Origin: Candidatus Nitrosopumilus sediminis
Lineage (GTDB): Archaea > Thermoproteota > Nitrososphaeria > Nitrososphaerales > Nitrosopumilaceae
Direction: 5' to 3'
Assembly: GCF_000299395.1 (NCBI RefSeq)
Contig: NC_018656.1
Location: forward strand, 1,612,001 to 1,676,000
DNA length: 64,000 nt
The notes below the pieces were generated by a model that was given only the letters and a program-made list of their open reading frames with translations, was not told the origin of the DNA and did no database searches. Position 1 is the stretch's first letter. Every line of letters begins with the position of its first letter. Below, in pieces: positions 1 through 64,000 of the stretch. The translations under genes were made by a program, and so were the position numbers.

Positions 1-218
1 AATCAGAAAAATGTGCATATTGTGGAGATTTAACAGATTTGCCATTTCAATGCAATTATTGTAAAGATCCTTTTTGTGCAGAACATAGACTTCCTGAGGA
101 ACATAGATGTGTAAAACTTAGTCAAATTAGAGCAAAAAGATTTGGTGAAAAAAAAGTTATTCGAGATGGTGGACGTAACAAGCCAAACATCTTAAAACGA
201 ATTTTTGGAAGATTTTAA
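1..218 (+). CDS. AN1-type zinc finger protein, C-terminal part
   Basis: The reading frame is already open at base 3 and ends with TAA at 216-218, so only the last 71 residues are visible. It begins with a C-x2-C pair (CAYCGDL), followed by CNYCKDPFCAEHRLPEEHRC. That Cys/His spacing is the AN1 zinc-finger pattern. After the finger comes a basic tail ending KPNILKRIFGRF. Small AN1 proteins are common in Thaumarchaeota and are presumed zinc-binding adaptors, but their role there is not established. The start lies outside the window, so the N-terminal architecture is unknown. Confidence 0.8.
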   Translation, partial: SEKCAYCGDLTDLPFQCNYCKDPFCAEHRLPEEHRCVKLSQIRAKRFGEKKVIRDGGRNKPNILKRIFGRF

Positions 219-220
219 AA

Positions 221-505
221 TTAGTATGGACTTTTGTCAGGAGAAATTTTTGCACGTCTTCCTTGATAAATTAAGGCAATAGCAAGTGCAAACATTACCA
301 TAGCAGTTAACGGAAAATTTTGAGGTGCAGGTAGAATAAACCAATAGTAAACTCCAAAACCTATAGAGACAATTGCTTGTGTCCATAATTTTATCCATTT
401 TGGAGCTTTTATCACTCTGCTAATAGCTTCTACCACAAAAATTCCAATTACAGGATAAATTGTGTAAAAAAGAAAATCAATCACATCAACACCTGTATGA
501 GACAT
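221..505 (-). CDS. small membrane protein, three predicted TM helices
   Basis: A 94-residue protein with three hydrophobic segments (about residues 9-29, 38-56 and 62-82) and a short charged C-terminus. I recognise no family motif. It ends 3 bp from the stop of the convergent AN1 zinc-finger gene. Such small polytopic proteins are frequent in thaumarchaeal genomes. The function is unknown; only a membrane location is supported. Confidence 0.6.
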   Translation of the reverse strand: MSHTGVDVIDFLFYTIYPVIGIFVVEAISRVIKAPKWIKLWTQAIVSIGFGVYYWFILPAPQNFPLTAMVMFALAIALIYQGRRAKISPDKSPY

Positions 506-536
506 GTATTACGATGATAAAGGGTATAATTTCTAT

Positions 537-1094
537 CTAATCTTCTAAATGAACCTTAGTTGCAATATTTTTGGCAATTAAAGCCTGAGCATTTTCATAA
601 GGAATTGTAGCTATATCTTCAGTTTTAAAAGGTCCATATTTTTCAAGATCAGCACCAACTATTTCATCAACTTCGTTAAGAAATCTAATTACAATTTTTT
701 TAGTTTTGTGACTTTGAGCTAATGATTCTAAAAATTTTGATTTTCCATTTATTGTAGCTGAAAGAATCATTTCTGTTCTTTCTTTCTGTTCTTCTTGAGA
801 ATCTAGAATGAATTTTTCTTCATCTAATAGATTACTTATTTCTAAATCAGAAGAATTTGAAATTTTATCTAATCTAATTTCTATTAATAATGATGTCAGC
901 TCTGTAACCATTTCTACCATAGTATCTTTAATTTTATTTTCTACACCATCAAATTCTTGTTTTTGTAAATTTCCAATAAAATCAGCAAGATTTCTGTAAA
1001 AGTTTGGATCAATTTCTAAAAGTGAATCACTTTCTGTTTCACGTAAAACTGTGTGATGTAATGAGACCATATCAATTTGATTTTCTTCTGACAT
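537..1094 (-). CDS. gins51: GINS complex subunit Gins51
   Basis: A 185-residue protein with a helical N-terminal A-domain and, from about residue 130, a small B-domain. The B-domain carries KYGPFKTEDIATIPYENA followed by LIAKNIATKV, the signature of archaeal Gins51 (an aromatic-Gly-Pro-Phe strand, then Asp, then Pro...Asn-Ala). The A-then-B order is that of the Psf1/Sld5-type subunit; Psf2/Psf3-type subunits have the reverse order. GINS bridges MCM helicase and the replisome. Other replication genes (DP2, DP1, Cdc6) lie within 15 kb, which supports the call. I assigned it from the motif alone, since A-domain similarity is low across this family. Confidence 0.75.
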   Translation of the reverse strand: MSEENQIDMVSLHHTVLRETESDSLLEIDPNFYRNLADFIGNLQKQEFDGVENKIKDTMVEMVTELTSLLIEIRLDKISNSSDLEISNLLDEEKFILDSQEEQKERTEMILSATINGKSKFLESLAQSHKTKKIVIRFLNEVDEIVGADLEKYGPFKTEDIATIPYENAQALIAKNIATKVHLED

Positions 1095-1135
1095 TTCTTA
1101 CCTAATCCTTAAATGGCTGATGTATTTGTGTTTGA

Positions 1136-2608
1136 TTGAAGAATAAATTGCCATATAAAGTCAGTCATGGAAAAGCAATCCAAGTAACATATTCACCTGA
1201 TGAAGTTTTTTCAAGAATTCAACATGAAGGAATTCAATTTATCGATCTACAATTTACTGGCCTGACAGGTCATTTCCACCATACTACAATTTCAGCAAAT
1301 ACATTTACTCCCGAACAGATGCGAGATGGATTACCAAAGTTAGATGGTTCATCAATTATTGGATTTGCTAGTATTGATGATTCAGATTTACTTTTAAAAC
1401 CAGACCCAAACACATTTGCAATAATTCCTTGGTTAACTGAAAATAAAACTGCTAGACTTCTATGTGATGTTTATTGGGGTGAAGACAGAGGACGATTATC
1501 AAGAGATCCTAGAGGAATTTCTCAGAAAGCTGAACAATATATCAAAACTCAAGGATTTGATTTTAGTACATGGGGTCCAGAAGTAGAATTCTTTGTATTT
1601 GATAAAGTACATTGGGATGTTTTAACACCTTACAAGGGCCAATCATATTCAATCGAATCAAAAGAAGCTCCATGGAGTCAATCAGGGGATGGATATCCAA
1701 TGGGACTACAAGAAGGCTATTATCCAAGCACTCCAGCAGATACTCTTACACCTTACAGAAATGAATGTGTAAATATTTTAAACAAAAATTTTGGTATCTT
1801 ATGTGATAATCATCATCATGAAGTTGCAACTGCAGGACAATGTGAAATAGATATCAAATATGATCATATGACAAATGCTGCAGATGCTGCACAATCTTAC
1901 AAGTATGTAATTAGAAATGTTGCACAAAAATATGGAAAGGTTGCAACTATGATGCCAAAACCAATTGCGATGGATTCTGGATCTGGTATGCATGTGAATG
2001 TTAGTTTATGGAAAGGAACTGAAAATGCATTTTATGATCCAGATGACGAAATTGAATTAAGTCAAGTTGGAAGATATTTCTGTGGTGGTATAATTAATCA
2101 TGCAAAAGCACTATCAGCAATTGGTAATCCAACAACAAACTCATATCATAGGTTAGTACCTGGATATGAAGCTCCTGCATATATTGCTTGGAGTTCTGGT
2201 AATCGTTCTGCAATAGTCAGAGTTCCAAAACATCTCAAAGGCAAAAATTATGCTAATCTTAAAAGACTTGAATTTAGAGCACCAGATCCTTCATCAAATC
2301 CATATCTTGTATTTGCAGCTGTAACAGCAGCAGGAATGGATGGAATTAAGAAAAAGATGGATCCGGGAGATCAAGTTCGTGATGATATTTTCAAAATGAC
2401 AAAATCAGATAGAAACAAGAGAGGAATTGGAGTTCTTCCAAAAAGTCTTGGTGAAGCATTGGACGAGTTAGAAAGTGATAGAAAATTCCTTAATACAATT
2501 TACACAAATGATGTAATTGACAAAATCATAGAATTAGAAAGAAGAGATCAACGTGAGATTGCAATCAGACCACATCCACATGAATTTTATCTTTACTTTG
2601 ATGTTTAG
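1136..2608 (+). CDS. glnA: glutamine synthetase, type I
   Basis: A 490-residue enzyme making glutamine from glutamate, ammonia and ATP, the main ammonium-assimilation step. Visible landmarks are FTGLTGHFHHTT near the N-terminus, LDGSSIIGF (about 69-77), GPEVEFFVFD (about 146), HHHEVATAGQCEID (about 226) and the C-terminal NRSAIVRVP and FRAPDPSSNPYL segments of the active site. The length fits GSI. The start is TTG at 1136, because an in-frame TGA immediately precedes it at 1133. It faces Gins51 divergently and its last 4 bases overlap the convergent downstream gene. In an ammonia oxidiser this enzyme competes with energy metabolism for ammonia. Confidence 0.96.
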   Translation: MKNKLPYKVSHGKAIQVTYSPDEVFSRIQHEGIQFIDLQFTGLTGHFHHTTISANTFTPEQMRDGLPKLDGSSIIGFASIDDSDLLLKPDPNTFAIIPWLTENKTARLLCDVYWGEDRGRLSRDPRGISQKAEQYIKTQGFDFSTWGPEVEFFVFDKVHWDVLTPYKGQSYSIESKEAPWSQSGDGYPMGLQEGYYPSTPADTLTPYRNECVNILNKNFGILCDNHHHEVATAGQCEIDIKYDHMTNAADAAQSYKYVIRNVAQKYGKVATMMPKPIAMDSGSGMHVNVSLWKGTENAFYDPDDEIELSQVGRYFCGGIINHAKALSAIGNPTTNSYHRLVPGYEAPAYIAWSSGNRSAIVRVPKHLKGKNYANLKRLEFRAPDPSSNPYLVFAAVTAAGMDGIKKKMDPGDQVRDDIFKMTKSDRNKRGIGVLPKSLGEALDELESDRKFLNTIYTNDVIDKIIELERRDQREIAIRPHPHEFYLYFDV

Positions 2609-2883
2609 GTTCTTCCAGTTAATTGAAAAATATAATATAATGAAATAGACATTAAAGCAAATCCACCTCCAAGAAATATTGCTCTTTTACTTTCAGATGT
2701 TGCAGCTTTGTATAGTAAAACTCCCCCTGCGAGTCCTACAAATAGTATCAATACACCAATAATCACTCCATCAAAACTCGTGTTAGTAATTAAGGGATGA
2801 AAAAATCCTGCAAGTAATGCAAAAAATGCAATTAGGTAAATGTATTTGAAGCCAGTAAGTGCTTTAGATGTTACTTGATTCAC
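2605..2883 (-). CDS. small membrane protein, three TM helices
   Basis: A 92-residue protein with hydrophobic stretches at about residues 13-30, 35-57 and 66-88. It has a Gly-rich middle segment (LFVGLAGGVLLYKAA) and no recognised motif. Its stop codon overlaps that of glnA by 4 bp, tail to tail. Between it and the thermosome gene there are only about 50 bp, so it may be cotranscribed behind that gene. The function is unknown. Confidence 0.6.
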   Translation of the reverse strand: MNQVTSKALTGFKYIYLIAFFALLAGFFHPLITNTSFDGVIIGVLILFVGLAGGVLLYKAATSESKRAIFLGGGFALMSISLYYIFQLTGRT

Positions 2884-2935
2884 TGTTGTTCGTAATTTTG
2901 ATTAGCAATTAAAGTTTTGAAAATTTCAAAATAAT

Positions 2936-4648
2936 TTACATCATTCCGCCCATGTCAGGCATTCCACCCATTCCAGGCATTCCACCCATTCCAGGCATTC
3001 CACCCATTCCAGGCATTCCACCTTCACCACCAGGTGGTCCACCAGCAGATTTCTGAGTAGCAATAACATCATCTATTCTAAGAATCATACATGCAGCCTC
3101 AGCAGCAGCAGAAACAATTTGAAGTTTAACTGCAAGTGGTTCAATAATATCACTTGATTTCATATTACCGATCTTTGCTTTCATGACATCAATTCCAGTC
3201 CATTTTTCTCCTTTCTGTTGTTTTGAACGAAGAAGTGTAAGCGTATCAATTGGATCCATTCCAGCATTATCAGCAAGTGCCATTGGGATTTCTTCTAATG
3301 CATCAGCGAATTTTTCTGCTGCAAGTTGTTCTCTACCTTCCAAAGATTTTGCCCAGCCTCGAATTTTTGTTGCTGCATATGTTTCGGGGGCACCGCCACC
3401 TGCGACAATTTCAGGTTTTAAAATTACATCCTTTACGACCATTAAAGCATCATGTACAGAGCGTTCAACTTCATCAACTACTCTTTGTGAACCTGCACGA
3501 AGAAGTAATGTTACAGATTTTGGATGTTTACATCCTTCTACAAATACCCATTTATCTTCTTCAATTTTTTTCTCTTCAACAACATCAGCAGAACCAAGAT
3601 CTTTTTCAAAAAGATCATCAAGATTAGTTACTATTCTAGCACCAGTTGCTTTTGCAAGTTTTGTAAGATCACTTTCTTTGATTCTTCTAACAGCAATAAT
3701 TCCAGCTTTTGCTAGATAATGTTGTGCCATGTCATCTAATCCTTTTTGACACAAAACAACATTTGCACCAGACCCAATGACTTTGTCAACCATTGTTTTT
3801 AGCATTCTATTTTCTTCATCTAGAAATGATTTCAGTTGTTGAGGATTTGAAATGTTAATTTTTGCATCAGTTTCAGTCTTACTAATTTCTAATGCAGTGT
3901 TAATTAATGCAATTTTTGCATCAGTAATTTTTCTAGGCATGCCACCATGAACAATTTCTTTATCAAGAACGATACCCTGTATAATCATTGAGTCTTTGAT
4001 AGAGCCTCCGGCTTTCTTTTCTACTTTAATATCATCAATATCAACATCAAAAGTTTCGCCAGTTTTTTCTGAAACAGCAAGTACAGATTTTACAATAATA
4101 TCTGCAAGAAGATCAGAGTCTTTTCTAACAAGTTTAGTTTGCATTGAGGTTTTGGCAATTTTATTTAGAATAGTTTTATCGTTTGCTGTAATTGTATCTG
4201 CAATTTCTTCTAGGTATTCTTTTGCTTTTCTTGCAGCTTTTCTATATCCATCAACAATAATTGTTGGATGTACATCTTGATCAATTAATGATTCAGCTTG
4301 TGAAAGTAGTGCTCCTGCTAAGATAACAGCAGATGTTGTGCCATCTCCAACCTCATTATCGGTAGTTTTTGAGATTTCAACTAGCATTTTTGCTGCTGGA
4401 TGTTGAACATCAATTTCTTTTAGGATGGTTGCACCATCATTAGTAATTGTAACGTCACCTAAAGAGTCAACTAGCATTTTATCCATGCCTCTTGGGCCAA
4501 GGCTGGTATGAACAATTTCTGCGATAATTTTAGCTGCAGCAATGTTATTTTTTTGGGCTTCTCGTCCTTTAGTTTCAGAACCGCCTTCTTTTAGCAAAAC
4601 AACAGGCATATTTCCCTTTGAAGTTGCTTGCATTCCCATAGATGCCAA
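2936..4648 (-). CDS. ths: thermosome (group II chaperonin) subunit
   Basis: A 570-residue ATP-driven protein-folding ring subunit. Family landmarks are all present: [23 protein letters not shown] near the N-terminus, [18 protein letters not shown] (ATP-binding and hydrolysis Asp), an apical domain in the middle, and [14 protein letters not shown] followed by [20 protein letters not shown]. The tail is a Gly-Met repeat (GGMPGM units) typical of group II chaperonins. The upstream 94 bp, shared with divergent glyA, must hold both promoters. Thaumarchaea usually carry more than one thermosome gene; which paralog this is cannot be told here. Confidence 0.97.
2940..3020 (-). repeat. 18-bp in-frame tandem repeat coding the GGMPGM tail
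   Basis: The 3' end of the thermosome gene consists of near-identical 18-bp units, three of them in direct succession with a diverged unit at the very end (Asp for Gly). Each unit encodes Gly-Gly-Met-Pro-Gly-Met. The repeat is coding and part of the flexible chaperonin tail that points into the folding chamber. Copy number may vary between strains by slippage. Confidence 0.85.
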
Positions 4649-4742
4649 AACTCCAGATTCCCCTTTTATACCTTCCAGATCAGGATCGGCAATTTTAAAA
4701 TGATATCGGTGTTTTTAAATTGGGAAAATCAAGACGCAAAAT

Positions 4743-6065
4743 ATGGCAAAATCTCAAAATAGAGAATCTTATGATAAAATATTTACAAAATTAAAGGAAC
4801 ATCACAAGTGGTTTGAAAATTCAATTCCGTTAATTGCAAGTGAGAATATTCCTAGTCCTGCAGTCAGAGAAGCAATAATTTCTGATTTTGGAAACAGGTA
4901 TGCTGAAGGATGGCCTGGAGAAAGAGTCTATGCTGGTTGTGTCTACATTGATGATGTAGAGTTTGAATGTATGAAATTAGCCAAGAAATTATACAAAGCA
5001 AAATTTGCTGATGTCAGACCAATCTCAGGAGTTGTTGCAAATTTGGCAGTATATTCTGCATTTACAAATCCAGGAGATATTATGTTGGCACCTTCAATTC
5101 CAGCAGGTGGACATATTTCACATGGAAAAAAGGAACATTTTGGAACTGCTGGTTTAGTTCACGGATTAGAAATTGAATTCTATCCATTTGATGCAGAGGA
5201 AATGACAATTGATGTAGATAAAACAAAACAAAAAGTGAAAGATCTCAAAAAAGAAAATCGCTTACCAAAAATGGCAATGTTTGGTGGTTCGTTGTTTTTA
5301 TTTCCTCATCCTGTCAAAGAATTGTCAGATTTTCTAAAAAGTTATGGTATGCATATCAATTATGATGCAGCACATGTTGCGGGGTTAATAGCAGGAGGAA
5401 AATTCCAAGATCCTCTTCGAGAAGGAGCAGACACCATGACTATGAGCACTCACAAGACTTTGTTTGGGCCTCAAGGAGGACTTGTATTGGGTTCAAAAGA
5501 GCATGAAGAGGTTATTAAAAAAGCAACTTTTCCCGGACTTACAAGTAGTCATCATATTCATCATATGGCAGGAAAAGCAGTTGCATTTGCTGAAGCTTTA
5601 GAGTTCGGTAAAGATTATGCTACTGCAGTAATCAAAAATGCCAAAATATTTGCAGAGGCATTGAGTGATATGGGATTCAAAGTGTTAGGAGAGAGTAAGG
5701 GATTTACAGAATCACATCAAATTGCAGTCAATGTTTTAGATTATTCTGATGGTGGAAAAGTGGAATCTGATTTAGAAAAAGCAAACATCATAGTAAACAG
5801 ACAATTGATTCCAGGAGATATCAAAGCTGGAAGAAATTATTTTCATCCAGGTGGAATTAGGTTAGGCGTTTCTGAGATCACAAGACTAGGAATGAAAAAG
5901 AATGAGATGCAAGAGATTGCATCATACATTAAACAAGTTGTAATTGATAAAAAAGATCCAAAGAAAATACTTTCAAAAGTTAAAGCATTCAGAAAAGATT
6001 ATCAGAAAGTTAAATTCTGTTTTGATAATAAATTAGGTGCTTACGAATACGTCAAATTAAGATAA
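4743..6065 (+). CDS. glyA: serine hydroxymethyltransferase
   Basis: A 440-residue PLP enzyme interconverting serine and glycine while charging a folate-type C1 carrier. Motifs are IPLIASENIPSPAVREA at the N-terminus (substrate site), the NRYAEGWPGERVYAGC segment, YDAAHVAGLIAGG (PLP-binding Asp) and STHKTLFGPQGG, where Lys238 should form the PLP Schiff base. The length and order fit the family. The ATG at 4743 follows a 94-bp divergent intergenic region shared with the thermosome. Whether the carrier is tetrahydrofolate or tetrahydromethanopterin cannot be decided from sequence alone. Confidence 0.96.
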   Translation: MAKSQNRESYDKIFTKLKEHHKWFENSIPLIASENIPSPAVREAIISDFGNRYAEGWPGERVYAGCVYIDDVEFECMKLAKKLYKAKFADVRPISGVVANLAVYSAFTNPGDIMLAPSIPAGGHISHGKKEHFGTAGLVHGLEIEFYPFDAEEMTIDVDKTKQKVKDLKKENRLPKMAMFGGSLFLFPHPVKELSDFLKSYGMHINYDAAHVAGLIAGGKFQDPLREGADTMTMSTHKTLFGPQGGLVLGSKEHEEVIKKATFPGLTSSHHIHHMAGKAVAFAEALEFGKDYATAVIKNAKIFAEALSDMGFKVLGESKGFTESHQIAVNVLDYSDGGKVESDLEKANIIVNRQLIPGDIKAGRNYFHPGGIRLGVSEITRLGMKKNEMQEIASYIKQVVIDKKDPKKILSKVKAFRKDYQKVKFCFDNKLGAYEYVKLR

Positions 6066-6070
6066 ATTTC

Positions 6071-8977
6071 CTAATAATCTGTAAGTAAAGATTGATCTCC
6101 TTTACTTTTACCAAACACTAATTCAATCTCATCAGAGAGAGCGTGGATTCTGCCCTTTTGATATTCACTTACATCATATTTTTCAACTAATCTTTTTGCA
6201 AGTTTTAGATATTTTTCTACTGATCCCCTTGTAATGGTGGCAATTAGTTTATGCCCACAAACACAAGTTTGGATTAGAGGCATTCTACGAAATGATTTTC
6301 CACATGCAGTACACCTAAAGCTTTGTCTAGCATATGCCCTTAGATTGCCCATTAGATCAGGAACAAGATGTGTTGAAATTACATTTGAGACAATTTCTGA
6401 TGTGTTTACAGCGTTGATTAATTCAGCATTTCTAACTTGCATATCAAACTTGTCAAGCATTGAACCAAGTGTGGAATATGCACTTCTTGATTTTGAGGTG
6501 GTTAATGACGAAGTTTCATGTGTAAAGTGATAGTCATAGAATTGTCTTTTGGTTTCAAGCCGGGATTTGATAATTTCGATTGAGGTAACATCAGAAGCTT
6601 TTATCTGTTTAAATGTAGATTCAAAAAATTCCAAAGGGAGTATTTTCATAACTTCAAGATTATGTGCTTGTGGTTGAGATTCATGTGGTAAAACATGTGG
6701 TTGAACAAGTAATGGTGCATCCATCAATCCACCAATTCTATCAGACAGAAATTGTCTTGAAAAATTAAGAAGGCTATCCATTAATAGCATTATAGAATCA
6801 GCATCCCCATCAGCATCTCTTCTTTTTGCAGAATGCCAATTAGGAGTTGCAAAACAGACATGAGTTTCAGTATATCCTATGATTCTTCCTACTATTCCTA
6901 CAGATGTGTGAGGAGCTAAACCAATTATCAAGTGTCCAAGAAGATCTTCTAAATTTTTCACATTGTAAAATGCAGTTTTGCCATAAAAATTTTGTAATAA
7001 AACATCAATGTATTTGCAAGTTGAGACTAGATATTTTCCACTTTCATATGGTATAATTACATCCTGCATTCGAAGCTCTATTGTTTGATCTTCAGATTCG
7101 ATTGGATGTCCTTCAATATCGTGAGTATATCCAAATTCCTTTAATTTTTCAATAGATGTACCAATCCAAGATGGTTTGAATTGTGTTAATGGAGAATTTG
7201 TTGCATCAAACCTAACGGTTCCGTCTTTGAACGTAGTCAGTCCAAAGTTTTGACGTACAAGTCCCTTTTCAAGAGGTTCTGCAATTTTATCTTGATTGAT
7301 TAGTTCTTTTACTCCTTTGAATGGTTCTTTAGCACGAAGTCCCATTTTTTCCTGAGCTAAAAGTAACCTAGTTTTCAATGGGAATTCCTTATGGGAGTGA
7401 GCAGGAGCTTTACGCTTACATTTTTCACAAAATGGCTCATTAAGAGTGTCTCTACAATTAGTACATCTGAAAGTGATTGAAGTTTTTGTGCCACAGATAG
7501 AACATTTTATGCCAATAGAAGGTTGATTACATTTTGTACAATGTCGATTGTAAATATTGGCAAAAAAGTGATCAGTTCTAGAAGCTTTGAGAAGATCCCT
7601 AGTAGGTCCTCCTTTCTCACCAACAGGGAACAACACATGTGTTGCAGGCTTCATTTGCCTTGCTGCTGCTTTTTCTGGTCGTCCTATTCTAACTCCAATA
7701 CTTGTTGAGAATTTATTATTGATCTTAATGCCAGATGATTCAGTTAGAATTTTTGGGACAGATAAATCACTGATAGTAGGTTTTTTTCTAAATAAAAGAT
7801 TAAAGAAAATTTTTGCTTCTTGATGTTCAAGAATTATTAAATCATTTTCAACTTTATGTGGTGTGCCCAAAGCTTCTAGAATTTTTTTTACTTGGTTTGA
7901 ATATTCGATTGATGTTTTATTGACTTTTTTGGGTTCTAAAAGTTTGACAAGTTCTTCAGATGATATTTTGTCCCAGAAATACAAGTAATGTGGATGAAGT
8001 GGAATTTTAAAATCAAGTGAAATTTTTAATGCTTCATCAATTGTGGGAATTTTGTTCAAAAATTGATTTAGATATTGATCATCGGGTTCGTATTTTTCAA
8101 TTTTTTGTTTTAGTTCCTCTATCCAAAATTCTTCTACATATGCTGAAGGTACCAATTGTGCATTGTTTTCTAGAAAATCACCAAATGAAATTAGAATATC
8201 ACCTAGATGTAGAATTTTTTCAATTTCATTTTTGATTTCTAATCCATGTTTTACATCTCGAATTTTCACAACGTTACCGTTGTTTAGACGAACAGTTGGA
8301 GTATCAATTGAATCAACAAATGCAACGGTTGCTCCTTTTCCTGGAATATCTATTTTGATTTGAGTTCCTACTGCTACAGTATGATCAAGAATCTCAGCGA
8401 TTATCGGGTGAATTCCTACTGCAGCAAAGCCGGTATTGCATGCTCTTCCATATCTTAGCCTAAATCCACCTAATTTGTTAGGCATAGACAATACAGATCT
8501 GCCTGTAATCACTTCGCGCATTCTTTTTGCTGCTGCATCTTCTTGATTATCGCCTGTTTGAACTGCTCCTTTAAGATCATTTAGCCATTCCCAACCATCT
8601 AGATTATACAGTTCGATTCTTTTGAGGAGTTTTTTTGATCTTCCAATCAAACCATCATTAAGAACACGTAAGGCTCCTCCTCTTACTCGATCTGTTTGAA
8701 TTCGAGTCATGGATTTATGATTTACAACCTCATATGGATCAGTGTCTACGCCAGCTAGTTCAACTGGTAGATTAGAAATAACATGTTCAATATCTTCATC
8801 TAAAATATGAAATTGGAAGCTACTAGCTTCTCTTTCATAGATTCTTAATTCCTCAACAAATCTACCAGTTTCATCATCAAAAGAATTTGCTTGAAATTTT
8901 GATAGGCCAGCAATTTTTCTGACATGATCTGCAATGAGTAGAGTTACTGCAGATTCAGTTCCACCTGCTGAACGCAT
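6071..8977 (-). CDS. polC: DNA polymerase D large subunit DP2, main (C-terminal) part
   Basis: This frame holds 968 residues of the catalytic subunit of archaeal PolD. It starts inside the conserved GPMRSAGG segment, so the apparent ATG start is internal to the real protein. Visible features are a central Cys-rich zinc region (CTKCNQ...CSICG...CTNCRD...CEKC), the catalytic acidic loop RRDADGDADSIMLLMD, DRIGGLMDAPL, and a C-terminal zinc ribbon (CTACGKSFRR...CVCG). No intein is seen. The N-terminal 140 or so residues lie in another frame (8944-9444). Adding one base at the 9021-9028 T-run gives one 1124-residue protein, the usual DP2 length. It converges on glyA with 5 bp between stops. Confidence 0.93.
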   Translation of the reverse strand: MRSAGGTESAVTLLIADHVRKIAGLSKFQANSFDDETGRFVEELRIYEREASSFQFHILDEDIEHVISNLPVELAGVDTDPYEVVNHKSMTRIQTDRVRGGALRVLNDGLIGRSKKLLKRIELYNLDGWEWLNDLKGAVQTGDNQEDAAAKRMREVITGRSVLSMPNKLGGFRLRYGRACNTGFAAVGIHPIIAEILDHTVAVGTQIKIDIPGKGATVAFVDSIDTPTVRLNNGNVVKIRDVKHGLEIKNEIEKILHLGDILISFGDFLENNAQLVPSAYVEEFWIEELKQKIEKYEPDDQYLNQFLNKIPTIDEALKISLDFKIPLHPHYLYFWDKISSEELVKLLEPKKVNKTSIEYSNQVKKILEALGTPHKVENDLIILEHQEAKIFFNLLFRKKPTISDLSVPKILTESSGIKINNKFSTSIGVRIGRPEKAAARQMKPATHVLFPVGEKGGPTRDLLKASRTDHFFANIYNRHCTKCNQPSIGIKCSICGTKTSITFRCTNCRDTLNEPFCEKCKRKAPAHSHKEFPLKTRLLLAQEKMGLRAKEPFKGVKELINQDKIAEPLEKGLVRQNFGLTTFKDGTVRFDATNSPLTQFKPSWIGTSIEKLKEFGYTHDIEGHPIESEDQTIELRMQDVIIPYESGKYLVSTCKYIDVLLQNFYGKTAFYNVKNLEDLLGHLIIGLAPHTSVGIVGRIIGYTETHVCFATPNWHSAKRRDADGDADSIMLLMDSLLNFSRQFLSDRIGGLMDAPLLVQPHVLPHESQPQAHNLEVMKILPLEFFESTFKQIKASDVTSIEIIKSRLETKRQFYDYHFTHETSSLTTSKSRSAYSTLGSMLDKFDMQVRNAELINAVNTSEIVSNVISTHLVPDLMGNLRAYARQSFRCTACGKSFRRMPLIQTCVCGHKLIATITRGSVEKYLKLAKRLVEKYDVSEYQKGRIHALSDEIELVFGKSKGDQSLLTDY

Positions 8978-9444
8978 TGGTCCGGCAATAGAAACGGAAA
9001 GATACTCCGATCCATCTTTATTTTTTTTATTTTTACTTCACTAATTCCTTGTAATGGTGCAATGGTAACTCCTTCAGTAATTATCGCCAATCCTACACGG
9101 ACTGCGAGATCTAGTTTGTCTTCTAAAGTGGCATCGGGAAGACAGTATTTTCCTAAAGCTATCTCTTTTGCCAAAATTAAGGCGGAAAGTTCTTTCCCGT
9201 TAATTTTTAGGATTTCTCTTAATGGTTCAGCGATATCGATTTCGTGCATTTTTGCAACTCTATCAGCCAGGTCAAATGCAATTTTAGGCTCAATATTGCC
9301 TGAGGAATCTGCCAAACTAGATTTTGCTGATGCGGCATGCTCAAATATCGAATATACTTCATCTGAGAGATTAGAATAGTAGTCAAGATAGTAATCAGGC
9401 ATCTCAATATTAGCAATTCGAGATGTTGAATTATTTTCAGACAT
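8944..9444 (-). CDS. polC: DNA polymerase D large subunit DP2, N-terminal part (frameshifted)
   Basis: A 166-residue frame starting at ATG 9444. Residues 1-141 are the N-terminal DP2 domain (YYLDYYSNLSDEVYSIFEHA, then ADRVAKMHEIDIAEPLREIL and ALILAKEIALGKY, then TEGVTIAPLQGISEVKIKK). The last 25 residues are an out-of-frame tail. In the -1 frame the same bases read NKDGSEYLSVSIAGP and run straight into MRSAGG of the main part. The break sits at an A8 run in the sense strand. It is therefore one gene, 6071-9444, either with a sequencing deletion or with a real or programmed frameshift. Confidence 0.9.
   Translation of the reverse strand: MSENNSTSRIANIEMPDYYLDYYSNLSDEVYSIFEHAASAKSSLADSSGNIEPKIAFDLADRVAKMHEIDIAEPLREILKINGKELSALILAKEIALGKYCLPDATLEDKLDLAVRVGLAIITEGVTIAPLQGISEVKIKKIKMDRSIFPFLLPDQCVQQVELNLQ
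9021..9028 (-). other. frameshift site in DP2 (A8 run, slippery A-AAA-AAA)
   Basis: In the sense strand the frame reads ATA AAA AAA ATA AAG, and a -1 step after the second AAA restores the conserved AAT AAA GAT GGA (Asn-Lys-Asp-Gly) reading. Restoring the frame needs exactly one more A in an eight-A run. The heptamer A AAA AAA is a textbook -1 slippery sequence. I see no obvious strong stem just downstream, which favours indel over programmed shifting. Confidence 0.85.
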
Positions 9445-9458
9445 AATACAGTTCTTTA

Positions 9459-10211
9459 CTACTTGCTTCTTTGAATTGCTTTTGCTATTTTTTCGAGTTT
9501 TTTGATACTTCCTCCTTTTTCAAGGAAGGTTCCAATCACTAGAGCATCTGCTCCTGCTTTAACTAGACTTTCAGCAGTTTTTTCATCTTTAATTCCTCCA
9601 CCTACAATTAAAAATCCATTAAAGGCATGTCTAACTGTCTTTACCATTTCAGGAGTGACATTAGTCTTTGCGCCAGAACCTGCTTCAAGATATACAAATC
9701 TCATGCCAAGAAATTGAGCCGCAAGTGAATATGCAGCAGCAATTTTTGGTTTTTCAAATGGAATTCCTCTTGCTGAACCAACAAACCATGCTGATGTTCC
9801 ATCTCCAATTACTAAATATGCAGTTGGAAGTGGTTCTAATCCAAATTTAAGTACACTTGGAGCTCCTAAAGCCTGTGCTTGGGTTATAAAATATGGATTT
9901 TCAGAATTCATTAATGAACTAAATAGGATTGCATCAGCATCTGGTACAACGCCAGTAACATTACCTGGAAATAGAATTATTGGAATTTTTAGGCCTTTTT
10001 TGATTCCTTTTACTACTTGAGCCATTTCAATTTGATCAGTTGCAGATGATCCTCCTACTAAAATTGCTGAAGCCCCAATCTTTTCAACATCTTTGGCAAG
10101 TTTGCTTGATGCCTCAAGATTGGATACTTCTGAGTCTATTAAGACGAACAATAATGCATTTTTCTTTTTTAATTCTGATTTTAGGAATGATTCTACCTTA
10201 TCTCCAGCCAT
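9459..10211 (-). CDS. geranylgeranylglyceryl phosphate synthase
   Basis: A 250-residue TIM-barrel enzyme joining sn-glycerol-1-phosphate to geranylgeranyl diphosphate, the first step of archaeal ether-lipid synthesis. Landmarks are VLIDSEVSN at the first strand, GASAILVGGSSATDQ, the PIILFPGNVTGVVPDADAIL block (phosphate and Mg sites), FVYLEAGSGA, and the phosphate-gripping LIVGGGIKDEKTAESLVKAGADALVIGTFLE. The length matches the family. Only 14 bp separate it from DP2, in the same orientation, so the two may be cotranscribed with this gene first. It also connects to the phosphomevalonate dehydratase pair at 52-54 kb, which feeds isoprenoid supply. Confidence 0.94.
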   Translation of the reverse strand: MAGDKVESFLKSELKKKNALLFVLIDSEVSNLEASSKLAKDVEKIGASAILVGGSSATDQIEMAQVVKGIKKGLKIPIILFPGNVTGVVPDADAILFSSLMNSENPYFITQAQALGAPSVLKFGLEPLPTAYLVIGDGTSAWFVGSARGIPFEKPKIAAAYSLAAQFLGMRFVYLEAGSGAKTNVTPEMVKTVRHAFNGFLIVGGGIKDEKTAESLVKAGADALVIGTFLEKGGSIKKLEKIAKAIQRSK

Positions 10212-10275
10212 AAAGGGTGTCTGTAGATGTCTCTTTAAAGTTTAATTGGAATGCTGTATACAGATTTGTATAGCT

Positions 10276-10638
10276 ATGGATGAATCTAAAGGATCTAATT
10301 TTAACAATATTATACGTAAAATTATCAAAAAATCACTATTTACAGAGCGACAAGTTGAAATTATTTTAAATCAAAAAGATCTTCTAGAATCGAGTTTTTC
10401 TATTAGTAAAGGTGCTTATTATAGGCAAGTTGGACAATCTAGGGATAAATTAATTGGATTATTCTATTCAATCATACTTTTCCGTGGTTTAGGCATACTT
10501 TTGCCTGATGATATAGATGTGATATCAAAGCTTTCTGAACAAATTAGTGTGATAAATGAGAGTGATATTTTTCCTGAAAGAGAAGACGAAGTGATGAGTG
10601 TGATAGACAGACTCATTCGTCAGGCATGTAATATGTGA
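10276..10638 (+). CDS. conserved hypothetical helical protein
   Basis: From ATG 10276 the protein has 120 residues; a TTG at 10246 would add ten. It is mostly helical: a basic N-terminal segment (NNIIRKIIKKSLFTERQVEIIL), a central SISKGAYYRQVGQSRDKLIGLFYSIILF segment that could be a helix-turn-helix, and an acidic C-terminus. I prefer the ATG because the TTG sits almost inside the AT-rich promoter region (CTTTAAAG at about 10232-10239). It is divergent from the GGGP synthase gene. I do not recognise the family; a DNA-binding role is a guess. Confidence 0.55.
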   Translation: MDESKGSNFNNIIRKIIKKSLFTERQVEIILNQKDLLESSFSISKGAYYRQVGQSRDKLIGLFYSIILFRGLGILLPDDIDVISKLSEQISVINESDIFPEREDEVMSVIDRLIRQACNM

Positions 10639-10649
10639 TGTTTGTGATT

Positions 10650-10762
10650 ATCTAGATTAGCAATAAATGAAATTGTTTGTGATAACGAGTGTGAGTATGT
10701 TAATCTAAAGTGTGAAATAATATTGTTCTATCACGATAAATCACGATGTAGGCATAGATGTT
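10650..10762. promoter_or_regulatory. intergenic stretch with repeated TCACGAT/GTGAT motifs
   Basis: The 113 bases before the membrane-anchored winged-helix gene contain the tandem pair ATCACGATAAATCACGATG (about 10731-10749). Several GTGA/GTGAT words surround it (TTTGTGATTATC, TTTGTGATAACG, GTTGTGATG). The clustering looks like operator half-sites, perhaps for the winged-helix protein encoded just downstream. Function is inferred only from repetition. Confidence 0.4.
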
Positions 10763-10765
10763 GTG

Positions 10766-11368
10766 ATGTTAGTAGAAATTCCCGAACCCGAAGTGATTTT
10801 AGGTGTGATTCTAGCATTTATTGTAGGAATTGTAGGTTTGTATGCATATTTCAAGATAAGTCCATTTGTGAGAATTAAGAGTGATGGGTTTGATGCTACA
10901 CAGACTGAACGATTAGAATATTATGAAAGACAGTTAATAGATATGAAAATACGCCTAGATGCATTAGAAATTCAAGGCATTGAACAGAAAGTAGAGGATC
11001 CTAATCTTGAACTTAAACAATTTTTAGAGAAATTAGCAAAAAAAGAGGTTCAGGAGAGACCAGTTGAGGTTGTTAGTAAGTCTGAAATCACACCTGAGAA
11101 AGTAGTTTCTACGCCTAATATACCAAATATTACACCTGCGAATCCAATTGATTATGTGTTGCATCTAATCACAGACAAATCTATGACATCACGTGACATA
11201 CAAATCACATTAAAGAAAAGTAGAGAACACACTTCACGCCTAATGAAAAAGTTGTTTGAGGAGGGATATGTACAAAGGAATACCGAATCAAAACCATATA
11301 CTTATTCAATTACTGAGAAAGGAATGGCAAAAGTTGGACAGGTTGAAGTCAATCCAATCACAGAATAG
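10766..11368 (+). CDS. membrane-anchored winged-helix protein
   Basis: About 200 residues with one N-terminal TM helix (about 9-29, VILGVILAFIVGIVGLYAYF), a coiled coil (about 48-90) and a Pro/Val-rich linker. A C-terminal winged helix follows (about 130-195: DYVLHLITDKSMTSRDIQITLKKSREHTSRLMKKLFEEGYVQRN, then YTYSITEKG as the wing). The layout suggests a DNA-binding domain tethered to the inner face of the membrane. The start is ATG 10766, with GTG 10763 immediately before it as an alternative. Repeated motifs upstream could be autoregulatory sites. The target genes are unknown. Confidence 0.65.
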   Translation: MLVEIPEPEVILGVILAFIVGIVGLYAYFKISPFVRIKSDGFDATQTERLEYYERQLIDMKIRLDALEIQGIEQKVEDPNLELKQFLEKLAKKEVQERPVEVVSKSEITPEKVVSTPNIPNITPANPIDYVLHLITDKSMTSRDIQITLKKSREHTSRLMKKLFEEGYVQRNTESKPYTYSITEKGMAKVGQVEVNPITE

Positions 11369-11369
11369 A

Positions 11370-11392
11370 AAAATTTTAGAATTTTTTAACAT
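11370..11392 (+). terminator. possible terminator after the winged-helix gene
   Basis: Just after the stop codon, AAAAATTTT-AG-AATTTTTT can fold into a short AT-only hairpin that ends in a run of T. Archaeal termination depends mainly on T-runs, so the T6 tract is the more meaningful part. The stem itself is weak. Confidence 0.35.
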
Positions 11393-11491
11393 AAATTTAC
11401 AATGTTTTTCATAAAATTAGCCTTATTTTATAATGATTAAATAATTAAATAATTTATTAAATTATATATATTATTAAATTATAATAGGATT

Positions 11492-11653
11492 ATGTCAGTT
11501 CAAGATAATGAAGTATTAGTAAAAATCACCTCGGCTGGAACAATTTCAATCCCAAAACAGTTTAGAAAATACATGGACATCCAAAAAGGTGAATATGTTA
11601 AAGTAATTCTTGGAAAAGATAGATTGTTGGTAAGAAAAGTCACTATTTCTTGA
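11492..11653 (+). CDS. AbrB/SpoVT-type (swapped-hairpin) DNA-binding protein
   Basis: A 53-residue protein starting MSVQDNEVLVKITSAGT, then ISIPKQFRKYMDIQKGEYVKV and ending LLVRKVTIS. This is the classic AbrB-like half-barrel: a strand, then the xGxxxIPxxxRxxxxIxxGxxV motif, then two strands. Such proteins act as transition-state regulators or as antitoxins. No toxin gene lies beside it: the next gene is convergent, 4 bp away, and is a small winged-helix-like protein. The upstream 120 bp is extremely AT-rich (TATATATATTA near 11464-11474), giving a plausible TATA region. Confidence 0.8.
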   Translation: MSVQDNEVLVKITSAGTISIPKQFRKYMDIQKGEYVKVILGKDRLLVRKVTIS

Positions 11654-11657
11654 TTAA

Positions 11658-12044
11658 TTATTGTTGTTTTTGAGCCAGTTTGATAGTTTGATATGTCCAT
11701 TCTCTACCTGTTCTAGTCCTATTTACCCTACCTTTTGAGGAAAATCTTGATAGATATGTAGAGATAACACTAAGTTTTACAGGCTCATTATATTCATCCT
11801 CATATTTTTCAAGAATGTTTGTGGAGGTAAATTTGCCCATTGGGAAGAATTTATCCACTATGTTCCAAATTTTAGAACCTACAGAATCCATGTTTGTTAC
11901 CTCATGTTCTTCTTCAATATTCATCAAATCCATCATTTCAAATATTTTTAGAACTTTGTCCCTGGTTACATTACCCTCCAATTTGATGTCATAGCGTGCT
12001 CCATCAGAGTCTTCCATATCAATTCTAATCCTTTTTTTGGCCAT
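11658..12044 (-). CDS. hypothetical protein with winged-helix-like C-terminus
   Basis: A 128-residue protein. The N-terminal half is a short beta-rich piece (KKRIRIDMEDSDGARYDIKLEG) followed by helices. The C-terminal half (about 60-120) reads as FFPMGKFTSTNILEKYEDEY, VISTYLSRFSSKGRVNRTR and GREWTYQTI, which fits a winged helix with a basic wing. It lies directly beside the presumed replication origin and points away from it, so its promoter is inside the origin region. It could be a small origin-proximal regulator, but I know no named family. Confidence 0.55.
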   Translation of the reverse strand: MAKKRIRIDMEDSDGARYDIKLEGNVTRDKVLKIFEMMDLMNIEEEHEVTNMDSVGSKIWNIVDKFFPMGKFTSTNILEKYEDEYNEPVKLSVISTYLSRFSSKGRVNRTRTGREWTYQTIKLAQKQQ

Positions 12045-12205
12045 CTTTGAGATCTAAAGGATCGAATGTTAACAGTTCAAATGATCCGCGAATATTTGTT
12101 AACTAAGTAGTTTGTTAACATTGACTGCCTAGCCTACGCCTAACCTATTTTTTGTTATTAACAACACATTATTAAAAAATCTATTAAATTAAGATATTTT
12201 CGTGA

Positions 12206-12227
12206 CTGGAGTGGAAATAAAGGGGTT
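12206..12227 (+). promoter_or_regulatory. origin recognition box-like element 1
   Basis: Core GGAGTGGAAATAAAGGGG within the box. Archaeal ORB elements combine a partly dyadic TCCAGTGGAAAC-type core with a downstream run of four or more G; both parts are present here. It differs from element 2 at one position over 22 bases. Confidence 0.75.
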
Positions 12228-12267
12228 GATTTCATGATATTCACAGTGTTAACATCTATCTTAACGC

Positions 12268-12289
12268 CTGGAATGGAAATAAAGGGGTT
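12268..12289 (+). promoter_or_regulatory. origin recognition box-like element 2
   Basis: Core GGAATGGAAATAAAGGGG, same orientation as element 1 and exactly 62 bp downstream, close to six helical turns. Both would therefore present the same DNA face to bound Cdc6/Orc1. Confidence 0.75.
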
Positions 12290-12372
12290 AAAATGACCTT
12301 TTCAGGGTGTTTTTTAACATAAACTTAACAAAAATGTTAACTTATTTCTAATTTCATACTAAACCCACACAC

Positions 12373-12389
12373 CAATATTTCCACTCTAT
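12373..12389 (-). promoter_or_regulatory. partial inverted origin recognition box-like element
   Basis: On the minus strand the bases read AGAGTGGAAATATTGG. The GAGTGGAAATA core is identical to element 1, but the G-run is reduced to GG. The opposite orientation to elements 1 and 2 is the arrangement usual around archaeal unwinding elements. Confidence 0.5.
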
Positions 12390-12538
12390 CTTTTTCTTTA
12401 ATTTTTTTTTAATAGGAAATCTAAAACTAACTAAAAATAATTAATTACAAACTAAACTACAATTATTATTCTATTCTATACTCTCTTAATTTAGATATGA
12501 TTGTGTTAATGTTGAGAGGAAACAAAGGTGTGTGAGTG

Positions 12539-13741
12539 ATGTCTGATCCAATAGATGATTTGTTAGATGCAGCAGAATCAGGAAAGTCAATAATAAAAAA
12601 TCGAGACATTCTTCATTATTCATATATTCCAGATATTATCCTACATAGGAAATCTGAACAAGAACAAGTTACCCAATCATTATTACCAATTCTAAAAAAA
12701 TCAAGACCTTCAAATCTTCTAGTATATGGAAAACCTGGTACTGGTAAAACATTAGTAGTAAAAAAAGTATTATCTAAAATCCAAGAGAGAGTAGAGAAAT
12801 CCAACTTCCCAATCAAACTAATCTATTCTAATTCCAAAGAAGAGACAACTCTTTACGGGTTATTGGTCAGCCTAGGCAGGCAATTAGGCCTAAATGAGAA
12901 GGAATTACCCTCAAATGGACTAGCCATTAGCGTAGTGTTCAAAAGATTACTAACCAAAATTGATGAAGATAAACTAAATGCTATTTTCGTAATTGATGAA
13001 ATTGATTATCTAGCCCAACTAGTGGCAAAAACAGGAAAAGACATTCTTTATCAACTCACTAGAGCAAATGAACGTCTAACCCAAGGCTCTCTAACTTTGG
13101 TAGGGATTTCAAACGATTTGACATTTAAAGAAAGATTAGATCCTAGAGTAATCAGTAGTTTAGGAGAAGAGGAGATTGTATTTACAAACTATAATGTTGA
13201 ACAAATAAAAAAAATTCTTGAAGAAAGAATCCATGAATCATTTATCCCAAATTCTATAGAGGAACCGGCTCTAAATCTCATCGCCGCACTTGCTGGAGGA
13301 GAACATGGAGATGCTAGGCGAGCAATTGATTTACTTCGAGTAGCAGGAGAACTTGCTGAAAGACAACAATCAGACAAAGTCACCATTGAGCATGTCAGGG
13401 AAGCGTCTCAAAAAATGGAAGAAAATAAAGAGGAAAAATCCCTCAAATCATTCCCTCTTCACGAGAAACTAATTCTTATCGCAATAATGAAGGCAAATGG
13501 CTCTTCCACAGGTGAGATTTACTCATCCTACAAAAACCTCTGTAAAGCAGTTGGAAAAGATGAGCTGACTCAAAGAAGGATCACACAAATGCTTAGTGAA
13601 ATTGAATTATCTGGAATTATCTCTGGAAGATTGATTCATCAAGGAATTCATGGCAGGACTAAAAAATACAAACTCACAATATCGTCTGAAATGATAAAAA
13701 AAACATTCAAAGATGATCTAAGTTTGCAAGACATTGTCTAA
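12539..13741 (+). CDS. cdc6: origin-binding initiator Cdc6/Orc1
   Basis: A 400-residue AAA+ ATPase that binds origins and loads MCM helicase. Counted from GTG 12536, Walker A is GKPGTGKT at 65-72, Walker B IDEID at about 153-157, sensor 1 LVGISNDL and sensor 2 GDARRAIDLLR. A C-terminal winged helix (about 310-395: SSTGEIYSSY...RRITQMLSEIELSGIISGR...KYKLTI) would contact ORB DNA. I prefer ATG 12539 (MSDPIDDLL) over GTG 12536. Its last 24 bases overlap the convergent DP1 gene. The putative origin lies immediately upstream. Confidence 0.95.
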   Translation: MSDPIDDLLDAAESGKSIIKNRDILHYSYIPDIILHRKSEQEQVTQSLLPILKKSRPSNLLVYGKPGTGKTLVVKKVLSKIQERVEKSNFPIKLIYSNSKEETTLYGLLVSLGRQLGLNEKELPSNGLAISVVFKRLLTKIDEDKLNAIFVIDEIDYLAQLVAKTGKDILYQLTRANERLTQGSLTLVGISNDLTFKERLDPRVISSLGEEEIVFTNYNVEQIKKILEERIHESFIPNSIEEPALNLIAALAGGEHGDARRAIDLLRVAGELAERQQSDKVTIEHVREASQKMEENKEEKSLKSFPLHEKLILIAIMKANGSSTGEIYSSYKNLCKAVGKDELTQRRITQMLSEIELSGIISGRLIHQGIHGRTKKYKLTISSEMIKKTFKDDLSLQDIV

Positions 13742-15163
13742 ATTAGAACTGTAATTTTGATGAAAAACTTGGAAAGTTTTTAGATTTACCAAAATAGCGA
13801 TTCCTGGATTTGGAGTCATTCCAACACTGGCCTGAAATGGTGTTTGTTTCTGCCATGAACCTGAATTTATCAACAAAATTCCTTTGTACATGTCCAACTG
13901 GGCTCTATGAACATGACCGACATGAAAAATATCTGGAATATCTTGAATAACCATAAGATCCTCCATTTCAGGTGCTATAGGTGTCTGGCTACCATAAATT
14001 GGGCTCAAATGTCTTGCTCTGAGCAGGTGTCTCATCACATCAGTAGGTCTATCATAACTTAGACCTGGTGTAGTCTTGACAATATCATCTATACTTTGTC
14101 CATGAAACATTGAAACTTTAACTCCATTTAATGAAACCACGGCAGGATTACCAACCATAAACACATTTTCTCTTTCCCACAAACCAGAATTGTATTTTTC
14201 AGGAATGGCTGGCTGTGGTAATGCTCTTCGTCCAGGATCATGGTTTCCGGGCATTATTATGATCTTTACATTTTTTGGGATTTTGTCAATCAAATCTTCT
14301 GCTTTTTTTAATTGTTCTTGGATTGTCTGGCAAACCAATTCTTTATTCTGATTTGGATATATCCCAACCCCATCTACCACATCACCTCCAATTAGAACAA
14401 ATCGAATTTTCTTTGCAACAGGATCTGGACTTGAAATCCATGATACAAAATCTGAAAACTCTTCTTCCATGAAATATTTACTCCCTACATGCAAATCTGA
14501 GAGAAATACAGCATATGCTTCACTTTCTGACTTGTTTTTTGCCTGTTCTGGTATGTCAGGTAAAATTAGATCCTTTATTATGTATCCTGAATTTTTAGCC
14601 GAACCTATTCTGGCCATTACAAATTGATCTAACAGCAAAGTCCCTGCAGTTTTTTGCAATTCCTCATCAAAAATAATACCCTCAAATGAGCCTGATGGAT
14701 CTTCAAGGACTATTTTTGTGATATTTCTCTCAGAATTTCTAACTGAAACGAGCCCACACACATACAAATCATCTTCAATTTTTGTATTTTTTAAGGACGC
14801 AGCAGATTTGAGCATTTTTGATTCTGGTCTGTCTGAGATGATCCGTTTAAGCTTGTTAAAACGACTTGAAAATAATGCATTATACCCCTTTACTCCCTCT
14901 CCAGAAGTTATCTTATTTGTCGGATCTGAGATTATTTTAATTTCATTTTGTAATGATAAATCATCTTTTATTCCAAGATATGTTTCCAAATCATCCTGGT
15001 TAATTTGAAATAATTTCTGTCTAGTTTTCTCTCTAACTATTTCTTTTATTATCTTCTCTAATTTTTTTACATCAACATCTTCTAAAATTTTGAAGGCATC
15101 AGGATGAATCTGAAATCCCTTATTCAATGCATAGTTTAATGCAAGAGTAAGTTCCTTTTTCAT
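13718..15163 (-). CDS. polB: DNA polymerase D small subunit DP1 (3'-5' exonuclease)
   Basis: A 481-residue PolD proofreading subunit. After a helical N-terminal region comes an OB-fold (about 130-210: DDLYVCGLVSVRNSERNITKIVLEDPSGSFEGIIF) and then a calcineurin-type phosphoesterase. The metal motifs are all present: LSDLHVGS, GGDVVDGVG, MPGNHDPGRR, FHGQS and HVGHVHRAQ. The residues needed for nuclease activity therefore look intact. It converges on cdc6 with a 24-bp overlap. A cdc6-DP1-DP2 neighbourhood near an origin is also known from Euryarchaeota such as Pyrococcus. Confidence 0.95.
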   Translation of the reverse strand: MKKELTLALNYALNKGFQIHPDAFKILEDVDVKKLEKIIKEIVREKTRQKLFQINQDDLETYLGIKDDLSLQNEIKIISDPTNKITSGEGVKGYNALFSSRFNKLKRIISDRPESKMLKSAASLKNTKIEDDLYVCGLVSVRNSERNITKIVLEDPSGSFEGIIFDEELQKTAGTLLLDQFVMARIGSAKNSGYIIKDLILPDIPEQAKNKSESEAYAVFLSDLHVGSKYFMEEEFSDFVSWISSPDPVAKKIRFVLIGGDVVDGVGIYPNQNKELVCQTIQEQLKKAEDLIDKIPKNVKIIIMPGNHDPGRRALPQPAIPEKYNSGLWERENVFMVGNPAVVSLNGVKVSMFHGQSIDDIVKTTPGLSYDRPTDVMRHLLRARHLSPIYGSQTPIAPEMEDLMVIQDIPDIFHVGHVHRAQLDMYKGILLINSGSWQKQTPFQASVGMTPNPGIAILVNLKTFQVFHQNYSSNLDNVLQT

Positions 15164-15239
15164 ATCAAAAAATACAATTTGGTTTAATTAAATCTGCGCC
15201 TACACCAACCCTCAAATATTGTTCGTGGGATATGGCTGT

Positions 15240-15779
15240 GTGAATAAACTTAGAATAATCTCATTCTTTGTATTTATGGGACTTTTTGCAACCTTGTTTC
15301 AAATTGGTTCATTATCTACTGTAACTGAAGAGGAGGCAGATGCCTTTATGGCAGAATTTGAAAAACTTGTTTTAGACATTGATGCATTTGGAATATTTAC
15401 ACATAACTTGACAATTGCTCTTCCAATGTTTATCCCAGGATTTGGCGTTGTATGGGGGCTCTTTTCTTCTTGGTCTACAGGATTTGCCTTTGCCTCAATA
15501 GCTTTTACTGCACCAGAAATTGGTGAAATCCCCCCACTTTCAATTCTTTTCTTTTCTCCATTTGGATTGATGGAACTGGTTGCATATTCATTTGGAATAT
15601 CTAGAAGTTTTATTTTGATCAGGGCAATTATCAAAAAATTTGATTTGATTCCATTTATCAAACCAACATTGATTGAAATTGGGATTGTTACAGGTCTTCT
15701 TTTAGCAGGAGGTTATCTTGAATTTTACATGATAGAAATTGCTCAAAAAGAAGGTTTGATCGACATGCCTGGATTCTAA
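15240..15779 (+). CDS. SpoIIM-like (DUF95) membrane protein
   Basis: About 179 residues from GTG 15240 (MNKLRIISFFVFM); a TTG at 15219 would add seven residues. It has roughly five hydrophobic segments. The pair of motifs FTHNLTIALPMFIPGFGVVWGLFSSWSTG and LFFSPFGLMELVAYSFGISRSF matches the stage II sporulation protein M family (N-x-x-x-A...G; hG-x-x-E-L-x-A). In archaea this family is widespread and has no proven function. It is divergent from DP1. Confidence 0.72.
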   Translation: MNKLRIISFFVFMGLFATLFQIGSLSTVTEEEADAFMAEFEKLVLDIDAFGIFTHNLTIALPMFIPGFGVVWGLFSSWSTGFAFASIAFTAPEIGEIPPLSILFFSPFGLMELVAYSFGISRSFILIRAIIKKFDLIPFIKPTLIEIGIVTGLLLAGGYLEFYMIEIAQKEGLIDMPGF

Positions 15780-15863
15780 TTTTTTAATTACCCATTGATT
15801 TGCCTAATCAGTCTAAAATAATTTAGTAGTAAATTATAAACCAAATTAGATGAGAATTTAATC

Positions 15864-16757
15864 ATGAAGGCAGCCATTTCATTATTAGCTTTACTTGTAG
15901 TTTCATCTGGATATTTTGTAAATGAATCATTTGCTGAGATTTCTGAAAATCAGCCATTTCTTTTAGAGGGGTCAGGTTTTGCAGTAACTGAGGAAGTAAT
16001 TAGGATATCTGAAATTGATCTAGCCTTATCTTCTCAAAATCAACGTGGAAGTACAGTTAACTTTCTTACAGAAGATGGTTTTATCACATTAGATGATAAA
16101 GAATTTGTAATTTCCAATTTACAAGGAAAATTTTTGCGTGAAGGCAACTATATCAGACTAAATGGAGCAATTGAAAGTCCAAGTGGATTTGATGCATCAA
16201 TAAGCCTTTTTGGAAGATTAGTTGATGAAAGTAAAGATGCATCAGTTTATGGTTTTACAGGTAGAATTACCACATCAGATAATACGTACAAAATAATTTA
16301 CGTTACTAAATTATCTACTTTATCAAAAATTAGTCAAATTCCTACAGAATCAAAAGAACAAAATCTAACTATTCATATTTTCAAAGGTGCATCTGCCCAA
16401 GGAGTCGATAAAACTATTCCGGGCAATACTGCTGCTAGCAATCTTCGATTCTTTTCTATTGATAGACTTTCAGTACATCCTGGCACTGTCATCAATATAG
16501 TAAATGATGATATTACAAATCATAGTATCATTAGTGGAAAAGAAAATTATGGTGATAGATATGTCCCATTTACACCTGATGGAAGGATTTCTACTGGTCC
16601 AATTGCACCAGGGGAATCTGCTACTATTACATTTGATGGTTTAGGAATTTACAAACTATACGATCCTGATTATAATTATATGAGAATTGAAGTGGCAAGT
16701 TTTCCTGATATAGTTAGAGATACATTTGGTACTACCACAAACCAACAGAGAAATTAG
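15864..16757 (+). CDS. secreted cupredoxin-like protein with incomplete copper site
   Basis: A 297-residue exported protein: signal peptide 1-24 (cut near SFAEI), a beta-rich N-terminal domain (about 30-150), and a C-terminal plastocyanin-like domain (about 168-277). The first copper ligand position is kept (NHSI, His220). In the second ligand loop GIYKLYDPDYNYMRIEV, the Cys is Asp267 and the second His is Tyr270; only Met273 remains. A normal blue-copper site is therefore unlikely. Thaumarchaea export many plastocyanin-like proteins for electron transfer; this looks like a structural or redox-silent derivative. It converges on cbiE with a 4-bp overlap. Confidence 0.7.
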   Translation: MKAAISLLALLVVSSGYFVNESFAEISENQPFLLEGSGFAVTEEVIRISEIDLALSSQNQRGSTVNFLTEDGFITLDDKEFVISNLQGKFLREGNYIRLNGAIESPSGFDASISLFGRLVDESKDASVYGFTGRITTSDNTYKIIYVTKLSTLSKISQIPTESKEQNLTIHIFKGASAQGVDKTIPGNTAASNLRFFSIDRLSVHPGTVINIVNDDITNHSIISGKENYGDRYVPFTPDGRISTGPIAPGESATITFDGLGIYKLYDPDYNYMRIEVASFPDIVRDTFGTTTNQQRN

Positions 16758-17467
16758 TTTTCCCACTGCCATCTGTAATTCATGTATGAATCAAGATTTA
16801 CTTGATTGAACACCATTACAGATAAATCAGAAAATTCCTTTCCTTCCAAATCTTTCACTGTTCCCTCAAAACATGTCTCATTTTCAGTAGTTATTGCCTC
16901 GAAAACATGAACTTTCATTTTATCAGTCTCAAAATTATGTTTTCTAAGATAAATCGCTATTTCAGAAGGCATGAAATGCTTGTCTGGTTGTTTTGGCCAA
17001 GGTCTTGGAACTAAAACTACACTAAAACCATCAATCAATGCTTTTTGTAACTCTAATTTTTTGTCTTCTATAGGAGTAGTTACATGCATTGTAATTACTT
17101 TAGATTTATCAAGAGGAACCTTTGCTCTTGATGCTGCAACTTGAATTGAACTAATACCTGGAACAATCTCAACTTCTCCAAAAATTTCTATCAACCTATC
17201 AACAACTTCTGATTCTGAAAAATTAACATCTCCAGTAAATGGAATAACTAATGTTCTCTCTCCAAGTTCTGGAAGTATTTTTTGATAAGAAGCCTCTTGA
17301 TCATTCATAGTAATTTCATACACTTCTTTTCCTGCAATCAAATCTTCTATTGTTTTTAATGTGTATTTGTAACCAATAACAACGTCACAATTCTGAATTA
17401 TTTCCTTAACAATTTCTGTCACATATTTTGGAGAACCAGGTCCAACACCCACAGCATAAACTTTCAA
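16754..17467 (-). CDS. cbiE: cobalt-precorrin-7 C5-methyltransferase CbiE
   Basis: A 237-residue SAM-dependent corrin methylase. It opens with VYAVGVGPGSPKYVT, continues with VIGYKYTLKTIEDL, and has FTGDVNFSES and EIVPGISSIQVAASRAKVPLDK, all typical of the CbiE branch of the tetrapyrrole methylase family. CbiE works with CbiT, encoded 39 kb away in the CbiT-L-F cluster, on the same corrin intermediates. The gene lies 2 bp behind the next upstream minus-strand gene, suggesting one transcript. Confidence 0.88.
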   Translation of the reverse strand: MKVYAVGVGPGSPKYVTEIVKEIIQNCDVVIGYKYTLKTIEDLIAGKEVYEITMNDQEASYQKILPELGERTLVIPFTGDVNFSESEVVDRLIEIFGEVEIVPGISSIQVAASRAKVPLDKSKVITMHVTTPIEDKKLELQKALIDGFSVVLVPRPWPKQPDKHFMPSEIAIYLRKHNFETDKMKVHVFEAITTENETCFEGTVKDLEGKEFSDLSVMVFNQVNLDSYMNYRWQWEN

Positions 17468-17469
17468 TT

Positions 17470-17961
17470 TTATTTTGTAAATTTCTGCCTGTCTTTAATA
17501 TATTGCACAAAAGGCTTCCAATCCACTTTCATGTATTTTGTAGGCTCTTTTACAGGATATTTTACCCAGTCTTGGGCTATTGAATACTGAAATTTCTCCT
17601 CTTTACCATCTTTATGATACTCTAATTGTAACGAACTTCCCCAATCTTTTTCTGTAAAACTAATACTGGAAATATCATCAAAACTTAACTCTATATTTCT
17701 GTCATCCTCACAATCATTCATCAAATCTTCTTCATTATATCCATCATGACGAATCATTGTGTTTTTTGATTTAATGAAATTAATTACTTGTCTTTGTGTA
17801 ATTGCTTTCCACCAATTCATCTTGGATTCTGTCTTATGAATAAACATCAAATGTTTGTCAGTTAATACTAACATGCCTTCTTTACCACCAATTGAAAAGA
17901 ACTTTTTTCCTTCTCTCCATACTGATACTAAATGTGCCTGAATCTTTTCTTCAGGTTCCAT
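17470..17961 (-). CDS. hypothetical protein with PH/GRAM-like N-terminus
   Basis: A soluble 163-residue protein. The N-terminal 40 residues (HLVSVWREGKKFFSIGG, then EGMLVLTDKHLMFI) look like the first strands of a PH or GRAM fold. A helical insert carries a run of acidic residues (NEEDLMNDCEDDRNIEL), followed by more strands (DDISSISFTEKDWGSSLQLEY). The C-terminus is Trp and Tyr rich. It sits 2 bp upstream of cbiE on the same strand. No function can be assigned; linkage to cobalamin may be only positional. Confidence 0.55.
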   Translation of the reverse strand: MEPEEKIQAHLVSVWREGKKFFSIGGKEGMLVLTDKHLMFIHKTESKMNWWKAITQRQVINFIKSKNTMIRHDGYNEEDLMNDCEDDRNIELSFDDISSISFTEKDWGSSLQLEYHKDGKEEKFQYSIAQDWVKYPVKEPTKYMKVDWKPFVQYIKDRQKFTK

Positions 17962-18033
17962 ATCGATGATTTATTTGACTTTGTTAAAAATCAATACAAT
18001 TAGCTTTTAAGTGAGCTTTCATGGGAAAAATTA

Positions 18034-19554
18034 TTGAATAAAATCTTCCTTATTTTCTCCTTATCAATAATTTTAGTAAGCTTTGGAAATTATGTATTTG
18101 CTCAAACTGATGATCAATTAACAGTATTGGAAACCAATCTTGGAACAATTATAATAGAATTTTTCCCAGATGATGCACCAAAACATGTTGAGAATTTTAT
18201 CGGATTGGTTGAATCTGGATTTTATGATGGAGTAATATTTCATCGAATCATTCCAGGATTTATGATTCAAGGTGGAGATCCAAACACTATCGATGGTGAT
18301 CCAAGTACTTGGGGAACTGGAGGTCCTTCTACAAGTGTAGATGCTGAATTTAATACAATCAAACATAATCGAGGAATTGTTTCAATGGCAAGATCAGCTG
18401 ATCCTAACAGTGGTGGCTCACAATTTTTTATTGTTCATGCTGATTCAAATTTCCTTGATGAGCAATACACCGTATTTGGTAGACTTGTAACTGAAGAAAG
18501 TTTTGAAACATTAGACAAAATCGCTGCAGTTCAAACAAAACCTAATGATCAACCAGTAAATTCTGCAGAAGTTACTATTACCAAAGCATATGTTGTTAGT
18601 CGCTCTGAAATTTCAAATCTTTTGGATTTAGAAGAACCTGAACGTACAGAATCTACAATCACACCTTCTACTGGTAATCAAAAATATGAAAGCACTGAAC
18701 ATGAAATAGGATTTAGTGTACCTGAAGGCTGGCTATTACAAACTCCAGAAAAAACACAATCAAATTCTCCTGATGTTGTAGCAGTTGGACCAAAAATCGG
18801 AGCTATAAATCCTGTGATTTCATTAACAGTAGAAGAAACTAATCAAAGAACTTTGGATGATCTGATTATGAATAAAACTGAAACAATTAAACGAGTTGTA
18901 GAGGCAGGCAACCTGAATATAATCTCAGAAGAAAAAGTTTCTATTAATGGAAATCAAGCTTATGTGATAAATGCAGTAGGCACATTCTTTTCAAATAATG
19001 AAAGCTTTGATGTTAAATTTAGAGAAATTATGATTTATGATACAGAAAAAGTTTACACATTCGCATACAGCAATGGGGTAAATGAATTTGATTCGCAACT
19101 TCCAAGATTTGAAGAAACAATTGATTCTTTTGAAATATTATCACAAAATTCTTTAGATGATGATTCAACAAATAAAGAAGGAGGAGGTTGTCTGATAGCA
19201 ACTGCAACATATGGCTCAGAACTAGCTCCTCAAGTACAACAACTACGAGAACTAAGAGATAACAAACTATTACAAACAGAATCAGGAACTTTATTCATCA
19301 ATTCATTTAACGAATTTTATTATTCATTTAGTCCACATATCGCAGATTACGAACGAGAAAACCCAATATTCAAGGATGCAGTAAAGATTACTCTTACACC
19401 ACTCCTCACATCACTTTCAGTTCTTAATCATGTGAATATGGATTCAGAAGAATCAGTGTTAGGATATGGTATTAGTCTCATTTTACTTAATGTTGGAATG
19501 TATTTTGTAGCTCCTGCAATCATAATTATAGGAATTAAAAAACAATTAGCATAG
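18034..19554 (+). CDS. secreted cyclophilin-type prolyl isomerase with CFI-box C-terminus
   Basis: A 506-residue multidomain exported protein. A signal peptide (1-23) is followed by a cyclophilin domain (about 28-192) with FHRIIPGFMIQGG at 69-81, SQFFI at 129-133 and the FGR turn. A beta-rich domain (about 222-370) starts HEIGFSVPEGW and resembles PsbP/DUF1795. A C-terminal CFI-box region (about 383-394, GGGCLIATATYG) then leads to SPHIADYERENP and a final TM helix. CFI-box tails occur on thaumarchaeal surface proteins and are probably membrane-anchoring. The likely role is extracytoplasmic protein folding. The start is TTG 18034; ATG 18021 is out of frame and quickly stopped. Confidence 0.85.
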   Translation: MNKIFLIFSLSIILVSFGNYVFAQTDDQLTVLETNLGTIIIEFFPDDAPKHVENFIGLVESGFYDGVIFHRIIPGFMIQGGDPNTIDGDPSTWGTGGPSTSVDAEFNTIKHNRGIVSMARSADPNSGGSQFFIVHADSNFLDEQYTVFGRLVTEESFETLDKIAAVQTKPNDQPVNSAEVTITKAYVVSRSEISNLLDLEEPERTESTITPSTGNQKYESTEHEIGFSVPEGWLLQTPEKTQSNSPDVVAVGPKIGAINPVISLTVEETNQRTLDDLIMNKTETIKRVVEAGNLNIISEEKVSINGNQAYVINAVGTFFSNNESFDVKFREIMIYDTEKVYTFAYSNGVNEFDSQLPRFEETIDSFEILSQNSLDDDSTNKEGGGCLIATATYGSELAPQVQQLRELRDNKLLQTESGTLFINSFNEFYYSFSPHIADYERENPIFKDAVKITLTPLLTSLSVLNHVNMDSEESVLGYGISLILLNVGMYFVAPAIIIIGIKKQLA

Positions 19555-19576
19555 TACAAAATATTGTAAATTCAAT

Positions 19577-20950
19577 TTACCAAACATCATCTACTTCATC
19601 GAGTAACTTGTATTCTTTCTCAGTTTCACGCTTCATTAGTTTTAGTCTAGAGATATCTCTATCAAAGAATAAATCTATTGTCCAATCAAGAAATACACGA
19701 ATTTTTTTATCAAAAGTTGTGATTTTTGAAAGGTAAACATTTCTCCAAATTAACCACGCCCAAAATCCTGAGATATTCATTCCCAAAAATGTGGCAATTC
19801 CTGATCTTTTTCCAATTATTGCCATTTGGCCTTTGGAATGATAAACAAATTTTTCTTTTTTAGAATTTCTAATTAGAGAAATTAAATTTTTAGCTGCAAT
19901 CTTTGCTTGTGCTTCTGCAATTTGAGCAGTTGGAGGTAATGGTCTTTGTGTTTTAGGATCTAGATGTAATGCACAATCCCCAATAGCAAATACTCCAGGA
20001 AATTCTAAAACCTCCAAATAATCATTTACTATAACTTTTCCTTTTTCTGTTTTGAACATAGATCTCTTAATTGTATTAACTGGAGTTACACCTGCAGTCC
20101 AAATCAAAGTCTTTGTGACTATTGAATCAATTTCAGATGTATCGATTGAATCTTTTAGATTTTCATCTAATGATTTGGTAGTAACTTCATTTCCATCAAA
20201 ACTAGTAACAGCTGTTTTCAATCTAATGTCGATCCCTCTCTCTATCATCTTATCTCTAGCAAAGTCAGCTAATTTCTGATTGAATCCAGGTAAAATCATA
20301 CCTAAAGCTTCTAACACAATTACTTTGAGATCTTCTTTGTGAATTGTAGGATAGTGTTTTCTTGCATCCAAAAGAAGATCCATTAATTCTCCTGCAGTTT
20401 CAATTCCTGCAAATCCTCCTCCCACAACAACAAAATTCAAAAAACTTTTTCGAAGTATTGGATTCGTTTCATTTTCTGCTTGTTCTAGCATATCGATTAC
20501 TCTATTTCTTAACATTACAGCATCATTGAGCGTCTTCATAGTGTAAGCATTTTTTTCAACATCGGCCATTCCAAAAAAGTTTGTTTCACTGCCCAGTGCA
20601 ATAACTAAAAAATCATAATGTATTGAAATACTTCTTTTATCTCCAGTTCCCCAAATTGTTACAAGTTTTCCATAAGGATCAATATTTTTGATTCTTCCTT
20701 CATAGAATTTTGTTTTCTTACAAACAGTTCTAATCGGCAAAACAATATGTCTGGTTTCAATCATTCCAGAGGCTACCTGCGGCAGCATCGGTGTAAATAA
20801 TAGAAAATTATCTTCACTTATCATTACTAGCTCAATTTCTGGATTATTTCCAAATTCTGATTCTAACTGTCTGGCACATTCTACCCCTGCAAAACCTCCT
20901 CCTAAAATCACAATTTTTTTCTTATTTCTTGCCAATTGTGCCTTTTTCAC
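19577..20950 (-). CDS. ndh: type II NADH dehydrogenase-like FAD oxidoreductase
   Basis: A 457-residue flavoprotein with two dinucleotide-binding folds: KIVILGGGFAGVECARQLE at the N-terminus (FAD) and VVVGGGFAGIETAGELMDLL at about 178 (NAD). FAIGDCALHLDP is the second FAD contact, followed by PPTAQIAEAQAK. The C-terminal amphipathic region (FWAWLIWRNVYLSK) would attach it to the membrane face. This is the non-proton-pumping NADH:quinone oxidoreductase family; a sulfide:quinone type is less likely because I see no extra conserved cysteines. It converges on the cyclophilin gene. Confidence 0.85.
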   Translation of the reverse strand: MKKAQLARNKKKIVILGGGFAGVECARQLESEFGNNPEIELVMISEDNFLLFTPMLPQVASGMIETRHIVLPIRTVCKKTKFYEGRIKNIDPYGKLVTIWGTGDKRSISIHYDFLVIALGSETNFFGMADVEKNAYTMKTLNDAVMLRNRVIDMLEQAENETNPILRKSFLNFVVVGGGFAGIETAGELMDLLLDARKHYPTIHKEDLKVIVLEALGMILPGFNQKLADFARDKMIERGIDIRLKTAVTSFDGNEVTTKSLDENLKDSIDTSEIDSIVTKTLIWTAGVTPVNTIKRSMFKTEKGKVIVNDYLEVLEFPGVFAIGDCALHLDPKTQRPLPPTAQIAEAQAKIAAKNLISLIRNSKKEKFVYHSKGQMAIIGKRSGIATFLGMNISGFWAWLIWRNVYLSKITTFDKKIRVFLDWTIDLFFDRDISRLKLMKRETEKEYKLLDEVDDVW

Positions 20951-21004
20951 AAATTGGGTGAATATATGCTATAAGAATAATTTTCATTAAATTTGCTTTT
21001 ATGC

Positions 21005-21670
21005 TCAGGTTCTCATAATATCTGAATGTAAAATATCATAAGCTCTGGATGAATCCCTCTCATTTAGAATAATTGTGATATTATCCTGACTAAAAAATGC
21101 ATTAACTAATTCTACTCCATTAGCATGCAAAACTTCAGCAACATAGGATACTACATCTGATTTATTGTGAGAGTTAGGGATGGAAATTTTGATTTTTGCA
21201 AGGCCAGTACTAAACATATTCTCATTTTCTGGCAGATTGCTGAAAATCTGTCTAATATCATCCATATCTTCAGCTAAAAACCTAAACGAATCAGACATTC
21301 TGAAAAAATCATAATTATTGGTTATCTTGGAGAATTTATCTAAAATTGCCATAGGATCTACCTCGTTTGAATCCTTTACTGAAAATTTTATATCCATTAT
21401 ACCGTCGGTTAAAGCCAATCGTGCATTTTTCAAAATTGATTCTTCCTTGACTTCGTCTTTAATCTCAAATGAATCCGCATATCTTTTGATTGCAACAACT
21501 ACAGTATTGAGATTAACGGAATTTCCTAGAATTTTCTCAATCTCTGGTTGAATTTTAACTGCTAGAGCTGTATAATTAATCAAATCCATCTTCATACAAT
21601 CATAAATTGATCGATTTCTAGTAATGATCTCTCTGACGACTTCAGGAATGGACATATTTACAGATCTCAC
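21005..21670 (-). CDS. ACT-like regulatory protein (archaeal conserved)
   Basis: A 221-residue protein. The N-terminal part (IPEVVREIITRNRSIYDCMKMDLINYTALAVKI) is an HTH-like segment found in a family of archaeal proteins with ACT-like domains. The C-terminal part shows two beta-alpha-beta units (DIKFSVKDSN... and AKIKISIPNSHNKSDVVSYVAEVLHANGVELVNAFFSQDNITIILN), consistent with ACT domains for small-molecule sensing. An ATTATAAT box at about 21691-21698 lies 26 bp ahead of the ATG at 21670, fitting a leaderless transcript. A second ATG lies at 21655. The ligand is unknown. Confidence 0.65.
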   Translation of the reverse strand: MRSVNMSIPEVVREIITRNRSIYDCMKMDLINYTALAVKIQPEIEKILGNSVNLNTVVVAIKRYADSFEIKDEVKEESILKNARLALTDGIMDIKFSVKDSNEVDPMAILDKFSKITNNYDFFRMSDSFRFLAEDMDDIRQIFSNLPENENMFSTGLAKIKISIPNSHNKSDVVSYVAEVLHANGVELVNAFFSQDNITIILNERDSSRAYDILHSDIMRT

Positions 21671-21733
21671 TAAGATTATTATTTATGTCAATTATAATAG
21701 GATTATGTAAGAAATCAAAGAAATATCAATAAT

Positions 21734-21773
21734 CTTTATATAATGTCATATACATTACATACTATAGGTGAAT
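21734..21773 (+). promoter_or_regulatory. hsp20 promoter and ribosome binding site
   Basis: CTTTATATAAT (21734-21744) is a good archaeal TATA box. About 25 bp downstream is AGGTGA (21766-21771), a Shine-Dalgarno sequence directly before ATG 21774. This supports ATG 21774 over the in-frame GTG at 21768, which overlaps the ribosome binding site. Confidence 0.6.
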
Positions 21774-22274
21774 ATGACAATGTTCTTTGATAGTGAATTT
21801 GATAGAATCTTCAAAAGAATGTCAAACTCTTTTTTCGATATAGATGACATTTTTGAAGAATTCAAGGGAAATGGTTCTGGATCTGGTCCATATTTTTATG
21901 GTTATACAATGACCGTTGGTCCTGATGGAAAACCTGTTGTAAAGGAGTATGGAAATGTCAAACCTGGTCTTTTGCCAACTTCTGATACACGAGAACCAAT
22001 AGTTGACACAATTGTCGACGAAAAAGAAAAAGTAGTAAAACTCATAGCTGAGATGCCTGGAGTTGAAAAGTCTGATGTCAAAATTGTTGTTGAAAACAAG
22101 ATAGTTGATCTTTCAGCAGAACATGGTGATAAAAAATATCACGTAAAAGTTCCTGTACAACAAAAAGTTGATGAAAACTCTGCAAAAGCTTCTTACAAAA
22201 ATGGAGTTTTACAAATCTCCTTCAAGTTAATTGAAGAAGAAAAACCAAAAGGTAAAACGGTGGAGGTTGAATAA
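21774..22274 (+). CDS. hsp20: Hsp20/alpha-crystallin small heat-shock protein
   Basis: A 166-residue chaperone that holds unfolding proteins. The N-terminus is Phe-rich (FFDSEFDRIFKRM, SFFDIDDIFEEF), followed by a GSGSGPYFYGYTMTVGPDGKP linker. The alpha-crystallin domain (about 75-150) contains VKLIAEMPGVEKSDVKIVV, LSAEHGDKKYHVKVPV and the A-x-x-x-n-GVL motif (ASYKNGVLQISF). It is followed 26 bp later by cdc48 in the same direction, so a protein-quality-control operon is likely. Confidence 0.9.
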   Translation: MTMFFDSEFDRIFKRMSNSFFDIDDIFEEFKGNGSGSGPYFYGYTMTVGPDGKPVVKEYGNVKPGLLPTSDTREPIVDTIVDEKEKVVKLIAEMPGVEKSDVKIVVENKIVDLSAEHGDKKYHVKVPVQQKVDENSAKASYKNGVLQISFKLIEEEKPKGKTVEVE

Positions 22275-22300
22275 ACCCCCCTAATTTTTGAGGTAATGAT

Positions 22301-24433
22301 ATGAGTGAAATAATTTTAAAAATTGAAGAGAGTCCACAACAACATGTTGGAAGAGGTAGAGCTATAGTTGATCCTAAAATTATTGAGGATCAAAAATGGA
22401 ATACTGGACAAATATTAGAACTAACATATAACAAAAAAACACATGTAAAACTTTGGCCAGGTGCCCCTGAAGACTATGGTTCAGGTATTATCAAAATAGA
22501 TGGAATGACAAGGCAAAATATTGGAGCTGGAATTGGTGATAGAATTTCACTAAAATCAGTAGAAGCAGTAAATGCTGAACAAATTGTTTTGTCTCCAACT
22601 GAAAAGATTGCTGCAGAAGGATTACAAGAATATATGATTTACAATTATCTTAATCATGTATTTACAACAGGAGATTCAGTATCTCTTAACACACAGATGG
22701 GTGGTAGAGTTCAATTTGTTGTTACAAGCACTAAACCATCAAAACCTGTTTTAGTAACAGAAAATACAATATTCAAACTTGGATCAATGACCAAAGCAGT
22801 TGATTCATCTGTGCCAAGAATAACATATGATGAACTTGGTGGCTTGAAAAACGAAGTTCAAAAAATTCGTGAAATGGTAGAGTTACCAATGCGACATCCA
22901 GAATTATTTGATAAAATAGGCGTTGAAGCACCAAAAGGCGTACTTTTGTACGGTCCTCCAGGAACTGGTAAGACATTACTAGCAAAAGCAGTAGCTGGAG
23001 AAACAAATGCTCACTTTATCTCGTTGAGTGGTCCTGAAATAATGGGTAAACATTATGGAGAAAGTGAAGAGAGAATTCGAGAAATCTTCACTCAGGCTGA
23101 AGAAAATGCTCCTAGCATAATTTTCATCGATGAGATTGATTCGATTGCTCCAAAAAGAGATGAAGTTTCTGGTGAACTAGAGAAACGAATTGTTTCACAA
23201 TTACTAACACTGATGGACGGTATGAAATCCAGAGGCAAAGTTGTAGTAATTGCTGCAACAAACAGACCTGATTCAATTGATCCTGCACTTAGAAGACCAG
23301 GCAGATTTGATAGAGAAATTGAGATTGGAATTCCTGATGATGAAGGAAGATTCGACATTCTTTCAATTCATACACGTGGTATGCCAATAGATGATAAAGT
23401 AGATCTAAAACAAATCTCAAAAACTACACATGGATTTGTAGGAGCTGATTTGGAAGTGTTATCTAAAGAAGCTGCAATGAGATCTCTTCGTAGAATTCTT
23501 CCTGAAATTGATCTTGATGAAGAAAAGATTTCGTCAGAGATCCTTCAAAAGATCCAAATTACCAGTAATGACTTTAGAGATGCACTAAAAGAAGTTAGAC
23601 CAAGTGCACTTAGAGAAGTTCAAGTCCAAATCCCAAATGTAAGTTGGGATGATGTGGGTGGTTTAGATGAACTAAAGGAAGAACTCAAAGAGGCTGTTGA
23701 ATGGCCAATAAAATACAAGGATGCATATGATTTTGTAGATGTGGAATCACCAAAAGGAATTCTACTTCATGGTCCTCCAGGAACTGGTAAGACACTGATA
23801 GCAAAAGCTCTTGCAAAAATGACAGAGTCTAATTTTATTAGTATCAAGGGTCCTGAATTACTCTCAAAATGGGTTGGTGAATCTGAAAAAGGAGTCAGAG
23901 AAATATTCAGAAAAGCACGACAAGCAGCACCGTGTATCATATTCTTAGATGAAGTTGATGCACTTGTCCCAAGAAGAGGAAGTGGTTCTGATTCACATGT
24001 GACAGAAAACGTGGTATCTCAAATCCTAACAGAAATTGATGGATTAGAAGAGCTACACAATGTGTTGATTATAGGTGCAACAAACCGATTAGACATTGTT
24101 GATGAAGCTCTTCTCAGACCAGGCAGATTTGATAGAATCATCAAAGTTCCAAATCCTGATGAAAAAGGAAGACAACATATCTTTGAGATTCATACAAAGA
24201 AAAAGCCCCTTGCAAGTGATGTAAAAATCTCAGAAATTGTAAAGTTGACTGATGATTTTAGTGGTGCTGAAATTGCAGCAGTCACAAACAGAGCAGCTAT
24301 TACAGCTTTGAAGAGATATGTCACTACAAAGTCAAAGAATGTCAAGGAGATCAAAATTACCCAACAGGATCTGATTGACGCTGTGGATAAGGTAAGGCCT
24401 AAAAAGAAAGAGGCCCCCATACCTAATCCATAA
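22301..24433 (+). CDS. cdc48: Cdc48/VAT-type AAA+ ATPase
   Basis: A 710-residue unfoldase. The N-domain (1-180, [15 protein letters not shown] double-psi barrel) precedes two AAA modules. D1 and D2 each carry GPPGTGKT, a Walker B ([24 protein letters not shown]), and arginine fingers in the [15 protein letters not shown] and [15 protein letters not shown] segments. The inter-domain linker holds the second [22 protein letters not shown] (22290-22294) upstream of the ATG serves as ribosome binding site. The tail KKEAPIPNP lacks an evident HbYX proteasome-docking motif. It probably works with the proteasome and Hsp20. Confidence 0.96.
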
Positions 24434-24467
24434 AATAGTCTAAATACTAAGAAAATGTGAAAAAATC

Positions 24468-24686
24468 ATGAAACTCTATCTTGACTTTGAACCATGCAAA
24501 GAATGTAACACAATGATGACTGAGTTGAGCAGCCCTGAAATGTTGTTTGCTGATGACAAAACTAGAGCAGATGAATCGGCAAAGTTTCTCAGACATTTAA
24601 CATACAATCACAACGAAGTAGTTCAAGCTGTTATGGAAGATCTGCCAAAACAAAAAAGAGATCAAGAACCTGATTTCTACAAATAA
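24468..24686 (+). CDS. small conserved hypothetical protein
   Basis: A 72-residue soluble protein following cdc48 by 34 bp in the same direction. It starts MKLYLDFEPCKECNTMMTEL, so it has one C-x2-C pair. The middle HLTYNHNEVVQAV adds two His, which could make a mononuclear metal site. The rest is charged and helical. The family is not recognised. Confidence 0.55.
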   Translation: MKLYLDFEPCKECNTMMTELSSPEMLFADDKTRADESAKFLRHLTYNHNEVVQAVMEDLPKQKRDQEPDFYK

Positions 24687-24760
24687 TCCTTTTTCATTCT
24701 TAGAAATTAGTAATCATATTCATATACAAAACTGCCGTAATATTTTTGTGAAATTTTAAA

Positions 24761-25195
24761 ATGAAATCTATTCTTGTTTTTAACATTGTCCTACTTGCAT
24801 CTGTTAGTTTTTTCCAAATTACATTAGCATTTGAAACAGAACAAGAACCAGAACCACCAGAAATACCCGAACCTAGCCCTTCACCCAAACCAATCAAAAC
24901 ACCAGATCCCGAACCTGTACCAGCTCCTTTTCCAGAAGAATCTGATTCAGAAAAAATAAAACGACTAACTGAAGAAAACAACAAACTAAAACAACAAAAT
25001 ATTGATCTACACAATGAAATATCCTCTTTGAAAAATGACAAATCAAGATTACAGACAGAAATTTCAGAACTTAACGATTCCATACAAAAACTTAAAGAAA
25101 TTACATTAGAACAAATTCGTGTAATTATGGATTTAGTAAATCAACTAAAAGATATAATCTTTGAAAAAATATTTTCTCCTACAATAAAATTGTAG
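24761..25195 (+). CDS. secreted Pro-rich coiled-coil protein
   Basis: A 144-residue exported protein. The signal peptide (1-22) ends near ITLAFE. A Pro/Glu-rich spacer follows (about 25-65, PEPPEIPEPSPSPKP and DPEPVPAPFPEE). A continuous coiled coil runs over about residues 66-130 (DSEKIKRLTEENNKLKQQ). The layout suggests a rigid stalk at the cell surface. There is no enzymatic motif. An opposing frame over the same bases (24700-25083) is its antisense image. Confidence 0.6.
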   Translation: MKSILVFNIVLLASVSFFQITLAFETEQEPEPPEIPEPSPSPKPIKTPDPEPVPAPFPEESDSEKIKRLTEENNKLKQQNIDLHNEISSLKNDKSRLQTEISELNDSIQKLKEITLEQIRVIMDLVNQLKDIIFEKIFSPTIKL

Positions 25196-25210
25196 GATTT
25201 TAAGGGTTAT

Positions 25211-26131
25211 CTACTCAATAAGCTTTAATGTTTTCTTAATCAAGATAGTTCTATTTCTGATGGTGACATCACTTACTCCAGACTCTACTGAAAATTTCTT
25301 TTGACTAATTTTCTCTCCATTCATTATACATGAAATGTATAATGATGCAGCAGCCTGTGCTACAGGATGTTTTCCAGCAGTAATCTGTTCTTTTTCACAT
25401 CGTCTTAGTATCTCAAATGCATCTCGTTTTGTTTTCTCTTTTAGATTCATGTTGTTTGAAATTTTTGAGATGAACGAAGTGGTATCATACTGATTAAGAT
25501 TCATTCCAAGCTTTTTGATTATGGTTCTCAAATCTCGAGAAAGTATTCTCCTTTCTACATTTCCAGCATCTGCAATATCGTCTAGTGTTCTAGGGATATT
25601 ATTTTCCCTACATGCAGCATATAATGAGGCTGAAATCAATGAGGCCATTGTTCTTCCTCTTGTTAGTTTTGCACTAACCACTTTTCTGTAAATATATGCG
25701 GCATTTTCAACTACATTGTCTGAGATTCCTAATTTTGTTTTCATTCCATGAAGTAAAGTAAACGCCTTGCTTAAACTGGCAGTTTTTCTTGACTTGCTTC
25801 TTTGATCCCATGTTCGTAGTCTGTTAAACTCATATTTTGTTTTGCTAGATAATGCTTTTCCAGTAGAATCTTTATTCGTGCCAATTACAGTTGATAGTCC
25901 TCTATCATTCATTGTTAGTGATGATGCAGGACCCGTTCTTGACATCTTCATAAAGTCTTCCGAAGTGTAACCGTTGTTTTCATATGATGCGTCAGCCATA
26001 TTTTGCAATAGGATAAGACCGCAACCCCCACAAACAATTTCTCCTCTTTCAGAATCTGTAATTGCAGGGTAGGTTTTGCAAGTATCGAGTTGACACTTTA
26101 CATCATAATCGTTTGAATAATTTTCTACCAC
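25211..26131 (-). CDS. tfb: transcription initiation factor TFB (paralog 1)
   Basis: A 306-residue TFIIB homolog that bridges TBP-DNA and RNA polymerase. The zinc ribbon is unusual: the first pair is C-x4-C (CQLDTC), the second the normal C-x2-C (CGGCG). The linker RTGPASSLTMNDRGLSTVIG is the B-reader/B-finger. Two cyclin folds follow (about 108-205 and 210-300), the first with RGRTMASLISASLYAACRENNIPRT and the second with HPVAQAAASLYISC and the terminal VTIRNRT helix. A second TFB is 3 kb away (28290-29195), so promoter selection by alternative TFBs is possible. Confidence 0.92.
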   Translation of the reverse strand: MVENYSNDYDVKCQLDTCKTYPAITDSERGEIVCGGCGLILLQNMADASYENNGYTSEDFMKMSRTGPASSLTMNDRGLSTVIGTNKDSTGKALSSKTKYEFNRLRTWDQRSKSRKTASLSKAFTLLHGMKTKLGISDNVVENAAYIYRKVVSAKLTRGRTMASLISASLYAACRENNIPRTLDDIADAGNVERRILSRDLRTIIKKLGMNLNQYDTTSFISKISNNMNLKEKTKRDAFEILRRCEKEQITAGKHPVAQAAASLYISCIMNGEKISQKKFSVESGVSDVTIRNRTILIKKTLKLIE

Positions 26132-26305
26132 TAGTGATTACTTTAGGTGATTACAAAATAAAAATAATATGATTCAGGTAATTTTAGATTCAAAACTACT
26201 CTTTACATACTAAAAATTCCTTAATTTCTAGAGAAACTAAATTCTTAATTTTAATACAACACACATTGTAATAAATGTTAAAAATGAAAAATAAATTTTC
26301 AGAAT

Positions 26306-26497
26306 TTATTTTTTAATTGATTCTAAAGAATGTCCTCGATTTTGGATCATTTGAGTAACTGCTTCTATAGTATAATCAATTCCGTGTTCTTCTTCAAAAT
26401 GATTTCTTAATTTTTCTATAGTGCTGATAGTCTTTTCTCCATCAAGAATGTATTCACATTCAAAACCATAGTCATCACATCTCAATTTTAATGTCAT
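26306..26497 (-). CDS. DUF1059-like small protein
   Basis: A 63-residue protein beginning MTLKLRCDDYGFECEYILDG, followed by a helix with HFEEEHGID. The pattern of C-x6-C and H-x4-H near the end matches the DUF1059 small-protein family, which may bind a metal ion. It is found next to unrelated genes in many archaea. The function is unknown. About 170 bp of AT-rich sequence without features separates it from TFB. Confidence 0.65.
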   Translation of the reverse strand: MTLKLRCDDYGFECEYILDGEKTISTIEKLRNHFEEEHGIDYTIEAVTQMIQNRGHSLESIKK

Positions 26498-26628
26498 TCA
26501 GTTTGAAAAAATATTGAACCTATAAAAACTATAGACCTATTTTCCCAATTGAATCAATATTAGGCACAAAATAAACCTGAATTCTATCCAAATAGAACTA
26601 ATAATGTCGCATAAAATCTATAGTATAG

Positions 26629-27009
26629 ATGAAAGGTCTAGAGTTTATTTTTCTTGCAGTTGGTTCTGTACTTGGAGCATATCTAAGATTCAAAGTCATT
26701 GAATCTCCCTTGATATTCAATACATTACCTGTTAATGTTCTAATAGTCAATGTACTTGGAGCATTTATCCTTGGCGCCTTTATCGTAATGTCTCAACAAT
26801 GGCATCTTGATGGAAAATATTCTCTTTTTGCCGCCATTGGATTCTGTGGCTCACTTACTACCATGTCTGGACTCGCACTTGAATCCAACACTTTTCTTGA
26901 GCACAATCATTATGGAACATTTGCAATCAATTTAATAGCAAATGTTGGTTTGTCAATTGCAGCACTGATTGGAGGAAAGTCATTAATGAGTGCAATTATT
27001 AATAATTAA
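26629..27009 (+). CDS. crcB: fluoride exporter CrcB/Fluc
   Basis: A 126-residue protein with four TM helices. Hallmarks are GSVLGAYLRF (helix 1), PVNVLIVNVLGAFILGAF (with the conserved Asn), and IGFCGSLTTMSGLALES, the GFCGxLTTFS-type motif that lines the fluoride pore. The family works as an antiparallel dual-topology dimer. No fluoride riboswitch is evident in the 130 bp upstream. Confidence 0.92.
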   Translation: MKGLEFIFLAVGSVLGAYLRFKVIESPLIFNTLPVNVLIVNVLGAFILGAFIVMSQQWHLDGKYSLFAAIGFCGSLTTMSGLALESNTFLEHNHYGTFAINLIANVGLSIAALIGGKSLMSAIINN

Positions 27010-27014
27010 TAGAA

Positions 27015-27245
27015 ATGGTCTATTCATATCAAGTTGTAAAGTTTCAAACAATTTCTTTTGTACAAGGAAATCATTGGTCTCAATCAGTAGGTGATAAGGG
27101 AATTCTTTACAAGTCACTCAAAGATCCCTTTGCCAAACTTATTGTTCAATCTGCAAACGGTTCAAAAAAATTATACCATGTCCCAAAAGACAGAACAGTT
27201 GTTGTAACAAATCACACTATACATTTTCTGGGTGAATTAGCTTAA
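27015..27245 (+). CDS. small conserved hypothetical protein
   Basis: A 76-residue soluble protein starting 5 bp after the crcB stop, so probably cotranscribed. It is beta-rich (YSYQVVKFQTISFV, YKSLKDPFAKLIV, LYHVPKDRTVVV, HTIHFLGEL). No known motif. Its stop lies 1 bp from that of the convergent gene that follows. Confidence 0.5.
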   Translation: MVYSYQVVKFQTISFVQGNHWSQSVGDKGILYKSLKDPFAKLIVQSANGSKKLYHVPKDRTVVVTNHTIHFLGELA

Positions 27246-27246
27246 A

Positions 27247-27519
27247 TTATTTGAAAAACTGATCAACTTGATCTCTATACTTTAAGGCAATCTTTCCAAA
27301 ATCTGCAAAATCATCAGCAGTTGGATATTTCATCTTCATGGCAAATTGATTGATAAATACAGATAATGCACTTCCAATAATTAGATTGTAAACTCCGTCT
27401 GCAATATTATTTGAATAAGGAAATGCAACTCTGATAAATGGCAAATATGTTTCAGTCTGAGAAATCATCAGTTTGATATGTTTCTCAACAAATTCTTCTA
27501 CGTCTGCAGGAATTGCCAT
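27247..27519 (-). CDS. small helical hypothetical protein
   Basis: A 90-residue, mostly helical protein (DVEEFVEKHIKLMISQTETYLPF, NIADGVYNLIIGSALSVFINQFAMKM, then DDFADFGKIALKYRDQV). One segment is moderately hydrophobic, but a membrane location is not clear. Conserved-looking but of no recognised family. Confidence 0.5.
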   Translation of the reverse strand: MAIPADVEEFVEKHIKLMISQTETYLPFIRVAFPYSNNIADGVYNLIIGSALSVFINQFAMKMKYPTADDFADFGKIALKYRDQVDQFFK

Positions 27520-27573
27520 AATTATACTTGTGCTGATTTCTTATAAATGGGACTTTAATTCTTAGGCATGAAT

Positions 27574-27783
27574 TTATCTGACAATTTGAGCCATGTATTT
27601 TTCTTTACCCTTTCTACTTCTTGGCAGACATCTTAATTGCCTATTGCAACAAGGACAAACAATTCCATCATATTCTACAAATACCTCACAATAATTGCAC
27701 CTTTTTTGTCCAGCAGCATATCTGCCAATTTCTGATGGTTTTACTGCCTTGTATTTTTTACATTCCCCTATACAATAAGTCAT
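27574..27783 (-). CDS. small zinc-ribbon protein
   Basis: A 69-residue protein with Cys at CIGEC, then CNYCEV and CPCCNRQLRC. The pairs C-x2-C (CNYC) and C-x2-C (CPCC) with about 15 residues between them make a treble-clef or rubredoxin-like zinc knuckle. The C-terminal part is basic (PRSRKGKEKY). Such proteins are typical of Thaumarchaeota and are presumed nucleic-acid or protein-binding. The function is unknown. Confidence 0.6.
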   Translation of the reverse strand: MTYCIGECKKYKAVKPSEIGRYAAGQKRCNYCEVFVEYDGIVCPCCNRQLRCLPRSRKGKEKYMAQIVR

Positions 27784-27894
27784 AAAATAAAATAAAATTA
27801 TTCAAAGATAAAAAGTTTGATTGCACTGCACTCACTTTTTCTAATTTATTATAAAATGAAATTAAATTTATAGAACCAATTCCTCTTTTTATTA

Positions 27895-28194
27895 TTGCTT
27901 GAACTAGACAAGAAAGTATTTGGAAATATTACAACCAAAGAAATCATTGGTGCAGACCCACCGGCAATACCTGAAACACGAGATAATTTTGAGAAAGAGC
28001 TTTCAACATTACTTTTAGAGTTGTCATCACAACCAAAAATTAATCTTGAAAAACTTTTAGATAAACAAAAAATCGCTGAAACCCATATCAACAGCAGACC
28101 TGGTGCCATGGCCTTGGCTCAAAATAAAATTCAGATGTTCAATGAATACAACCAAAAATATATTCAATCAATTAAAGAAAAACTCGAATCATAA
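27895..28194 (+). CDS. small hypothetical protein, helical
   Basis: A 99-residue soluble protein from TTG 27895. It has a short N-terminal beta part (KVFGNITTKEIIG), then charged helices (NFEKELSTLLLELSSQ and LEKLLDKQKIAETHINSRPGAMALAQNKIQMFNEY). No known motif. It ends about 95 bp before the second TFB gene. Confidence 0.5.
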   Translation: MLELDKKVFGNITTKEIIGADPPAIPETRDNFEKELSTLLLELSSQPKINLEKLLDKQKIAETHINSRPGAMALAQNKIQMFNEYNQKYIQSIKEKLES

Positions 28195-28289
28195 CCTTTC
28201 TAATCGATAATTATGTTATTTTTATACCTAATTTGTAAAAAACCTGTTGATTCATAAATACCAAACAACATACAACTCCAGAATCGTTC

Positions 28290-29195
28290 ATGGTAAGCAA
28301 AACGAAAGAACTGTGTCCTAGATGTGCTCAGGGAAAGCTTGTTACTGATAATGAGTCTGGAGAAATGTTCTGCTCTAAATGTGGATTTGTAATTACTGAA
28401 AAACTTCAAGAAGCAGGTCCGGAATGGAGATCCTTTACCCAAGATGAGGGTGGTAACAAAGCAAGGGCTGGTGCACCAACATCACTTACAATGCATGATA
28501 TGGGTCTTGCAACCATAATTAATCCTATTAACAAGGATGCCTCTGGCAAACCCCTTTCAGCATCCATGAAGAGTACAATTGAGAGGCTACGAACTTGGGA
28601 TAGCAGGAGCCAAGTTCATGAACCCGTTGATAGAAATTTCAGACAGGCATTTAGCGAATTAAACAGATTAAAAGACAAACTAGCAATTTCAGATTCTGTA
28701 ATTGAAAAAGCAGCTTACATTTACAGAAAAGCACTAGAAAAAGGTCTAGTCAGAGGGCGCTCTATTTCAGCATTAATGGCTGCAGCACTGTATGCTGCAT
28801 GTCGTGACACTTCAACTCCTAGAAATCTCAAAGATGTTGAACAAGCAGCTAACATCAAAAGAAAAGACATTGCAAGATGTTACAGATTATTGGTAAAAGA
28901 ACTAGATTTGAAAATGCCTGTTACTGATTCCATTCAATGTGTTGCAAGAATCGCAAGTAGAATTGGAATTGCTGAGAAAACAAAACGATATGCCACCAAA
29001 GTATTGAAAATGGCTCAAGAAAATGAAGTATCTGCAGGAAAAGATCCAATGGGACTAGCTGCTGCTGCACTATACTTATCTTGCGTTAAAAATGGTGAGG
29101 ATAAGACTCAGCGAGATATTGCAGAGGCTGCAAATGTTACTGAAGTAACCATTCGAAATAGGTACAAAGGCCTCAAAGAATCTCTAGAACTATAA
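28290..29195 (+). CDS. tfb: transcription initiation factor TFB (paralog 2)
   Basis: A 301-residue TFIIB homolog with a regular zinc ribbon (CPRC...CSKCG), the B-reader GAPTSLTMHDMGLATII and two cyclin folds (about 105-200, with RGRSISALMAAALYAACRDTSTPR; about 205-300, with DPMGLAAAALYLSC and EVTIRNRYKGL). It looks the more canonical of the two TFBs in this window. Its last 6 bases overlap the convergent antiporter gene. Confidence 0.94.
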   Translation: MVSKTKELCPRCAQGKLVTDNESGEMFCSKCGFVITEKLQEAGPEWRSFTQDEGGNKARAGAPTSLTMHDMGLATIINPINKDASGKPLSASMKSTIERLRTWDSRSQVHEPVDRNFRQAFSELNRLKDKLAISDSVIEKAAYIYRKALEKGLVRGRSISALMAAALYAACRDTSTPRNLKDVEQAANIKRKDIARCYRLLVKELDLKMPVTDSIQCVARIASRIGIAEKTKRYATKVLKMAQENEVSAGKDPMGLAAAALYLSCVKNGEDKTQRDIAEAANVTEVTIRNRYKGLKESLEL

Positions 29196-30575
29196 TTTCT
29201 CTTTTTTAGAATCATCATCTGGTTTTACAAAACCACCTTCAACTGATTCTGGAGGAGGAATCTTCTTTGATTTTCCTAAACCTATTGTTGTAATAACTAC
29301 TGATGATAAAATAATAAAGAATACGAGTTGCGGATATGCCTCTGCATTTGGCAATCCCATAGTTATTGGATATGTTGCAAGTACTGCAGCAGCCAAACCT
29401 CTTGGAATCATTGAGTTTGTAACAGCCCTATCCAAATGTGAAAATCTTTTTGTCAGTGTGATCTTGCCAACCAATATTCTTCCAAAGTATACAGCAATTG
29501 TCATCAAAACTCCAAAAATCAAATATTCTAATTGACCAAAACTTGCCATTAAACCAACAAATACAAAGAAAAATGATCTTACCAAAAATGTTAATTGGTT
29601 ATGTGTAGGATCATCCAATTCAATTCTTGGCAATTTGAATCTGAGTATTTTTGCCAGATGACTTTTGTTTCCAATCATCAAACCGAAAACCAATGCAGTT
29701 AATGCTCCTGATTCCCCAAATGAATTTGCCAAGAAGAATAATACAAACAAAATACCTAATGTGAGCATGTATCCGTGTTGAGCATTTCCAAGCTTTGTTG
29801 AAACATACATCCAAGGAATACCAACTCCGAATCCAAGAACCAAACCTACAACAATAGCTCTTCCAATAGTCTCTTGTAATGTTTGAATATCAAAATGACC
29901 TGCTAAAACAGCTTCAAATAAAATAAATGCAATAATTGTGGCTAAAATATCAGTTAATGCAGATTCAAAACTTAACATTGATTTAGTTTCTTCTGAAATT
30001 TTGACATTTCTTACTAGACCAAAAACTATTGCAGAACTACTTCCACCAACAATTGAACCTAAAAGAATACTTTCTAACCACAACCATCCCAATGCAAAAT
30101 GAGCAGCTAAAGTAATCATCACAACAGATAAAATAAAACCAAGAATTGCCAATGTGACTGAAAAATGAGCAGTTCTTATGACATGTTTGATATCTAGATT
30201 TAATCCACCATCAAACATGATTATAATTAATGCTAGTGCCGCAAAATATGGAACAACCTGAATTACTGCTTCAGGCTGAATTAATCCAAATACTGGCCCA
30301 ATAATAACACCGAGAATCATTAGAAAAGCAACGTCTGGAATGCCTGTTTTTTTGAAGAATGCTTCACCAGCTACTCCTAGAAAAATTACTACCCCTGCAG
30401 CAAGTAAAATTACATGAGCTTCAGCAATAGGTCCATCATGAACTGCTAATGTTCCTATGGAACTCTGTAACTCAGCAAATTTATCAAAAATTATGGTACT
30501 ATCAAAGTTAGAAAATGACATATCTCCAATTTGACCTTTAAACAAATTCAAGATTGATAAAACTACGAAATTCAT
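29190..30575 (-). CDS. Na+(K+)/H+ antiporter, CPA1/CPA2 type
   Basis: A 461-residue protein with about 12 TM helices. Recognisable points are KKTGIPDVAFLMILGVIIGP, IIIMFDGGLNLD in the half-helix region, GGSSSAIVFGLVRN and FESALTDILATIIAF, where the Thr-Asp takes the place of the ion-binding ND/DD pair. MIPRGLAAAVLA is near the C-terminus. It exchanges protons for Na+ or K+ to hold pH and ion balance. A later ATG at 30521 is an alternative start. The short hydrophilic tail lacks TrkA-type domains. Confidence 0.85.
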   Translation of the reverse strand: MNFVVLSILNLFKGQIGDMSFSNFDSTIIFDKFAELQSSIGTLAVHDGPIAEAHVILLAAGVVIFLGVAGEAFFKKTGIPDVAFLMILGVIIGPVFGLIQPEAVIQVVPYFAALALIIIMFDGGLNLDIKHVIRTAHFSVTLAILGFILSVVMITLAAHFALGWLWLESILLGSIVGGSSSAIVFGLVRNVKISEETKSMLSFESALTDILATIIAFILFEAVLAGHFDIQTLQETIGRAIVVGLVLGFGVGIPWMYVSTKLGNAQHGYMLTLGILFVLFFLANSFGESGALTALVFGLMIGNKSHLAKILRFKLPRIELDDPTHNQLTFLVRSFFFVFVGLMASFGQLEYLIFGVLMTIAVYFGRILVGKITLTKRFSHLDRAVTNSMIPRGLAAAVLATYPITMGLPNAEAYPQLVFFIILSSVVITTIGLGKSKKIPPPESVEGGFVKPDDDSKKEKL

Positions 30576-30679
30576 GAATGTCTGAATCTAAATATTTCTA
30601 GATAAAAGTTAAACTCGGTTAATTTACTATTATAGGCTATTTGCTGATTTTTAAATAACATATTAGAAATTAGAACATT

Positions 30680-31222
30680 ATGAGTGCTACAAATCAACTA
30701 CGTGCAGATCATGATCAAGTTCGTCGTTTAGAAAAATTGGTAGCCAAATGTGCAGATGAACTATACAAAGGTACTAAAATTCCGTTTTCAGATTTATCAA
30801 AAATTACCATAATTATTTCAGAATTTGTTGACACAATTCATCATTCAAGGGAAGAAGATTCATACTTCCCTTGTGTTGCAAGCTACGATTCATTAAAAGA
30901 AGAAATTCGAAAATTCATGATAGAACATGAGTTTGGAAGAAATATTGCACGACAAATCTCACATCATCTTAAAAGATGGAAAGATGGAGAAAACGCACAA
31001 GAACCAGTATCAAGATATTTGAGAACATATGGCATATTCTTAAATGATCATCTTAACAAAGAAAACAAATTTTTTGATGAAGCTGAAGCAAACATCTTAT
31101 CTAAAGAAGAAGAAATTGAAATGTATGAACAATACAGATCAGTATTTGCAATAGTGAAAAAAGTAGATGAAATGATTGCTGAAATTGATTATCTAGAAAA
31201 TCAACCATGGGCTAAAAATTAA
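30680..31222 (+). CDS. hemerythrin-like HHE domain protein
   Basis: A 180-residue helical protein with metal-ligand pattern: RADHDQVRRLE (H-x), TIHHSREEDSYF (HH..E), IEHEFGRNIARQI (H-x-x-x) and NDHLNKENKFFDEAE (H-x3-E). That is the four-helix hemerythrin/HHE di-iron layout used for oxygen or NO sensing, or iron handling. The second half has a charged helix (SKEEEIEMYEQY). It lies 14 bp before cysC, same direction. Confidence 0.8.
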   Translation: MSATNQLRADHDQVRRLEKLVAKCADELYKGTKIPFSDLSKITIIISEFVDTIHHSREEDSYFPCVASYDSLKEEIRKFMIEHEFGRNIARQISHHLKRWKDGENAQEPVSRYLRTYGIFLNDHLNKENKFFDEAEANILSKEEEIEMYEQYRSVFAIVKKVDEMIAEIDYLENQPWAKN

Positions 31223-31259
31223 CGGAAACTCTTTATTGGTTATTCAAATATTTTTGTTC

Positions 31260-31775
31260 ATGAAACCTTTCGTTCTTTGGATGACTGGTCTTCCTTGTTC
31301 AGGAAAAACCACGATCGTAAAAGATTTGCAGAAAGATATTCCAAATTTGGCAATGCTTGATGGAGATGAACTAAGAGAATGGTTTTCTCCCAAAGACTTT
31401 TCAAAAGCTGGACGTGATGAGCATAACAAAAAAGTAGCTCATTTGGCAAAGCTTTTGCTAAAACATGGTGTTCCAAGTGCAGTTTCTCTTGTATCACCAT
31501 ATCTTGAGAACAGAGAAAGTGCTAGGAAGATTATTGATGCAGGTGATCAGTTTGCAGAATGTTATGTAAAATGTTCACTTGAAAAATGTGAAGAAAGAGA
31601 TGTTAAAGGTATGTATGCTAAGGCAAGAAAAGGAGAGATCAAAGGATTTACAGGAATTGATGATCCTTATGAGGCTCCAGAAAAAGCTGATTTAATAATA
31701 GATACTGAACATGATTCACTTTCAGAGAGTGCAAACAAAGTAAAGGACTTCCTTAAAGGAAGAAACCTACTCTAA
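31260..31775 (+). CDS. cysC: adenylylsulfate (APS) kinase
   Basis: A 171-residue kinase converting APS to PAPS. Walker A is GLPCSGKTT at the N-terminus. LDGDELREWFSPKDFSKAGRDEHNKKVAHLAKLL is the APS-binding and DGDxxR region. SLVSPYLENRESAR and GIDDPYEAPEKADLIIDT follow. From ATG 31260 the protein starts MKPFVLWMTG; a TTG at 31236 would add eight non-conserved residues. The end overlaps cysQ by 9 bp, tail to tail, a natural pair since CysQ clears the PAP left after PAPS use. Confidence 0.92.
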   Translation: MKPFVLWMTGLPCSGKTTIVKDLQKDIPNLAMLDGDELREWFSPKDFSKAGRDEHNKKVAHLAKLLLKHGVPSAVSLVSPYLENRESARKIIDAGDQFAECYVKCSLEKCEERDVKGMYAKARKGEIKGFTGIDDPYEAPEKADLIIDTEHDSLSESANKVKDFLKGRNLL

Positions 31776-32582
31776 TTTTTTAAACTCTTCAATTATTTTA
31801 TCATGAACTAGTCCATTTGTAACTAGAATTCCGTTTTGATGATGTACATCTTTGTTATTGTATGTAAGATCATTTCCAGACATGTCTGTCATTTTACCCC
31901 CAGCTTCTGAAATTATACAATATGATGCGGCCGAATCCCACTCTTTCATTTTATTAGTAGTTGTAATGTATGCTTCAGCCTCCCCCGAACTAATCTTTCC
32001 AACCTTTAATGAGCTACCAATACTTGTAAAATCTTTAATGCCTAATTTTTCAATGAACTCTTTTTCTTTATCTGATAAATGATGCCTTGATCCAACAGTT
32101 CTACATTTTGGAATCTCTGAAACTTTGGTAACTGATATTTTACTCCATTCTTCGTTTGAAAATCTAAATGCTCCACTACCCTTTTGTGCCACAAACAATG
32201 TTTTTTCTGTAGGCCATCCAATTACACCAAGAATTGGCTTTTTATTTTTGATTAAGGAAATCATTACTGTAAATTCACCTGTTTTGTCAATGAAATCCGA
32301 AGTTCCATCAAGAGGATCAACAATCCAAATTGTCTCTTTTGATAATCTACTTAGATCGTCTTTGTCTTCTTCAGATAAAATTTGATATTTTGTTTGTGAA
32401 AGAATTTTCTTAATGACTTCATTACTCTTTAGATCAGCATCTGTAATTGGAGAATCATCATTTTTTGTAGATGTTTCATAATCTCCTAAATAAATCTCCA
32501 AAATAGCTTTTCCTGCTTCATCTGCAGCCTTGATAGCGATGTCTAATTCAGGAATCTTATCAGGAATTGGAATGTCTTTCAA
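31767..32582 (-). CDS. cysQ: 3'(2'),5'-bisphosphate nucleotidase / inositol-phosphatase family
   Basis: A 271-residue Mg-dependent phosphatase. Motifs are LSEEDKDD (metal Glu), WIVDPLDGTSDFI (the DPLDGT hallmark), and KEWDSAASYCIISEAGG (WDxAA). It could hydrolyse PAP to AMP (CysQ) or inositol monophosphate. Its pairing with APS kinase, whose end it overlaps, favours PAP. A small membrane protein lies 10 bp upstream on the same strand. Confidence 0.85.
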   Translation of the reverse strand: MKDIPIPDKIPELDIAIKAADEAGKAILEIYLGDYETSTKNDDSPITDADLKSNEVIKKILSQTKYQILSEEDKDDLSRLSKETIWIVDPLDGTSDFIDKTGEFTVMISLIKNKKPILGVIGWPTEKTLFVAQKGSGAFRFSNEEWSKISVTKVSEIPKCRTVGSRHHLSDKEKEFIEKLGIKDFTSIGSSLKVGKISSGEAEAYITTTNKMKEWDSAASYCIISEAGGKMTDMSGNDLTYNNKDVHHQNGILVTNGLVHDKIIEEFKKLE

Positions 32583-32592
32583 TAGAAATTAC

Positions 32593-32799
32593 CTAAGTTG
32601 TAAGTTCTGGCTTTAATGTCCAGGCAACTCCTAGAACAATAAATGGAATTGACATTACTCCGATGATAGCAATTATGGTATTGAACTGTGCAGTTGAGAC
32701 CTCTGGATTGTTAACTATCCATGGTAAAGGTAACGTGATGATAATCCAGATAATTCCTAAGAGAACAATCAACTTTGCTTTGGCTTTTCTATCTTTCAT
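32593..32799 (-). CDS. small two-TM membrane protein
   Basis: A 68-residue protein with two hydrophobic helices (about residues 10-28 and 40-62) and a basic start (MKDRKAKAKL). It sits 10 bp upstream of cysQ in the same orientation. No family is recognised. Confidence 0.5.
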   Translation of the reverse strand: MKDRKAKAKLIVLLGIIWIIITLPLPWIVNNPEVSTAQFNTIIAIIGVMSIPFIVLGVAWTLKPELTT

Positions 32800-32839
32800 A
32801 ATTTTTTGATCTCCGGTGTTGTATTAAATTCATGTGAAT

Positions 32840-33583
32840 TCATTTTATTGATTCCCCTCCATCTACTGTAAGAATTGCACCTGTAGTCCAAGATGCATCA
32901 TCTGAGGCAAAATATAGCACCGCTTTTCCTACTTCATCTGGTTGTCCAATTCTACCAATAGGATGCTCATTATCCATGAATTCTTTGTCTTTCTCAGTTT
33001 TCAAGAAAGGTTTTGTCATGTCCGTATCAACAACTCCAGGACAAATACAGTTAACTCTGATTTTGTTTTTTGAATATTCTAGTGCCCAACATTTAGTCAA
33101 TAATATCAAAGCAGCTTTTGATGCAGAATACGCATCAGCATTAAATCCTTGATATGCCTTGATTCCCGCATCTGATGAAATATTTATTATTGAACCCGAT
33201 GTTTTTTGTAAATGAGGAATTGCCTCCTTAGTATATCGGAATTGCCCTGTCAGATTTACATCTAATACTTTATTCCATTCCTCCTCATCAATTTCATGCA
33301 ATTTTTTTATCTCTGGAAATATTCCCGCATTATTTACAAGAATATCTAACTTACCAAATTTTTCAATGATTTTGTTTATTACATTTTTTACATCATTTGT
33401 TTTTCTAATGTCAGCTGCAATGGCTATAGCATTAGGAATTTCCAGAACTGCTTTTTCTAATCTTTCTTTGTTTTTTGCAGTAATTGCAACAGTTGCACCA
33501 TTTTCTGATAAAATTTTTGCAGTGGCTAATCCTATACCACGACTTCCACCAGTTACCAATGCAACTTTGCCTGATAATTTCAA
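32840..33583 (-). CDS. short-chain dehydrogenase/reductase (FabG-like)
   Basis: A 247-residue classical SDR. It has GKVALVTGGSRGIGLATAKIL (TGxxxGIG cofactor site), LVNNAGIF (NNAG), Ser in NISSDAGIKAY, YSASKAALILLTK (YxxxK) and the C-terminal DDASWTTGAILTVDGG. The conserved end resembles 3-ketoacyl reductases and glucose dehydrogenases; the substrate is unknown. The start is at 33583. A structured RNA candidate lies 137 bp upstream on the same or the opposite strand. Confidence 0.88.
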   Translation of the reverse strand: MKLSGKVALVTGGSRGIGLATAKILSENGATVAITAKNKERLEKAVLEIPNAIAIAADIRKTNDVKNVINKIIEKFGKLDILVNNAGIFPEIKKLHEIDEEEWNKVLDVNLTGQFRYTKEAIPHLQKTSGSIINISSDAGIKAYQGFNADAYSASKAALILLTKCWALEYSKNKIRVNCICPGVVDTDMTKPFLKTEKDKEFMDNEHPIGRIGQPDEVGKAVLYFASDDASWTTGAILTVDGGESIK

Positions 33584-33719
33584 TAATGTTCAGACTCAAA
33601 TTCGTAATTTATAGATCCATTAGTTGATGAATAGATATCAAAAATTTCATAAAAAATGATGATTTTATATGAAATTTAATGTTAAATCTTAAATACTTAA
33701 AGTTACTATAATAATTAAT

Positions 33720-33846
33720 GTCGAAAGATATAATTGCTATCGACTAAAACTGCGTAGCCCCGCAGAACGAAAAAGGTGATCAGGCGTTAAACGACTGACA
33801 AAGAGAGGAAATCTCTCAGTGTTCTGTAGCAAAGGGGTATACGCCT
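33720..33846 (+). ncRNA. candidate structured non-coding RNA
   Basis: A GC-richer island in AT-rich sequence, with several possible helices: 33720-33724/33740-33744 (GTCGA/TCGAC), 33750-33754/33761-33765 (CTGCG/CGCAG, loop TAGCCC), 33782-33787/33841-33846 (AGGCGT/ACGCCT), and 33803-33807/33813-33817 (GAGAG/CTCTC). The last is capped by GAAAT. Alternative pairings also exist: CAGAAC 33763-33768 with GTTCTG 33821-33826, and CCCC 33758-33761 with GGGG 33834-33837, giving a possible pseudoknot. TTAAATACTT (33689-33698) is a TATA-like box about 25 bp ahead, and T-rich sequence follows. The strand is my best guess; no long ORF covers it. It matches no RNA family I know. Confidence 0.5.
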
Positions 33847-33847
33847 T

Positions 33848-34297
33848 TTAATTTTCTAAAATATCTACAGATACAGAACCCATAGTTTCTCCATTTGGAT
33901 GAATAGAAATTAAAATTTCCTGCGTTTCAGAAATGAAAATCTCTTTATCTCCATCATAATTCCATGTAAAATATTCAGATATTGCAGTTTGGTGTGATGT
34001 GCCTATTAACTTAAAATCTTCAGAAAAATCAAAAGTATCTCCATTCAGAGTAATTGACAAAACTTTTGGGCTGCTTCCATTTGGAACAAATCTGAAAGTA
34101 TATTTCCCTTGCTCAAGAGAAAATGAATCACTATACACCCCATTAACGTAAAGTTTAGGATCTGCAAGTGTTACATGAAATATGACATTATTTTCCTCAT
34201 CAGATTCATCTGATGAGAAACTGACTATCCCAACTATGATTATCAAAATTACTGAAATTATGACTATTTTTTTATTCAATATTACATGCATTTTCAT
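33848..34297 (-). CDS. membrane-anchored extracytoplasmic hypothetical protein
   Basis: A 149-residue protein with one N-terminal hydrophobic helix (about 9-25, KIVIISVILIIIVGIVSF) and no clear cleavage site. An acidic spacer (SSDESDEENN) and a beta-rich domain follow (VIFHVTLADPKLYVNG, GKYTFRFVPNG, KEIFISETQEILISI). It is probably exposed outside the cell. The family is not recognised. Its stop directly abuts the RNA candidate. Confidence 0.55.
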   Translation of the reverse strand: MKMHVILNKKIVIISVILIIIVGIVSFSSDESDEENNVIFHVTLADPKLYVNGVYSDSFSLEQGKYTFRFVPNGSSPKVLSITLNGDTFDFSEDFKLIGTSHQTAISEYFTWNYDGDKEIFISETQEILISIHPNGETMGSVSVDILEN

Positions 34298-34414
34298 AAT
34301 CTCAAATTAGAAAAATCTATCTCCAGAGCCTACTGAATCTTGGTTAGTAATTTTTAATTTCCTGTGAACCATTCTTAACACCGGAAATTAAGTACAAATT
34401 CTAAAATCAAACTC

Positions 34415-35062
34415 ATGCCTAATTTGTCTGATAAATGGTCTAGTCAGCCTAAACCTAGTGTTACTGAAAAAATTAATGATACAATCAAACCTAAAGGCCC
34501 CTTGAAACCAAGAGTTCAAGAAGGAATTAAAAAATTACAATTACAAATTAAAAAATTAGATTCTATGTTGACAAATCTACAAAATCGCGATGCAAAGTTG
34601 TTCCAACGAATTGTAGAAGCAACACAAAAACATGATACTCAAACAACCAAAGTTCTTGGAAATGAATTAGCAGAAGTTAGAAAAGTTACAAAGATCTTGA
34701 GTGGCGCTAGAATAGCCTTAGAACAAATTGAATTAAGACTAACAACATGTAGTGATCTTGGAGATACTGTGGTAGCAATTATGCCAACAATGGGATTGAT
34801 GAAGAATCTCAAATCATCCCTTGGAAAAATTATGCCAGGAGCAGAGCAAGAAATTAGTCAAATGGCTGAAATGCTTGGAGGTTTTATGACAGAGAGTTTC
34901 TCTGGAGATGCAGCATTTGGAAATGATGCAACTACCAGCGCTGAATCTGAGAGTATTTTGAAAGAAGCTGCTGCTGTTGCAGAAAGTTCAACAGGTCAAA
35001 TGTTCCCATCAGTTCCTTCAGATGCAACTTCACCAATTGAAACAACCACAAAGTTTTACTAA
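34415..35062 (+). CDS. cdvB: CdvB-type ESCRT-III/Snf7 protein (paralog 1)
   Basis: A 215-residue helical protein: basic helix 1 (PLKPRVQEGIKKLQLQIKKLDSML), helices 2-3 (RDAKLFQRIVEATQKHD...NELAEVRKVTKILSGARIALEQIELRL), and the acidic C-terminal helix (SESILKEAAAVAESS) before a Ser/Thr tail. This is the Snf7 core of archaeal CdvB, which polymerises at the division site. A close paralog is at 59311-59961. No Vps4 (CdvC) or CdvA is in the window. No winged-helix C-terminus is seen, so it is of the short CdvB1/B2 class. Confidence 0.9.
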   Translation: MPNLSDKWSSQPKPSVTEKINDTIKPKGPLKPRVQEGIKKLQLQIKKLDSMLTNLQNRDAKLFQRIVEATQKHDTQTTKVLGNELAEVRKVTKILSGARIALEQIELRLTTCSDLGDTVVAIMPTMGLMKNLKSSLGKIMPGAEQEISQMAEMLGGFMTESFSGDAAFGNDATTSAESESILKEAAAVAESSTGQMFPSVPSDATSPIETTTKFY

Positions 35063-35125
35063 AAATACATACAATATTTTCAGAAAATCCTTTACATAAC
35101 TTGATACTTTAATTCCTTAAAACAT

Positions 35126-35584
35126 CTAACTTTCTAGAGAATCTCTGGATTCTTTGATTTTCTTAACTCTGCTGCCTTCATCATCAATAACTCTATCAAC
35201 ACTAGAAAGTTTTTCTCTTAGGTTATTGATTATTGAACCTACCTCATCAGCCTCATTTTCCACTTGTTTTCTTTTGTTAGTTAATTCTTCAATTCCTCTA
35301 TTTTCATCATCAATATATTCACTAACTTTCTGAAGCTTTTCTTTTAGATTTTTAATATCAACTGATTCTTCTTCAATATCTTTTTCAAGTAATGTTCTCT
35401 TATCCTTTAGATTCTTAATCATTAAACCAACATAGTCTATGGCCTCTTCTAATTTTGCCCGTTTACCCATTAATTCTCCAATTCCAATTGAACTAGTCAT
35501 TGAACTAGATTCTTCAGAATTAACCTCCTCCTTTCTTTCTTCTACCATTTCTCCACCTTCTTCATTTTTGAATTTATCAAACAT
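35126..35584 (-). CDS. coiled-coil protein
   Basis: A 152-residue highly charged protein. A Ser/Glu-rich N-terminus (EERKEEVNSEESSSMTS) leads into one coiled coil with an internal repeat: about 36-residue units each start with a Gly/Lys-rich turn and continue ...I.NLK.K...LEK.I..E (units at about 40, 75 and 112). It converges on cdvB. It could be a filament or scaffold protein, but that is inference from shape only. Confidence 0.55.
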   Translation of the reverse strand: MFDKFKNEEGGEMVEERKEEVNSEESSSMTSSIGIGELMGKRAKLEEAIDYVGLMIKNLKDKRTLLEKDIEEESVDIKNLKEKLQKVSEYIDDENRGIEELTNKRKQVENEADEVGSIINNLREKLSSVDRVIDDEGSRVKKIKESRDSLES

Positions 35585-35682
35585 TTTATGATTTACTTTT
35601 CAAAATGGGAATAAAAAGTTACATTGCATCTCAAAGCTGACCTTGTGAATGATTTTTATTCAATTAAAGAAAAAAATGGTGA

Positions 35683-36090
35683 TTATCTCACTGATATTGA
35701 ATTTTTAAATTCTTGGAACCAATTGATTTTTCTGAATTTATGGCCCTTTCTCCTATCTGTAGTAATCTGACATCTTGAGTTATCTCAGGATTTTACCATC
35801 AAATTCATTATAGCAAATACAAACACACTTTCCTTATCTATTTCCGGATTTTTTTCAGAAAATACAACTTTGAAACTTGGATTCTCAAGGATATAGTCGT
35901 CTGATGAAATCTCTCATCTTAGATATTTTTCCATCAAAGATAACAATTCCTGAATAATATGCCTTGTAATTGACCTATTTTCAAGACATTTGATCATCAA
36001 ACGATAACTTTCTGTCCTCATTTGATAATTGATCAGATAAGCATCAATAAGATTATCTTTGCTCCAATAATTTGAATTTGGATTTTATCA
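35683..36090 (-). pseudogene. decayed ORF with two in-frame TGA codons
   Basis: One minus-strand frame between 36084 and 35683 reads like protein, interrupted by TGA at 35914-35916 and 35785-35787. The pieces include NPNSNYWSKDNLIDAYLI, RLMIKCLENRSITRHIIQEL, then ILENPSFKVVFSEKNPEI and ESVFVFAIMNLMVKS. Removing one A from the run at 36083-36086 would join an ATG at 36091 to this frame (Met-Ile-Asn-Pro). The region otherwise has no gene. It looks like an eroded gene of unknown family; chance open frames in AT-rich DNA remain possible. Confidence 0.4.
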
Positions 36091-36157
36091 TGTCAAAGCA
36101 TTGTCTAAATAATAGATTAAAAACGACTAGGAGTTATCCCGTTCCTTATATACCAAA

Positions 36158-36334
36158 TTTCATCAAAATCACTAAAAACTTGGAAAAATAGAACCATTTT
36201 CATCAAAAAACTTCAAATGGTTCTATTTTTCCAAAATTTTCTCTTTTTTTGAATCAATTCTTAGGCATAATTTTTTTCCAAAATTTTCTCTTTTTTTTGA
36301 AAATCATCAAAAATATGATATTTTTTTGATGAAA
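36158..36334. repeat. repeat-rich control region: TTTCATCAAAA motifs and a 20-bp inverted repeat
   Basis: Upstream of the winged-helix operon, TTTCATCAAAA occurs at 36158-36168 and 36198-36208, inverted at 36324-36334, and as a near copy at about 36303-36312. A perfect 20-bp inverted repeat has arms at 36180-36199 and 36215-36234 with a 15-base spacer. A 28-base direct repeat (36226-36253 and 36273-36301, differing by one T) overlaps it. Such density suggests a multi-site operator or the remains of a small mobile repeat. Confidence 0.6.
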
Positions 36335-36338
36335 CTAC

Positions 36339-36362
36339 CGTTCCGCTATGCGTTCCGCTATG
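36339..36362 (+). repeat. tandem 12-bp repeat CGTTCCGCTATG x2
   Basis: Two exact back-to-back copies, 36339-36350 and 36351-36362, 47 bp before the start of the winged-helix gene. Their position just around the expected promoter suggests an operator. The GC content is higher than the surrounding DNA. Confidence 0.6.
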
Positions 36363-36408
36363 AGGTTTCAAAATGTTCCTCATAAACTACATTGTTGTAT
36401 ACTAAAGC

Positions 36409-36696
36409 ATGTCAAAACAACAATACAGGTCCGAAATGGGCATAATGGGTGATATCTTAGACGTAACCGCTGATGGCGGTCGTGGTGGAGTCATTGTATC
36501 TGCAATCTCTCGCAAAGCCAACCTATCTCACTACGCAGTACTAGACAAATGTGAGAAACTGGTAGAAGCAGGCTTAGTCGAATCCGTCAAAAATGACAGG
36601 AATAGGGTCTTTTTGATTACTGAAAAAGGACTCCAGTTTTTCCAGGAATTCAAGAGATTCCAGGGATTAGTAGAAAGCATGAATCTAAGGTATTAA
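36409..36696 (+). CDS. winged-helix transcriptional regulator (HTH_45-like)
   Basis: A 95-residue single-domain protein. The order helix-helix-recognition helix-wing is clear: MGIMGDILDVTADGG, GGVIVSAISRKANLSHYAVLDKCEKLVEAGLVESV, then NRVFLITEKGLQFFQEFKRF. This is the archaeal HTH_45 group. It is the first gene of a run with a membrane-bound winged-helix protein (4 bp later) and a secreted helical protein. The repeats just upstream are likely binding sites, perhaps its own. Confidence 0.8.
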   Translation: MSKQQYRSEMGIMGDILDVTADGGRGGVIVSAISRKANLSHYAVLDKCEKLVEAGLVESVKNDRNRVFLITEKGLQFFQEFKRFQGLVESMNLRY

Positions 36697-36700
36697 GCAC

Positions 36701-37726
36701 ATGAATCCAGAAATCGTACCAATCCATAGGAAAGAGTTTCTTCGAGAAGATGGAATGCTTTTTGTAAGGACTGAGGGCATTGTCGATACAATGGTCAAAA
36801 TACCTCTTTTGGTAGCTAGCATGATTATCGTAGCAGCGGTAATGCCAATTCAGTCTTCATTTAGTTCTCCTAGAACCCTAGATCTGATAATTTATCCAGA
36901 TGGTTCAACACACGTTTCTACAGAAATTGATGTAGATCCACTTGCCATTAATTACGAACTGGATCTATTTGGAAGCACTATTGATAATTTAGTTGCTGTT
37001 GGTGAAAATGACTTTTTACTTGATACTACTGTACTAGATGATTCTGCGTTAATTGAAACTTTTGGCTCTTCTGTTATTTCAGTAGAATATGACATTCATG
37101 ATTTAGTATCCAAACAAGGTAGAGTTTGGACATTTTCCTTAGATGCTCCTTCTGATTTCACATTACTTTTACCAAAAAACTCTGCCATAGTTGGCATGAC
37201 TAATCTTCCAATAAACATGGAAATTATTAATGATAAAAATCAACTAACTCTTTCCAGTGGTAATGTTGAAATCAACTATCTTTTCAGCACTCCTGCAGTA
37301 ATTCCTGATTCTACAGATCCAATTAATCCTGTATCTCAACTGGACAATCTTACATATGCAATAATTGGTGGAATAATAGCTGCTGCAGTTATAGGTACTG
37401 TGGTAATCACTCGTTCTAAACAAAAAATTGTAAAACCAATACAAGAACAACAATCAACTCAACTAACACAACCTGAAATAATTGACACTGAATCTATTTT
37501 CAAATTAAAACCAGACATTCGTGAAGATGATAAGGAGATAGTGAAGTTTATCTCTAATAACGGAGGAGAAGCACTTGAAAGTGAATTGCGTAAAAAATTC
37601 TTACAACCAAGAACCACTATGTGGCGTGCAGTAAAAAGATTAGAACGTAATGGAATTGTTGAAATTGAAAAGAAAGATTTGCAAAACTTGGTAAAACTAC
37701 GAAAGAACGTGGAGGAAGAGGGATGA
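36701..37726 (+). CDS. transmembrane winged-helix protein with extracellular domain
   Basis: Up to 341 residues. A more likely start is ATG 36794, giving a clean signal/TM segment (MVKIPLLVASMIIVAAVMP); from ATG 36701 there would be 31 extra polar residues. An extracytoplasmic beta domain (about 60-205) is followed by a TM helix (about 220-240, AIIGGIIAAAVIGTVVITR). A cytoplasmic winged helix then runs over about 275-338 (DKEIVKFISNNGGEALESELRKKFL, TTMWRAVKRLERNGIVEIEK). The layout is that of a one-component signal sensor. It overlaps the next gene by 4 bp (ATGA). Confidence 0.75.
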   Translation: MNPEIVPIHRKEFLREDGMLFVRTEGIVDTMVKIPLLVASMIIVAAVMPIQSSFSSPRTLDLIIYPDGSTHVSTEIDVDPLAINYELDLFGSTIDNLVAVGENDFLLDTTVLDDSALIETFGSSVISVEYDIHDLVSKQGRVWTFSLDAPSDFTLLLPKNSAIVGMTNLPINMEIINDKNQLTLSSGNVEINYLFSTPAVIPDSTDPINPVSQLDNLTYAIIGGIIAAAVIGTVVITRSKQKIVKPIQEQQSTQLTQPEIIDTESIFKLKPDIREDDKEIVKFISNNGGEALESELRKKFLQPRTTMWRAVKRLERNGIVEIEKKDLQNLVKLRKNVEEEG

Positions 37727-38529
37727 AAACACTAGCATTATTTACGATATTTGTGTTAGTTTTTGGAACACTATCTACATCATTGGTTAGTGATGCATAT
37801 GCACAAAATGATCCTAACATTCTATTACGAATTGCTGAACAAGCAGACAAACAAATCAAAAATCAACTAGATAGATCTTATGGTGATTCAGTTCCTTCTA
37901 ATATTGAAGATCTATATGAAAAAGCACATACAGCAGTAGAATCTCTAGAAAATTCTTTACCTGATGATGTGGAACAAGCAAGAGAAGATTTCCTTACAGC
38001 AATGAAATTGTTCCAACAAATCTCTAGAATGGTTTCTACATATACTACTGAAACAAAAGTAAGCACCTCTGATGTATCTGATAGAGATCTTAAAAGTGAG
38101 TTGAATAGATTGCACAAATATTTCCAAAGCCTAAAATCAGTATCTGAAAAACAGAAAACAGGAATTGAATTATCTGAAATTCAAAGGTTATTCATTTTAG
38201 CTAATGAACAGATAATTGCTGATGATACTCAAGGTGCAATTCAAACAATTAATGAAATAAAATCATTAATTATCTCAATTAAAGAGCATATTCGTGATTA
38301 TTCATCTAATTCTGCATCAGATAGAGTCAAGGAATTTATTTTAAAACAATTAGAGAGAATCCAAAAAGTACTTGATAGAGCAGATTCTGAGACTGCAGAT
38401 CTTGAAAAAGCCAATTCTTTGATTGAAGAAATTGAAATTTTGATATCAGAAGACAAAATATCTGATGCAAAGAAAAAATTTGGCGAATTAAACAAAATCG
38501 TAAAAATAATTAAAAAATCAATTCGTTAG
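37723..38529 (+). CDS. secreted helical (coiled-coil) protein
   Basis: A 268-residue exported protein, signal peptide 1-28 (cut after DAYA). The rest is almost all helix with heptad character (NILLRIAEQADKQIKNQL, EDLYEKAHTAVESLENSL, LEKANSLIEEIEILISEDKI) and very few aromatic residues. It is translationally coupled (ATGA) to the membrane winged-helix sensor, so it may be the sensor's ligand-binding partner or its target. The family is not recognised. Confidence 0.65.
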   Translation: MKTLALFTIFVLVFGTLSTSLVSDAYAQNDPNILLRIAEQADKQIKNQLDRSYGDSVPSNIEDLYEKAHTAVESLENSLPDDVEQAREDFLTAMKLFQQISRMVSTYTTETKVSTSDVSDRDLKSELNRLHKYFQSLKSVSEKQKTGIELSEIQRLFILANEQIIADDTQGAIQTINEIKSLIISIKEHIRDYSSNSASDRVKEFILKQLERIQKVLDRADSETADLEKANSLIEEIEILISEDKISDAKKKFGELNKIVKIIKKSIR

Positions 38530-38569
38530 ATAACATAAGCTTCATATACATTTTCTAAACAATTTGAGC

Positions 38570-38764
38570 ATGGCATCTAAAGCAATCACTGTTGGTGTAG
38601 GAATTCCAATGATTATTGTAGGTGCTTTGATGGCTTGGCTATGGGCTCCATTGGAAGGAGATCTTCAAAATCAAATAGAACTAGTTGGAAGCACAATTGG
38701 ATTACTAGGAGTAATATTCTTTATTTGTGGATTATTTTATACAAAAGAACCAGTAATGCATTAG
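38570..38764 (+). CDS. small two-TM membrane protein
   Basis: 64 residues from ATG 38570 (a TTG two codons upstream is possible). Two hydrophobic helices: VGVGIPMIIVGALMAWLWAP and VGSTIGLLGVIFFICGLFY, separated by an acidic loop. It lies 40 bp after the secreted helical protein, in the same direction. No family is recognised. Confidence 0.5.
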   Translation: MASKAITVGVGIPMIIVGALMAWLWAPLEGDLQNQIELVGSTIGLLGVIFFICGLFYTKEPVMH

Positions 38765-38805
38765 AAACTCATTGAATAAATAATGAAAAAAAATACAATT
38801 ATTAC

Positions 38806-39519
38806 TTGAAAGTCAGATTATTTGAGATATTTACATCAGTTGAAGGTGAAGGAATTCTTTATGGAACAAAGACTCTTTTTGTTAGATTAGCAGGATGCCC
38901 TTTTACCTGTTTTTATTGTGATACAAAAGAATCACTGCCACTTGATTCTGGAACAGAATATTCAATTGAAGATGCAAACAAGCTAATTGATTCTAATTTA
39001 AAAAATCAAACCTATAAGGTTAATTTTACTGGTGGTGATCCACTAATTCAACATGAAGCAGTAGCATTACTTGCAAAACATATCCAAGACAAAAAAATTC
39101 CCACATATCTTGAATCATCATGTTTTGATGTTGATAGATTTGATCATGTTTTACCGTTTATTGATATTGTTAAAATTGAATTTAAAACAAAAGATTCTGG
39201 CTTTGTTGATTTGAAGCACTATGAAAAATTAATTGGCCATACAATGAAATGTCTCCAATCCTCTGTAAAATCAAAGAAAACAACATACATCAAAGTTGTA
39301 GTTAGTTCAAAAACTCAGCCCGATGAATTTAAAAAATTAGTAAAGGAAATTTTTGATATTGTATCTAAAGATGACATTAATGGATTCATCATCCAACCCA
39401 CTTATGGTATTTCAGAACCATCACTAGATCTTTTATTGGAATTATATGATCTAGTGTATCCTTATTACATTGATGTTAAGGTAGTCCCTCAACTACACAA
39501 ATTCATTGGCGCCCCGTAA
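38806..39519 (+). CDS. queE: 7-carboxy-7-deazaguanine synthase QueE
   Basis: A 237-residue radical-SAM enzyme of preQ0 synthesis. Start TTG 38806 (KVRLFEIFTSVEGEGILYGTKTLFVRLAGC). The cluster motif is C-x3-C-x2-C (CPFTCFYCDT), followed by VNFTGGDPLIQ and the YLESSC and IQPTYG segments typical of QueE. It contracts carboxy-tetrahydropterin to CDG. FolE lies 65 bp downstream and QueC 1 kb further on. The product feeds archaeosine in tRNA. Confidence 0.93.
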   Translation: MKVRLFEIFTSVEGEGILYGTKTLFVRLAGCPFTCFYCDTKESLPLDSGTEYSIEDANKLIDSNLKNQTYKVNFTGGDPLIQHEAVALLAKHIQDKKIPTYLESSCFDVDRFDHVLPFIDIVKIEFKTKDSGFVDLKHYEKLIGHTMKCLQSSVKSKKTTYIKVVVSSKTQPDEFKKLVKEIFDIVSKDDINGFIIQPTYGISEPSLDLLLELYDLVYPYYIDVKVVPQLHKFIGAP

Positions 39520-39583
39520 AATTGGCACCTGCCTAAAAATCCGATTAGGTTCAAATACTAGAAAAATCTTGTGAGAATATTAA

Positions 39584-40141
39584 ATGGACCAAGAGCGTGT
39601 AAAAAAACTCGTTAGAGAATTAATCATTGAAGTTGGTGAAGATCCTACACGTGAGGGATTACGGGAGACTCCTGAAAGAATTGCAAATATGTACAAAGAA
39701 ATCTTTAGTGGATATGATTCTGATTCAGAATTATCAGTCCAATTCTCAGAAGACTCTGATGTAGTAATTGCTCGTGACATTCAATTTTATTCAATGTGTG
39801 AACACCATATGTTGCCTTTTTACGGCAAAATTCACATTGCATACTCTCCAAATGGCAGAGTTTTTGGAATATCAAAACTTGTTAGACTAGTTGAAAAATA
39901 TTCAAAAAGACTCCAAATACAAGAACGATTGACAAAAAATATTGCTGATGAGCTACACTCTCAGGGAGTAAAAGGAGTAGTTGTTTTAGCTGATGCAGAG
40001 CACCTTTGTATGAAAATGCGTGGCGTCAAAAATGATGCTACACTTTCCTCATCTGCATTCAGAGGCATTTATGAAAATAAAGAAGAAAAGGCAGGCATTA
40101 TGTCTCTAATCAGACAACGTTCCTCTGATTTGCCCTTTTAG
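39584..40141 (+). CDS. folE: GTP cyclohydrolase I (FolE)
   Basis: A 185-residue zinc enzyme converting GTP to dihydroneopterin triphosphate. Zn ligands are in FYSMCEHHMLPFYG and AEHLCMKMRGV. GISKLVRLVEKYSKRLQIQERL and the QGVKGVVV segment are conserved. The length matches the short type IA family. Beside QueE and QueC it is most likely the first step of preQ0 synthesis, though it may also serve pterin cofactors. Confidence 0.94.
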   Translation: MDQERVKKLVRELIIEVGEDPTREGLRETPERIANMYKEIFSGYDSDSELSVQFSEDSDVVIARDIQFYSMCEHHMLPFYGKIHIAYSPNGRVFGISKLVRLVEKYSKRLQIQERLTKNIADELHSQGVKGVVVLADAEHLCMKMRGVKNDATLSSSAFRGIYENKEEKAGIMSLIRQRSSDLPF

Positions 40142-40184
40142 ACAATACTGAAAAATTAAATAATCAATATTTTTGATCACAAAC

Positions 40185-40436
40185 ATGGGAGCAAATCCGT
40201 ATATTCACATTCCAAAGGAGTCTTGGCCCAACTGGACATGGTATGCAATTGAGTGCATAATTGTAATTGCAATTTCTATGTTGACATCAAGTAAAATCAC
40301 TGATTCAATTGAAGGACTCACTCCAGAAGTTCAAAACTATGTGTTTATGGGAATTGTTGGTTTATTCTTTTTGGTTTGGTATATTGGAATTAGAGGATTG
40401 ATTCTAAAAAAGAAAATTCTCAGAAATAGTTACTAA
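40185..40436 (+). CDS. small two-TM membrane protein
   Basis: 83 residues from ATG 40185 (TTG 40173 would add four). Two hydrophobic segments: NWTWYAIECIIVIAISML and YVFMGIVGLFFLVWYIGIRGL, with an acidic loop. It ends 2 bp from the convergent queC stop. No family is recognised. Confidence 0.5.
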   Translation: MGANPYIHIPKESWPNWTWYAIECIIVIAISMLTSSKITDSIEGLTPEVQNYVFMGIVGLFFLVWYIGIRGLILKKKILRNSY

Positions 40437-40438
40437 AA

Positions 40439-41113
40439 TCATTTGAGATATTTTGTTTTGTCTGTAATACCTGCTTTTGTAAATGCATTTTTTCTATTGT
40501 TACAAGATTCACAAACCCCGCAATGATATTTTTTGCTAGAATAACAACTCCATGTTTTGAATATGGAATTACCCAAAACTTTCATTCCTGATTTTAACAA
40601 GTCACTTTTTGACAATCCCTGACGATAAGGCGACCAAATCTCAATCTTCTTTCTAAGTTTTGATTCAATTCCATCTATCTCACCCTGATTAAATGCAACT
40701 TCTAGTTTTTTTGCAAAGTTTGGTCTACAGTCAGGATAGTGTTTGTCTCCAGTATGAGCACCATAAGCTACTAGAGAAGCATTAAGAGTAAAAGCCCATG
40801 CTGAGGAAATTGATAGGAAAACTGCATTCCTGATTGGAACTACAATAGAGTATTCAAACTTGCTGGGAATTTTTCTTTTAGAACTTGTTAAAACGTTGGA
40901 ATTTCCATACAAATCTTTCATAAAACCAATATCAATAATTTTATGCTGTTTTAGCCCTAGTTTTTTTGCAAAAGATTTGGCAGCTACAATCTCACTATTT
41001 GCTTTTTGTCCGTATGAAAATGTAATTCCATATAACTCATATTTTGATTTCAAATATGAAACTGCACATACAGAATCAACACCACCACTGAAAACAATAA
41101 CTGCTTTTTTCAT
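40439..41113 (-). CDS. queC: 7-cyano-7-deazaguanine synthase QueC
   Basis: A 224-residue PP-loop ATPase forming preQ0 from CDG and ammonia. KAVIVFSGGVDSVCAVSYL (PP-loop) is at the N-terminus, and FSYGQKANSE, VPIRNAVFLSIS and GAHTGDKHYPDCRP follow. The C-terminal zinc site is CYSSKKYHCGVCESC. With QueE and FolE it covers three of the four usual preQ0 steps; QueD is not in this window. It lies 11 bp downstream of thrB on the same strand. Confidence 0.94.
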   Translation of the reverse strand: MKKAVIVFSGGVDSVCAVSYLKSKYELYGITFSYGQKANSEIVAAKSFAKKLGLKQHKIIDIGFMKDLYGNSNVLTSSKRKIPSKFEYSIVVPIRNAVFLSISSAWAFTLNASLVAYGAHTGDKHYPDCRPNFAKKLEVAFNQGEIDGIESKLRKKIEIWSPYRQGLSKSDLLKSGMKVLGNSIFKTWSCYSSKKYHCGVCESCNNRKNAFTKAGITDKTKYLK

Positions 41114-41124
41114 AATTCATTCAA

Positions 41125-42048
41125 CTATTTTCTCTTGTCTGCTGCACCTTTGCTAGGTTTACAAATTATAGTTTGACATTTTGTATTTGCAGATGCAAAT
41201 CCTTTGGACATGGCTAAACTGATCTTTTTCAAATCAGCTGAACTTTTTGAAAATGCAATCACTGAAGGTCCTGCTCCGCTTATCGTTACGCCTAATGCGC
41301 CTGCTTTAATGGCATTTTCTTTAACTTTGGTAAATCCTGGAATCATATGCTTTCTTGCAGGTTCAACTATCACGTCTTTTATTGAATTTCCAATCATTTC
41401 AGGATCTTTTTTCATAAATCCTGCTACGATTGCAGAAGCATTTGATAAATTCAAAATACTATCTGTTAGTTTGATCTTTTTTGGAATGACTCCTCTTGAA
41501 ACCTTAGTTTTCTTTTTTGGAACATTAATTGTTGGAACTGCAACACACATTCTAAGATTAGCTGGAGGCTCAATTCTAATTATGTCTAAAGGATTTGTTT
41601 TTACAATTACAAATCCTCCTAATACAGAAGCTGCTACATTATCATAATGAACTGTTCCAGCACTAGCTTTTTCTCCAGATCCTGCAAACTCTACCAAACT
41701 ATTGCCATTAAGCTTTAGACTAAATAATTTGTCAAATGCCACTGCAGTTGCAGCAGCTGATGCAGCACTACTTCCCATGCCAAAGCCTGCAGGAATCCCT
41801 TTTTTGATTTTGATTTCAACACCTTCTCCAATTTTGAATTTCTTCTTCATGTTTTTTACAACTAGTCCAGCAGTATTTTTTTCAGGATTTGTAGGAATAT
41901 CATCATCTGTGATTATTTTAATTCCGTTTTTTGTTCTAGTTAATGTGACTGTATCATAAAATGCATCTACTGCTAATCCAAACACATCAAAGCCTGGACC
42001 TAGATTTGCAGTAGAAGAAGGCGCCTTTACTGTAACTTTTGATACCAT
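41125..42048 (-). CDS. thrB: homoserine kinase
   Basis: A 307-residue GHMP-family kinase making phosphohomoserine for threonine synthesis. It begins KVTVKAPSSTANLGPGFDVFGLAVDAFYD, the ThrB signature. The ATP-binding loop is GIPAGFGMGSSAASAAATAV. The C-terminal GALGVTISGAGPSVIAFS motif is also typical. Its start is adjacent to the GPN GTPase stop, so the two are cotranscribed with the GTPase first. Confidence 0.93.
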   Translation of the reverse strand: MVSKVTVKAPSSTANLGPGFDVFGLAVDAFYDTVTLTRTKNGIKIITDDDIPTNPEKNTAGLVVKNMKKKFKIGEGVEIKIKKGIPAGFGMGSSAASAAATAVAFDKLFSLKLNGNSLVEFAGSGEKASAGTVHYDNVAASVLGGFVIVKTNPLDIIRIEPPANLRMCVAVPTINVPKKKTKVSRGVIPKKIKLTDSILNLSNASAIVAGFMKKDPEMIGNSIKDVIVEPARKHMIPGFTKVKENAIKAGALGVTISGAGPSVIAFSKSSADLKKISLAMSKGFASANTKCQTIICKPSKGAADKRK

Positions 42049-42807
42049 CTAGTCTTCTACCTCCTCGCCCAAATTAAGAATTCTGCTTAGAGCTCCTTCA
42101 AGATTCACAAAACCATCCCCTGTAATGTTTGATATTGGAATTAATCCCTGTGCAAACCCGCCCAAATTTAACCCACGCAAAATATTTGTAGTTAATGCGT
42201 ATGTGTCACCATCTGTATCTTTAGCAATAGCGTTTTCCAAAGTTTTCAAATTAGTAGACCATTGCAAAATGTCTTTTAATTTATCGCCTATAAGATCTGA
42301 TTTTGTAAGAACGTTAATTGTTGGCAAATTCAAACGTAATCTTATTGATGTAGCAAGTAATGCAATTGAAACAAAATTTACTGGGGTATTGATTAGTACA
42401 CCATCAAAAAGAAATATGCTTGTTTTTTCTTCTGATGTGAGATTTTCAATAATGAAACGTCCACTAGAACGATATGCAAATAATTCAATCTGGCCTGGTG
42501 TGTCCACAATTAGATAATCTGGATTTACTTTGTTTACATCATTTTGAATCTCATCTATTTTTGATGCAATCAAATCGTTTGCCATTACCATAGCACCATT
42601 TGGTCCTAGATCATATTGTTGCATGATTGATACATAATCTACATAATCTCTGACATCCACATCACAAGTATAGGCTAAATTCTCTACACCTGGATCCAAA
42701 TTCAATACAGCTGCAAATGCCCCATTTTTTGTATAATATTCATGAAGCTTTGATGAAAGTAATGATTTTCCTGATCCTGCAGTACCTGAAACAAAAATTG
42801 TTTTCAA
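42049..42807 (-). CDS. GPN-loop GTPase
   Basis: A 252-residue GTPase. Walker A is FVSGTAGSGKSLL, LNLDPGVENL is switch-like, the GPN insert is DLGPNGAMV, Walker B YLIVDTPGQIELFAY and the base-recognition motif LTKSDL. GPN GTPases dimerise; in eukaryotes they help assemble RNA polymerase II, and the archaeal role is probably similar but unproven. It is immediately followed by thrB on the same strand. Confidence 0.92.
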   Translation of the reverse strand: MKTIFVSGTAGSGKSLLSSKLHEYYTKNGAFAAVLNLDPGVENLAYTCDVDVRDYVDYVSIMQQYDLGPNGAMVMANDLIASKIDEIQNDVNKVNPDYLIVDTPGQIELFAYRSSGRFIIENLTSEEKTSIFLFDGVLINTPVNFVSIALLATSIRLRLNLPTINVLTKSDLIGDKLKDILQWSTNLKTLENAIAKDTDGDTYALTTNILRGLNLGGFAQGLIPISNITGDGFVNLEGALSRILNLGEEVED

Positions 42808-42945
42808 TCCGTCTAATTTTGACTATTTGCTCATATTTCAAACTAGCTTGTTTTTGGTATTTTTTTCTGTAAAAATACCAAATTGGTATTCATAAAGATC
42901 AATAATTTCCATTTTGCCTTTATCTAACTAAATTGTATTTTTTTT

Positions 42946-43104
42946 GTGATTCAAAGTACATTACAAAAGGAAGATTATCTCAAAGATTTAGTAGTAAAAT
43001 TACTTAGAGAAAGAAATCTTTCAAACTTTGATATGCTTGATTCTTTATTTGAAGAAATAAAACAGGAACTTCAAAATCAAGATAAAGTCTCAGATATATC
43101 CTAA
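42946..43104 (+). CDS. possible small protein (52 aa)
   Basis: In the 358-bp gap between the GPN GTPase and the flippase-like gene, a GTG-started frame encodes 52 charged, helical residues (LQKEDYLKDLVVKLLRERN, then FDMLDSLFEEIKQELQNQ). The composition looks like real protein rather than AT-rich noise. No motif is recognised. The rest of the gap shows nothing beyond AT-rich sequence and a TTGGTATT/AATACCAA-like inverted pair near 42855-42888. Confidence 0.4.
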   Translation: MIQSTLQKEDYLKDLVVKLLRERNLSNFDMLDSLFEEIKQELQNQDKVSDIS

Positions 43105-43189
43105 TTTTCATGCCTAATTTTAGGCATAGATATTTCCTGACTGGAAATGTACTCAACTTTCATATTTGATTCCCCAAAAAAATTATCAA

Positions 43190-44197
43190 ATGAACTGGAG
43201 ATTAATTGCTATTCCATTAACCTTAATTCCTATTTTCATAATTGCCATTCAATTTGATATCCAAATAGAAGATGTTTTAGCTATTGGATTATTTCCGTTT
43301 CTTGGAGCAATAGCTGCCATGTTGATCAAACTGGGTCTTCAAGGCGTGAAATTTGCATACATTACAAGAAAATATCTTGGAAATTTTGACTCGTTTTTTA
43401 AGCTAGTTGGTGTCAGAGTTGGCAGCGAATTTATCAAATTTACAACTCCGATGTTTGTTGGTGCAGAATTTGTTGTGATATATTATTTGCATAAAAAAGG
43501 AGCAAAGCCTGCAAAGTCTGCATGGATTGCAATTATGGATATTGTAACTGAAGTGTTTGCAGCAGGTTTGTTATCAATAATTGCAGGTATCATCGCATTA
43601 CTAAATGGTGCATATGTAGTTGCAGGAGTTATTTTGGCAACCAGTATTATTATTACATCTCTGTGGATGGTTATGTTCTTTCTATCATCCAAACACACAT
43701 TCCAAGTTCCCAAAGTGTTAGAAAATCTTGCAAAGAAATTTGGAAAAGAAAAAGGGGCCAAAGCCATTGATAAAACCAACACCTGGATGGAAGAAGTATG
43801 TACAATGAGTCGAGAGAATCTAAAAACTTCTGAATCTAAAAAAATCTTTACAGTTTCATTCTTGTTCTCCCTTGCATCTTGGTCCTTTTATGGAATTTCA
43901 TTTATGATTATTGCAGTGGGAACTGACTTTGCAATTAATGCATTTGATTCTATAATGGCTGTAATGGGTGCAAATGCAATTGGAAATCTGCCAATCACAA
44001 TAGGAGGGTCAGGTTTGGCAGAATTTGGAATTGTTGCGTATCTGAATAATTTGGATCCATTTGCATTTGAAATTACTGAGGGAATTGTAGGCTGGGATGC
44101 AGTAATTGGATGGAGAATTGCCACATACTATGTACCAATTGTCATTACATGGCTACTTTTGGTAAAACTAGCACTAAGTAGAATATCCAAATCTTAG
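43190..44197 (+). CDS. flippase-like integral membrane protein (UPF0104/LPG-synthase TM type)
   Basis: About 335 residues from ATG 43190 (TTG 43166 would add eight) with eight or so TM helices. LGAIAAMLIKLGLQGVKFAY, the VRVGSEFIKFTTPMFVGAEFVVIYYLHKKG region and NAIGNLPITIGGSGLAEFGIVAYL match the family of lysylphosphatidylglycerol synthase membrane domains and archaeal flippase-like proteins (AglD-associated). It may move lipid-linked sugars. The substrate is unknown. Confidence 0.75.
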   Translation: MNWRLIAIPLTLIPIFIIAIQFDIQIEDVLAIGLFPFLGAIAAMLIKLGLQGVKFAYITRKYLGNFDSFFKLVGVRVGSEFIKFTTPMFVGAEFVVIYYLHKKGAKPAKSAWIAIMDIVTEVFAAGLLSIIAGIIALLNGAYVVAGVILATSIIITSLWMVMFFLSSKHTFQVPKVLENLAKKFGKEKGAKAIDKTNTWMEEVCTMSRENLKTSESKKIFTVSFLFSLASWSFYGISFMIIAVGTDFAINAFDSIMAVMGANAIGNLPITIGGSGLAEFGIVAYLNNLDPFAFEITEGIVGWDAVIGWRIATYYVPIVITWLLLVKLALSRISKS

Positions 44198-44240
44198 GCT
44201 ATATAGAAACCACTTTATCTTTAGATGTTTTTTTTGATTT

Positions 44241-45119
44241 GTGGATTTTAAAAATAAAATTGTTTTAATTACTGGTGCATCCTCAGGAATTGGTAGAGAA
44301 TCTGCAATAGAATTTGCAAAATTAGGAGCTAACGTTGTTTTAGTTTCAAGAAGAAAAGATAAGCTTGAACAAGTCGCTAATGAATTAAAAAAATTCAATG
44401 TTACTACAATGATTTGTCAATGTGATGTATCTGATAAAAACCAAGTAAAAGAAATGTCAAAAATGGTTTTAGAAAAATTCAATTCAGTTGATATTTTAGT
44501 AAATAATGCAGGTTTTGCAATTTATGGTTCTGTATCTGAACTTAGTATTGATGAAATAGAATCTCAGATGAAAACCAATTATTTTGGAATGATTTACTGC
44601 ATCAAAAATTTTCTTCCGTCTATGTTAGTAAAAAAATCTGGTCATATTGTCAATGTTGCATCTGTTGCAGCAAGCTTTGGTTTACCTGGTATTGCTTCTT
44701 ACTGTGCATCAAAGTTTGCAATGCTTGGATTTTCAGAAGGTCTAAAACATGAATTAAAAAATTCTGGAGTTGGAATTACTGTTGTTAGTCCAATTATGGT
44801 TAGAACTGATTTCTTTGAACATCCATCATTTGAAAAAATGCCAAAATTTTCTCCAACCTCACTTAGCTCCAAAACTGTAGCAAAAGCGATCTTAAAAGCA
44901 GCAAATTCTCCAAGATTAGAAATTATAGTTCCTTCTGTAGTACGAGGTGCAGTATGGATGAAAAATACGTTTCCATATTTTGTTAACCCTATTTTAGGCA
45001 AATCTTTCAAAAAACAACTAGATTCAATGAAAAATGCCAAAATTTATTCTTCTAAATCTTCATCTGCAGATTCACTAGAGCCTACATCTAGTAATTCCAA
45101 TGATTTTAATTCAAATTGA
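44241..45119 (+). CDS. short-chain dehydrogenase/reductase
   Basis: A 292-residue SDR from GTG 44241. VLITGASSGIGRESAIEF (cofactor site), VSRRKDKLEQ, DILVNNAGFAIYGS, HIVNVASVAASFG and YCASKFAMLGFSEGLKHEL (catalytic YxxxK) are all present. The C-terminal part is longer than usual and ends in a Ser/Asn-rich tail. That tail (76 bp) overlaps the end of the convergent gene. It resembles the DltE/oxidoreductase subgroup; the substrate is unknown. Confidence 0.87.
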   Translation: MDFKNKIVLITGASSGIGRESAIEFAKLGANVVLVSRRKDKLEQVANELKKFNVTTMICQCDVSDKNQVKEMSKMVLEKFNSVDILVNNAGFAIYGSVSELSIDEIESQMKTNYFGMIYCIKNFLPSMLVKKSGHIVNVASVAASFGLPGIASYCASKFAMLGFSEGLKHELKNSGVGITVVSPIMVRTDFFEHPSFEKMPKFSPTSLSSKTVAKAILKAANSPRLEIIVPSVVRGAVWMKNTFPYFVNPILGKSFKKQLDSMKNAKIYSSKSSSADSLEPTSSNSNDFNSN

Positions 45120-45445
45120 TAAATTGCTTTCATTTCAATTTCTTTTTCTTTTTCTAGAAATTCTGAGACCTTTTTGCTTAATGGTGCTTTATGTTGATCA
45201 AAAACAAACTCGTAAACTTCACCTTTTAGTAAATCATCTATTTTGATAGTTTTTGGAACATCCATTGTTACAATATGTCGACCATCTTCTACAGCATCAT
45301 ACAATTGAACATCTATCTTATTATCTTCATAATAAAATTCCAGAATATATCCTTGTTTTTTTAACTCTTCAGGTTTTTTGAATTTTGCATTCTGAATTTC
45401 ATCGGTAACCCATTGTGGTATTTCATCTTCTTTCTTTTTTACCAT
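45044..45445 (-). CDS. hypothetical protein, small beta-rich domain
   Basis: A 133-residue acidic protein. WVTDEIQNAKFKKPEELKKQGYILEFYYEDNKIDVQLYDAVEDGRHIVTMDV is followed by KGEVYEFVFD and a charged helix. Its C-terminal 25 codons overlap the 3' end of the SDR on the other strand. An adjacent zinc-ribbon gene lies 11 bp upstream, same strand. The function is unknown. Confidence 0.55.
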   Translation of the reverse strand: MVKKKEDEIPQWVTDEIQNAKFKKPEELKKQGYILEFYYEDNKIDVQLYDAVEDGRHIVTMDVPKTIKIDDLLKGEVYEFVFDQHKAPLSKKVSEFLEKEKEIEMKAIYQFELKSLELLDVGSSESADEDLEE

Positions 45446-45456
45446 GGTAAACCACT

Positions 45457-45816
45457 CTAGCTTTCTGCTTTTTCTTTTTTACTCTTTGACCACCATTCAA
45501 GATAGTCATCGTGTTTATCATCACGTGTTCTTTCTCTTTGATTTAACTTGAATCTGATATCTGAAATTTCTTCTCTTGTTGCGTATAATCCACATCTCTT
45601 ACAAATGAAGTGTCTCCTATTCTTCTCATCCATTTTCATTGGAATATCAATTTCATCAAATAATTTGAACAAAGCATCTCTGTTTCTGTCCTCTTCTTCT
45701 GGAAAATCTTCTATGTATTTTGCTTCTATCTTCTTTTTCTCTCGTGATGTACATTCGGGACAGTTAGGCACTAAGATTTGGCTTAATTTTTTCCATAAAA
45801 GCGTTCCCACAATCAT
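45457..45816 (-). CDS. zinc-ribbon protein
   Basis: A 119-residue basic protein. One C-x2-C pair occurs near the N-terminus (PNCPECTSRE) and another at FICKRCGLYATREE; together they can bind one zinc. Between them is an acidic helical segment (EDFPEEEDRNRDALFKLFDEID), and the C-terminus is charged (NQRERTRDDKHDDYLEWW). Homologs appear confined to Thaumarchaeota in my knowledge, without assigned function. A strong hairpin lies 15 bp upstream of its ATG. Confidence 0.6.
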   Translation of the reverse strand: MIVGTLLWKKLSQILVPNCPECTSREKKKIEAKYIEDFPEEEDRNRDALFKLFDEIDIPMKMDEKNRRHFICKRCGLYATREEISDIRFKLNQRERTRDDKHDDYLEWWSKSKKEKAES

Positions 45817-45830
45817 TACTGATCGATATT

Positions 45831-45898
45831 ATCTGACACGCGGATTTTTTCATCATCCCTTGCGGTCCGTTCGCCCATCGAAATCCCGCGTGCCAGAT
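45831..45898 (-). ncRNA. strong 17-bp hairpin element upstream of the zinc-ribbon gene
   Basis: Arms 45831-45847 and 45881-45898 pair over 17 positions with one bulged base. The single non-Watson-Crick position is A·C on the plus strand but G·U on the minus strand, so the structure favours a minus-strand RNA. The 33-base loop is GC-rich, with a further GCG/CGC pairing. Transcribed on the minus strand it lies between the glycosyltransferase and the zinc-ribbon gene, as a leader or processed RNA. There is no T-run typical of a terminator. Confidence 0.5.
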
Positions 45899-45922
45899 GA
45901 GCAAAATTATCAAAATAATCTA

Positions 45923-46398
45923 TTATCTCTTTTCTTCTAATGTTTGAGCAGCAATTTTTGCTGAATTTTCTGCCCCGTTTGGAACAAAATTCTTTGAAAA
46001 ATCATTCAAATTATCTTGAAATTCCACATAATTTTCTTTGATTTTTGATATGCCTTTAGTCACTTGACTTGGCTTAATTGCTAACACACCTAAATTCTTC
46101 TCTTCGGCCCATCTGATATTGTTTGTATGCTCATCATAAATTGGAATTCCGATTATTGGCTTTGATTTCCCACCCATAATTTCTCCCATTACGGTATGGG
46201 ATCCATTAACAACAGCATATTTACACAAATCCAAAATTGTATCTTTTTCTTGTTCTGAAAGAAAGCCAATATCAATTTGTATCCAATCAATCTTCTTTTC
46301 TAACGCTTCTGATATTGAATAATTTTCTCCATCTTTTCCAATTACTGAATCGATGTTAGGATCATTTCTTGCATGTGAAATAATTCTTTTTCTTTTTT
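45923..46398 (-). CDS. glycosyltransferase (GT28-like), C-terminal part (frameshifted)
   Basis: This frame continues the glycosyltransferase encoded at 46342-47154 after a one-base break. It runs RIISHARNDPNIDSVIGKDG, then YSISEALEKKIDWIQID and CKYAVVNGSHTVMGEIMGGKSKPIIGIP, ending IRWAEEKNLGVLAI... . The NGSHTVMGEIMGGK segment is the nucleotide-sugar binding part of GT-B enzymes (compare MurG-type SHGGxxT). It has no start of its own near the junction. Type CDS is kept because the fault may be a sequencing indel. Confidence 0.75.
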
Positions 46399-47154
46399 CA
46401 TCTCATCTTGGTGAAATACTTCTTCATATCTTTGACCAGTTCCATCATTAGTTGATTTGTTTCCTGTTCTCATCCAATATCCAAATTCATTATTTTTAAC
46501 TAATTTTTCTAGTTCTGATTCTTTTTCTTTTTTGATTTTTTTACTAGTAAAATGTCCAACATAAGTAACTTTTTCTTGTACATCTTTGGTAAAATTTAGA
46601 TTAAATTCACACATTGTATATGGTGGCGGTGAATCTGCTACAAGAATTCTTGATGCTTTGGCAATTTGTTTTGCAACAAAAACTAATGAAGGATAAAGAT
46701 ATGATCTTGAATTATATAATTTTGGTCTAAATTGATTTGTTACAAACAAACTTGGAATATTTCTATTTTTAGCTAGAATATTTGAACCCATATCTCCATC
46801 ATTAATCACAAGATCAAACTTTTCTTTGTTGTAGAGCTTTCGCTCTTCCCTCAAATAGTTTGTAATCTGTCTAACTAATGATGGATTTTTTGAAATTGGT
46901 AGTAGCAAATTCATCAACGATTTTGAAACACTTGGACCAAATTTTCCATCAATTGGGGTTGGCATCAAAATTTCATGGATTTTTTCTTTTTGATCGGGGA
47001 ATTTTTTTAATAGTTTTTCATAAACATGATCTTTGCTTGAAAAATGAACTTCAAATTCTTCTTTGATATATTCTCCCAGAACGTCATTTAGCCTCATCAT
47101 TCTTGAATAATGACCACTTCCCCACGGATAGATGAATTCTCCTATTTTGAGCAT
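46342..47154 (-). CDS. glycosyltransferase (GT28-like), N-terminal part (frameshifted)
   Basis: 270 residues from ATG 47154. It begins MLKIGEFIYPWGSGHYSRMM, a GT-B opening with the Gly-x-Gly-His glycine loop. LVINDGDMGSNILAKNRNIPSLFVTN and TYVGHFTSKK follow. The last 20 residues (after HQDEM) are out of frame and end at a false stop. Adding one A at the A-run opposite 46387-46398 restores a 410-residue protein with the piece at 45923-46398, a normal size for this family. It probably builds a surface glycan or glycolipid. Confidence 0.8.
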   Translation of the reverse strand: MLKIGEFIYPWGSGHYSRMMRLNDVLGEYIKEEFEVHFSSKDHVYEKLLKKFPDQKEKIHEILMPTPIDGKFGPSVSKSLMNLLLPISKNPSLVRQITNYLREERKLYNKEKFDLVINDGDMGSNILAKNRNIPSLFVTNQFRPKLYNSRSYLYPSLVFVAKQIAKASRILVADSPPPYTMCEFNLNFTKDVQEKVTYVGHFTSKKIKKEKESELEKLVKNNEFGYWMRTGNKSTNDGTGQRYEEVFHQDEMKKEKELFHMQEMILTSIQ

Positions 47155-47184
47155 AATATGAAACTGAATATGCCGTTTAAATTC

Positions 47185-48297
47185 TCAGTGATTCTCTAAT
47201 GAATCTAAAATATCATGAACATTGTTAGGTCCTAGATGAACTGTAATGGTTTTCTTTGTTTTCAGTGCAAATTCAACTTCTTTTTTTAAAAAAGATGGAA
47301 TTTCATTTGTTGCAATAGTCACCATTTTTTCTAATTTTTTGATGTTTCTTTCCAATCCAATCTCTTTTGCTTCATCAAACAAACTAGAATCCACGCCAGC
47401 TAGTGGCAAAATAGGTATTTTCTTTTTTTCAAAAACTTTTTTTAATGAATTATCGATAAATTCTAGAGAAAAAATTAGTGGAGACAATGCTAATGACACA
47501 TGACTGTTAGGATATCGTAATAGTATCTCTAATATAGAATTTATAAAAATTAGATAATTTTTCGTTCCATTAGGATTAATTTTAAGTTGTAAAAATTCAA
47601 GTTTTATTTTGTCTTGCACTAGTCTTGGAATAATTTGATTAATTATCTTTGCAAGATTCATCAACTCTGATTTCTGTCTATAACAAACTAGTATATCCAC
47701 ATCATGACCTTGTTTGATCGTCTCATAACAAGAAACTGCAGAGATCTCATCAAATATTGCACATATAGTTTTTTGATTTTGTGATTGATATGGTATTCCT
47801 CCTTTACCTTTATCTAAAAAAATGCAAACATATGCACTACTTTTTGTTAAATATGTGTATAATAATTTATCAAAATTTTCATCTGTTCCTGGATGAGCTC
47901 CTGAACTCATTTTCTTTTCTATAATATTTGACGTAGCTGCAATTTCTACATCCTTGGTTACAAATCCTTTTGATATTCCTTCTACTTTAACTAGAAATTT
48001 TTCTCCTTTTAAGAGCAAGTTACCGCCAATAGAAGTAATTTCAGAAACAATACTTTGAAAATCATTTTTTACTTGTCTTGCAATTGCAATCTTTTCAATT
48101 CCAAAAAGTAAATTTATTGCTGATAATGCAAAGACAGGATCATTTGCATCAACTAGAATAACATCCCCATCACGTTTAACAGACTTAAATTGCTGATTTT
48201 TTATTTTAAGAATTTTTTTAATATTTGAAATTAGATATGGAATTTTATTTTTTGAAAATATAGTTGGAAAAACTACAACATATGATATTTCATCCAT
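47185..48297 (-). CDS. ThiI-like THUMP protein lacking the PP-loop
   Basis: About 370 residues from ATG 48297 (MDEISYVVVFPTIF); a start at 48405 would overlap cysH. It has a ferredoxin-like segment, then a THUMP domain (KFLVKVEGISKGFVTKDVEIAATSNI...YVCIFLDKGKGGIP), then a Rossmann-like region. Where ThiI has the ATP-binding SGGIDSP, this protein has AIFDEISAVSCYE. The C-terminal ThiI-like GVDSSLFDEAKEIG is kept. 4-thiouridine synthesis is therefore unlikely; it may bind tRNA only. It is divergent from cysH. Confidence 0.7.
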   Translation of the reverse strand: MDEISYVVVFPTIFSKNKIPYLISNIKKILKIKNQQFKSVKRDGDVILVDANDPVFALSAINLLFGIEKIAIARQVKNDFQSIVSEITSIGGNLLLKGEKFLVKVEGISKGFVTKDVEIAATSNIIEKKMSSGAHPGTDENFDKLLYTYLTKSSAYVCIFLDKGKGGIPYQSQNQKTICAIFDEISAVSCYETIKQGHDVDILVCYRQKSELMNLAKIINQIIPRLVQDKIKLEFLQLKINPNGTKNYLIFINSILEILLRYPNSHVSLALSPLIFSLEFIDNSLKKVFEKKKIPILPLAGVDSSLFDEAKEIGLERNIKKLEKMVTIATNEIPSFLKKEVEFALKTKKTITVHLGPNNVHDILDSLENH

Positions 48298-48381
48298 ATT
48301 TTCTATTTTGAATTCTACTTGTTTATAATTTAGGATAAAACTTCGGGTAATCAATATAAAACAAATAATTCCACTGATATT

Positions 48382-49107
48382 GTGACAAAATTCACGCAAG
48401 AACAAGTAGATGATTTGAACTCAAAAATCAAAACTGCTGAAGAAGCATTACAGTGGGTCTCAGATAATCTTCATCCTAAAGTTGCCAAAGCATCAAGTTT
48501 TGGTGCTGAAGATGCTGTGATGATGGATATAATGATGAAAATTAATCCCAAATTTAGATTCTTTACTCTTGATACAGGACGATTGCCACAAGAAACCTAT
48601 GACATCATAGATATTGTGAGAAAAAAATACAATATTTCTGTTGAAGTTCTATTTCCTAATACCCAAGAAGTAGAAGATATGGTTCGTGATAAAGGAATGA
48701 ATCTGTTCTATGATAGTGTAGAAAATAGAGAACTATGCTGTGAAATTAGAAAAGTTCATCCAATGAATAAAATGTTGAATACACTAGATGGTTGGATCAC
48801 TGGATTAAGACGTGATCAGACCAAAAATCGTGAAAATGTAAAAATCTTTCAAATAGATCACGTACACGGAGGAATTTTAAAAATAAACCCGATTATTGAT
48901 TGGACTTGGGATCAAATTCAAGAATATATTAAAAAAAATAATTTGCCCTACAACAGTCTACTTGACAAAGGCTATCCTAGTATTGGATGTGAACCATGTA
49001 CTAGACCAATCAAACCTGGTGAAGATCTAAGATCTGGACGATGGTGGTGGGAACAAGGTGGAAATAAAGAGTGTGGCCTTCATATAGACCGTAAAAGGAT
49101 GGATTAG
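48382..49107 (+). CDS. cysH: APS/PAPS reductase CysH, iron-sulfur type
   Basis: A 241-residue reductase releasing sulfite. [14 protein letters not shown] (PP-loop), [17 protein letters not shown] and [12 protein letters not shown] are typical. Two Cys pairs, ELCCEIRK and GCEPCTR, are the [4Fe-4S] ligands of the APS-reducing type, and NKECGLH carries the catalytic Cys. The substrate is thus probably APS rather than PAPS. It is followed 1 bp later by sat, which supplies APS. Confidence 0.93.
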
Positions 49108-49108
49108 T

Positions 49109-50251
49109 ATGTCAGAAAACAGTTCAATCAAACCACATGGTGGAATTCTAGTAAACAGAATTAAAAAAATTGATCCTACTGGATTATTCTCAATTACAAT
49201 CAGTGAAGATCTTGCAAATGATGTTGAAAACATTGCAGATGGGATATTTAGTCCGTTAGAGGGATTTTTAAATAAACAAGACTTTGAAAGTGTCATTTCA
49301 CGTGGAAGACTAGCTAATGATTTAGCTTGGACTATTCCAATTGTGCTTGATGTAGATTCAGAAACTGCTTCTAAAATGAAAGAATCAGGAGATGTTTTAC
49401 TGAAAAATCCAGATGGTGTAGGTGTTGCAGTATTACATGTTAAGGAAACGTTTTCTTTTGATAAAGAAAAAACTGTACAAGGAGTCTATGGAACCAATGA
49501 TTTATCACATCCAGGCGTTGCAAAAACAATGTCAATGAAAGATTATTTGGTTGGAGGAAAAATTGATTATATTCAAAGACCGAATGATACTGAAATCAGA
49601 AAAAATAGACTAACACCTACTCAAACACGAGAGGCTTTTGCAAAAGCTGGATGGAAAACAATCTGTGCATTTCAGACTAGAAATCCACCACATGTAGCTC
49701 ATGAAATGCTTCAAAAAACATCAATTACAACACGTGATGGTGTATTTGTAAATCCGATCATTGGAAAGAAAAAATCTGGTGACTTTGTAGATGAAGTTAT
49801 TGTCAAATGTTACGAAACTATGATAAAATTATACTATCCAGAAAATAGATGTAAACTAGGAACATTGCATACTGAAATGAAGTATGCTGGTCCAAAAGAA
49901 GCAATTCACCATGCAATAATGAGACAAAATTATGGATGCACTCATATCATAATTGGACGAGATCATGCAGGTGTTGGAAAGTTCTATGATCCATTTGCAG
50001 CACAAAAAATCTTTGATGACTATCCAGAGTTAGAAATATCTCCAGTATTCTTTCCGCCTTTCTTTTATTGTAGAAAATGCCTCACATACACTACTCCAAA
50101 AGCATGTCCACACGATGATGATGTAAAAGAGCAAATTAGTGGAACTGCACTGCGAGAAATGATTCAAAATGGTCAAGCCCCTTCAGAGTTTATTCTAAGA
50201 CCAGAAGTAGCACAAGTAATTTTAGATCATCCAAAACCATTTGTTGATTAG
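49109..50251 (+). CDS. sat: sulfate adenylyltransferase (ATP sulfurylase)
   Basis: A 380-residue enzyme activating sulfate to [14 protein letters not shown] (QxRNPxHxxHE), GRDHAGVG and the C-terminal zinc-type segment [17 protein letters not shown] are seen, the last as in archaeal and bacterial dissimilatory-like ATP sulfurylases. It is cotranscribed with cysH. Together with CysC and CysQ at 31-32.6 kb this gives both APS and PAPS branches. Confidence 0.95.
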
Positions 50252-50281
50252 ATTTTTATTCAATCAAATTTGATCTAGCTT

Positions 50282-50950
50282 GTGAAATATCTTTTTGCAA
50301 TAATTTTACTTACTGGAATTTTTATATCACCTGCATTTGCTCAGGAAACAAACAATCCGTCATTAATCATTGATACATTAGAGATTCCTTCAGATGAATT
50401 CAACACTATAGTACGTGAAGCACCAATTAGAGTTTTAGACGATGTTCATGCTGTAAGTTGGCAGGTGACAATTGATAACAATCTGCTATATGCAAATCCA
50501 AATGGAAATGCAGTTTTAAGACTGTATGATCAAGAGAATCGTGATGAGTTTATTGAAGTAGGAATGGGTTCACAGCCTGATAACAAATTTTGGGTTGCAG
50601 TTCAAACTCCCAAAGAAGGTTACATTGTAGTTCATAGAGATTTGGATAGAGGTTGGTATCCTGAGGCAAAATCTATCATATCATTTACTGACAGGGCAGG
50701 ATTAACTGTGAATAATGGTGCAAGAATTGTAGTCACTAATTTGGATATAGGAGAATTTGCAATTCATTCTTACTCTGTTCATGGAATGGAAGGTTCCACT
50801 GATCCCCCTGCAGTAAGTTCTGGAAGTATGATTATAGAATTTCTATCTGGTGATCCTGCAAAGAATGTATTTGCATTGTTTCCATTTTATGTAGCAGCTG
50901 GCATGGGTGTAATAGTTGGAATACTATTTTTAACTAAGAAGCGTTCTTAG
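50282..50950 (+). CDS. exported, C-terminally anchored beta-domain protein
   Basis: A 222-residue protein from GTG 50282. A signal peptide (1-20, cut after AFA), a beta-rich domain (about 25-190; AVSWQVTIDNNLLY, GSQPDNKFWVAVQTP, GARIVVTNLDIGEFAIHSY) and a C-terminal TM helix (about 198-217) ending KKRS. It would sit on the outer face of the membrane. The fold may resemble DOMON-like or cupredoxin-like domains, but no motif settles it. Its end overlaps nth by 17 bp. Confidence 0.6.
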   Translation: MKYLFAIILLTGIFISPAFAQETNNPSLIIDTLEIPSDEFNTIVREAPIRVLDDVHAVSWQVTIDNNLLYANPNGNAVLRLYDQENRDEFIEVGMGSQPDNKFWVAVQTPKEGYIVVHRDLDRGWYPEAKSIISFTDRAGLTVNNGARIVVTNLDIGEFAIHSYSVHGMEGSTDPPAVSSGSMIIEFLSGDPAKNVFALFPFYVAAGMGVIVGILFLTKKRS

Positions 50951-51584
50951 ATTTGTAAAATTTACAGCTTTTTTTGATTTTACATACATTACACATTGGT
51001 GAAATTGGTTTACAGATATTTTGACCATACATAACGAATGTATCATTAATGTCAATCCAATATTTCTTTTGTATTTTTTTCATTAGTTCTTGTTCTGTCT
51101 CTTCTGGATTTTTTGTATCAACTAGTCCTAATCTATTTGAAATTCTATGAACATGAATATCTACTGGTATTGCAGGTTTCTCAAATGCATAAACTAGAAC
51201 GCAATTTGCAGTTTTTCTTCCAACTCCTGGCAATTCTACTAGAGTTTCCAAATTATCTGGAACTTTGCCTTTGTATTTTTTGTCAATAATTTTTGCAACC
51301 TCGATGATTCTTTTAGATTTTACATGAAAGAATCCAATTGACTTTATTATTTTCTCCACGTCTTTGATTTTTGCATTAGCTAGTTCTTTGGGATTCTTGT
51401 ACTTTGAGAATAATTCTTTGACTGCCTTTGTTGTGGCCTCATCTTTGGTTCTAGCTGACAAAATTGTTCCAATCAGAATACTGAATGGACCAGTTTCTGC
51501 ATCATGAAGATCTTTTAATGCCGTAATTCTTGGTGGCTTTACAGCATTCATTGTTTTTACCATGCCTGAAAGAATCATCTTCAT
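50934..51584 (-). CDS. nth: endonuclease III (DNA glycosylase/AP lyase)
   Basis: A 216-residue base-excision repair enzyme for oxidised pyrimidines. SARTKDEATTKAVKELF, helix-hairpin-helix LVELPGVGRKTANCVLVY (catalytic Lys) and IPVDIHVHRISNRLG (catalytic Asp). The [4Fe-4S] loop is C-x6-C-x2-C-x5-C (CKPISPMCNVCKIKKSC). All key residues are present. Confidence 0.95.
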   Translation of the reverse strand: MKMILSGMVKTMNAVKPPRITALKDLHDAETGPFSILIGTILSARTKDEATTKAVKELFSKYKNPKELANAKIKDVEKIIKSIGFFHVKSKRIIEVAKIIDKKYKGKVPDNLETLVELPGVGRKTANCVLVYAFEKPAIPVDIHVHRISNRLGLVDTKNPEETEQELMKKIQKKYWIDINDTFVMYGQNICKPISPMCNVCKIKKSCKFYKSKNAS

Positions 51585-51641
51585 ATGAAATGTAAAAGAA
51601 TAACTCTATTAGAATCTAAATTCAACTTTTAAATTCTAATA

Positions 51642-52064
51642 TCATGGAGTACTTGCACTTGCACAAGGATCTGAGCCTGTATCGATCTCTAATTTATCAC
51701 TAAAACTATCTCCATCTGTATCTACTTTAGTTTTGTCTAAACATCCAGTTCCATCTTCAAAACTATTGGTTAATCCATCACCATCACAATCGTTGTCTGT
51801 TTGTCCTAGTGTTCCAACTGGATTAAATGGACAAAGATCCTCAGAATTGGTTAATCCATCACCATCACAATCCTCTGTAGATACTGTAACATCACATGAA
51901 GAATTTGGATTTTTTTCACAAACCCTACTATTCGGATTGGCATTTTCACATCCATTACTTCCATTATTTTTACCTTTAACTGCGAAACTATCCGACATTG
52001 ATGTGGTCATTAACAATCCGGTTAGAGTAAAAACTATGAACGCAAATCCAACCATACTTCTCAT
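51642..52064 (-). CDS. secreted calcium-binding (thrombospondin type 3-like) protein
   Basis: A 140-residue exported protein. After the signal peptide (about 1-28, ending DSFAVKG) come Cys-containing spacers and then Asp-rich repeats: CDGDGLTNSEDLCPFNP, DNDCDGDGLTNSFED and DTDGDSFSDKLEID. These are type 3 thrombospondin-like DxDxDG loops that bind Ca2+. Probably a cell-surface protein. The 137 bp upstream, shared with the divergent dehydratase gene, is AT-rich with no evident features. Confidence 0.75.
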   Translation of the reverse strand: MRSMVGFAFIVFTLTGLLMTTSMSDSFAVKGKNNGSNGCENANPNSRVCEKNPNSSCDVTVSTEDCDGDGLTNSEDLCPFNPVGTLGQTDNDCDGDGLTNSFEDGTGCLDKTKVDTDGDSFSDKLEIDTGSDPCASASTP

Positions 52065-52201
52065 ACACGAAATATGATGATATTATTATTAAAATGATCT
52101 TTTTGTCTGTTATTATTGTAACACACAATATTTTCGAATTAAACTTCCTGGAATTGGAATTTTGTTCAAAATGAAGCAAAATATGACTATTTCAGTGGGC
52201 C

Positions 52202-53434
52202 ATGGTTGATGATATTATACTCCCAAGTTTTTTAGAAAACCACCTAAAGTATTATACTCGTATTAACAAATATGTTCTATTGGAATTAACTAAAGATGAA
52301 GAATCTGCATTAAAAGGCGAACAAGGAGAAATTATGCAAATGGCATACAGAATTCTTGTTGCTACAGGTGAAGCAACAGATGCAGATAAACTAGTACCGA
52401 TAGAATGGGCTCATCTTTCAGGCGTAAATTATAATACAATTGGTGATGCAGGAGAAGAATTTCTATCCAGTATTAGTAAAGAAGCACGAGTCAAAGTAAA
52501 AACAACTCTTAACCCAATGGGATTTGATATAGATAATGTATCCAACTATGGATTAGATGAAAATTTTATCTCAAAGCAATTATCTATTAGAAATTCATAT
52601 GAAACAATGGGAGTCATCCCATCTTTTTCATGTATTCCTTATGAAATTTTTGATATTCCAAAAGTTGGAACTCAAGTTGCATTTGCAGAAAGTAATGCTG
52701 CAATCCATGCAAACTCTTTTGATAATCTAAAAACAAACAAAGAAAGTGCATTTAGTGCATTGGCTAGCGCACTTATTGGAAAAAGCCCATACTCTTCATT
52801 AAGAAAAGATGACAACCCAAATATTACAATTCAAATGAAAGTAAAAAATCCAAATGAATTGACATATGGTATGCTTGGATTTTTTGCAGGAAAAGTTGGT
52901 GATACATCTGTGAATATCTCAGGACTTGGCGATATGGATAAAAGGCAAACTAAAGCAATGTGTGGGGGTATGGGAACATCTGGAACTTGTGCTAAGTTCA
53001 TCTTTGGAGAAGGAAATTCTAATTGTGAAAAAATTGATTTTGATGAAAAAGAGATGCAAAATGTTCATGACGAACTAAACACAGCAGAAAAAGGTGATAT
53101 TATCACACTTGGTAGTCCTCAATTGGGACTAGATGAAATTTCTGAACTTGCAGGAAAACTAAAGGGTCGTTCATTTCAAAAACGGTGTATGGTGTTTCTG
53201 CCTAGAACTGTAAAGGAACAATCAACAAAAATTGGATATACTACAGAACTTGAACGTGCAGGATGTGAAATTCTATCTGACTGTTGTACATGTTTGTCTC
53301 CTCTAATTAACAAGGATAGTGTTGATGCAGTTACAACTAACAGTATCAAAGGTGCATTTTATCTTAAAAATTCTAACGGTGTAGGTGTCAATCTAAAGCC
53401 ACTATCACAAATTATAGAAGATGAGACAAGATGA
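52202..53434 (+). CDS. phosphomevalonate dehydratase large subunit (aconitase X type)
   Basis: A 410-residue member of the aconitase-X family. It forms trans-anhydromevalonate 5-phosphate in the archaeal mevalonate pathway. GATGEATDADKLVPIEWAHLSGVNYNTIGDAG, SCIPYEIFDIPKVGTQVAFAESNAAIHANS, CGGMGTSGTCAKFIFGEG and SDCCTCLSPLI hold the iron-sulfur Cys positions. It overlaps the small subunit by 4 bp (ATGA). The start is ATG 52202. Confidence 0.92.
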   Translation: MVDDIILPSFLENHLKYYTRINKYVLLELTKDEESALKGEQGEIMQMAYRILVATGEATDADKLVPIEWAHLSGVNYNTIGDAGEEFLSSISKEARVKVKTTLNPMGFDIDNVSNYGLDENFISKQLSIRNSYETMGVIPSFSCIPYEIFDIPKVGTQVAFAESNAAIHANSFDNLKTNKESAFSALASALIGKSPYSSLRKDDNPNITIQMKVKNPNELTYGMLGFFAGKVGDTSVNISGLGDMDKRQTKAMCGGMGTSGTCAKFIFGEGNSNCEKIDFDEKEMQNVHDELNTAEKGDIITLGSPQLGLDEISELAGKLKGRSFQKRCMVFLPRTVKEQSTKIGYTTELERAGCEILSDCCTCLSPLINKDSVDAVTTNSIKGAFYLKNSNGVGVNLKPLSQIIEDETR

Positions 53435-53814
53435 AAGTTCTAGTTTCAGGAAAAGTAGAAGGCATTGTTTTAAAGTCTAAAAACCCAATCAATTTCTTAG
53501 GTACAGTTGATAAGAAAATGGGAATAATTAGTGATAAAAATCATGATCTATATCAAAAATCAATCAAAGATACAGTTCTTGTTTTTCCGTATGGTGTAGG
53601 CAGTAGTGTTGGTGCATATACAATTTATTCAATAAAATCAAACAAAACATCTCCACTTGCAATGATTTGTAAAAAAGCAGATCTTACTGTAGCTACTGGA
53701 TGTGCATTAGCGAACATCCCAATGATTACAATCAGTGATGAAGAATTTTCTTCAATTAAAAATGGAATGAAGATTTCGTTTGATACTGATTCTAATCAAA
53801 TTCATTATCAATGA
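53431..53814 (+). CDS. phosphomevalonate dehydratase small subunit
   Basis: A 127-residue swivel-domain protein (the DUF126 family). The typical LVFPYGVGSSVGAYTIYSIKSNKTSPLAMICKKADLTVATGCALANIPMI segment is present. It is translationally coupled to the large subunit. The pair supplies isopentenyl diphosphate via anhydromevalonate phosphate, upstream of GGGP synthase at 9.5 kb. Its last 23 bases overlap rqcH on the other strand. Confidence 0.92.
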   Translation: MKVLVSGKVEGIVLKSKNPINFLGTVDKKMGIISDKNHDLYQKSIKDTVLVFPYGVGSSVGAYTIYSIKSNKTSPLAMICKKADLTVATGCALANIPMITISDEEFSSIKNGMKISFDTDSNQIHYQ

Positions 53815-55738
53815 GATTCCCATTTTGTGAATCTCCTATACTTGCTTTTATTATCTGACTTTTTCCAGCAGGTAAAGCACGAACAAATTCATCAATGTTA
53901 ATTTTTCTTGTAATGTCTTCAAACAGTTTTGAAAATTCTATTCTGATTTTTTTGGCACACTCTGCCATTTCTAATCCATGTGGTTCAATAATTGCATAGC
54001 AGAGAGAATTTTTCTTAATTGGTTCTGGAGGACCGCAAGTTAAAACATAATCGTCATCGATAGGCATAATTCCTACAGCCAGACGAAGTGTATCTGATTT
54101 GATAAAATTTCTTTGTCCTTCTATAGTAAAAGAGCCTTTTGGAAGAAATTCTCCACTTGGTGCTGATTTTTTTATTTGATCTGGATAAACCCAGTAAGCG
54201 CTAACACCATACATTCCTTCTCTCCATGCACGACTAAAACAAACTGTAGCATGTGCAACTTCATTCATACTTGTGTCTGGAGCATTTTGTGAATCTTTTA
54301 AAATAAAAAATGGAGATCCAAAAATATCACCATGAAATATTTTATCATTTTTATCTAAATGTTTTCTAATTACGGCTGAATTTGATGCAGCATCTCTGCC
54401 CCCAATTGTAAGAAATCCATCAGTTGTAAAGAACCATCTATATCTTTCATACCAGTTTTTCTTTCTAATTTCTGAAACAACAATTAGATCTTTTTCTGAA
54501 TCTGTTTTACTTTGAAATTTTTCTAATCTCTTTTCTGTTTTCTCTTTAATTGCTTTAATAGAAAAAATTGCAGAGGATTGTTTCTTAGCCTCATCAAATA
54601 ATACTGATGCAATTGATTGAAGGGGAGATTGAGTGTTTATCTTTATTTTTTCATCTTGCACTACAATTAAAGAAATTCCTTTTTCATTGATTAATTTTGC
54701 ATTGTTTTTTGCTAAAATTTCTTGTGCCAAATTATCTTCAATTGATATTATTCCTTTTGATACCATCTCAAAAAGAGAATTTGCAACATTTGTAATGTTT
54801 TTTGATCTTTCTTTTACCGTTTCAATAGCTTTTTCTTGTTCAGAAATTTGTGTTTGCAGTTCTTTGATTTTTTTATCAGAACCACTTGATTGTACAGATT
54901 TGCCTTTTTCTATAATATTTTCAGTGAAAACAGTATCCAATCCTTCAATGAAACTATTTACTTGTGTTATTTCCCCTTCTAATTTACCTAATCTTATAGG
55001 AAGAACTTCAGTTTTTTCATTTCTAACAATTACTGCATCATGATTTCCACTTATTATATCTGAAACAATTTTTTTTACAGTTTCAAAAATTTTCTTTATT
55101 TCTTCTGCTGTTAATAAATTTCCAATTTTTTTACCATCAATTTTTGCAATTTCAAAGACAGCTTCAACATATTTTTTTGGCAAACCTAAAGTTCTTCCAA
55201 ACCATTTTGCAGCAACAAGATCTGTAGTTTTTAATTCATCGAAATCTGATTCTTTCAAATTAAAAATATCTAAACCGCTACTAGGAGGCTGAGTATATTT
55301 CAAACCAACACTTAATTTTCTATGTCTAACATCTATTGAATGTTGTAATGCAAGAATTTTCATTTCATTGTTACATAGTAGTATATTACCATCCCCAAAA
55401 AATTCACCTACTAAAACAAACTCTTTTCCAAATCCTTCAAAAGTAAAATATGCAATTCTTTCTGCACCAATCTGCTCTATTTTTTTTAATTTCAATCTGA
55501 GTAAATCACTTCGTAATCTTTTGAGTAATCTGTTTGGTTCCATTTGATCAATTTTTACTGAAGTTAACCATACACCCGATGTAGAAATCATCATGAAAAG
55601 ATCACTTTTTTCTGTGTGATGAAGTTTGAAGAGAATACTATCTTTAGTAATTCCATAAATATTGCTAACATAGTATCCTTGTGCTTGCTCTGTAATTGTA
55701 TCAACTAAATATCGTAATTCTATTCCTGATAATGCCAT
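53792..55738 (-). CDS. rqcH: Rqc2/NEMF-family ribosome quality-control protein
   Basis: A 648-residue protein. The NFACT-N domain (MALSGIELRYLVDTI...SDLFMMISTSGVWL...ERIAYFTFEGFGKEFVLVGEF) and helix-hairpin-helix region come first. A long coiled coil (about 280-430) is followed by NFACT-R (WYERYRWFFTTDGFLTIGGRDAASN...VHATVCFSRAWREGMYGVSAYWV) and a C-terminal NFACT-C-like part. It binds stalled large ribosomal subunits; in bacteria and eukaryotes it adds Ala or Ala/Thr tails. It converges on the dehydratase small subunit. Confidence 0.9.
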   Translation of the reverse strand: MALSGIELRYLVDTITEQAQGYYVSNIYGITKDSILFKLHHTEKSDLFMMISTSGVWLTSVKIDQMEPNRLLKRLRSDLLRLKLKKIEQIGAERIAYFTFEGFGKEFVLVGEFFGDGNILLCNNEMKILALQHSIDVRHRKLSVGLKYTQPPSSGLDIFNLKESDFDELKTTDLVAAKWFGRTLGLPKKYVEAVFEIAKIDGKKIGNLLTAEEIKKIFETVKKIVSDIISGNHDAVIVRNEKTEVLPIRLGKLEGEITQVNSFIEGLDTVFTENIIEKGKSVQSSGSDKKIKELQTQISEQEKAIETVKERSKNITNVANSLFEMVSKGIISIEDNLAQEILAKNNAKLINEKGISLIVVQDEKIKINTQSPLQSIASVLFDEAKKQSSAIFSIKAIKEKTEKRLEKFQSKTDSEKDLIVVSEIRKKNWYERYRWFFTTDGFLTIGGRDAASNSAVIRKHLDKNDKIFHGDIFGSPFFILKDSQNAPDTSMNEVAHATVCFSRAWREGMYGVSAYWVYPDQIKKSAPSGEFLPKGSFTIEGQRNFIKSDTLRLAVGIMPIDDDYVLTCGPPEPIKKNSLCYAIIEPHGLEMAECAKKIRIEFSKLFEDITRKINIDEFVRALPAGKSQIIKASIGDSQNGNLIDNEFD

Positions 55739-55841
55739 AACACTCCTATTTCTTGTCTAAAATTATACTCTTGCTTTGAAATGCTCGAACTTTGACCAAA
55801 GATATTAAACATGGTTTGCTTGAGACACGCTAGAAAATTAC

Positions 55842-56321
55842 TTGGCAAAATTCAAAAAGAAAAAATCTGAACCTACAGTAGATCCAAATGAATCTAAAAA
55901 GGAATCAATTGAGGAAGTTCCTACAGATGTTCCAGAAACAGAAAGTTCTGAATCTGTTCCAAATACTCCATCAGGGGAACCACCAGTGAGTATTGCTGAG
56001 AAAAGCGAAAAAGATAGGAAATTAAACAAATTATTTTGGATGCGTGTTGCCTTAGCTATAATAGCAGGAACTGCAGCAACTTTCATTTTTGAAGATATTG
56101 AAGGTGAAGAAAGAAGATGGGCATCAATTGGATTTATGATTATAGTATTTTTTGGAACCATTATAGTTGCCAAAGGAATGAAAATGCAATTGCCATCATC
56201 TGATAGAAAAAAAATTGTCACACAAGCTATTGGAAGCTATGTTTTCCTGTACCTGTTTTCATGGATTGTAAGTTATACACTAACCCATTTAGGAACTGTG
56301 TCTAATGGAATTAATATTTAA
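55842..56321 (+). CDS. membrane protein with acidic N-terminal tail
   Basis: 159 residues from TTG 55842. The first 65 residues are low-complexity and acidic after a Lys-rich start (KFKKKKSEPTVDPNESKKE). Three TM helices follow (about 68-84, 95-112 and 128-147). No motif is recognised. It lies 28 bp ahead of cbiT in the same direction, so it may share its transcript without sharing a function. Confidence 0.55.
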   Translation: MAKFKKKKSEPTVDPNESKKESIEEVPTDVPETESSESVPNTPSGEPPVSIAEKSEKDRKLNKLFWMRVALAIIAGTAATFIFEDIEGEERRWASIGFMIIVFFGTIIVAKGMKMQLPSSDRKKIVTQAIGSYVFLYLFSWIVSYTLTHLGTVSNGINI

Positions 56322-56349
56322 TTTAGATATTAAAAAATGGTAATAGTAA

Positions 56350-56940
56350 ATGTGGAATTTTAAAACACCGGGTATTCCTGATGAAGAATTTGAAAGAGCA
56401 GAAAAAGTTCCTATTACTAAAGAAGAAGTAAGAGTTGTTCAAATTAGTAAGGCTAGATTAAAACCTGGACAAATTGTTTATGACATAGGATGCGGTAGTG
56501 GATCTATATCTGTTGAAGCTGCATTGCAAATAGAACCTTCTGGCAAAGTTTTAGCAATTGATTATGATAAAAATGCTATAGAACTAACGAAGAAGAATAT
56601 GATAAAATTTGATTTATCAAATATATCAGTAATTCATGGTAATGCTAAAGAAAAAATTTTAGATCTTGAAAAAGCTGACACTATTTTCATTGGAGGAACA
56701 GGCGGGGATACAAAAGAAATAGTTGAACTATCTGAAAATAAATTAAAATCTGGAGGACGAATTGTAATTGGCATCATACTGATTGAGACCCTCTATTCTG
56801 TGTTACAAGTATTAGAGAAATTACAGTTTGAATCTGTAGACATTACTCAAATTACCATATCTAAGAGCAGAAAAACTAGTAAAGGAACCATGATGCTTGC
56901 AAGAAATCCTGTTACCATCATATCTGCTACCAAAATTTAA
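56350..56940 (+). CDS. cbiT: cobalt-precorrin-6B C15-methyltransferase (decarboxylating) CbiT
   Basis: A 196-residue SAM methyltransferase. The start TPGIPDEEFERAEKVPITKEEVRVVQISKARL is characteristic of CbiT. Motif I is VYDIGCGSGSISVEAA, and ADTIFIGGTGGDTKEI is the conserved downstream strand. It works with CbiE (at 17 kb) on ring-contracted cobalt-precorrins. First methylase of the CbiT-CbiL-CbiF run. Confidence 0.92.
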   Translation: MWNFKTPGIPDEEFERAEKVPITKEEVRVVQISKARLKPGQIVYDIGCGSGSISVEAALQIEPSGKVLAIDYDKNAIELTKKNMIKFDLSNISVIHGNAKEKILDLEKADTIFIGGTGGDTKEIVELSENKLKSGGRIVIGIILIETLYSVLQVLEKLQFESVDITQITISKSRKTSKGTMMLARNPVTIISATKI

Positions 56941-56976
56941 TCTAGATTTTTAATTAGGAAGAAAATCATACTTTTC

Positions 56977-57699
56977 ATGCCTGGATTAATTGGAATAGGA
57001 GTAGGTCCAGGAGATGTCGATCTACTTACTGTTAAAGCTGTAAAGGCTATTCAGAATGCAGATATCATTATGTGTCCTGCTTCAAAAGAAGATCGACCTA
57101 GTATCGCACTTGCTGTTGTTTCACCAATTATTGATAAATCAAAAAATCAAGAGATTGTTAAGCTAATCTTCCCAATGACCAAAGACAAGAATGTTTTAGA
57201 ATCTACATGGAAAAAAAATGCCAAAATAATGGCAGAAACTGTATTGACTGGAAAGAATGTTGTTTATCTTACTGTGGGTGATCCATTTTTGTATAGCACT
57301 TGGATCTACATGCACAAAGATCTTAAGGAAAATTATCCTGATATGAATATTAGTGTAATTCCTGGAATCGTTTCCATGTTTACATTTGCATCAAAAGTTG
57401 GCGTAAGTATCGCTGAAGGTGCAGAGAAAGTTGCTATCATTCCATCTTGTTATGATTTGTCAAGTGTAAAAGAGATCGCAAAACATTCTGAATCAATGAT
57501 ATTTCTTAAAGATGGACGTTACTTTGACAAGGTAATTGAAGTTCTAAAAGAATCAGGCTTTCCTGACAATTCAATTTTTGCAATTGGGCAAGATCTTGGA
57601 ACAGAAAATGAAATTATTAGAAAAATGACTTTGGGTGAAGTAAATGATTCATCATTGACAACAAAATATTTCTCAATTTTGGTGGTAAAACGTGTCTGA
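56977..57699 (+). CDS. cbiL: cobalt-factor II/precorrin-2 C20-methyltransferase CbiL
   Basis: A 240-residue tetrapyrrole methylase. LIGIGVGPGDVDLLTVKAVKAIQNADIIMCPAS opens it. VVYLTVGDPFLYSTWIYMHKDL and NISVIPGIVSMFTFASKVGVSIAEG fit the CbiL/CobI subgroup. It overlaps cbiF by 8 bp, so the two are coupled. Confidence 0.9.
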   Translation: MPGLIGIGVGPGDVDLLTVKAVKAIQNADIIMCPASKEDRPSIALAVVSPIIDKSKNQEIVKLIFPMTKDKNVLESTWKKNAKIMAETVLTGKNVVYLTVGDPFLYSTWIYMHKDLKENYPDMNISVIPGIVSMFTFASKVGVSIAEGAEKVAIIPSCYDLSSVKEIAKHSESMIFLKDGRYFDKVIEVLKESGFPDNSIFAIGQDLGTENEIIRKMTLGEVNDSSLTTKYFSILVVKRV

Positions 57700-58462
57700 G
57701 GTATTCTTTGTTGGATGTGGTCCAGGTGATCCTGAATTAATCACTGTTAAAGCAAAAAAATTAATTCAAAAGGCAGATGTTGTTGTATATTCAGGCTCTT
57801 TAATTCCTGAACCGATTTTGAAGTTATGTAAAAAAGGAAAATTATATGATGCTGCTAAATTAGTTAGAGAAGAAATTTTTAATTTATTATACAAAAATGC
57901 AAAAAAAGACAAACTTGTTGTTAGATTGCATGATGGAGATCCTTCAATTTATGGTGCCATCAAAGAGCAGATTGATAATTTAGAGAAAAAAGGAATAAAA
58001 TCTACAGTTGTTCCTGGAGTTACTGCATTTTTAGCCTCAGCTGCAGCGCTTGGAATACAATTGACTCTTCCTGGAGTTACTCAAACAATTATTGTTACAA
58101 GAGGTGAATCAAGAACTAAAGTTCCAAAACGTGAAAAAATTTCAGAACTTGCAAAACACAAAGCAACATTGATTTTTTATCTTAGCATACAATTAATTTC
58201 AAAATTAGTTACTGAAGCAATTGAAGGAGGATACAAAAAATCTACACCTGTTGCAGTTGTTTATAGAGCAAGTTGGCCGGATCAAAAAGTTATCAAAGGA
58301 ACATTGGGAGATATTGCTAAAAAAATTAAGGAAGAAAAAATTACACGAACTGCAATTGTAATAATTAGTGATGTAATTGATCCTGAAACTTATGAATATT
58401 CAAAACTATATGATAAAAAATTTAGTCATGGTTATAGAAAAGCTAAGAAGACAAAAAAATAA
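57692..58462 (+). CDS. cbiF: cobalt-precorrin-4 C11-methyltransferase CbiF
   Basis: A 256-residue methylase starting at GTG 57692 (SEVFFVGCGPGDPELITVKAKKLIQKADVVVYSGSLIP). VRLHDGDPSIYGAIKEQID, VPGVTAFLASAAALGIQLTLPGVTQTIIVTRGESRTKVP and VVYRASWPDQKVIKGTLGDI are typical CbiF/CobM segments. It converges on the MurI-like gene with a 20-bp overlap. Confidence 0.93.
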   Translation: MSEVFFVGCGPGDPELITVKAKKLIQKADVVVYSGSLIPEPILKLCKKGKLYDAAKLVREEIFNLLYKNAKKDKLVVRLHDGDPSIYGAIKEQIDNLEKKGIKSTVVPGVTAFLASAAALGIQLTLPGVTQTIIVTRGESRTKVPKREKISELAKHKATLIFYLSIQLISKLVTEAIEGGYKKSTPVAVVYRASWPDQKVIKGTLGDIAKKIKEEKITRTAIVIISDVIDPETYEYSKLYDKKFSHGYRKAKKTKK

Positions 58463-59207
58463 CTTTGTTGTTGATTCCCATTTTATTTAATTTAGTTTGA
58501 AATGTTTTTACGTTTCCTGTTGCAAAAATCTTTAACATATTTCTTTTATTTTGTTTGTTTTTAATTTTTGAAAAAACTTTTTTTGCAACAATGTCTGCAG
58601 GATCTATAAAACTAATTTTTGGATATTGTTTTTTTAATAATATTTTTAAAAATGGTAAATGTGTACTTGAAAGAGTTATTGTATCTATATTATTTTGTAA
58701 TATTATTTCATCCAGATTTTTTTTAATAATATTTTGACAATATTTTTTATTTGAAATAAACTTTCCAGATTCCACTAACTCAACAAGATCTGATCCATTT
58801 ATTTTAAAAATTTTAAAATTTTTTGGAAAATTATTTTTTTTAATATATTGAGTTAAACCTTTACTGTTAATTGCACTTTTTGTTGCTAGTATTCCAATTT
58901 GTTTTGTTTTAGATATCTTTCTAGCATCTTTTAATGGAGGTTTTACATCAATTATTTTTTTTATTGACATGTCTAATATTATGCTAGGTGTGTTTGATGC
59001 TACAACTGTGATGTCAGGAGAAAATTCTTTCTGTAACATTCTGATAGAACTTTGAATTATTTTAGATAATTGAGCCTTTGATTTGTTCCCATAGGGATAA
59101 TTTTGTTGGTCTGCAAAATAGATTATCTCTGACTTTGAAGTTTTTTGGATTGCCTTAATGATTGATAATGAGCCTAGACCAGAATCAAAAACTACAATTT
59201 TAGCCAT
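58443..59207 (-). CDS. glutamate racemase-like protein without catalytic cysteines
   Basis: A 254-residue member of the Asp/Glu racemase fold. VFDSGLGSLSIIKAI, YFADQQNYPYGNKS and the two-lobed layout match MurI. Both catalytic Cys are Ser: position 71 (VVASNTPS for the usual ACNTAS; codon 58995-58997) and position 181 (LSSTHLP for GCTHYP; codon 58665-58667). Ordinary two-base racemisation is therefore improbable. The protein is very Lys/Ile/Asn-rich and its DNA is more AT-rich than its neighbours. Archaea lack murein, so a role in D-Glu supply is not expected in any case. Confidence 0.75.
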   Translation of the reverse strand: MAKIVVFDSGLGSLSIIKAIQKTSKSEIIYFADQQNYPYGNKSKAQLSKIIQSSIRMLQKEFSPDITVVASNTPSIILDMSIKKIIDVKPPLKDARKISKTKQIGILATKSAINSKGLTQYIKKNNFPKNFKIFKINGSDLVELVESGKFISNKKYCQNIIKKNLDEIILQNNIDTITLSSTHLPFLKILLKKQYPKISFIDPADIVAKKVFSKIKNKQNKRNMLKIFATGNVKTFQTKLNKMGINNKVIFLSS

Positions 59208-59310
59208 TATCTTTCTATAAATTTGAGAGTAATGTTTGTTAGCTAAATTTAATCTAAAACTGATCTAAATTTACACTGTTGATTAAGACTAAATTTCTAA
59301 ATTCTTTATC

Positions 59311-59961
59311 ATGCCAAACTTCGATAGTACTTGGGCTCGACAAGAGACCCAAAGTGTAACTGGCAAACTACGTGATGCAGTAAAACCTCAAGGTGCATTA
59401 AAACCACGAATTCAACAAGCAGTAAACAAACTACAAGTTCAAATCTCAAAAATGGACTCTATGTTAGGTAAACTGCACGAAAGAGATGCGCAACTCTTTC
59501 AGAGAGTCGTGACTGCAATGCAGCAACATGATACTAGCACAAGTAGAGTTTTGTCTAACGAATTAGCTGAAATTCGTAAAGTTACAAAGATGCTCGGCAA
59601 CGCAAGAATGTCATTAGAACAAGTCCAACTAAGACTGACAACTATTCATGATCTTGGTGACGCTATGGTAGCAATTGGACCAGCAATGTCTACAATGAAG
59701 GGATTGAAGTCATCGCTAGGAAGATTCATGCCAGAAGCTGATTCAGAATTGAACAGTATGACCCAGACACTTAATGGACTAATGATGGATTCACTTGCAG
59801 GAGACTCATTTAGTATGGAGTCTGATGTTTCAAGTGAAGAAACCGAAAAGATTCTTCAAGAAGCATCTGCAGTAGCTGAGCAACAGATAGGAGACAAATT
59901 CCCATCTGTACCATCTTCAACTGGACTTTCGTCACAATCCTCTACTTCTACCTTTGAGTAG
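59311..59961 (+). CDS. cdvB: CdvB-type ESCRT-III/Snf7 protein (paralog 2)
   Basis: A 216-residue Snf7-like protein, clearly related along its whole length to the one at 34415-35062 (shared PNxxxxWxxQ start, GxLKPRxQxxxxKLQxQIxKxDSML, RDAxLFQRxVxAxQxHD and the ending FPSVPS). Its coding DNA looks less AT-rich and may be better expressed. One of the two probably corresponds to the main CdvB1-like division polymer. Confidence 0.9.
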   Translation: MPNFDSTWARQETQSVTGKLRDAVKPQGALKPRIQQAVNKLQVQISKMDSMLGKLHERDAQLFQRVVTAMQQHDTSTSRVLSNELAEIRKVTKMLGNARMSLEQVQLRLTTIHDLGDAMVAIGPAMSTMKGLKSSLGRFMPEADSELNSMTQTLNGLMMDSLAGDSFSMESDVSSEETEKILQEASAVAEQQIGDKFPSVPSSTGLSSQSSTSTFE

Positions 59962-60008
59962 CTGAAAAGAGACGTTAGTCAGTTCTTTTTATTTTAATTT
60001 CTTTAAAA

Positions 60009-61181
60009 TTAACTTACTAGTTTTTCATTAAACGTCCATTTTTTGTTTAATACAAAGTTTCCAAATGCTGCAGTCATAACTGCCAAAATTAATGCTAATG
60101 GATAAGATATCTCAACACTATCTACTAGTAAGTAGACCATTCCTAATTGTATTAGTGCTCCTATAGAGCTAAACATTGCAAACTTTCCATATTGAGAAAT
60201 AGTCTTTTTTATTCTAAAGTCTCTATCTCCAAAAGTCCATGCCTTATTTAGAATAAAATTAGTTGTAATTGATGCAATAATTCCTATAATATTTGCATGT
60301 AAATACCACATATCAGAGATTCCACCAGTAAATAATAATGAAATCATATAATTAACAACAAATCCCGACGCTCCTACAGTATAGAATCTAGCCGCTTTAG
60401 AAATAAATTTCACTGATGAACGATTTTCTTGTTTCTCTATTGGTTTACCGTATCGATATAACTTCCAAACTGACTTGTAGTAATCTAAAATGGTTTTGAT
60501 GGTTAATTTACTAGAACCTAACTCTCTATCTTGAAAAGTATATGGAACTTCTTTAATGTTAACTCCTTTTGTCTTAACCAGAATTTCTAAAAGAATTTTG
60601 TAACCAATCGCATCTATGTTTAATTCTTTGATAATGTTTTTCTTAAATGCAAAAAATCCTGACATTGGATCTTTTGTCTCTATACCTAATCCTTTTTTTG
60701 CAATTAATGTTGCAAATTTACTCATTAATTTTCTTTTTAATGGCCAACCTTGAATTTTTCCTCCACTAATATAACGTGATGCTACTGCAATATCAAATTG
60801 ATATTTTTTTATTGATTCAATTAATTTGGGAATAATTTGCGGTGGATGAGAAAAATCACTATCCATTACTACAATTGTATCTCCTTTAGCTTTTTGAATT
60901 CCATTGAGAATGGCAGAACCTAATCCATCCTTAGCTTTTCTATGAATGATTTCAATTGTATAATTTGCCATTTTCTTAAAATTTTTTAAATAGTCTTCTA
61001 CTATTTTTCCAGTTCCATCTGGAGAATTATCATCTATAACTATAGCTTGAGTAATCAAGTTTTTTGGCAAATTATCTTTAATTGATTTTAAAATTTGTAC
61101 AATATTTTGAGACTCGTTGTATGTTGGAATTATTATTGAAATTTGAGTATTACTCTTTTGCATTTTCTCATTTGATTGCAT
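60009..61181 (-). CDS. dolichol-phosphate mannosyltransferase-like GT2 fused to GtrA domain
   Basis: A 390-residue fusion. GT2 catalytic part (about 13-245): ISIIIPTYNESQNIVQIL, VIDDNSPDGTG, DTIVVMDSDFSHPP (DxD), VASRYISGGKIQGWP and a QDRELGSSKL tail as in Dpm1. A C-terminal GtrA-like membrane domain (about 260-385; four TM helices, with FILNKAWTFGDRDFR and FVLNKKWTFN) follows. It would transfer a sugar to a polyprenyl phosphate and help flip it. It belongs with the glycan genes that follow. Confidence 0.9.
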   Translation of the reverse strand: MQSNEKMQKSNTQISIIIPTYNESQNIVQILKSIKDNLPKNLITQAIVIDDNSPDGTGKIVEDYLKNFKKMANYTIEIIHRKAKDGLGSAILNGIQKAKGDTIVVMDSDFSHPPQIIPKLIESIKKYQFDIAVASRYISGGKIQGWPLKRKLMSKFATLIAKKGLGIETKDPMSGFFAFKKNIIKELNIDAIGYKILLEILVKTKGVNIKEVPYTFQDRELGSSKLTIKTILDYYKSVWKLYRYGKPIEKQENRSSVKFISKAARFYTVGASGFVVNYMISLLFTGGISDMWYLHANIIGIIASITTNFILNKAWTFGDRDFRIKKTISQYGKFAMFSSIGALIQLGMVYLLVDSVEISYPLALILAVMTAAFGNFVLNKKWTFNEKLVS

Positions 61182-61266
61182 TTACTCGACTCAAAATTAA
61201 ATTGCTATTAAATTTTTAAGTTGTTTGTTTATGCCTATATGCTGTTTTTTGCATCTAATATTATCT

Positions 61267-62424
61267 CTATTTTTGCCACTTGATATTTTTTACAATGACC
61301 TCTTTTCTCTCCTCAATCCTATCTTTGTAAGGTAAAAGGTGCTCGATCATTATTCCTATTTCATCATCAATTTCTCTTGTTCTTTTGAATCCCAAATTCT
61401 TTAATTTTTCATGATCCGCATTATAGTAGTGTTTCTCAGATTCCAATCTTGGGTTTTCTTTACTTTTAATTTCAACATTTAATCCTTTTTGATTACCAAT
61501 ATTTTGAATTTTCTTTGCAATTTCCAATACACTATATTGCTCATCAAATTGATTTACAACTCGATATTCTCCATCATCTGGTGGATTGTCTATCAATAAT
61601 GAAATACATTGAATAGAATCTGATAAAGCTAAAAATCCTCTTGTTTGACCACCAGAACCATGAATTGTTAATGGATATCCAATAACTGCTTGTGCACAAA
61701 ATCTATTCATTGATGTTCCAAATGCTTCATCAAAATCAAATCTTGTATGGTAATTCTCATCAATTGTTTGTTCTGTTTTAGTTCCATATACTATTCCCTG
61801 CATGATGTCAGTTGATTTTAGATTCCATAATTTACATGCAAACATGATATTGTTGCTATCGTGAACTTTAGTCCAATGATACCAACTTCCTGCAATCTTT
61901 GGAAATGGCACTGTTGCTTTTTTACCTCTAAATTCAACCTCAAAAAATCCTTCTGGAATATCCAACCCCGGATCATATCCATATTCTCCCATAGTTCCAA
62001 GTTTAATCAAGTGAGCTTTAGGAACGTGTTTTTGAACTGAATGAAGTAAATTTAGTGTACCTATAACATTATTTTTTTGTGTATAGATATTATGTTCTTG
62101 ATCAATCATACTGTAAGGTGCAGACGGTTGTTCTGCTAAATGAACAATAACGTCAGGTTTTACTTTACTAACAATGTCATTTGTAAAATCAACATCCAGC
62201 AAATCTCCTTGAAAAAATGAAACTTTCTCTCCAAACGTTTCTCTCAAAAATTTCAATCTTTCTTTCATTTCTAAAATTGGTAATGCAGAATAAGATCCCA
62301 TCTCTTCTACATTTCTTCTTCTTGAGAAATTATCAATTCCACAAACTTGGTTACCGATTTTGAGTTGTTTTAGAGCTAATGCCCAACCAATATACCCATC
62401 CATTCCTGGAATTAAAATTTTCAT
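61267..62424 (-). CDS. UDP-sulfoquinovose synthase-like SDR epimerase (SQD1/Agl3)
   Basis: A 385-residue extended SDR. ILIPGMDGYIGWALALKQL (cofactor loop), CGIDNFSRRRNVEEMGSYSALPI, HLAEQPSAPYSMID, KLGTMGEYGYD and SWYHWTK (YxxxK) match SQD1 and Sulfolobus Agl3. DIMQGIVYGTKT and HGSGGQTRGFLAL also fit. SQD1 uses sulfite and UDP-glucose. Sulfite would come from CysH (48.4 kb). Confidence 0.88.
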   Translation of the reverse strand: MKILIPGMDGYIGWALALKQLKIGNQVCGIDNFSRRRNVEEMGSYSALPILEMKERLKFLRETFGEKVSFFQGDLLDVDFTNDIVSKVKPDVIVHLAEQPSAPYSMIDQEHNIYTQKNNVIGTLNLLHSVQKHVPKAHLIKLGTMGEYGYDPGLDIPEGFFEVEFRGKKATVPFPKIAGSWYHWTKVHDSNNIMFACKLWNLKSTDIMQGIVYGTKTEQTIDENYHTRFDFDEAFGTSMNRFCAQAVIGYPLTIHGSGGQTRGFLALSDSIQCISLLIDNPPDDGEYRVVNQFDEQYSVLEIAKKIQNIGNQKGLNVEIKSKENPRLESEKHYYNADHEKLKNLGFKRTREIDDEIGIMIEHLLPYKDRIEERKEVIVKNIKWQK

Positions 62425-62454
62425 TTGTATATTGCCTCCAACATTCTTTCTATT

Positions 62455-63549
62455 TTAGTTAACCAATGCTTTTTCTATTGGTGTCTTTCTTCTATAATTT
62501 GCGTTGAAAATTTGTTTTTGAACATTAATGTTATAAGATAAAAATTTCTCTATTTTATGAAATTGTGATTCACCATAGGCTCTGGTAACTGATAATGTGG
62601 GTATCTCAGAAATTTTCAATCCATTTCTTGCAGCTCGAATTGCTAATTCTATTGCAAAATTAGTTTCAGAAAAGAAAAATATAGAATCAAGTTTTTCAAA
62701 TGAAACAGCTCTGTAACCCGTATTAACATCAGTTAATGATAATCCTGTAATTCTATTTACTAATTTTGTATAAAACTTATTTCCAATAAATCTAATCATT
62801 GAAGTTTCATATTCTGTATCTTTATAAAATCTAGATCCATACACCATATCAATATTTTCATCTTTTATTTTTGATATCATTTGTAAAATAAATCTTGGAT
62901 CATGTTGTCCATCGGCGTCAATATTTATGACAATTTTTGGTTGCAATATTTTAGCTACATAAAACCCTGTTTTTGTTGCACCTCCAATTCCTAAATTAAA
63001 AATGTGGTTTACAACTAATACATTTTTTAATCTTGCAATATTTTCTGTATCATCTGATGATCCATCATTAATAACTAAAATTTTGTATGTAAAAGAAAAT
63101 TGTAATGATCTTATACTATCAATCACTTTCCCAATACTTTTTTCTTCATCTTTGGCAGTGATTACAATTAGAACATCAATAGGATCTTTGATTATGTCTT
63201 TGAATTCTCTTTTGAAATTATCTATTGCTGTTTTTCTAATAAGCAGATAAAAATTTCCAGAAATATTTCTGGTCTTGATAGTTTGAGAATACAGAGTATA
63301 GATAATTACTCCAATTGAAATTATCAATAGAACTTGTGCCCTGTTATCTAATTGTGTAGAATCAATTATGTTGTCTAAAATATTTGGATTTAAACTAATA
63401 CTAATGACTAAACTCCAAAATACCATCATAATTCCAAAGAATTTATTTCCAATTCTTTCTTGAATTCTAATTTTTACTAAAATTGCTATTATAACTAATG
63501 AAATTACTATTAGACCTATCTTTGGAATTACTAATAATGAATCTTCCAT
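62455..63549 (-). CDS. membrane-anchored GT2 glycosyltransferase
   Basis: 364 residues. Three N-terminal TM helices (about 8-25, 36-53 and 72-90) resemble the DUF2304-type module. The GT2 domain (about 125-330) has LIVITAKDEEKSIGKVIDSI, ILVINDGSSDDTENIA, GIGGATKTGFYVAK, IVINIDADGQHDPRFI (DxD) and VYGSRFYKDTEYE. It closely resembles Dpm1-like polyprenyl-phosphate hexose synthases. It is 30 bp upstream of the SQD1-like gene on the same strand. Confidence 0.87.
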   Translation of the reverse strand: MEDSLLVIPKIGLIVISLVIIAILVKIRIQERIGNKFFGIMMVFWSLVISISLNPNILDNIIDSTQLDNRAQVLLIISIGVIIYTLYSQTIKTRNISGNFYLLIRKTAIDNFKREFKDIIKDPIDVLIVITAKDEEKSIGKVIDSIRSLQFSFTYKILVINDGSSDDTENIARLKNVLVVNHIFNLGIGGATKTGFYVAKILQPKIVINIDADGQHDPRFILQMISKIKDENIDMVYGSRFYKDTEYETSMIRFIGNKFYTKLVNRITGLSLTDVNTGYRAVSFEKLDSIFFFSETNFAIELAIRAARNGLKISEIPTLSVTRAYGESQFHKIEKFLSYNINVQKQIFNANYRRKTPIEKALVN

Positions 63550-63741
63550 ATTTGACTTTACTTGGTTTACTATTTAATCAGTTTTGTAAAATGGTTGATA
63601 AACCTATACCACAATGGAACAAAATTTATTTTTTCAAAACAAATTTTCATTATAATTTTTTTATTATATTGGAATTTTTTTATTAAAAATGTTAAATGCA
63701 TAATTAAATTATTTATTAACTTGAATTATTAAGATTATAAA

Positions 63742-64000
63742 ATGAAAGCAGTCATTTTAGCAGGAGGATATGGCACCAGGATAGAGGAAGAAACCTATCT
63801 TAAACCAAAACCTATGATCGAAATTGGGGGGAAACCAATTCTGTGGCATATAATGAAAATATATTCATCTTATGGAATAAATGATTTTGTCATTTGTTTA
63901 GGTTATAAAGGATATATGATTAAAGAATATTTTGCAAATTATTTTCTACATAATTCTGATGTTACTATTGATATTAAAAATAATAAAATTGAAATTCATC
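63742..64000 (+). CDS. sugar-1-phosphate nucleotidyltransferase (RfbF-like), partial
   Basis: Only the first 86 codons are inside the window. [41 protein letters not shown] is the nucleotide-binding signature; the form [13 protein letters not shown]..KPKPM is that of glucose-1-phosphate cytidylyltransferase, and [20 protein letters not shown] agrees. It would start synthesis of CDP-deoxysugars. The preceding 192 bp (63550-63741) is very AT-rich with no other feature and must hold the divergent promoters. Confidence 0.85.

Follow-up and report, generated by a model that had tools for sequence, protein, structure and literature searches.

The GC-rich island at positions 33,720 to 33,846 of the window (the whole 64,000-nucleotide stretch of Candidatus Nitrosopumilus sediminis DNA analysed here) belongs to a real structured RNA, which is encoded on the plus strand and is broader than the first-pass annotation reported. 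The gene has its own promoter motif, a conserved 5′ open reading frame, a covarying fold and a stand-alone genomic context; it is distributed through one archaeal family, and the cores of its paralogous copies evolve in concert. Its main feature, a conserved leaderless mini-ORF, was missed by the first-pass annotation. There is, in our judgement, an even chance that the element is a leaderless, translation-coupled, trans-acting RNA gene of this single family, made as a stand-alone transcript of about 133 nt and with a function that we infer from the patterns described below.

The base composition and folding of the locus confirm the island. GC content is 0.44 in the island and 0.16–0.38 in the adjacent 120-base windows. 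On the plus strand the fold reaches −40.4 kcal/mol (z −4.1) and beats 200 of 200 shuffles, with a weaker fold on the minus strand (z −3.0). The first-pass annotation had placed the island, a TATA-like box for a plus-strand transcript and the distance to the next plus-strand ORF (which starts at 34415, 569 bp away) correctly, but the true start of the element is an ATG two bases before the one it gave (Table 1). The ORF that follows (34415–35062) has a weak match to Snf7 (ESCRT-III), under the Pfam cut-off, and probably encodes a CdvB-type cell-division protein.

Table 1. Features of the RNA gene and its convergent neighbour, in window coordinates.
Feature	Position	Strand	Basis or remark
Archaeal TATA-type promoter box TTAAATA	33689–33695	+	Alignment conservation; start codon 28–30 nt after box start in most members with a recognised box
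Leaderless 9-codon mini-ORF ATG...TAA, peptide MSKDIIAID	33718–33747	+	Mini-ORF in 117/117 distinct members
Hairpin P0 within mini-ORF	33720–33744	+	Window fold; mini-ORF folding against shuffles; pairing register varies between genera
P1, 5′ strand (GCGTAGCCCC)	33752–33761	+	Covarying helix; starts 4 nt after stop codon
P2, 5′ strand (GCAGAAC)	33762–33768	+	Covarying helix
P3 hairpin	33780–33798	+	Strong sequence variation, pairing preserved
P4 hairpin GAGAG-GAAAU-CUCUC	33803–33817	+	Lower pairs covary; inner pairs and loop frame G..U near-invariant
P2, 3′ strand (GTTCTGT)	33821–33827	+	Covarying helix
P1, 3′ strand (GGGGTATACGC)	33834–33844	+	Covarying; 3′ CGCC at least 99% conserved
T-rich tract, where the transcript probably ends	33846–33855	+	TTTTAATTTT
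Whole proposed transcript, ~133 nt	33718–33850	+	Deduced from promoter spacing and T-rich tract
Convergent neighbour gene, 149 aa	33848–34297	−	No Pfam match; ends at 3′ end of the RNA

In the core of the RNA, a long closing stem (P1-P2), which is very stable in folding, encloses two hairpins, P3 and P4. Judged from the alignments, the covariation support for this fold is decisive. Among 27 divergent sequences, 92.1% of cells are paired and 17 of the 27 pairs show two-sided changes, values reached by none of 500 shuffles, and pairing falls to about 41% when the partner is shifted by one column. The corresponding values for 93 distinct sequences are 94.8% and 20 of 27 (again, 0 of 500 shuffles reach the scores); this alignment was fitted to the model, and the 27-sequence test is the less circular of the two. 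An unsupervised, APC-corrected covariation scan ranked the known pairs at the top together with one nested extension of P3. G-U cells number 109 and A-C cells 36, which favours the plus strand. A structured RNA in this orientation is supported. Conservation of the P2-P3 loop is restricted to the genus. The loop of P4 (33803–33817) keeps an invariant frame, G-N-N-N-U, in nearly all members, and a TTTT run follows within 20 nt of the core in 79 of 117.

The first-pass annotation proposed riboswitch-like switching, in which two pairings, CAGAAC/GTTCTG (33763–33768 with 33821–33826) and CCCC/GGGG (33758–33761 with 33834–33837), compete with a CTGCG/CGCAG hairpin (33750–33754 with 33761–33765). Both pairings are present and are backed by the comparative data. 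The competing hairpin can indeed form in the sequence, but it does not covary: its pairing of 71.1% lies below the shuffle mean of 72.1%, it has one two-sided change, and it is at or below shuffle level on all measures; the switching model is not supported. A possible pseudoknot had also been suggested, and the unsupervised scan returned no pseudoknot pair and no strongly covarying Watson-Crick pair beyond the known or nested ones.

Upstream of this core, all 117 distinct members, from many genera, carry a mini-ORF whose stop codon ends 2–5 nt before P1. When the start nearest to the TATA spacing is chosen, the mini-ORF has nine codons in 101 members and eight in 14, with starts of ATG (109), GTG (6) or TTG (2) and stops of TAA (70), TAG (25) or TGA (22). 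Within the nine-codon set, the first base of the start codon changes solely from A to G, and the stop position takes UAA, UAG and UGA, never UGG. Under a first-order Markov model that treats related sequences as independent, the chance of an ATG-started ORF of 8–9 codons ending near the core is about 1.35% per element. The encoded peptides are unrelated across genera (for example MSKDIIAID, MLVKPQKMA and MAEKSAHMT), and ORF pairs one sense codon apart show 2 synonymous and 19 non-synonymous steps, with 3.75 synonymous steps expected (21 steps, not all independent). On the sequences compared, the amino-acid sequence is not visibly constrained by purifying selection, which would suggest that the act of translation is conserved and not its product. 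Part of the nucleotide conservation is due to hairpin P0, as the mini-ORFs fold at a mean of −6.5 kcal/mol compared with −2.1 kcal/mol when shuffled, and it is conceivable that the AUG and URR are RNA motifs instead of codons. Genera g31 and g34 have an additional copy type (L136, L138, L140, L142, L145 and L147) with the mini-ORF MQKD[VA][KR]STA, and the TATA pattern used did not match there.

The element is widespread within its family. A DNA search of 100 related genomes detected it in 58, all of the window's own genus and often twice. A covariance model built from near members (R1) extended it to 15 genera of the same family and found two copies in each complete single-contig genome of the window's genus, while a second model, built from divergent members (R2), had matches in 159 of 300 genomes of the class, every one from the window's family and together spanning 17 genera, with no match outside the family in the R2 search of 300 genomes of the phylum. 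This family, assigned by record titles, is the Nitrosopumilaceae, in which the covariance models place the RNA in nearly every genome, usually in two copies; Nitrosopumilus, Nitrosarchaeum and Nitrosomarinus predominate in the titles of the pattern matches. The element also occurs on contigs under the labels Hyphomicrobiales, Chitinophagaceae and Nitrososphaeraceae (L227, L232 and L169), which are probably mis-binned to judge from their Nitrosopumilaceae-like flanks, which match the DNA of this archaeon. A permissive search of 34 match-less genomes, most of them from other families, gave two weak matches (E ~0.1), which by eye are rRNA and coding sequence with neither TATA box nor mini-ORF and were rejected, as was a pattern match in Pseudomonas putida that had no covariance-model match. 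No copies were found in viruses and plasmids at the sensitivity used. Searches of open-access papers yielded no description of this RNA; one paper mentions a 'conserved noncoding RNA' in N. limnia, with no sequence in its main text (PMC3043068).

The ancestral copy sits between a divergent gene, which in the window encodes an SDR-family dehydrogenase, and a convergent gene that has homologs downstream in 50 loci across genera and usually ends within 12 nt of the RNA. On the minus strand, a terminator-like hairpin (33750–33765, CTGCGGGGCTACGCAG) is followed by TTTT and may serve the convergent gene. Second copies are found at other sites, next to different genes, and comparison of neighbourhoods across copies and genera revealed no conserved downstream gene, the usual neighbour being convergent. 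Thus, a cis riboswitch is unsupported and a free-standing RNA, which the first-pass annotation had raised as an option, is favoured. The second copy in this genome (C1:701693–701791; L031:2194–2292) has its own promoter and a different mini-ORF, MSLVVKSGD, and downstream of it lies a convergent 363-aa gene that is probably PurP-like, judged from sequence alone. Genome G289 has two tandem copies about 300 bp apart (L095:1195–1283 and 1501–1591).

In 11 two-copy genomes, the two cores of a genome resemble each other more than randomly paired cores do (0.860 vs 0.822, p = 0.0015) and are up to 99% identical, whereas the mini-ORFs show no such excess (0.639 vs 0.648), even though each mini-ORF type is well kept inside its own copy lineage (0.86 and 0.88). 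Paralogue cores therefore evolve in concert and mini-ORFs stay copy-specific; the core behaves as a shared module and the 5′ end as a copy-specific one. Three same-genome pairs (L044/L042, L047/L048 and L017/L032) have cores that are 96–99% identical and mini-ORFs that are 60–70% identical, a pattern that looks like gene conversion confined to the core.

None of the known RNA classes compared accounts for the element. An Rfam search and a covariance model built from homologs were among the checks proposed by the first-pass annotation; the homologs covary, and no Rfam family explains the RNA. Rfam 15 gave no match in the window at the gathering threshold, and a permissive threshold at the site returned just unrelated, sub-threshold snoRNA chance matches, the best with 19.1 bits vs a threshold of 75. 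ARAGORN detected no tmRNA, and no tRNA-like domain was found. The genome's SRP RNA and RNase P RNA genes are located at other loci, above cut-off, so both identities were rejected. An H/ACA guide RNA was discarded since a T-rich or variable tract comes after the conserved 3′ CGCC and no ACA is conserved, and a C/D box guide RNA since no RUGAUGA/CUGA set is conserved across members; the UGAU..CUGA of the window lies in and beside P3, whose sequence varies. Nor does the RNA resemble a riboswitch class, as it does not occupy a conserved 5′ leader of a regulated gene and the competing CTGCG/CGCAG hairpin lacks covariation, or an attenuator leader ahead of an operon with sensor codons, there being no operon and no conserved codon. 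It is like a trans-acting attenuator leader in architecture only, having a short ORF and RNA structure on one short predicted transcript.

We postulate that transcription starts at or beside the 5′-terminal AUG and produces a leaderless message, on which a ribosome would initiate at the AUG and terminate after nine codons. Once the stop codon is in its A site, the footprint of such a ribosome would take in the ORF hairpin (P0) and P1 up to half its height. Constrained folding with a ribosome in this position predicts that P0 and the lower half of P1 melt, at a cost of about 12–21 kcal/mol, and that P2, P3, P4 and the remainder of P1 can persist. Because the footprint at the stop overlaps lower P1, translation and full closure of the core would be mutually exclusive by geometry. 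Most likely, the core would then act in trans as a regulatory RNA, with translation of the mini-ORF gating its folding, stability or partner binding, and core activity would thereby report ribosome or initiation status; two copies would amount to separate promoter and ORF inputs with one shared output. Since the ORF retains its start, length and stop whereas its peptide can vary freely, we infer that the signal is translation itself, with the core as effector. It is tempting to go further, and to suggest tentatively, as a somewhat doubtful proposition, an archaeal class of RNAs in which a leaderless mini-ORF, fixed in length and free in sequence, is a built-in ribosome sensor, its translation opening the RNA's own closing stem and switching a trans-acting structured RNA, and in which the copies supply different transcriptional inputs to the same output.

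The same features could be read in other ways. Perhaps the RNA binds ribosomes, with a ribosome that initiates at the leaderless AUG being held by the stable P1 near the last codon; the RNA would then serve to sequester or park ribosomes. In length the ORF roughly equals one ribosome footprint, P1 begins 5–8 nt past the last sense codon, close to the spacing of known stalling structures, the P1-P2 stem is very stable, and P4 of most members contains GAGG, resembling the putative complement of the 16S 3′ end. However, some members have lost GAGG and kept the P4 stem, so that anti-SD pairing is not a general feature and an anti-Shine-Dalgarno role for P4 was rejected, and a pure roadblock has no need of conserved P3, P4 and 3′ CGCC; we consider this explanation unlikely. 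Or, perhaps the element is a plain trans-acting small RNA, whose 5′ mini-ORF merely adds stability or arises incidentally from leaderless transcription. That would suit a stand-alone gene with strong core covariation in which cores, not ORFs, evolve in concert, but an incidental ORF would decay, and the start, near-constant length and stop are kept in every one of the 117 members, which makes this quite unlikely.

The presence of the ORF in every member, and the similarity of peptides inside one copy type (MSLV.KSGD, M.KD.I.ID), might instead indicate that the gene encodes a functional peptide of 9 aa and that the structured RNA is its 3′ UTR. This is hard to credit, given that synonymous changes are not in excess (2 vs 3.75 expected), that genera share no motif and that the peptides of paralogues differ. 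Even less plausible, and largely refuted, is a cis-acting riboswitch or attenuator for an adjacent gene: although a leader-peptide-like ORF precedes a structured RNA, and one genus has a copy 79–97 nt upstream of a same-strand gene that is CorA-like by sequence, the ancestral copy has a convergent neighbour, the gene found downstream varies between copies and genera, and the proposed switching hairpin does not covary.

Abundant marine ammonia oxidisers are found among the Nitrosopumilaceae and, to our knowledge, little is known of the regulatory RNAs of this family. Nearly all of its genera have a structured RNA that always comes with a mini-ORF, about nine codons long, in which the amino acids are apparently free to vary. 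If the translation-coupled, trans-acting reading is true, the gene would provide a clean natural example in which translation serves as a signal and not for its product, and it offers a testable prediction for a leaderless translation system. It is also a concrete new RNA family for annotation, absent from Rfam.

A structured RNA with a short reading frame is not without parallel. The trans-acting attenuator leader rnTrpL of Sinorhizobium meliloti, whose leader peptide peTrpL is reported to be active in trans (PMC7298713), is likewise a short transcript on which RNA structure comes after a very short ORF. It heads a biosynthetic operon and its peptide is functional, whereas here there is no operon and neither codon content nor peptide is conserved. 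Like tmRNA (ssrA), the element is a structured RNA bearing a reading frame of about ten codons, but its own 5′-terminal AUG opens the ORF, no tRNA-like domain was found and the peptide is unconserved. SgrS/SgrT and SR1 are dual-function small RNAs, stand-alone RNAs with an embedded small ORF as here, with peptides that are longer and selected; in the present RNA the start, length and stop alone are kept. The orphan structured classes OLE, raiA and ROOL share with it strong covariation, restriction to a clade and a function that is not obvious from sequence. We know of no obligatory leaderless mini-ORF abutting the closing stem in those classes, and it is this arrangement that distinguishes the RNA described here.
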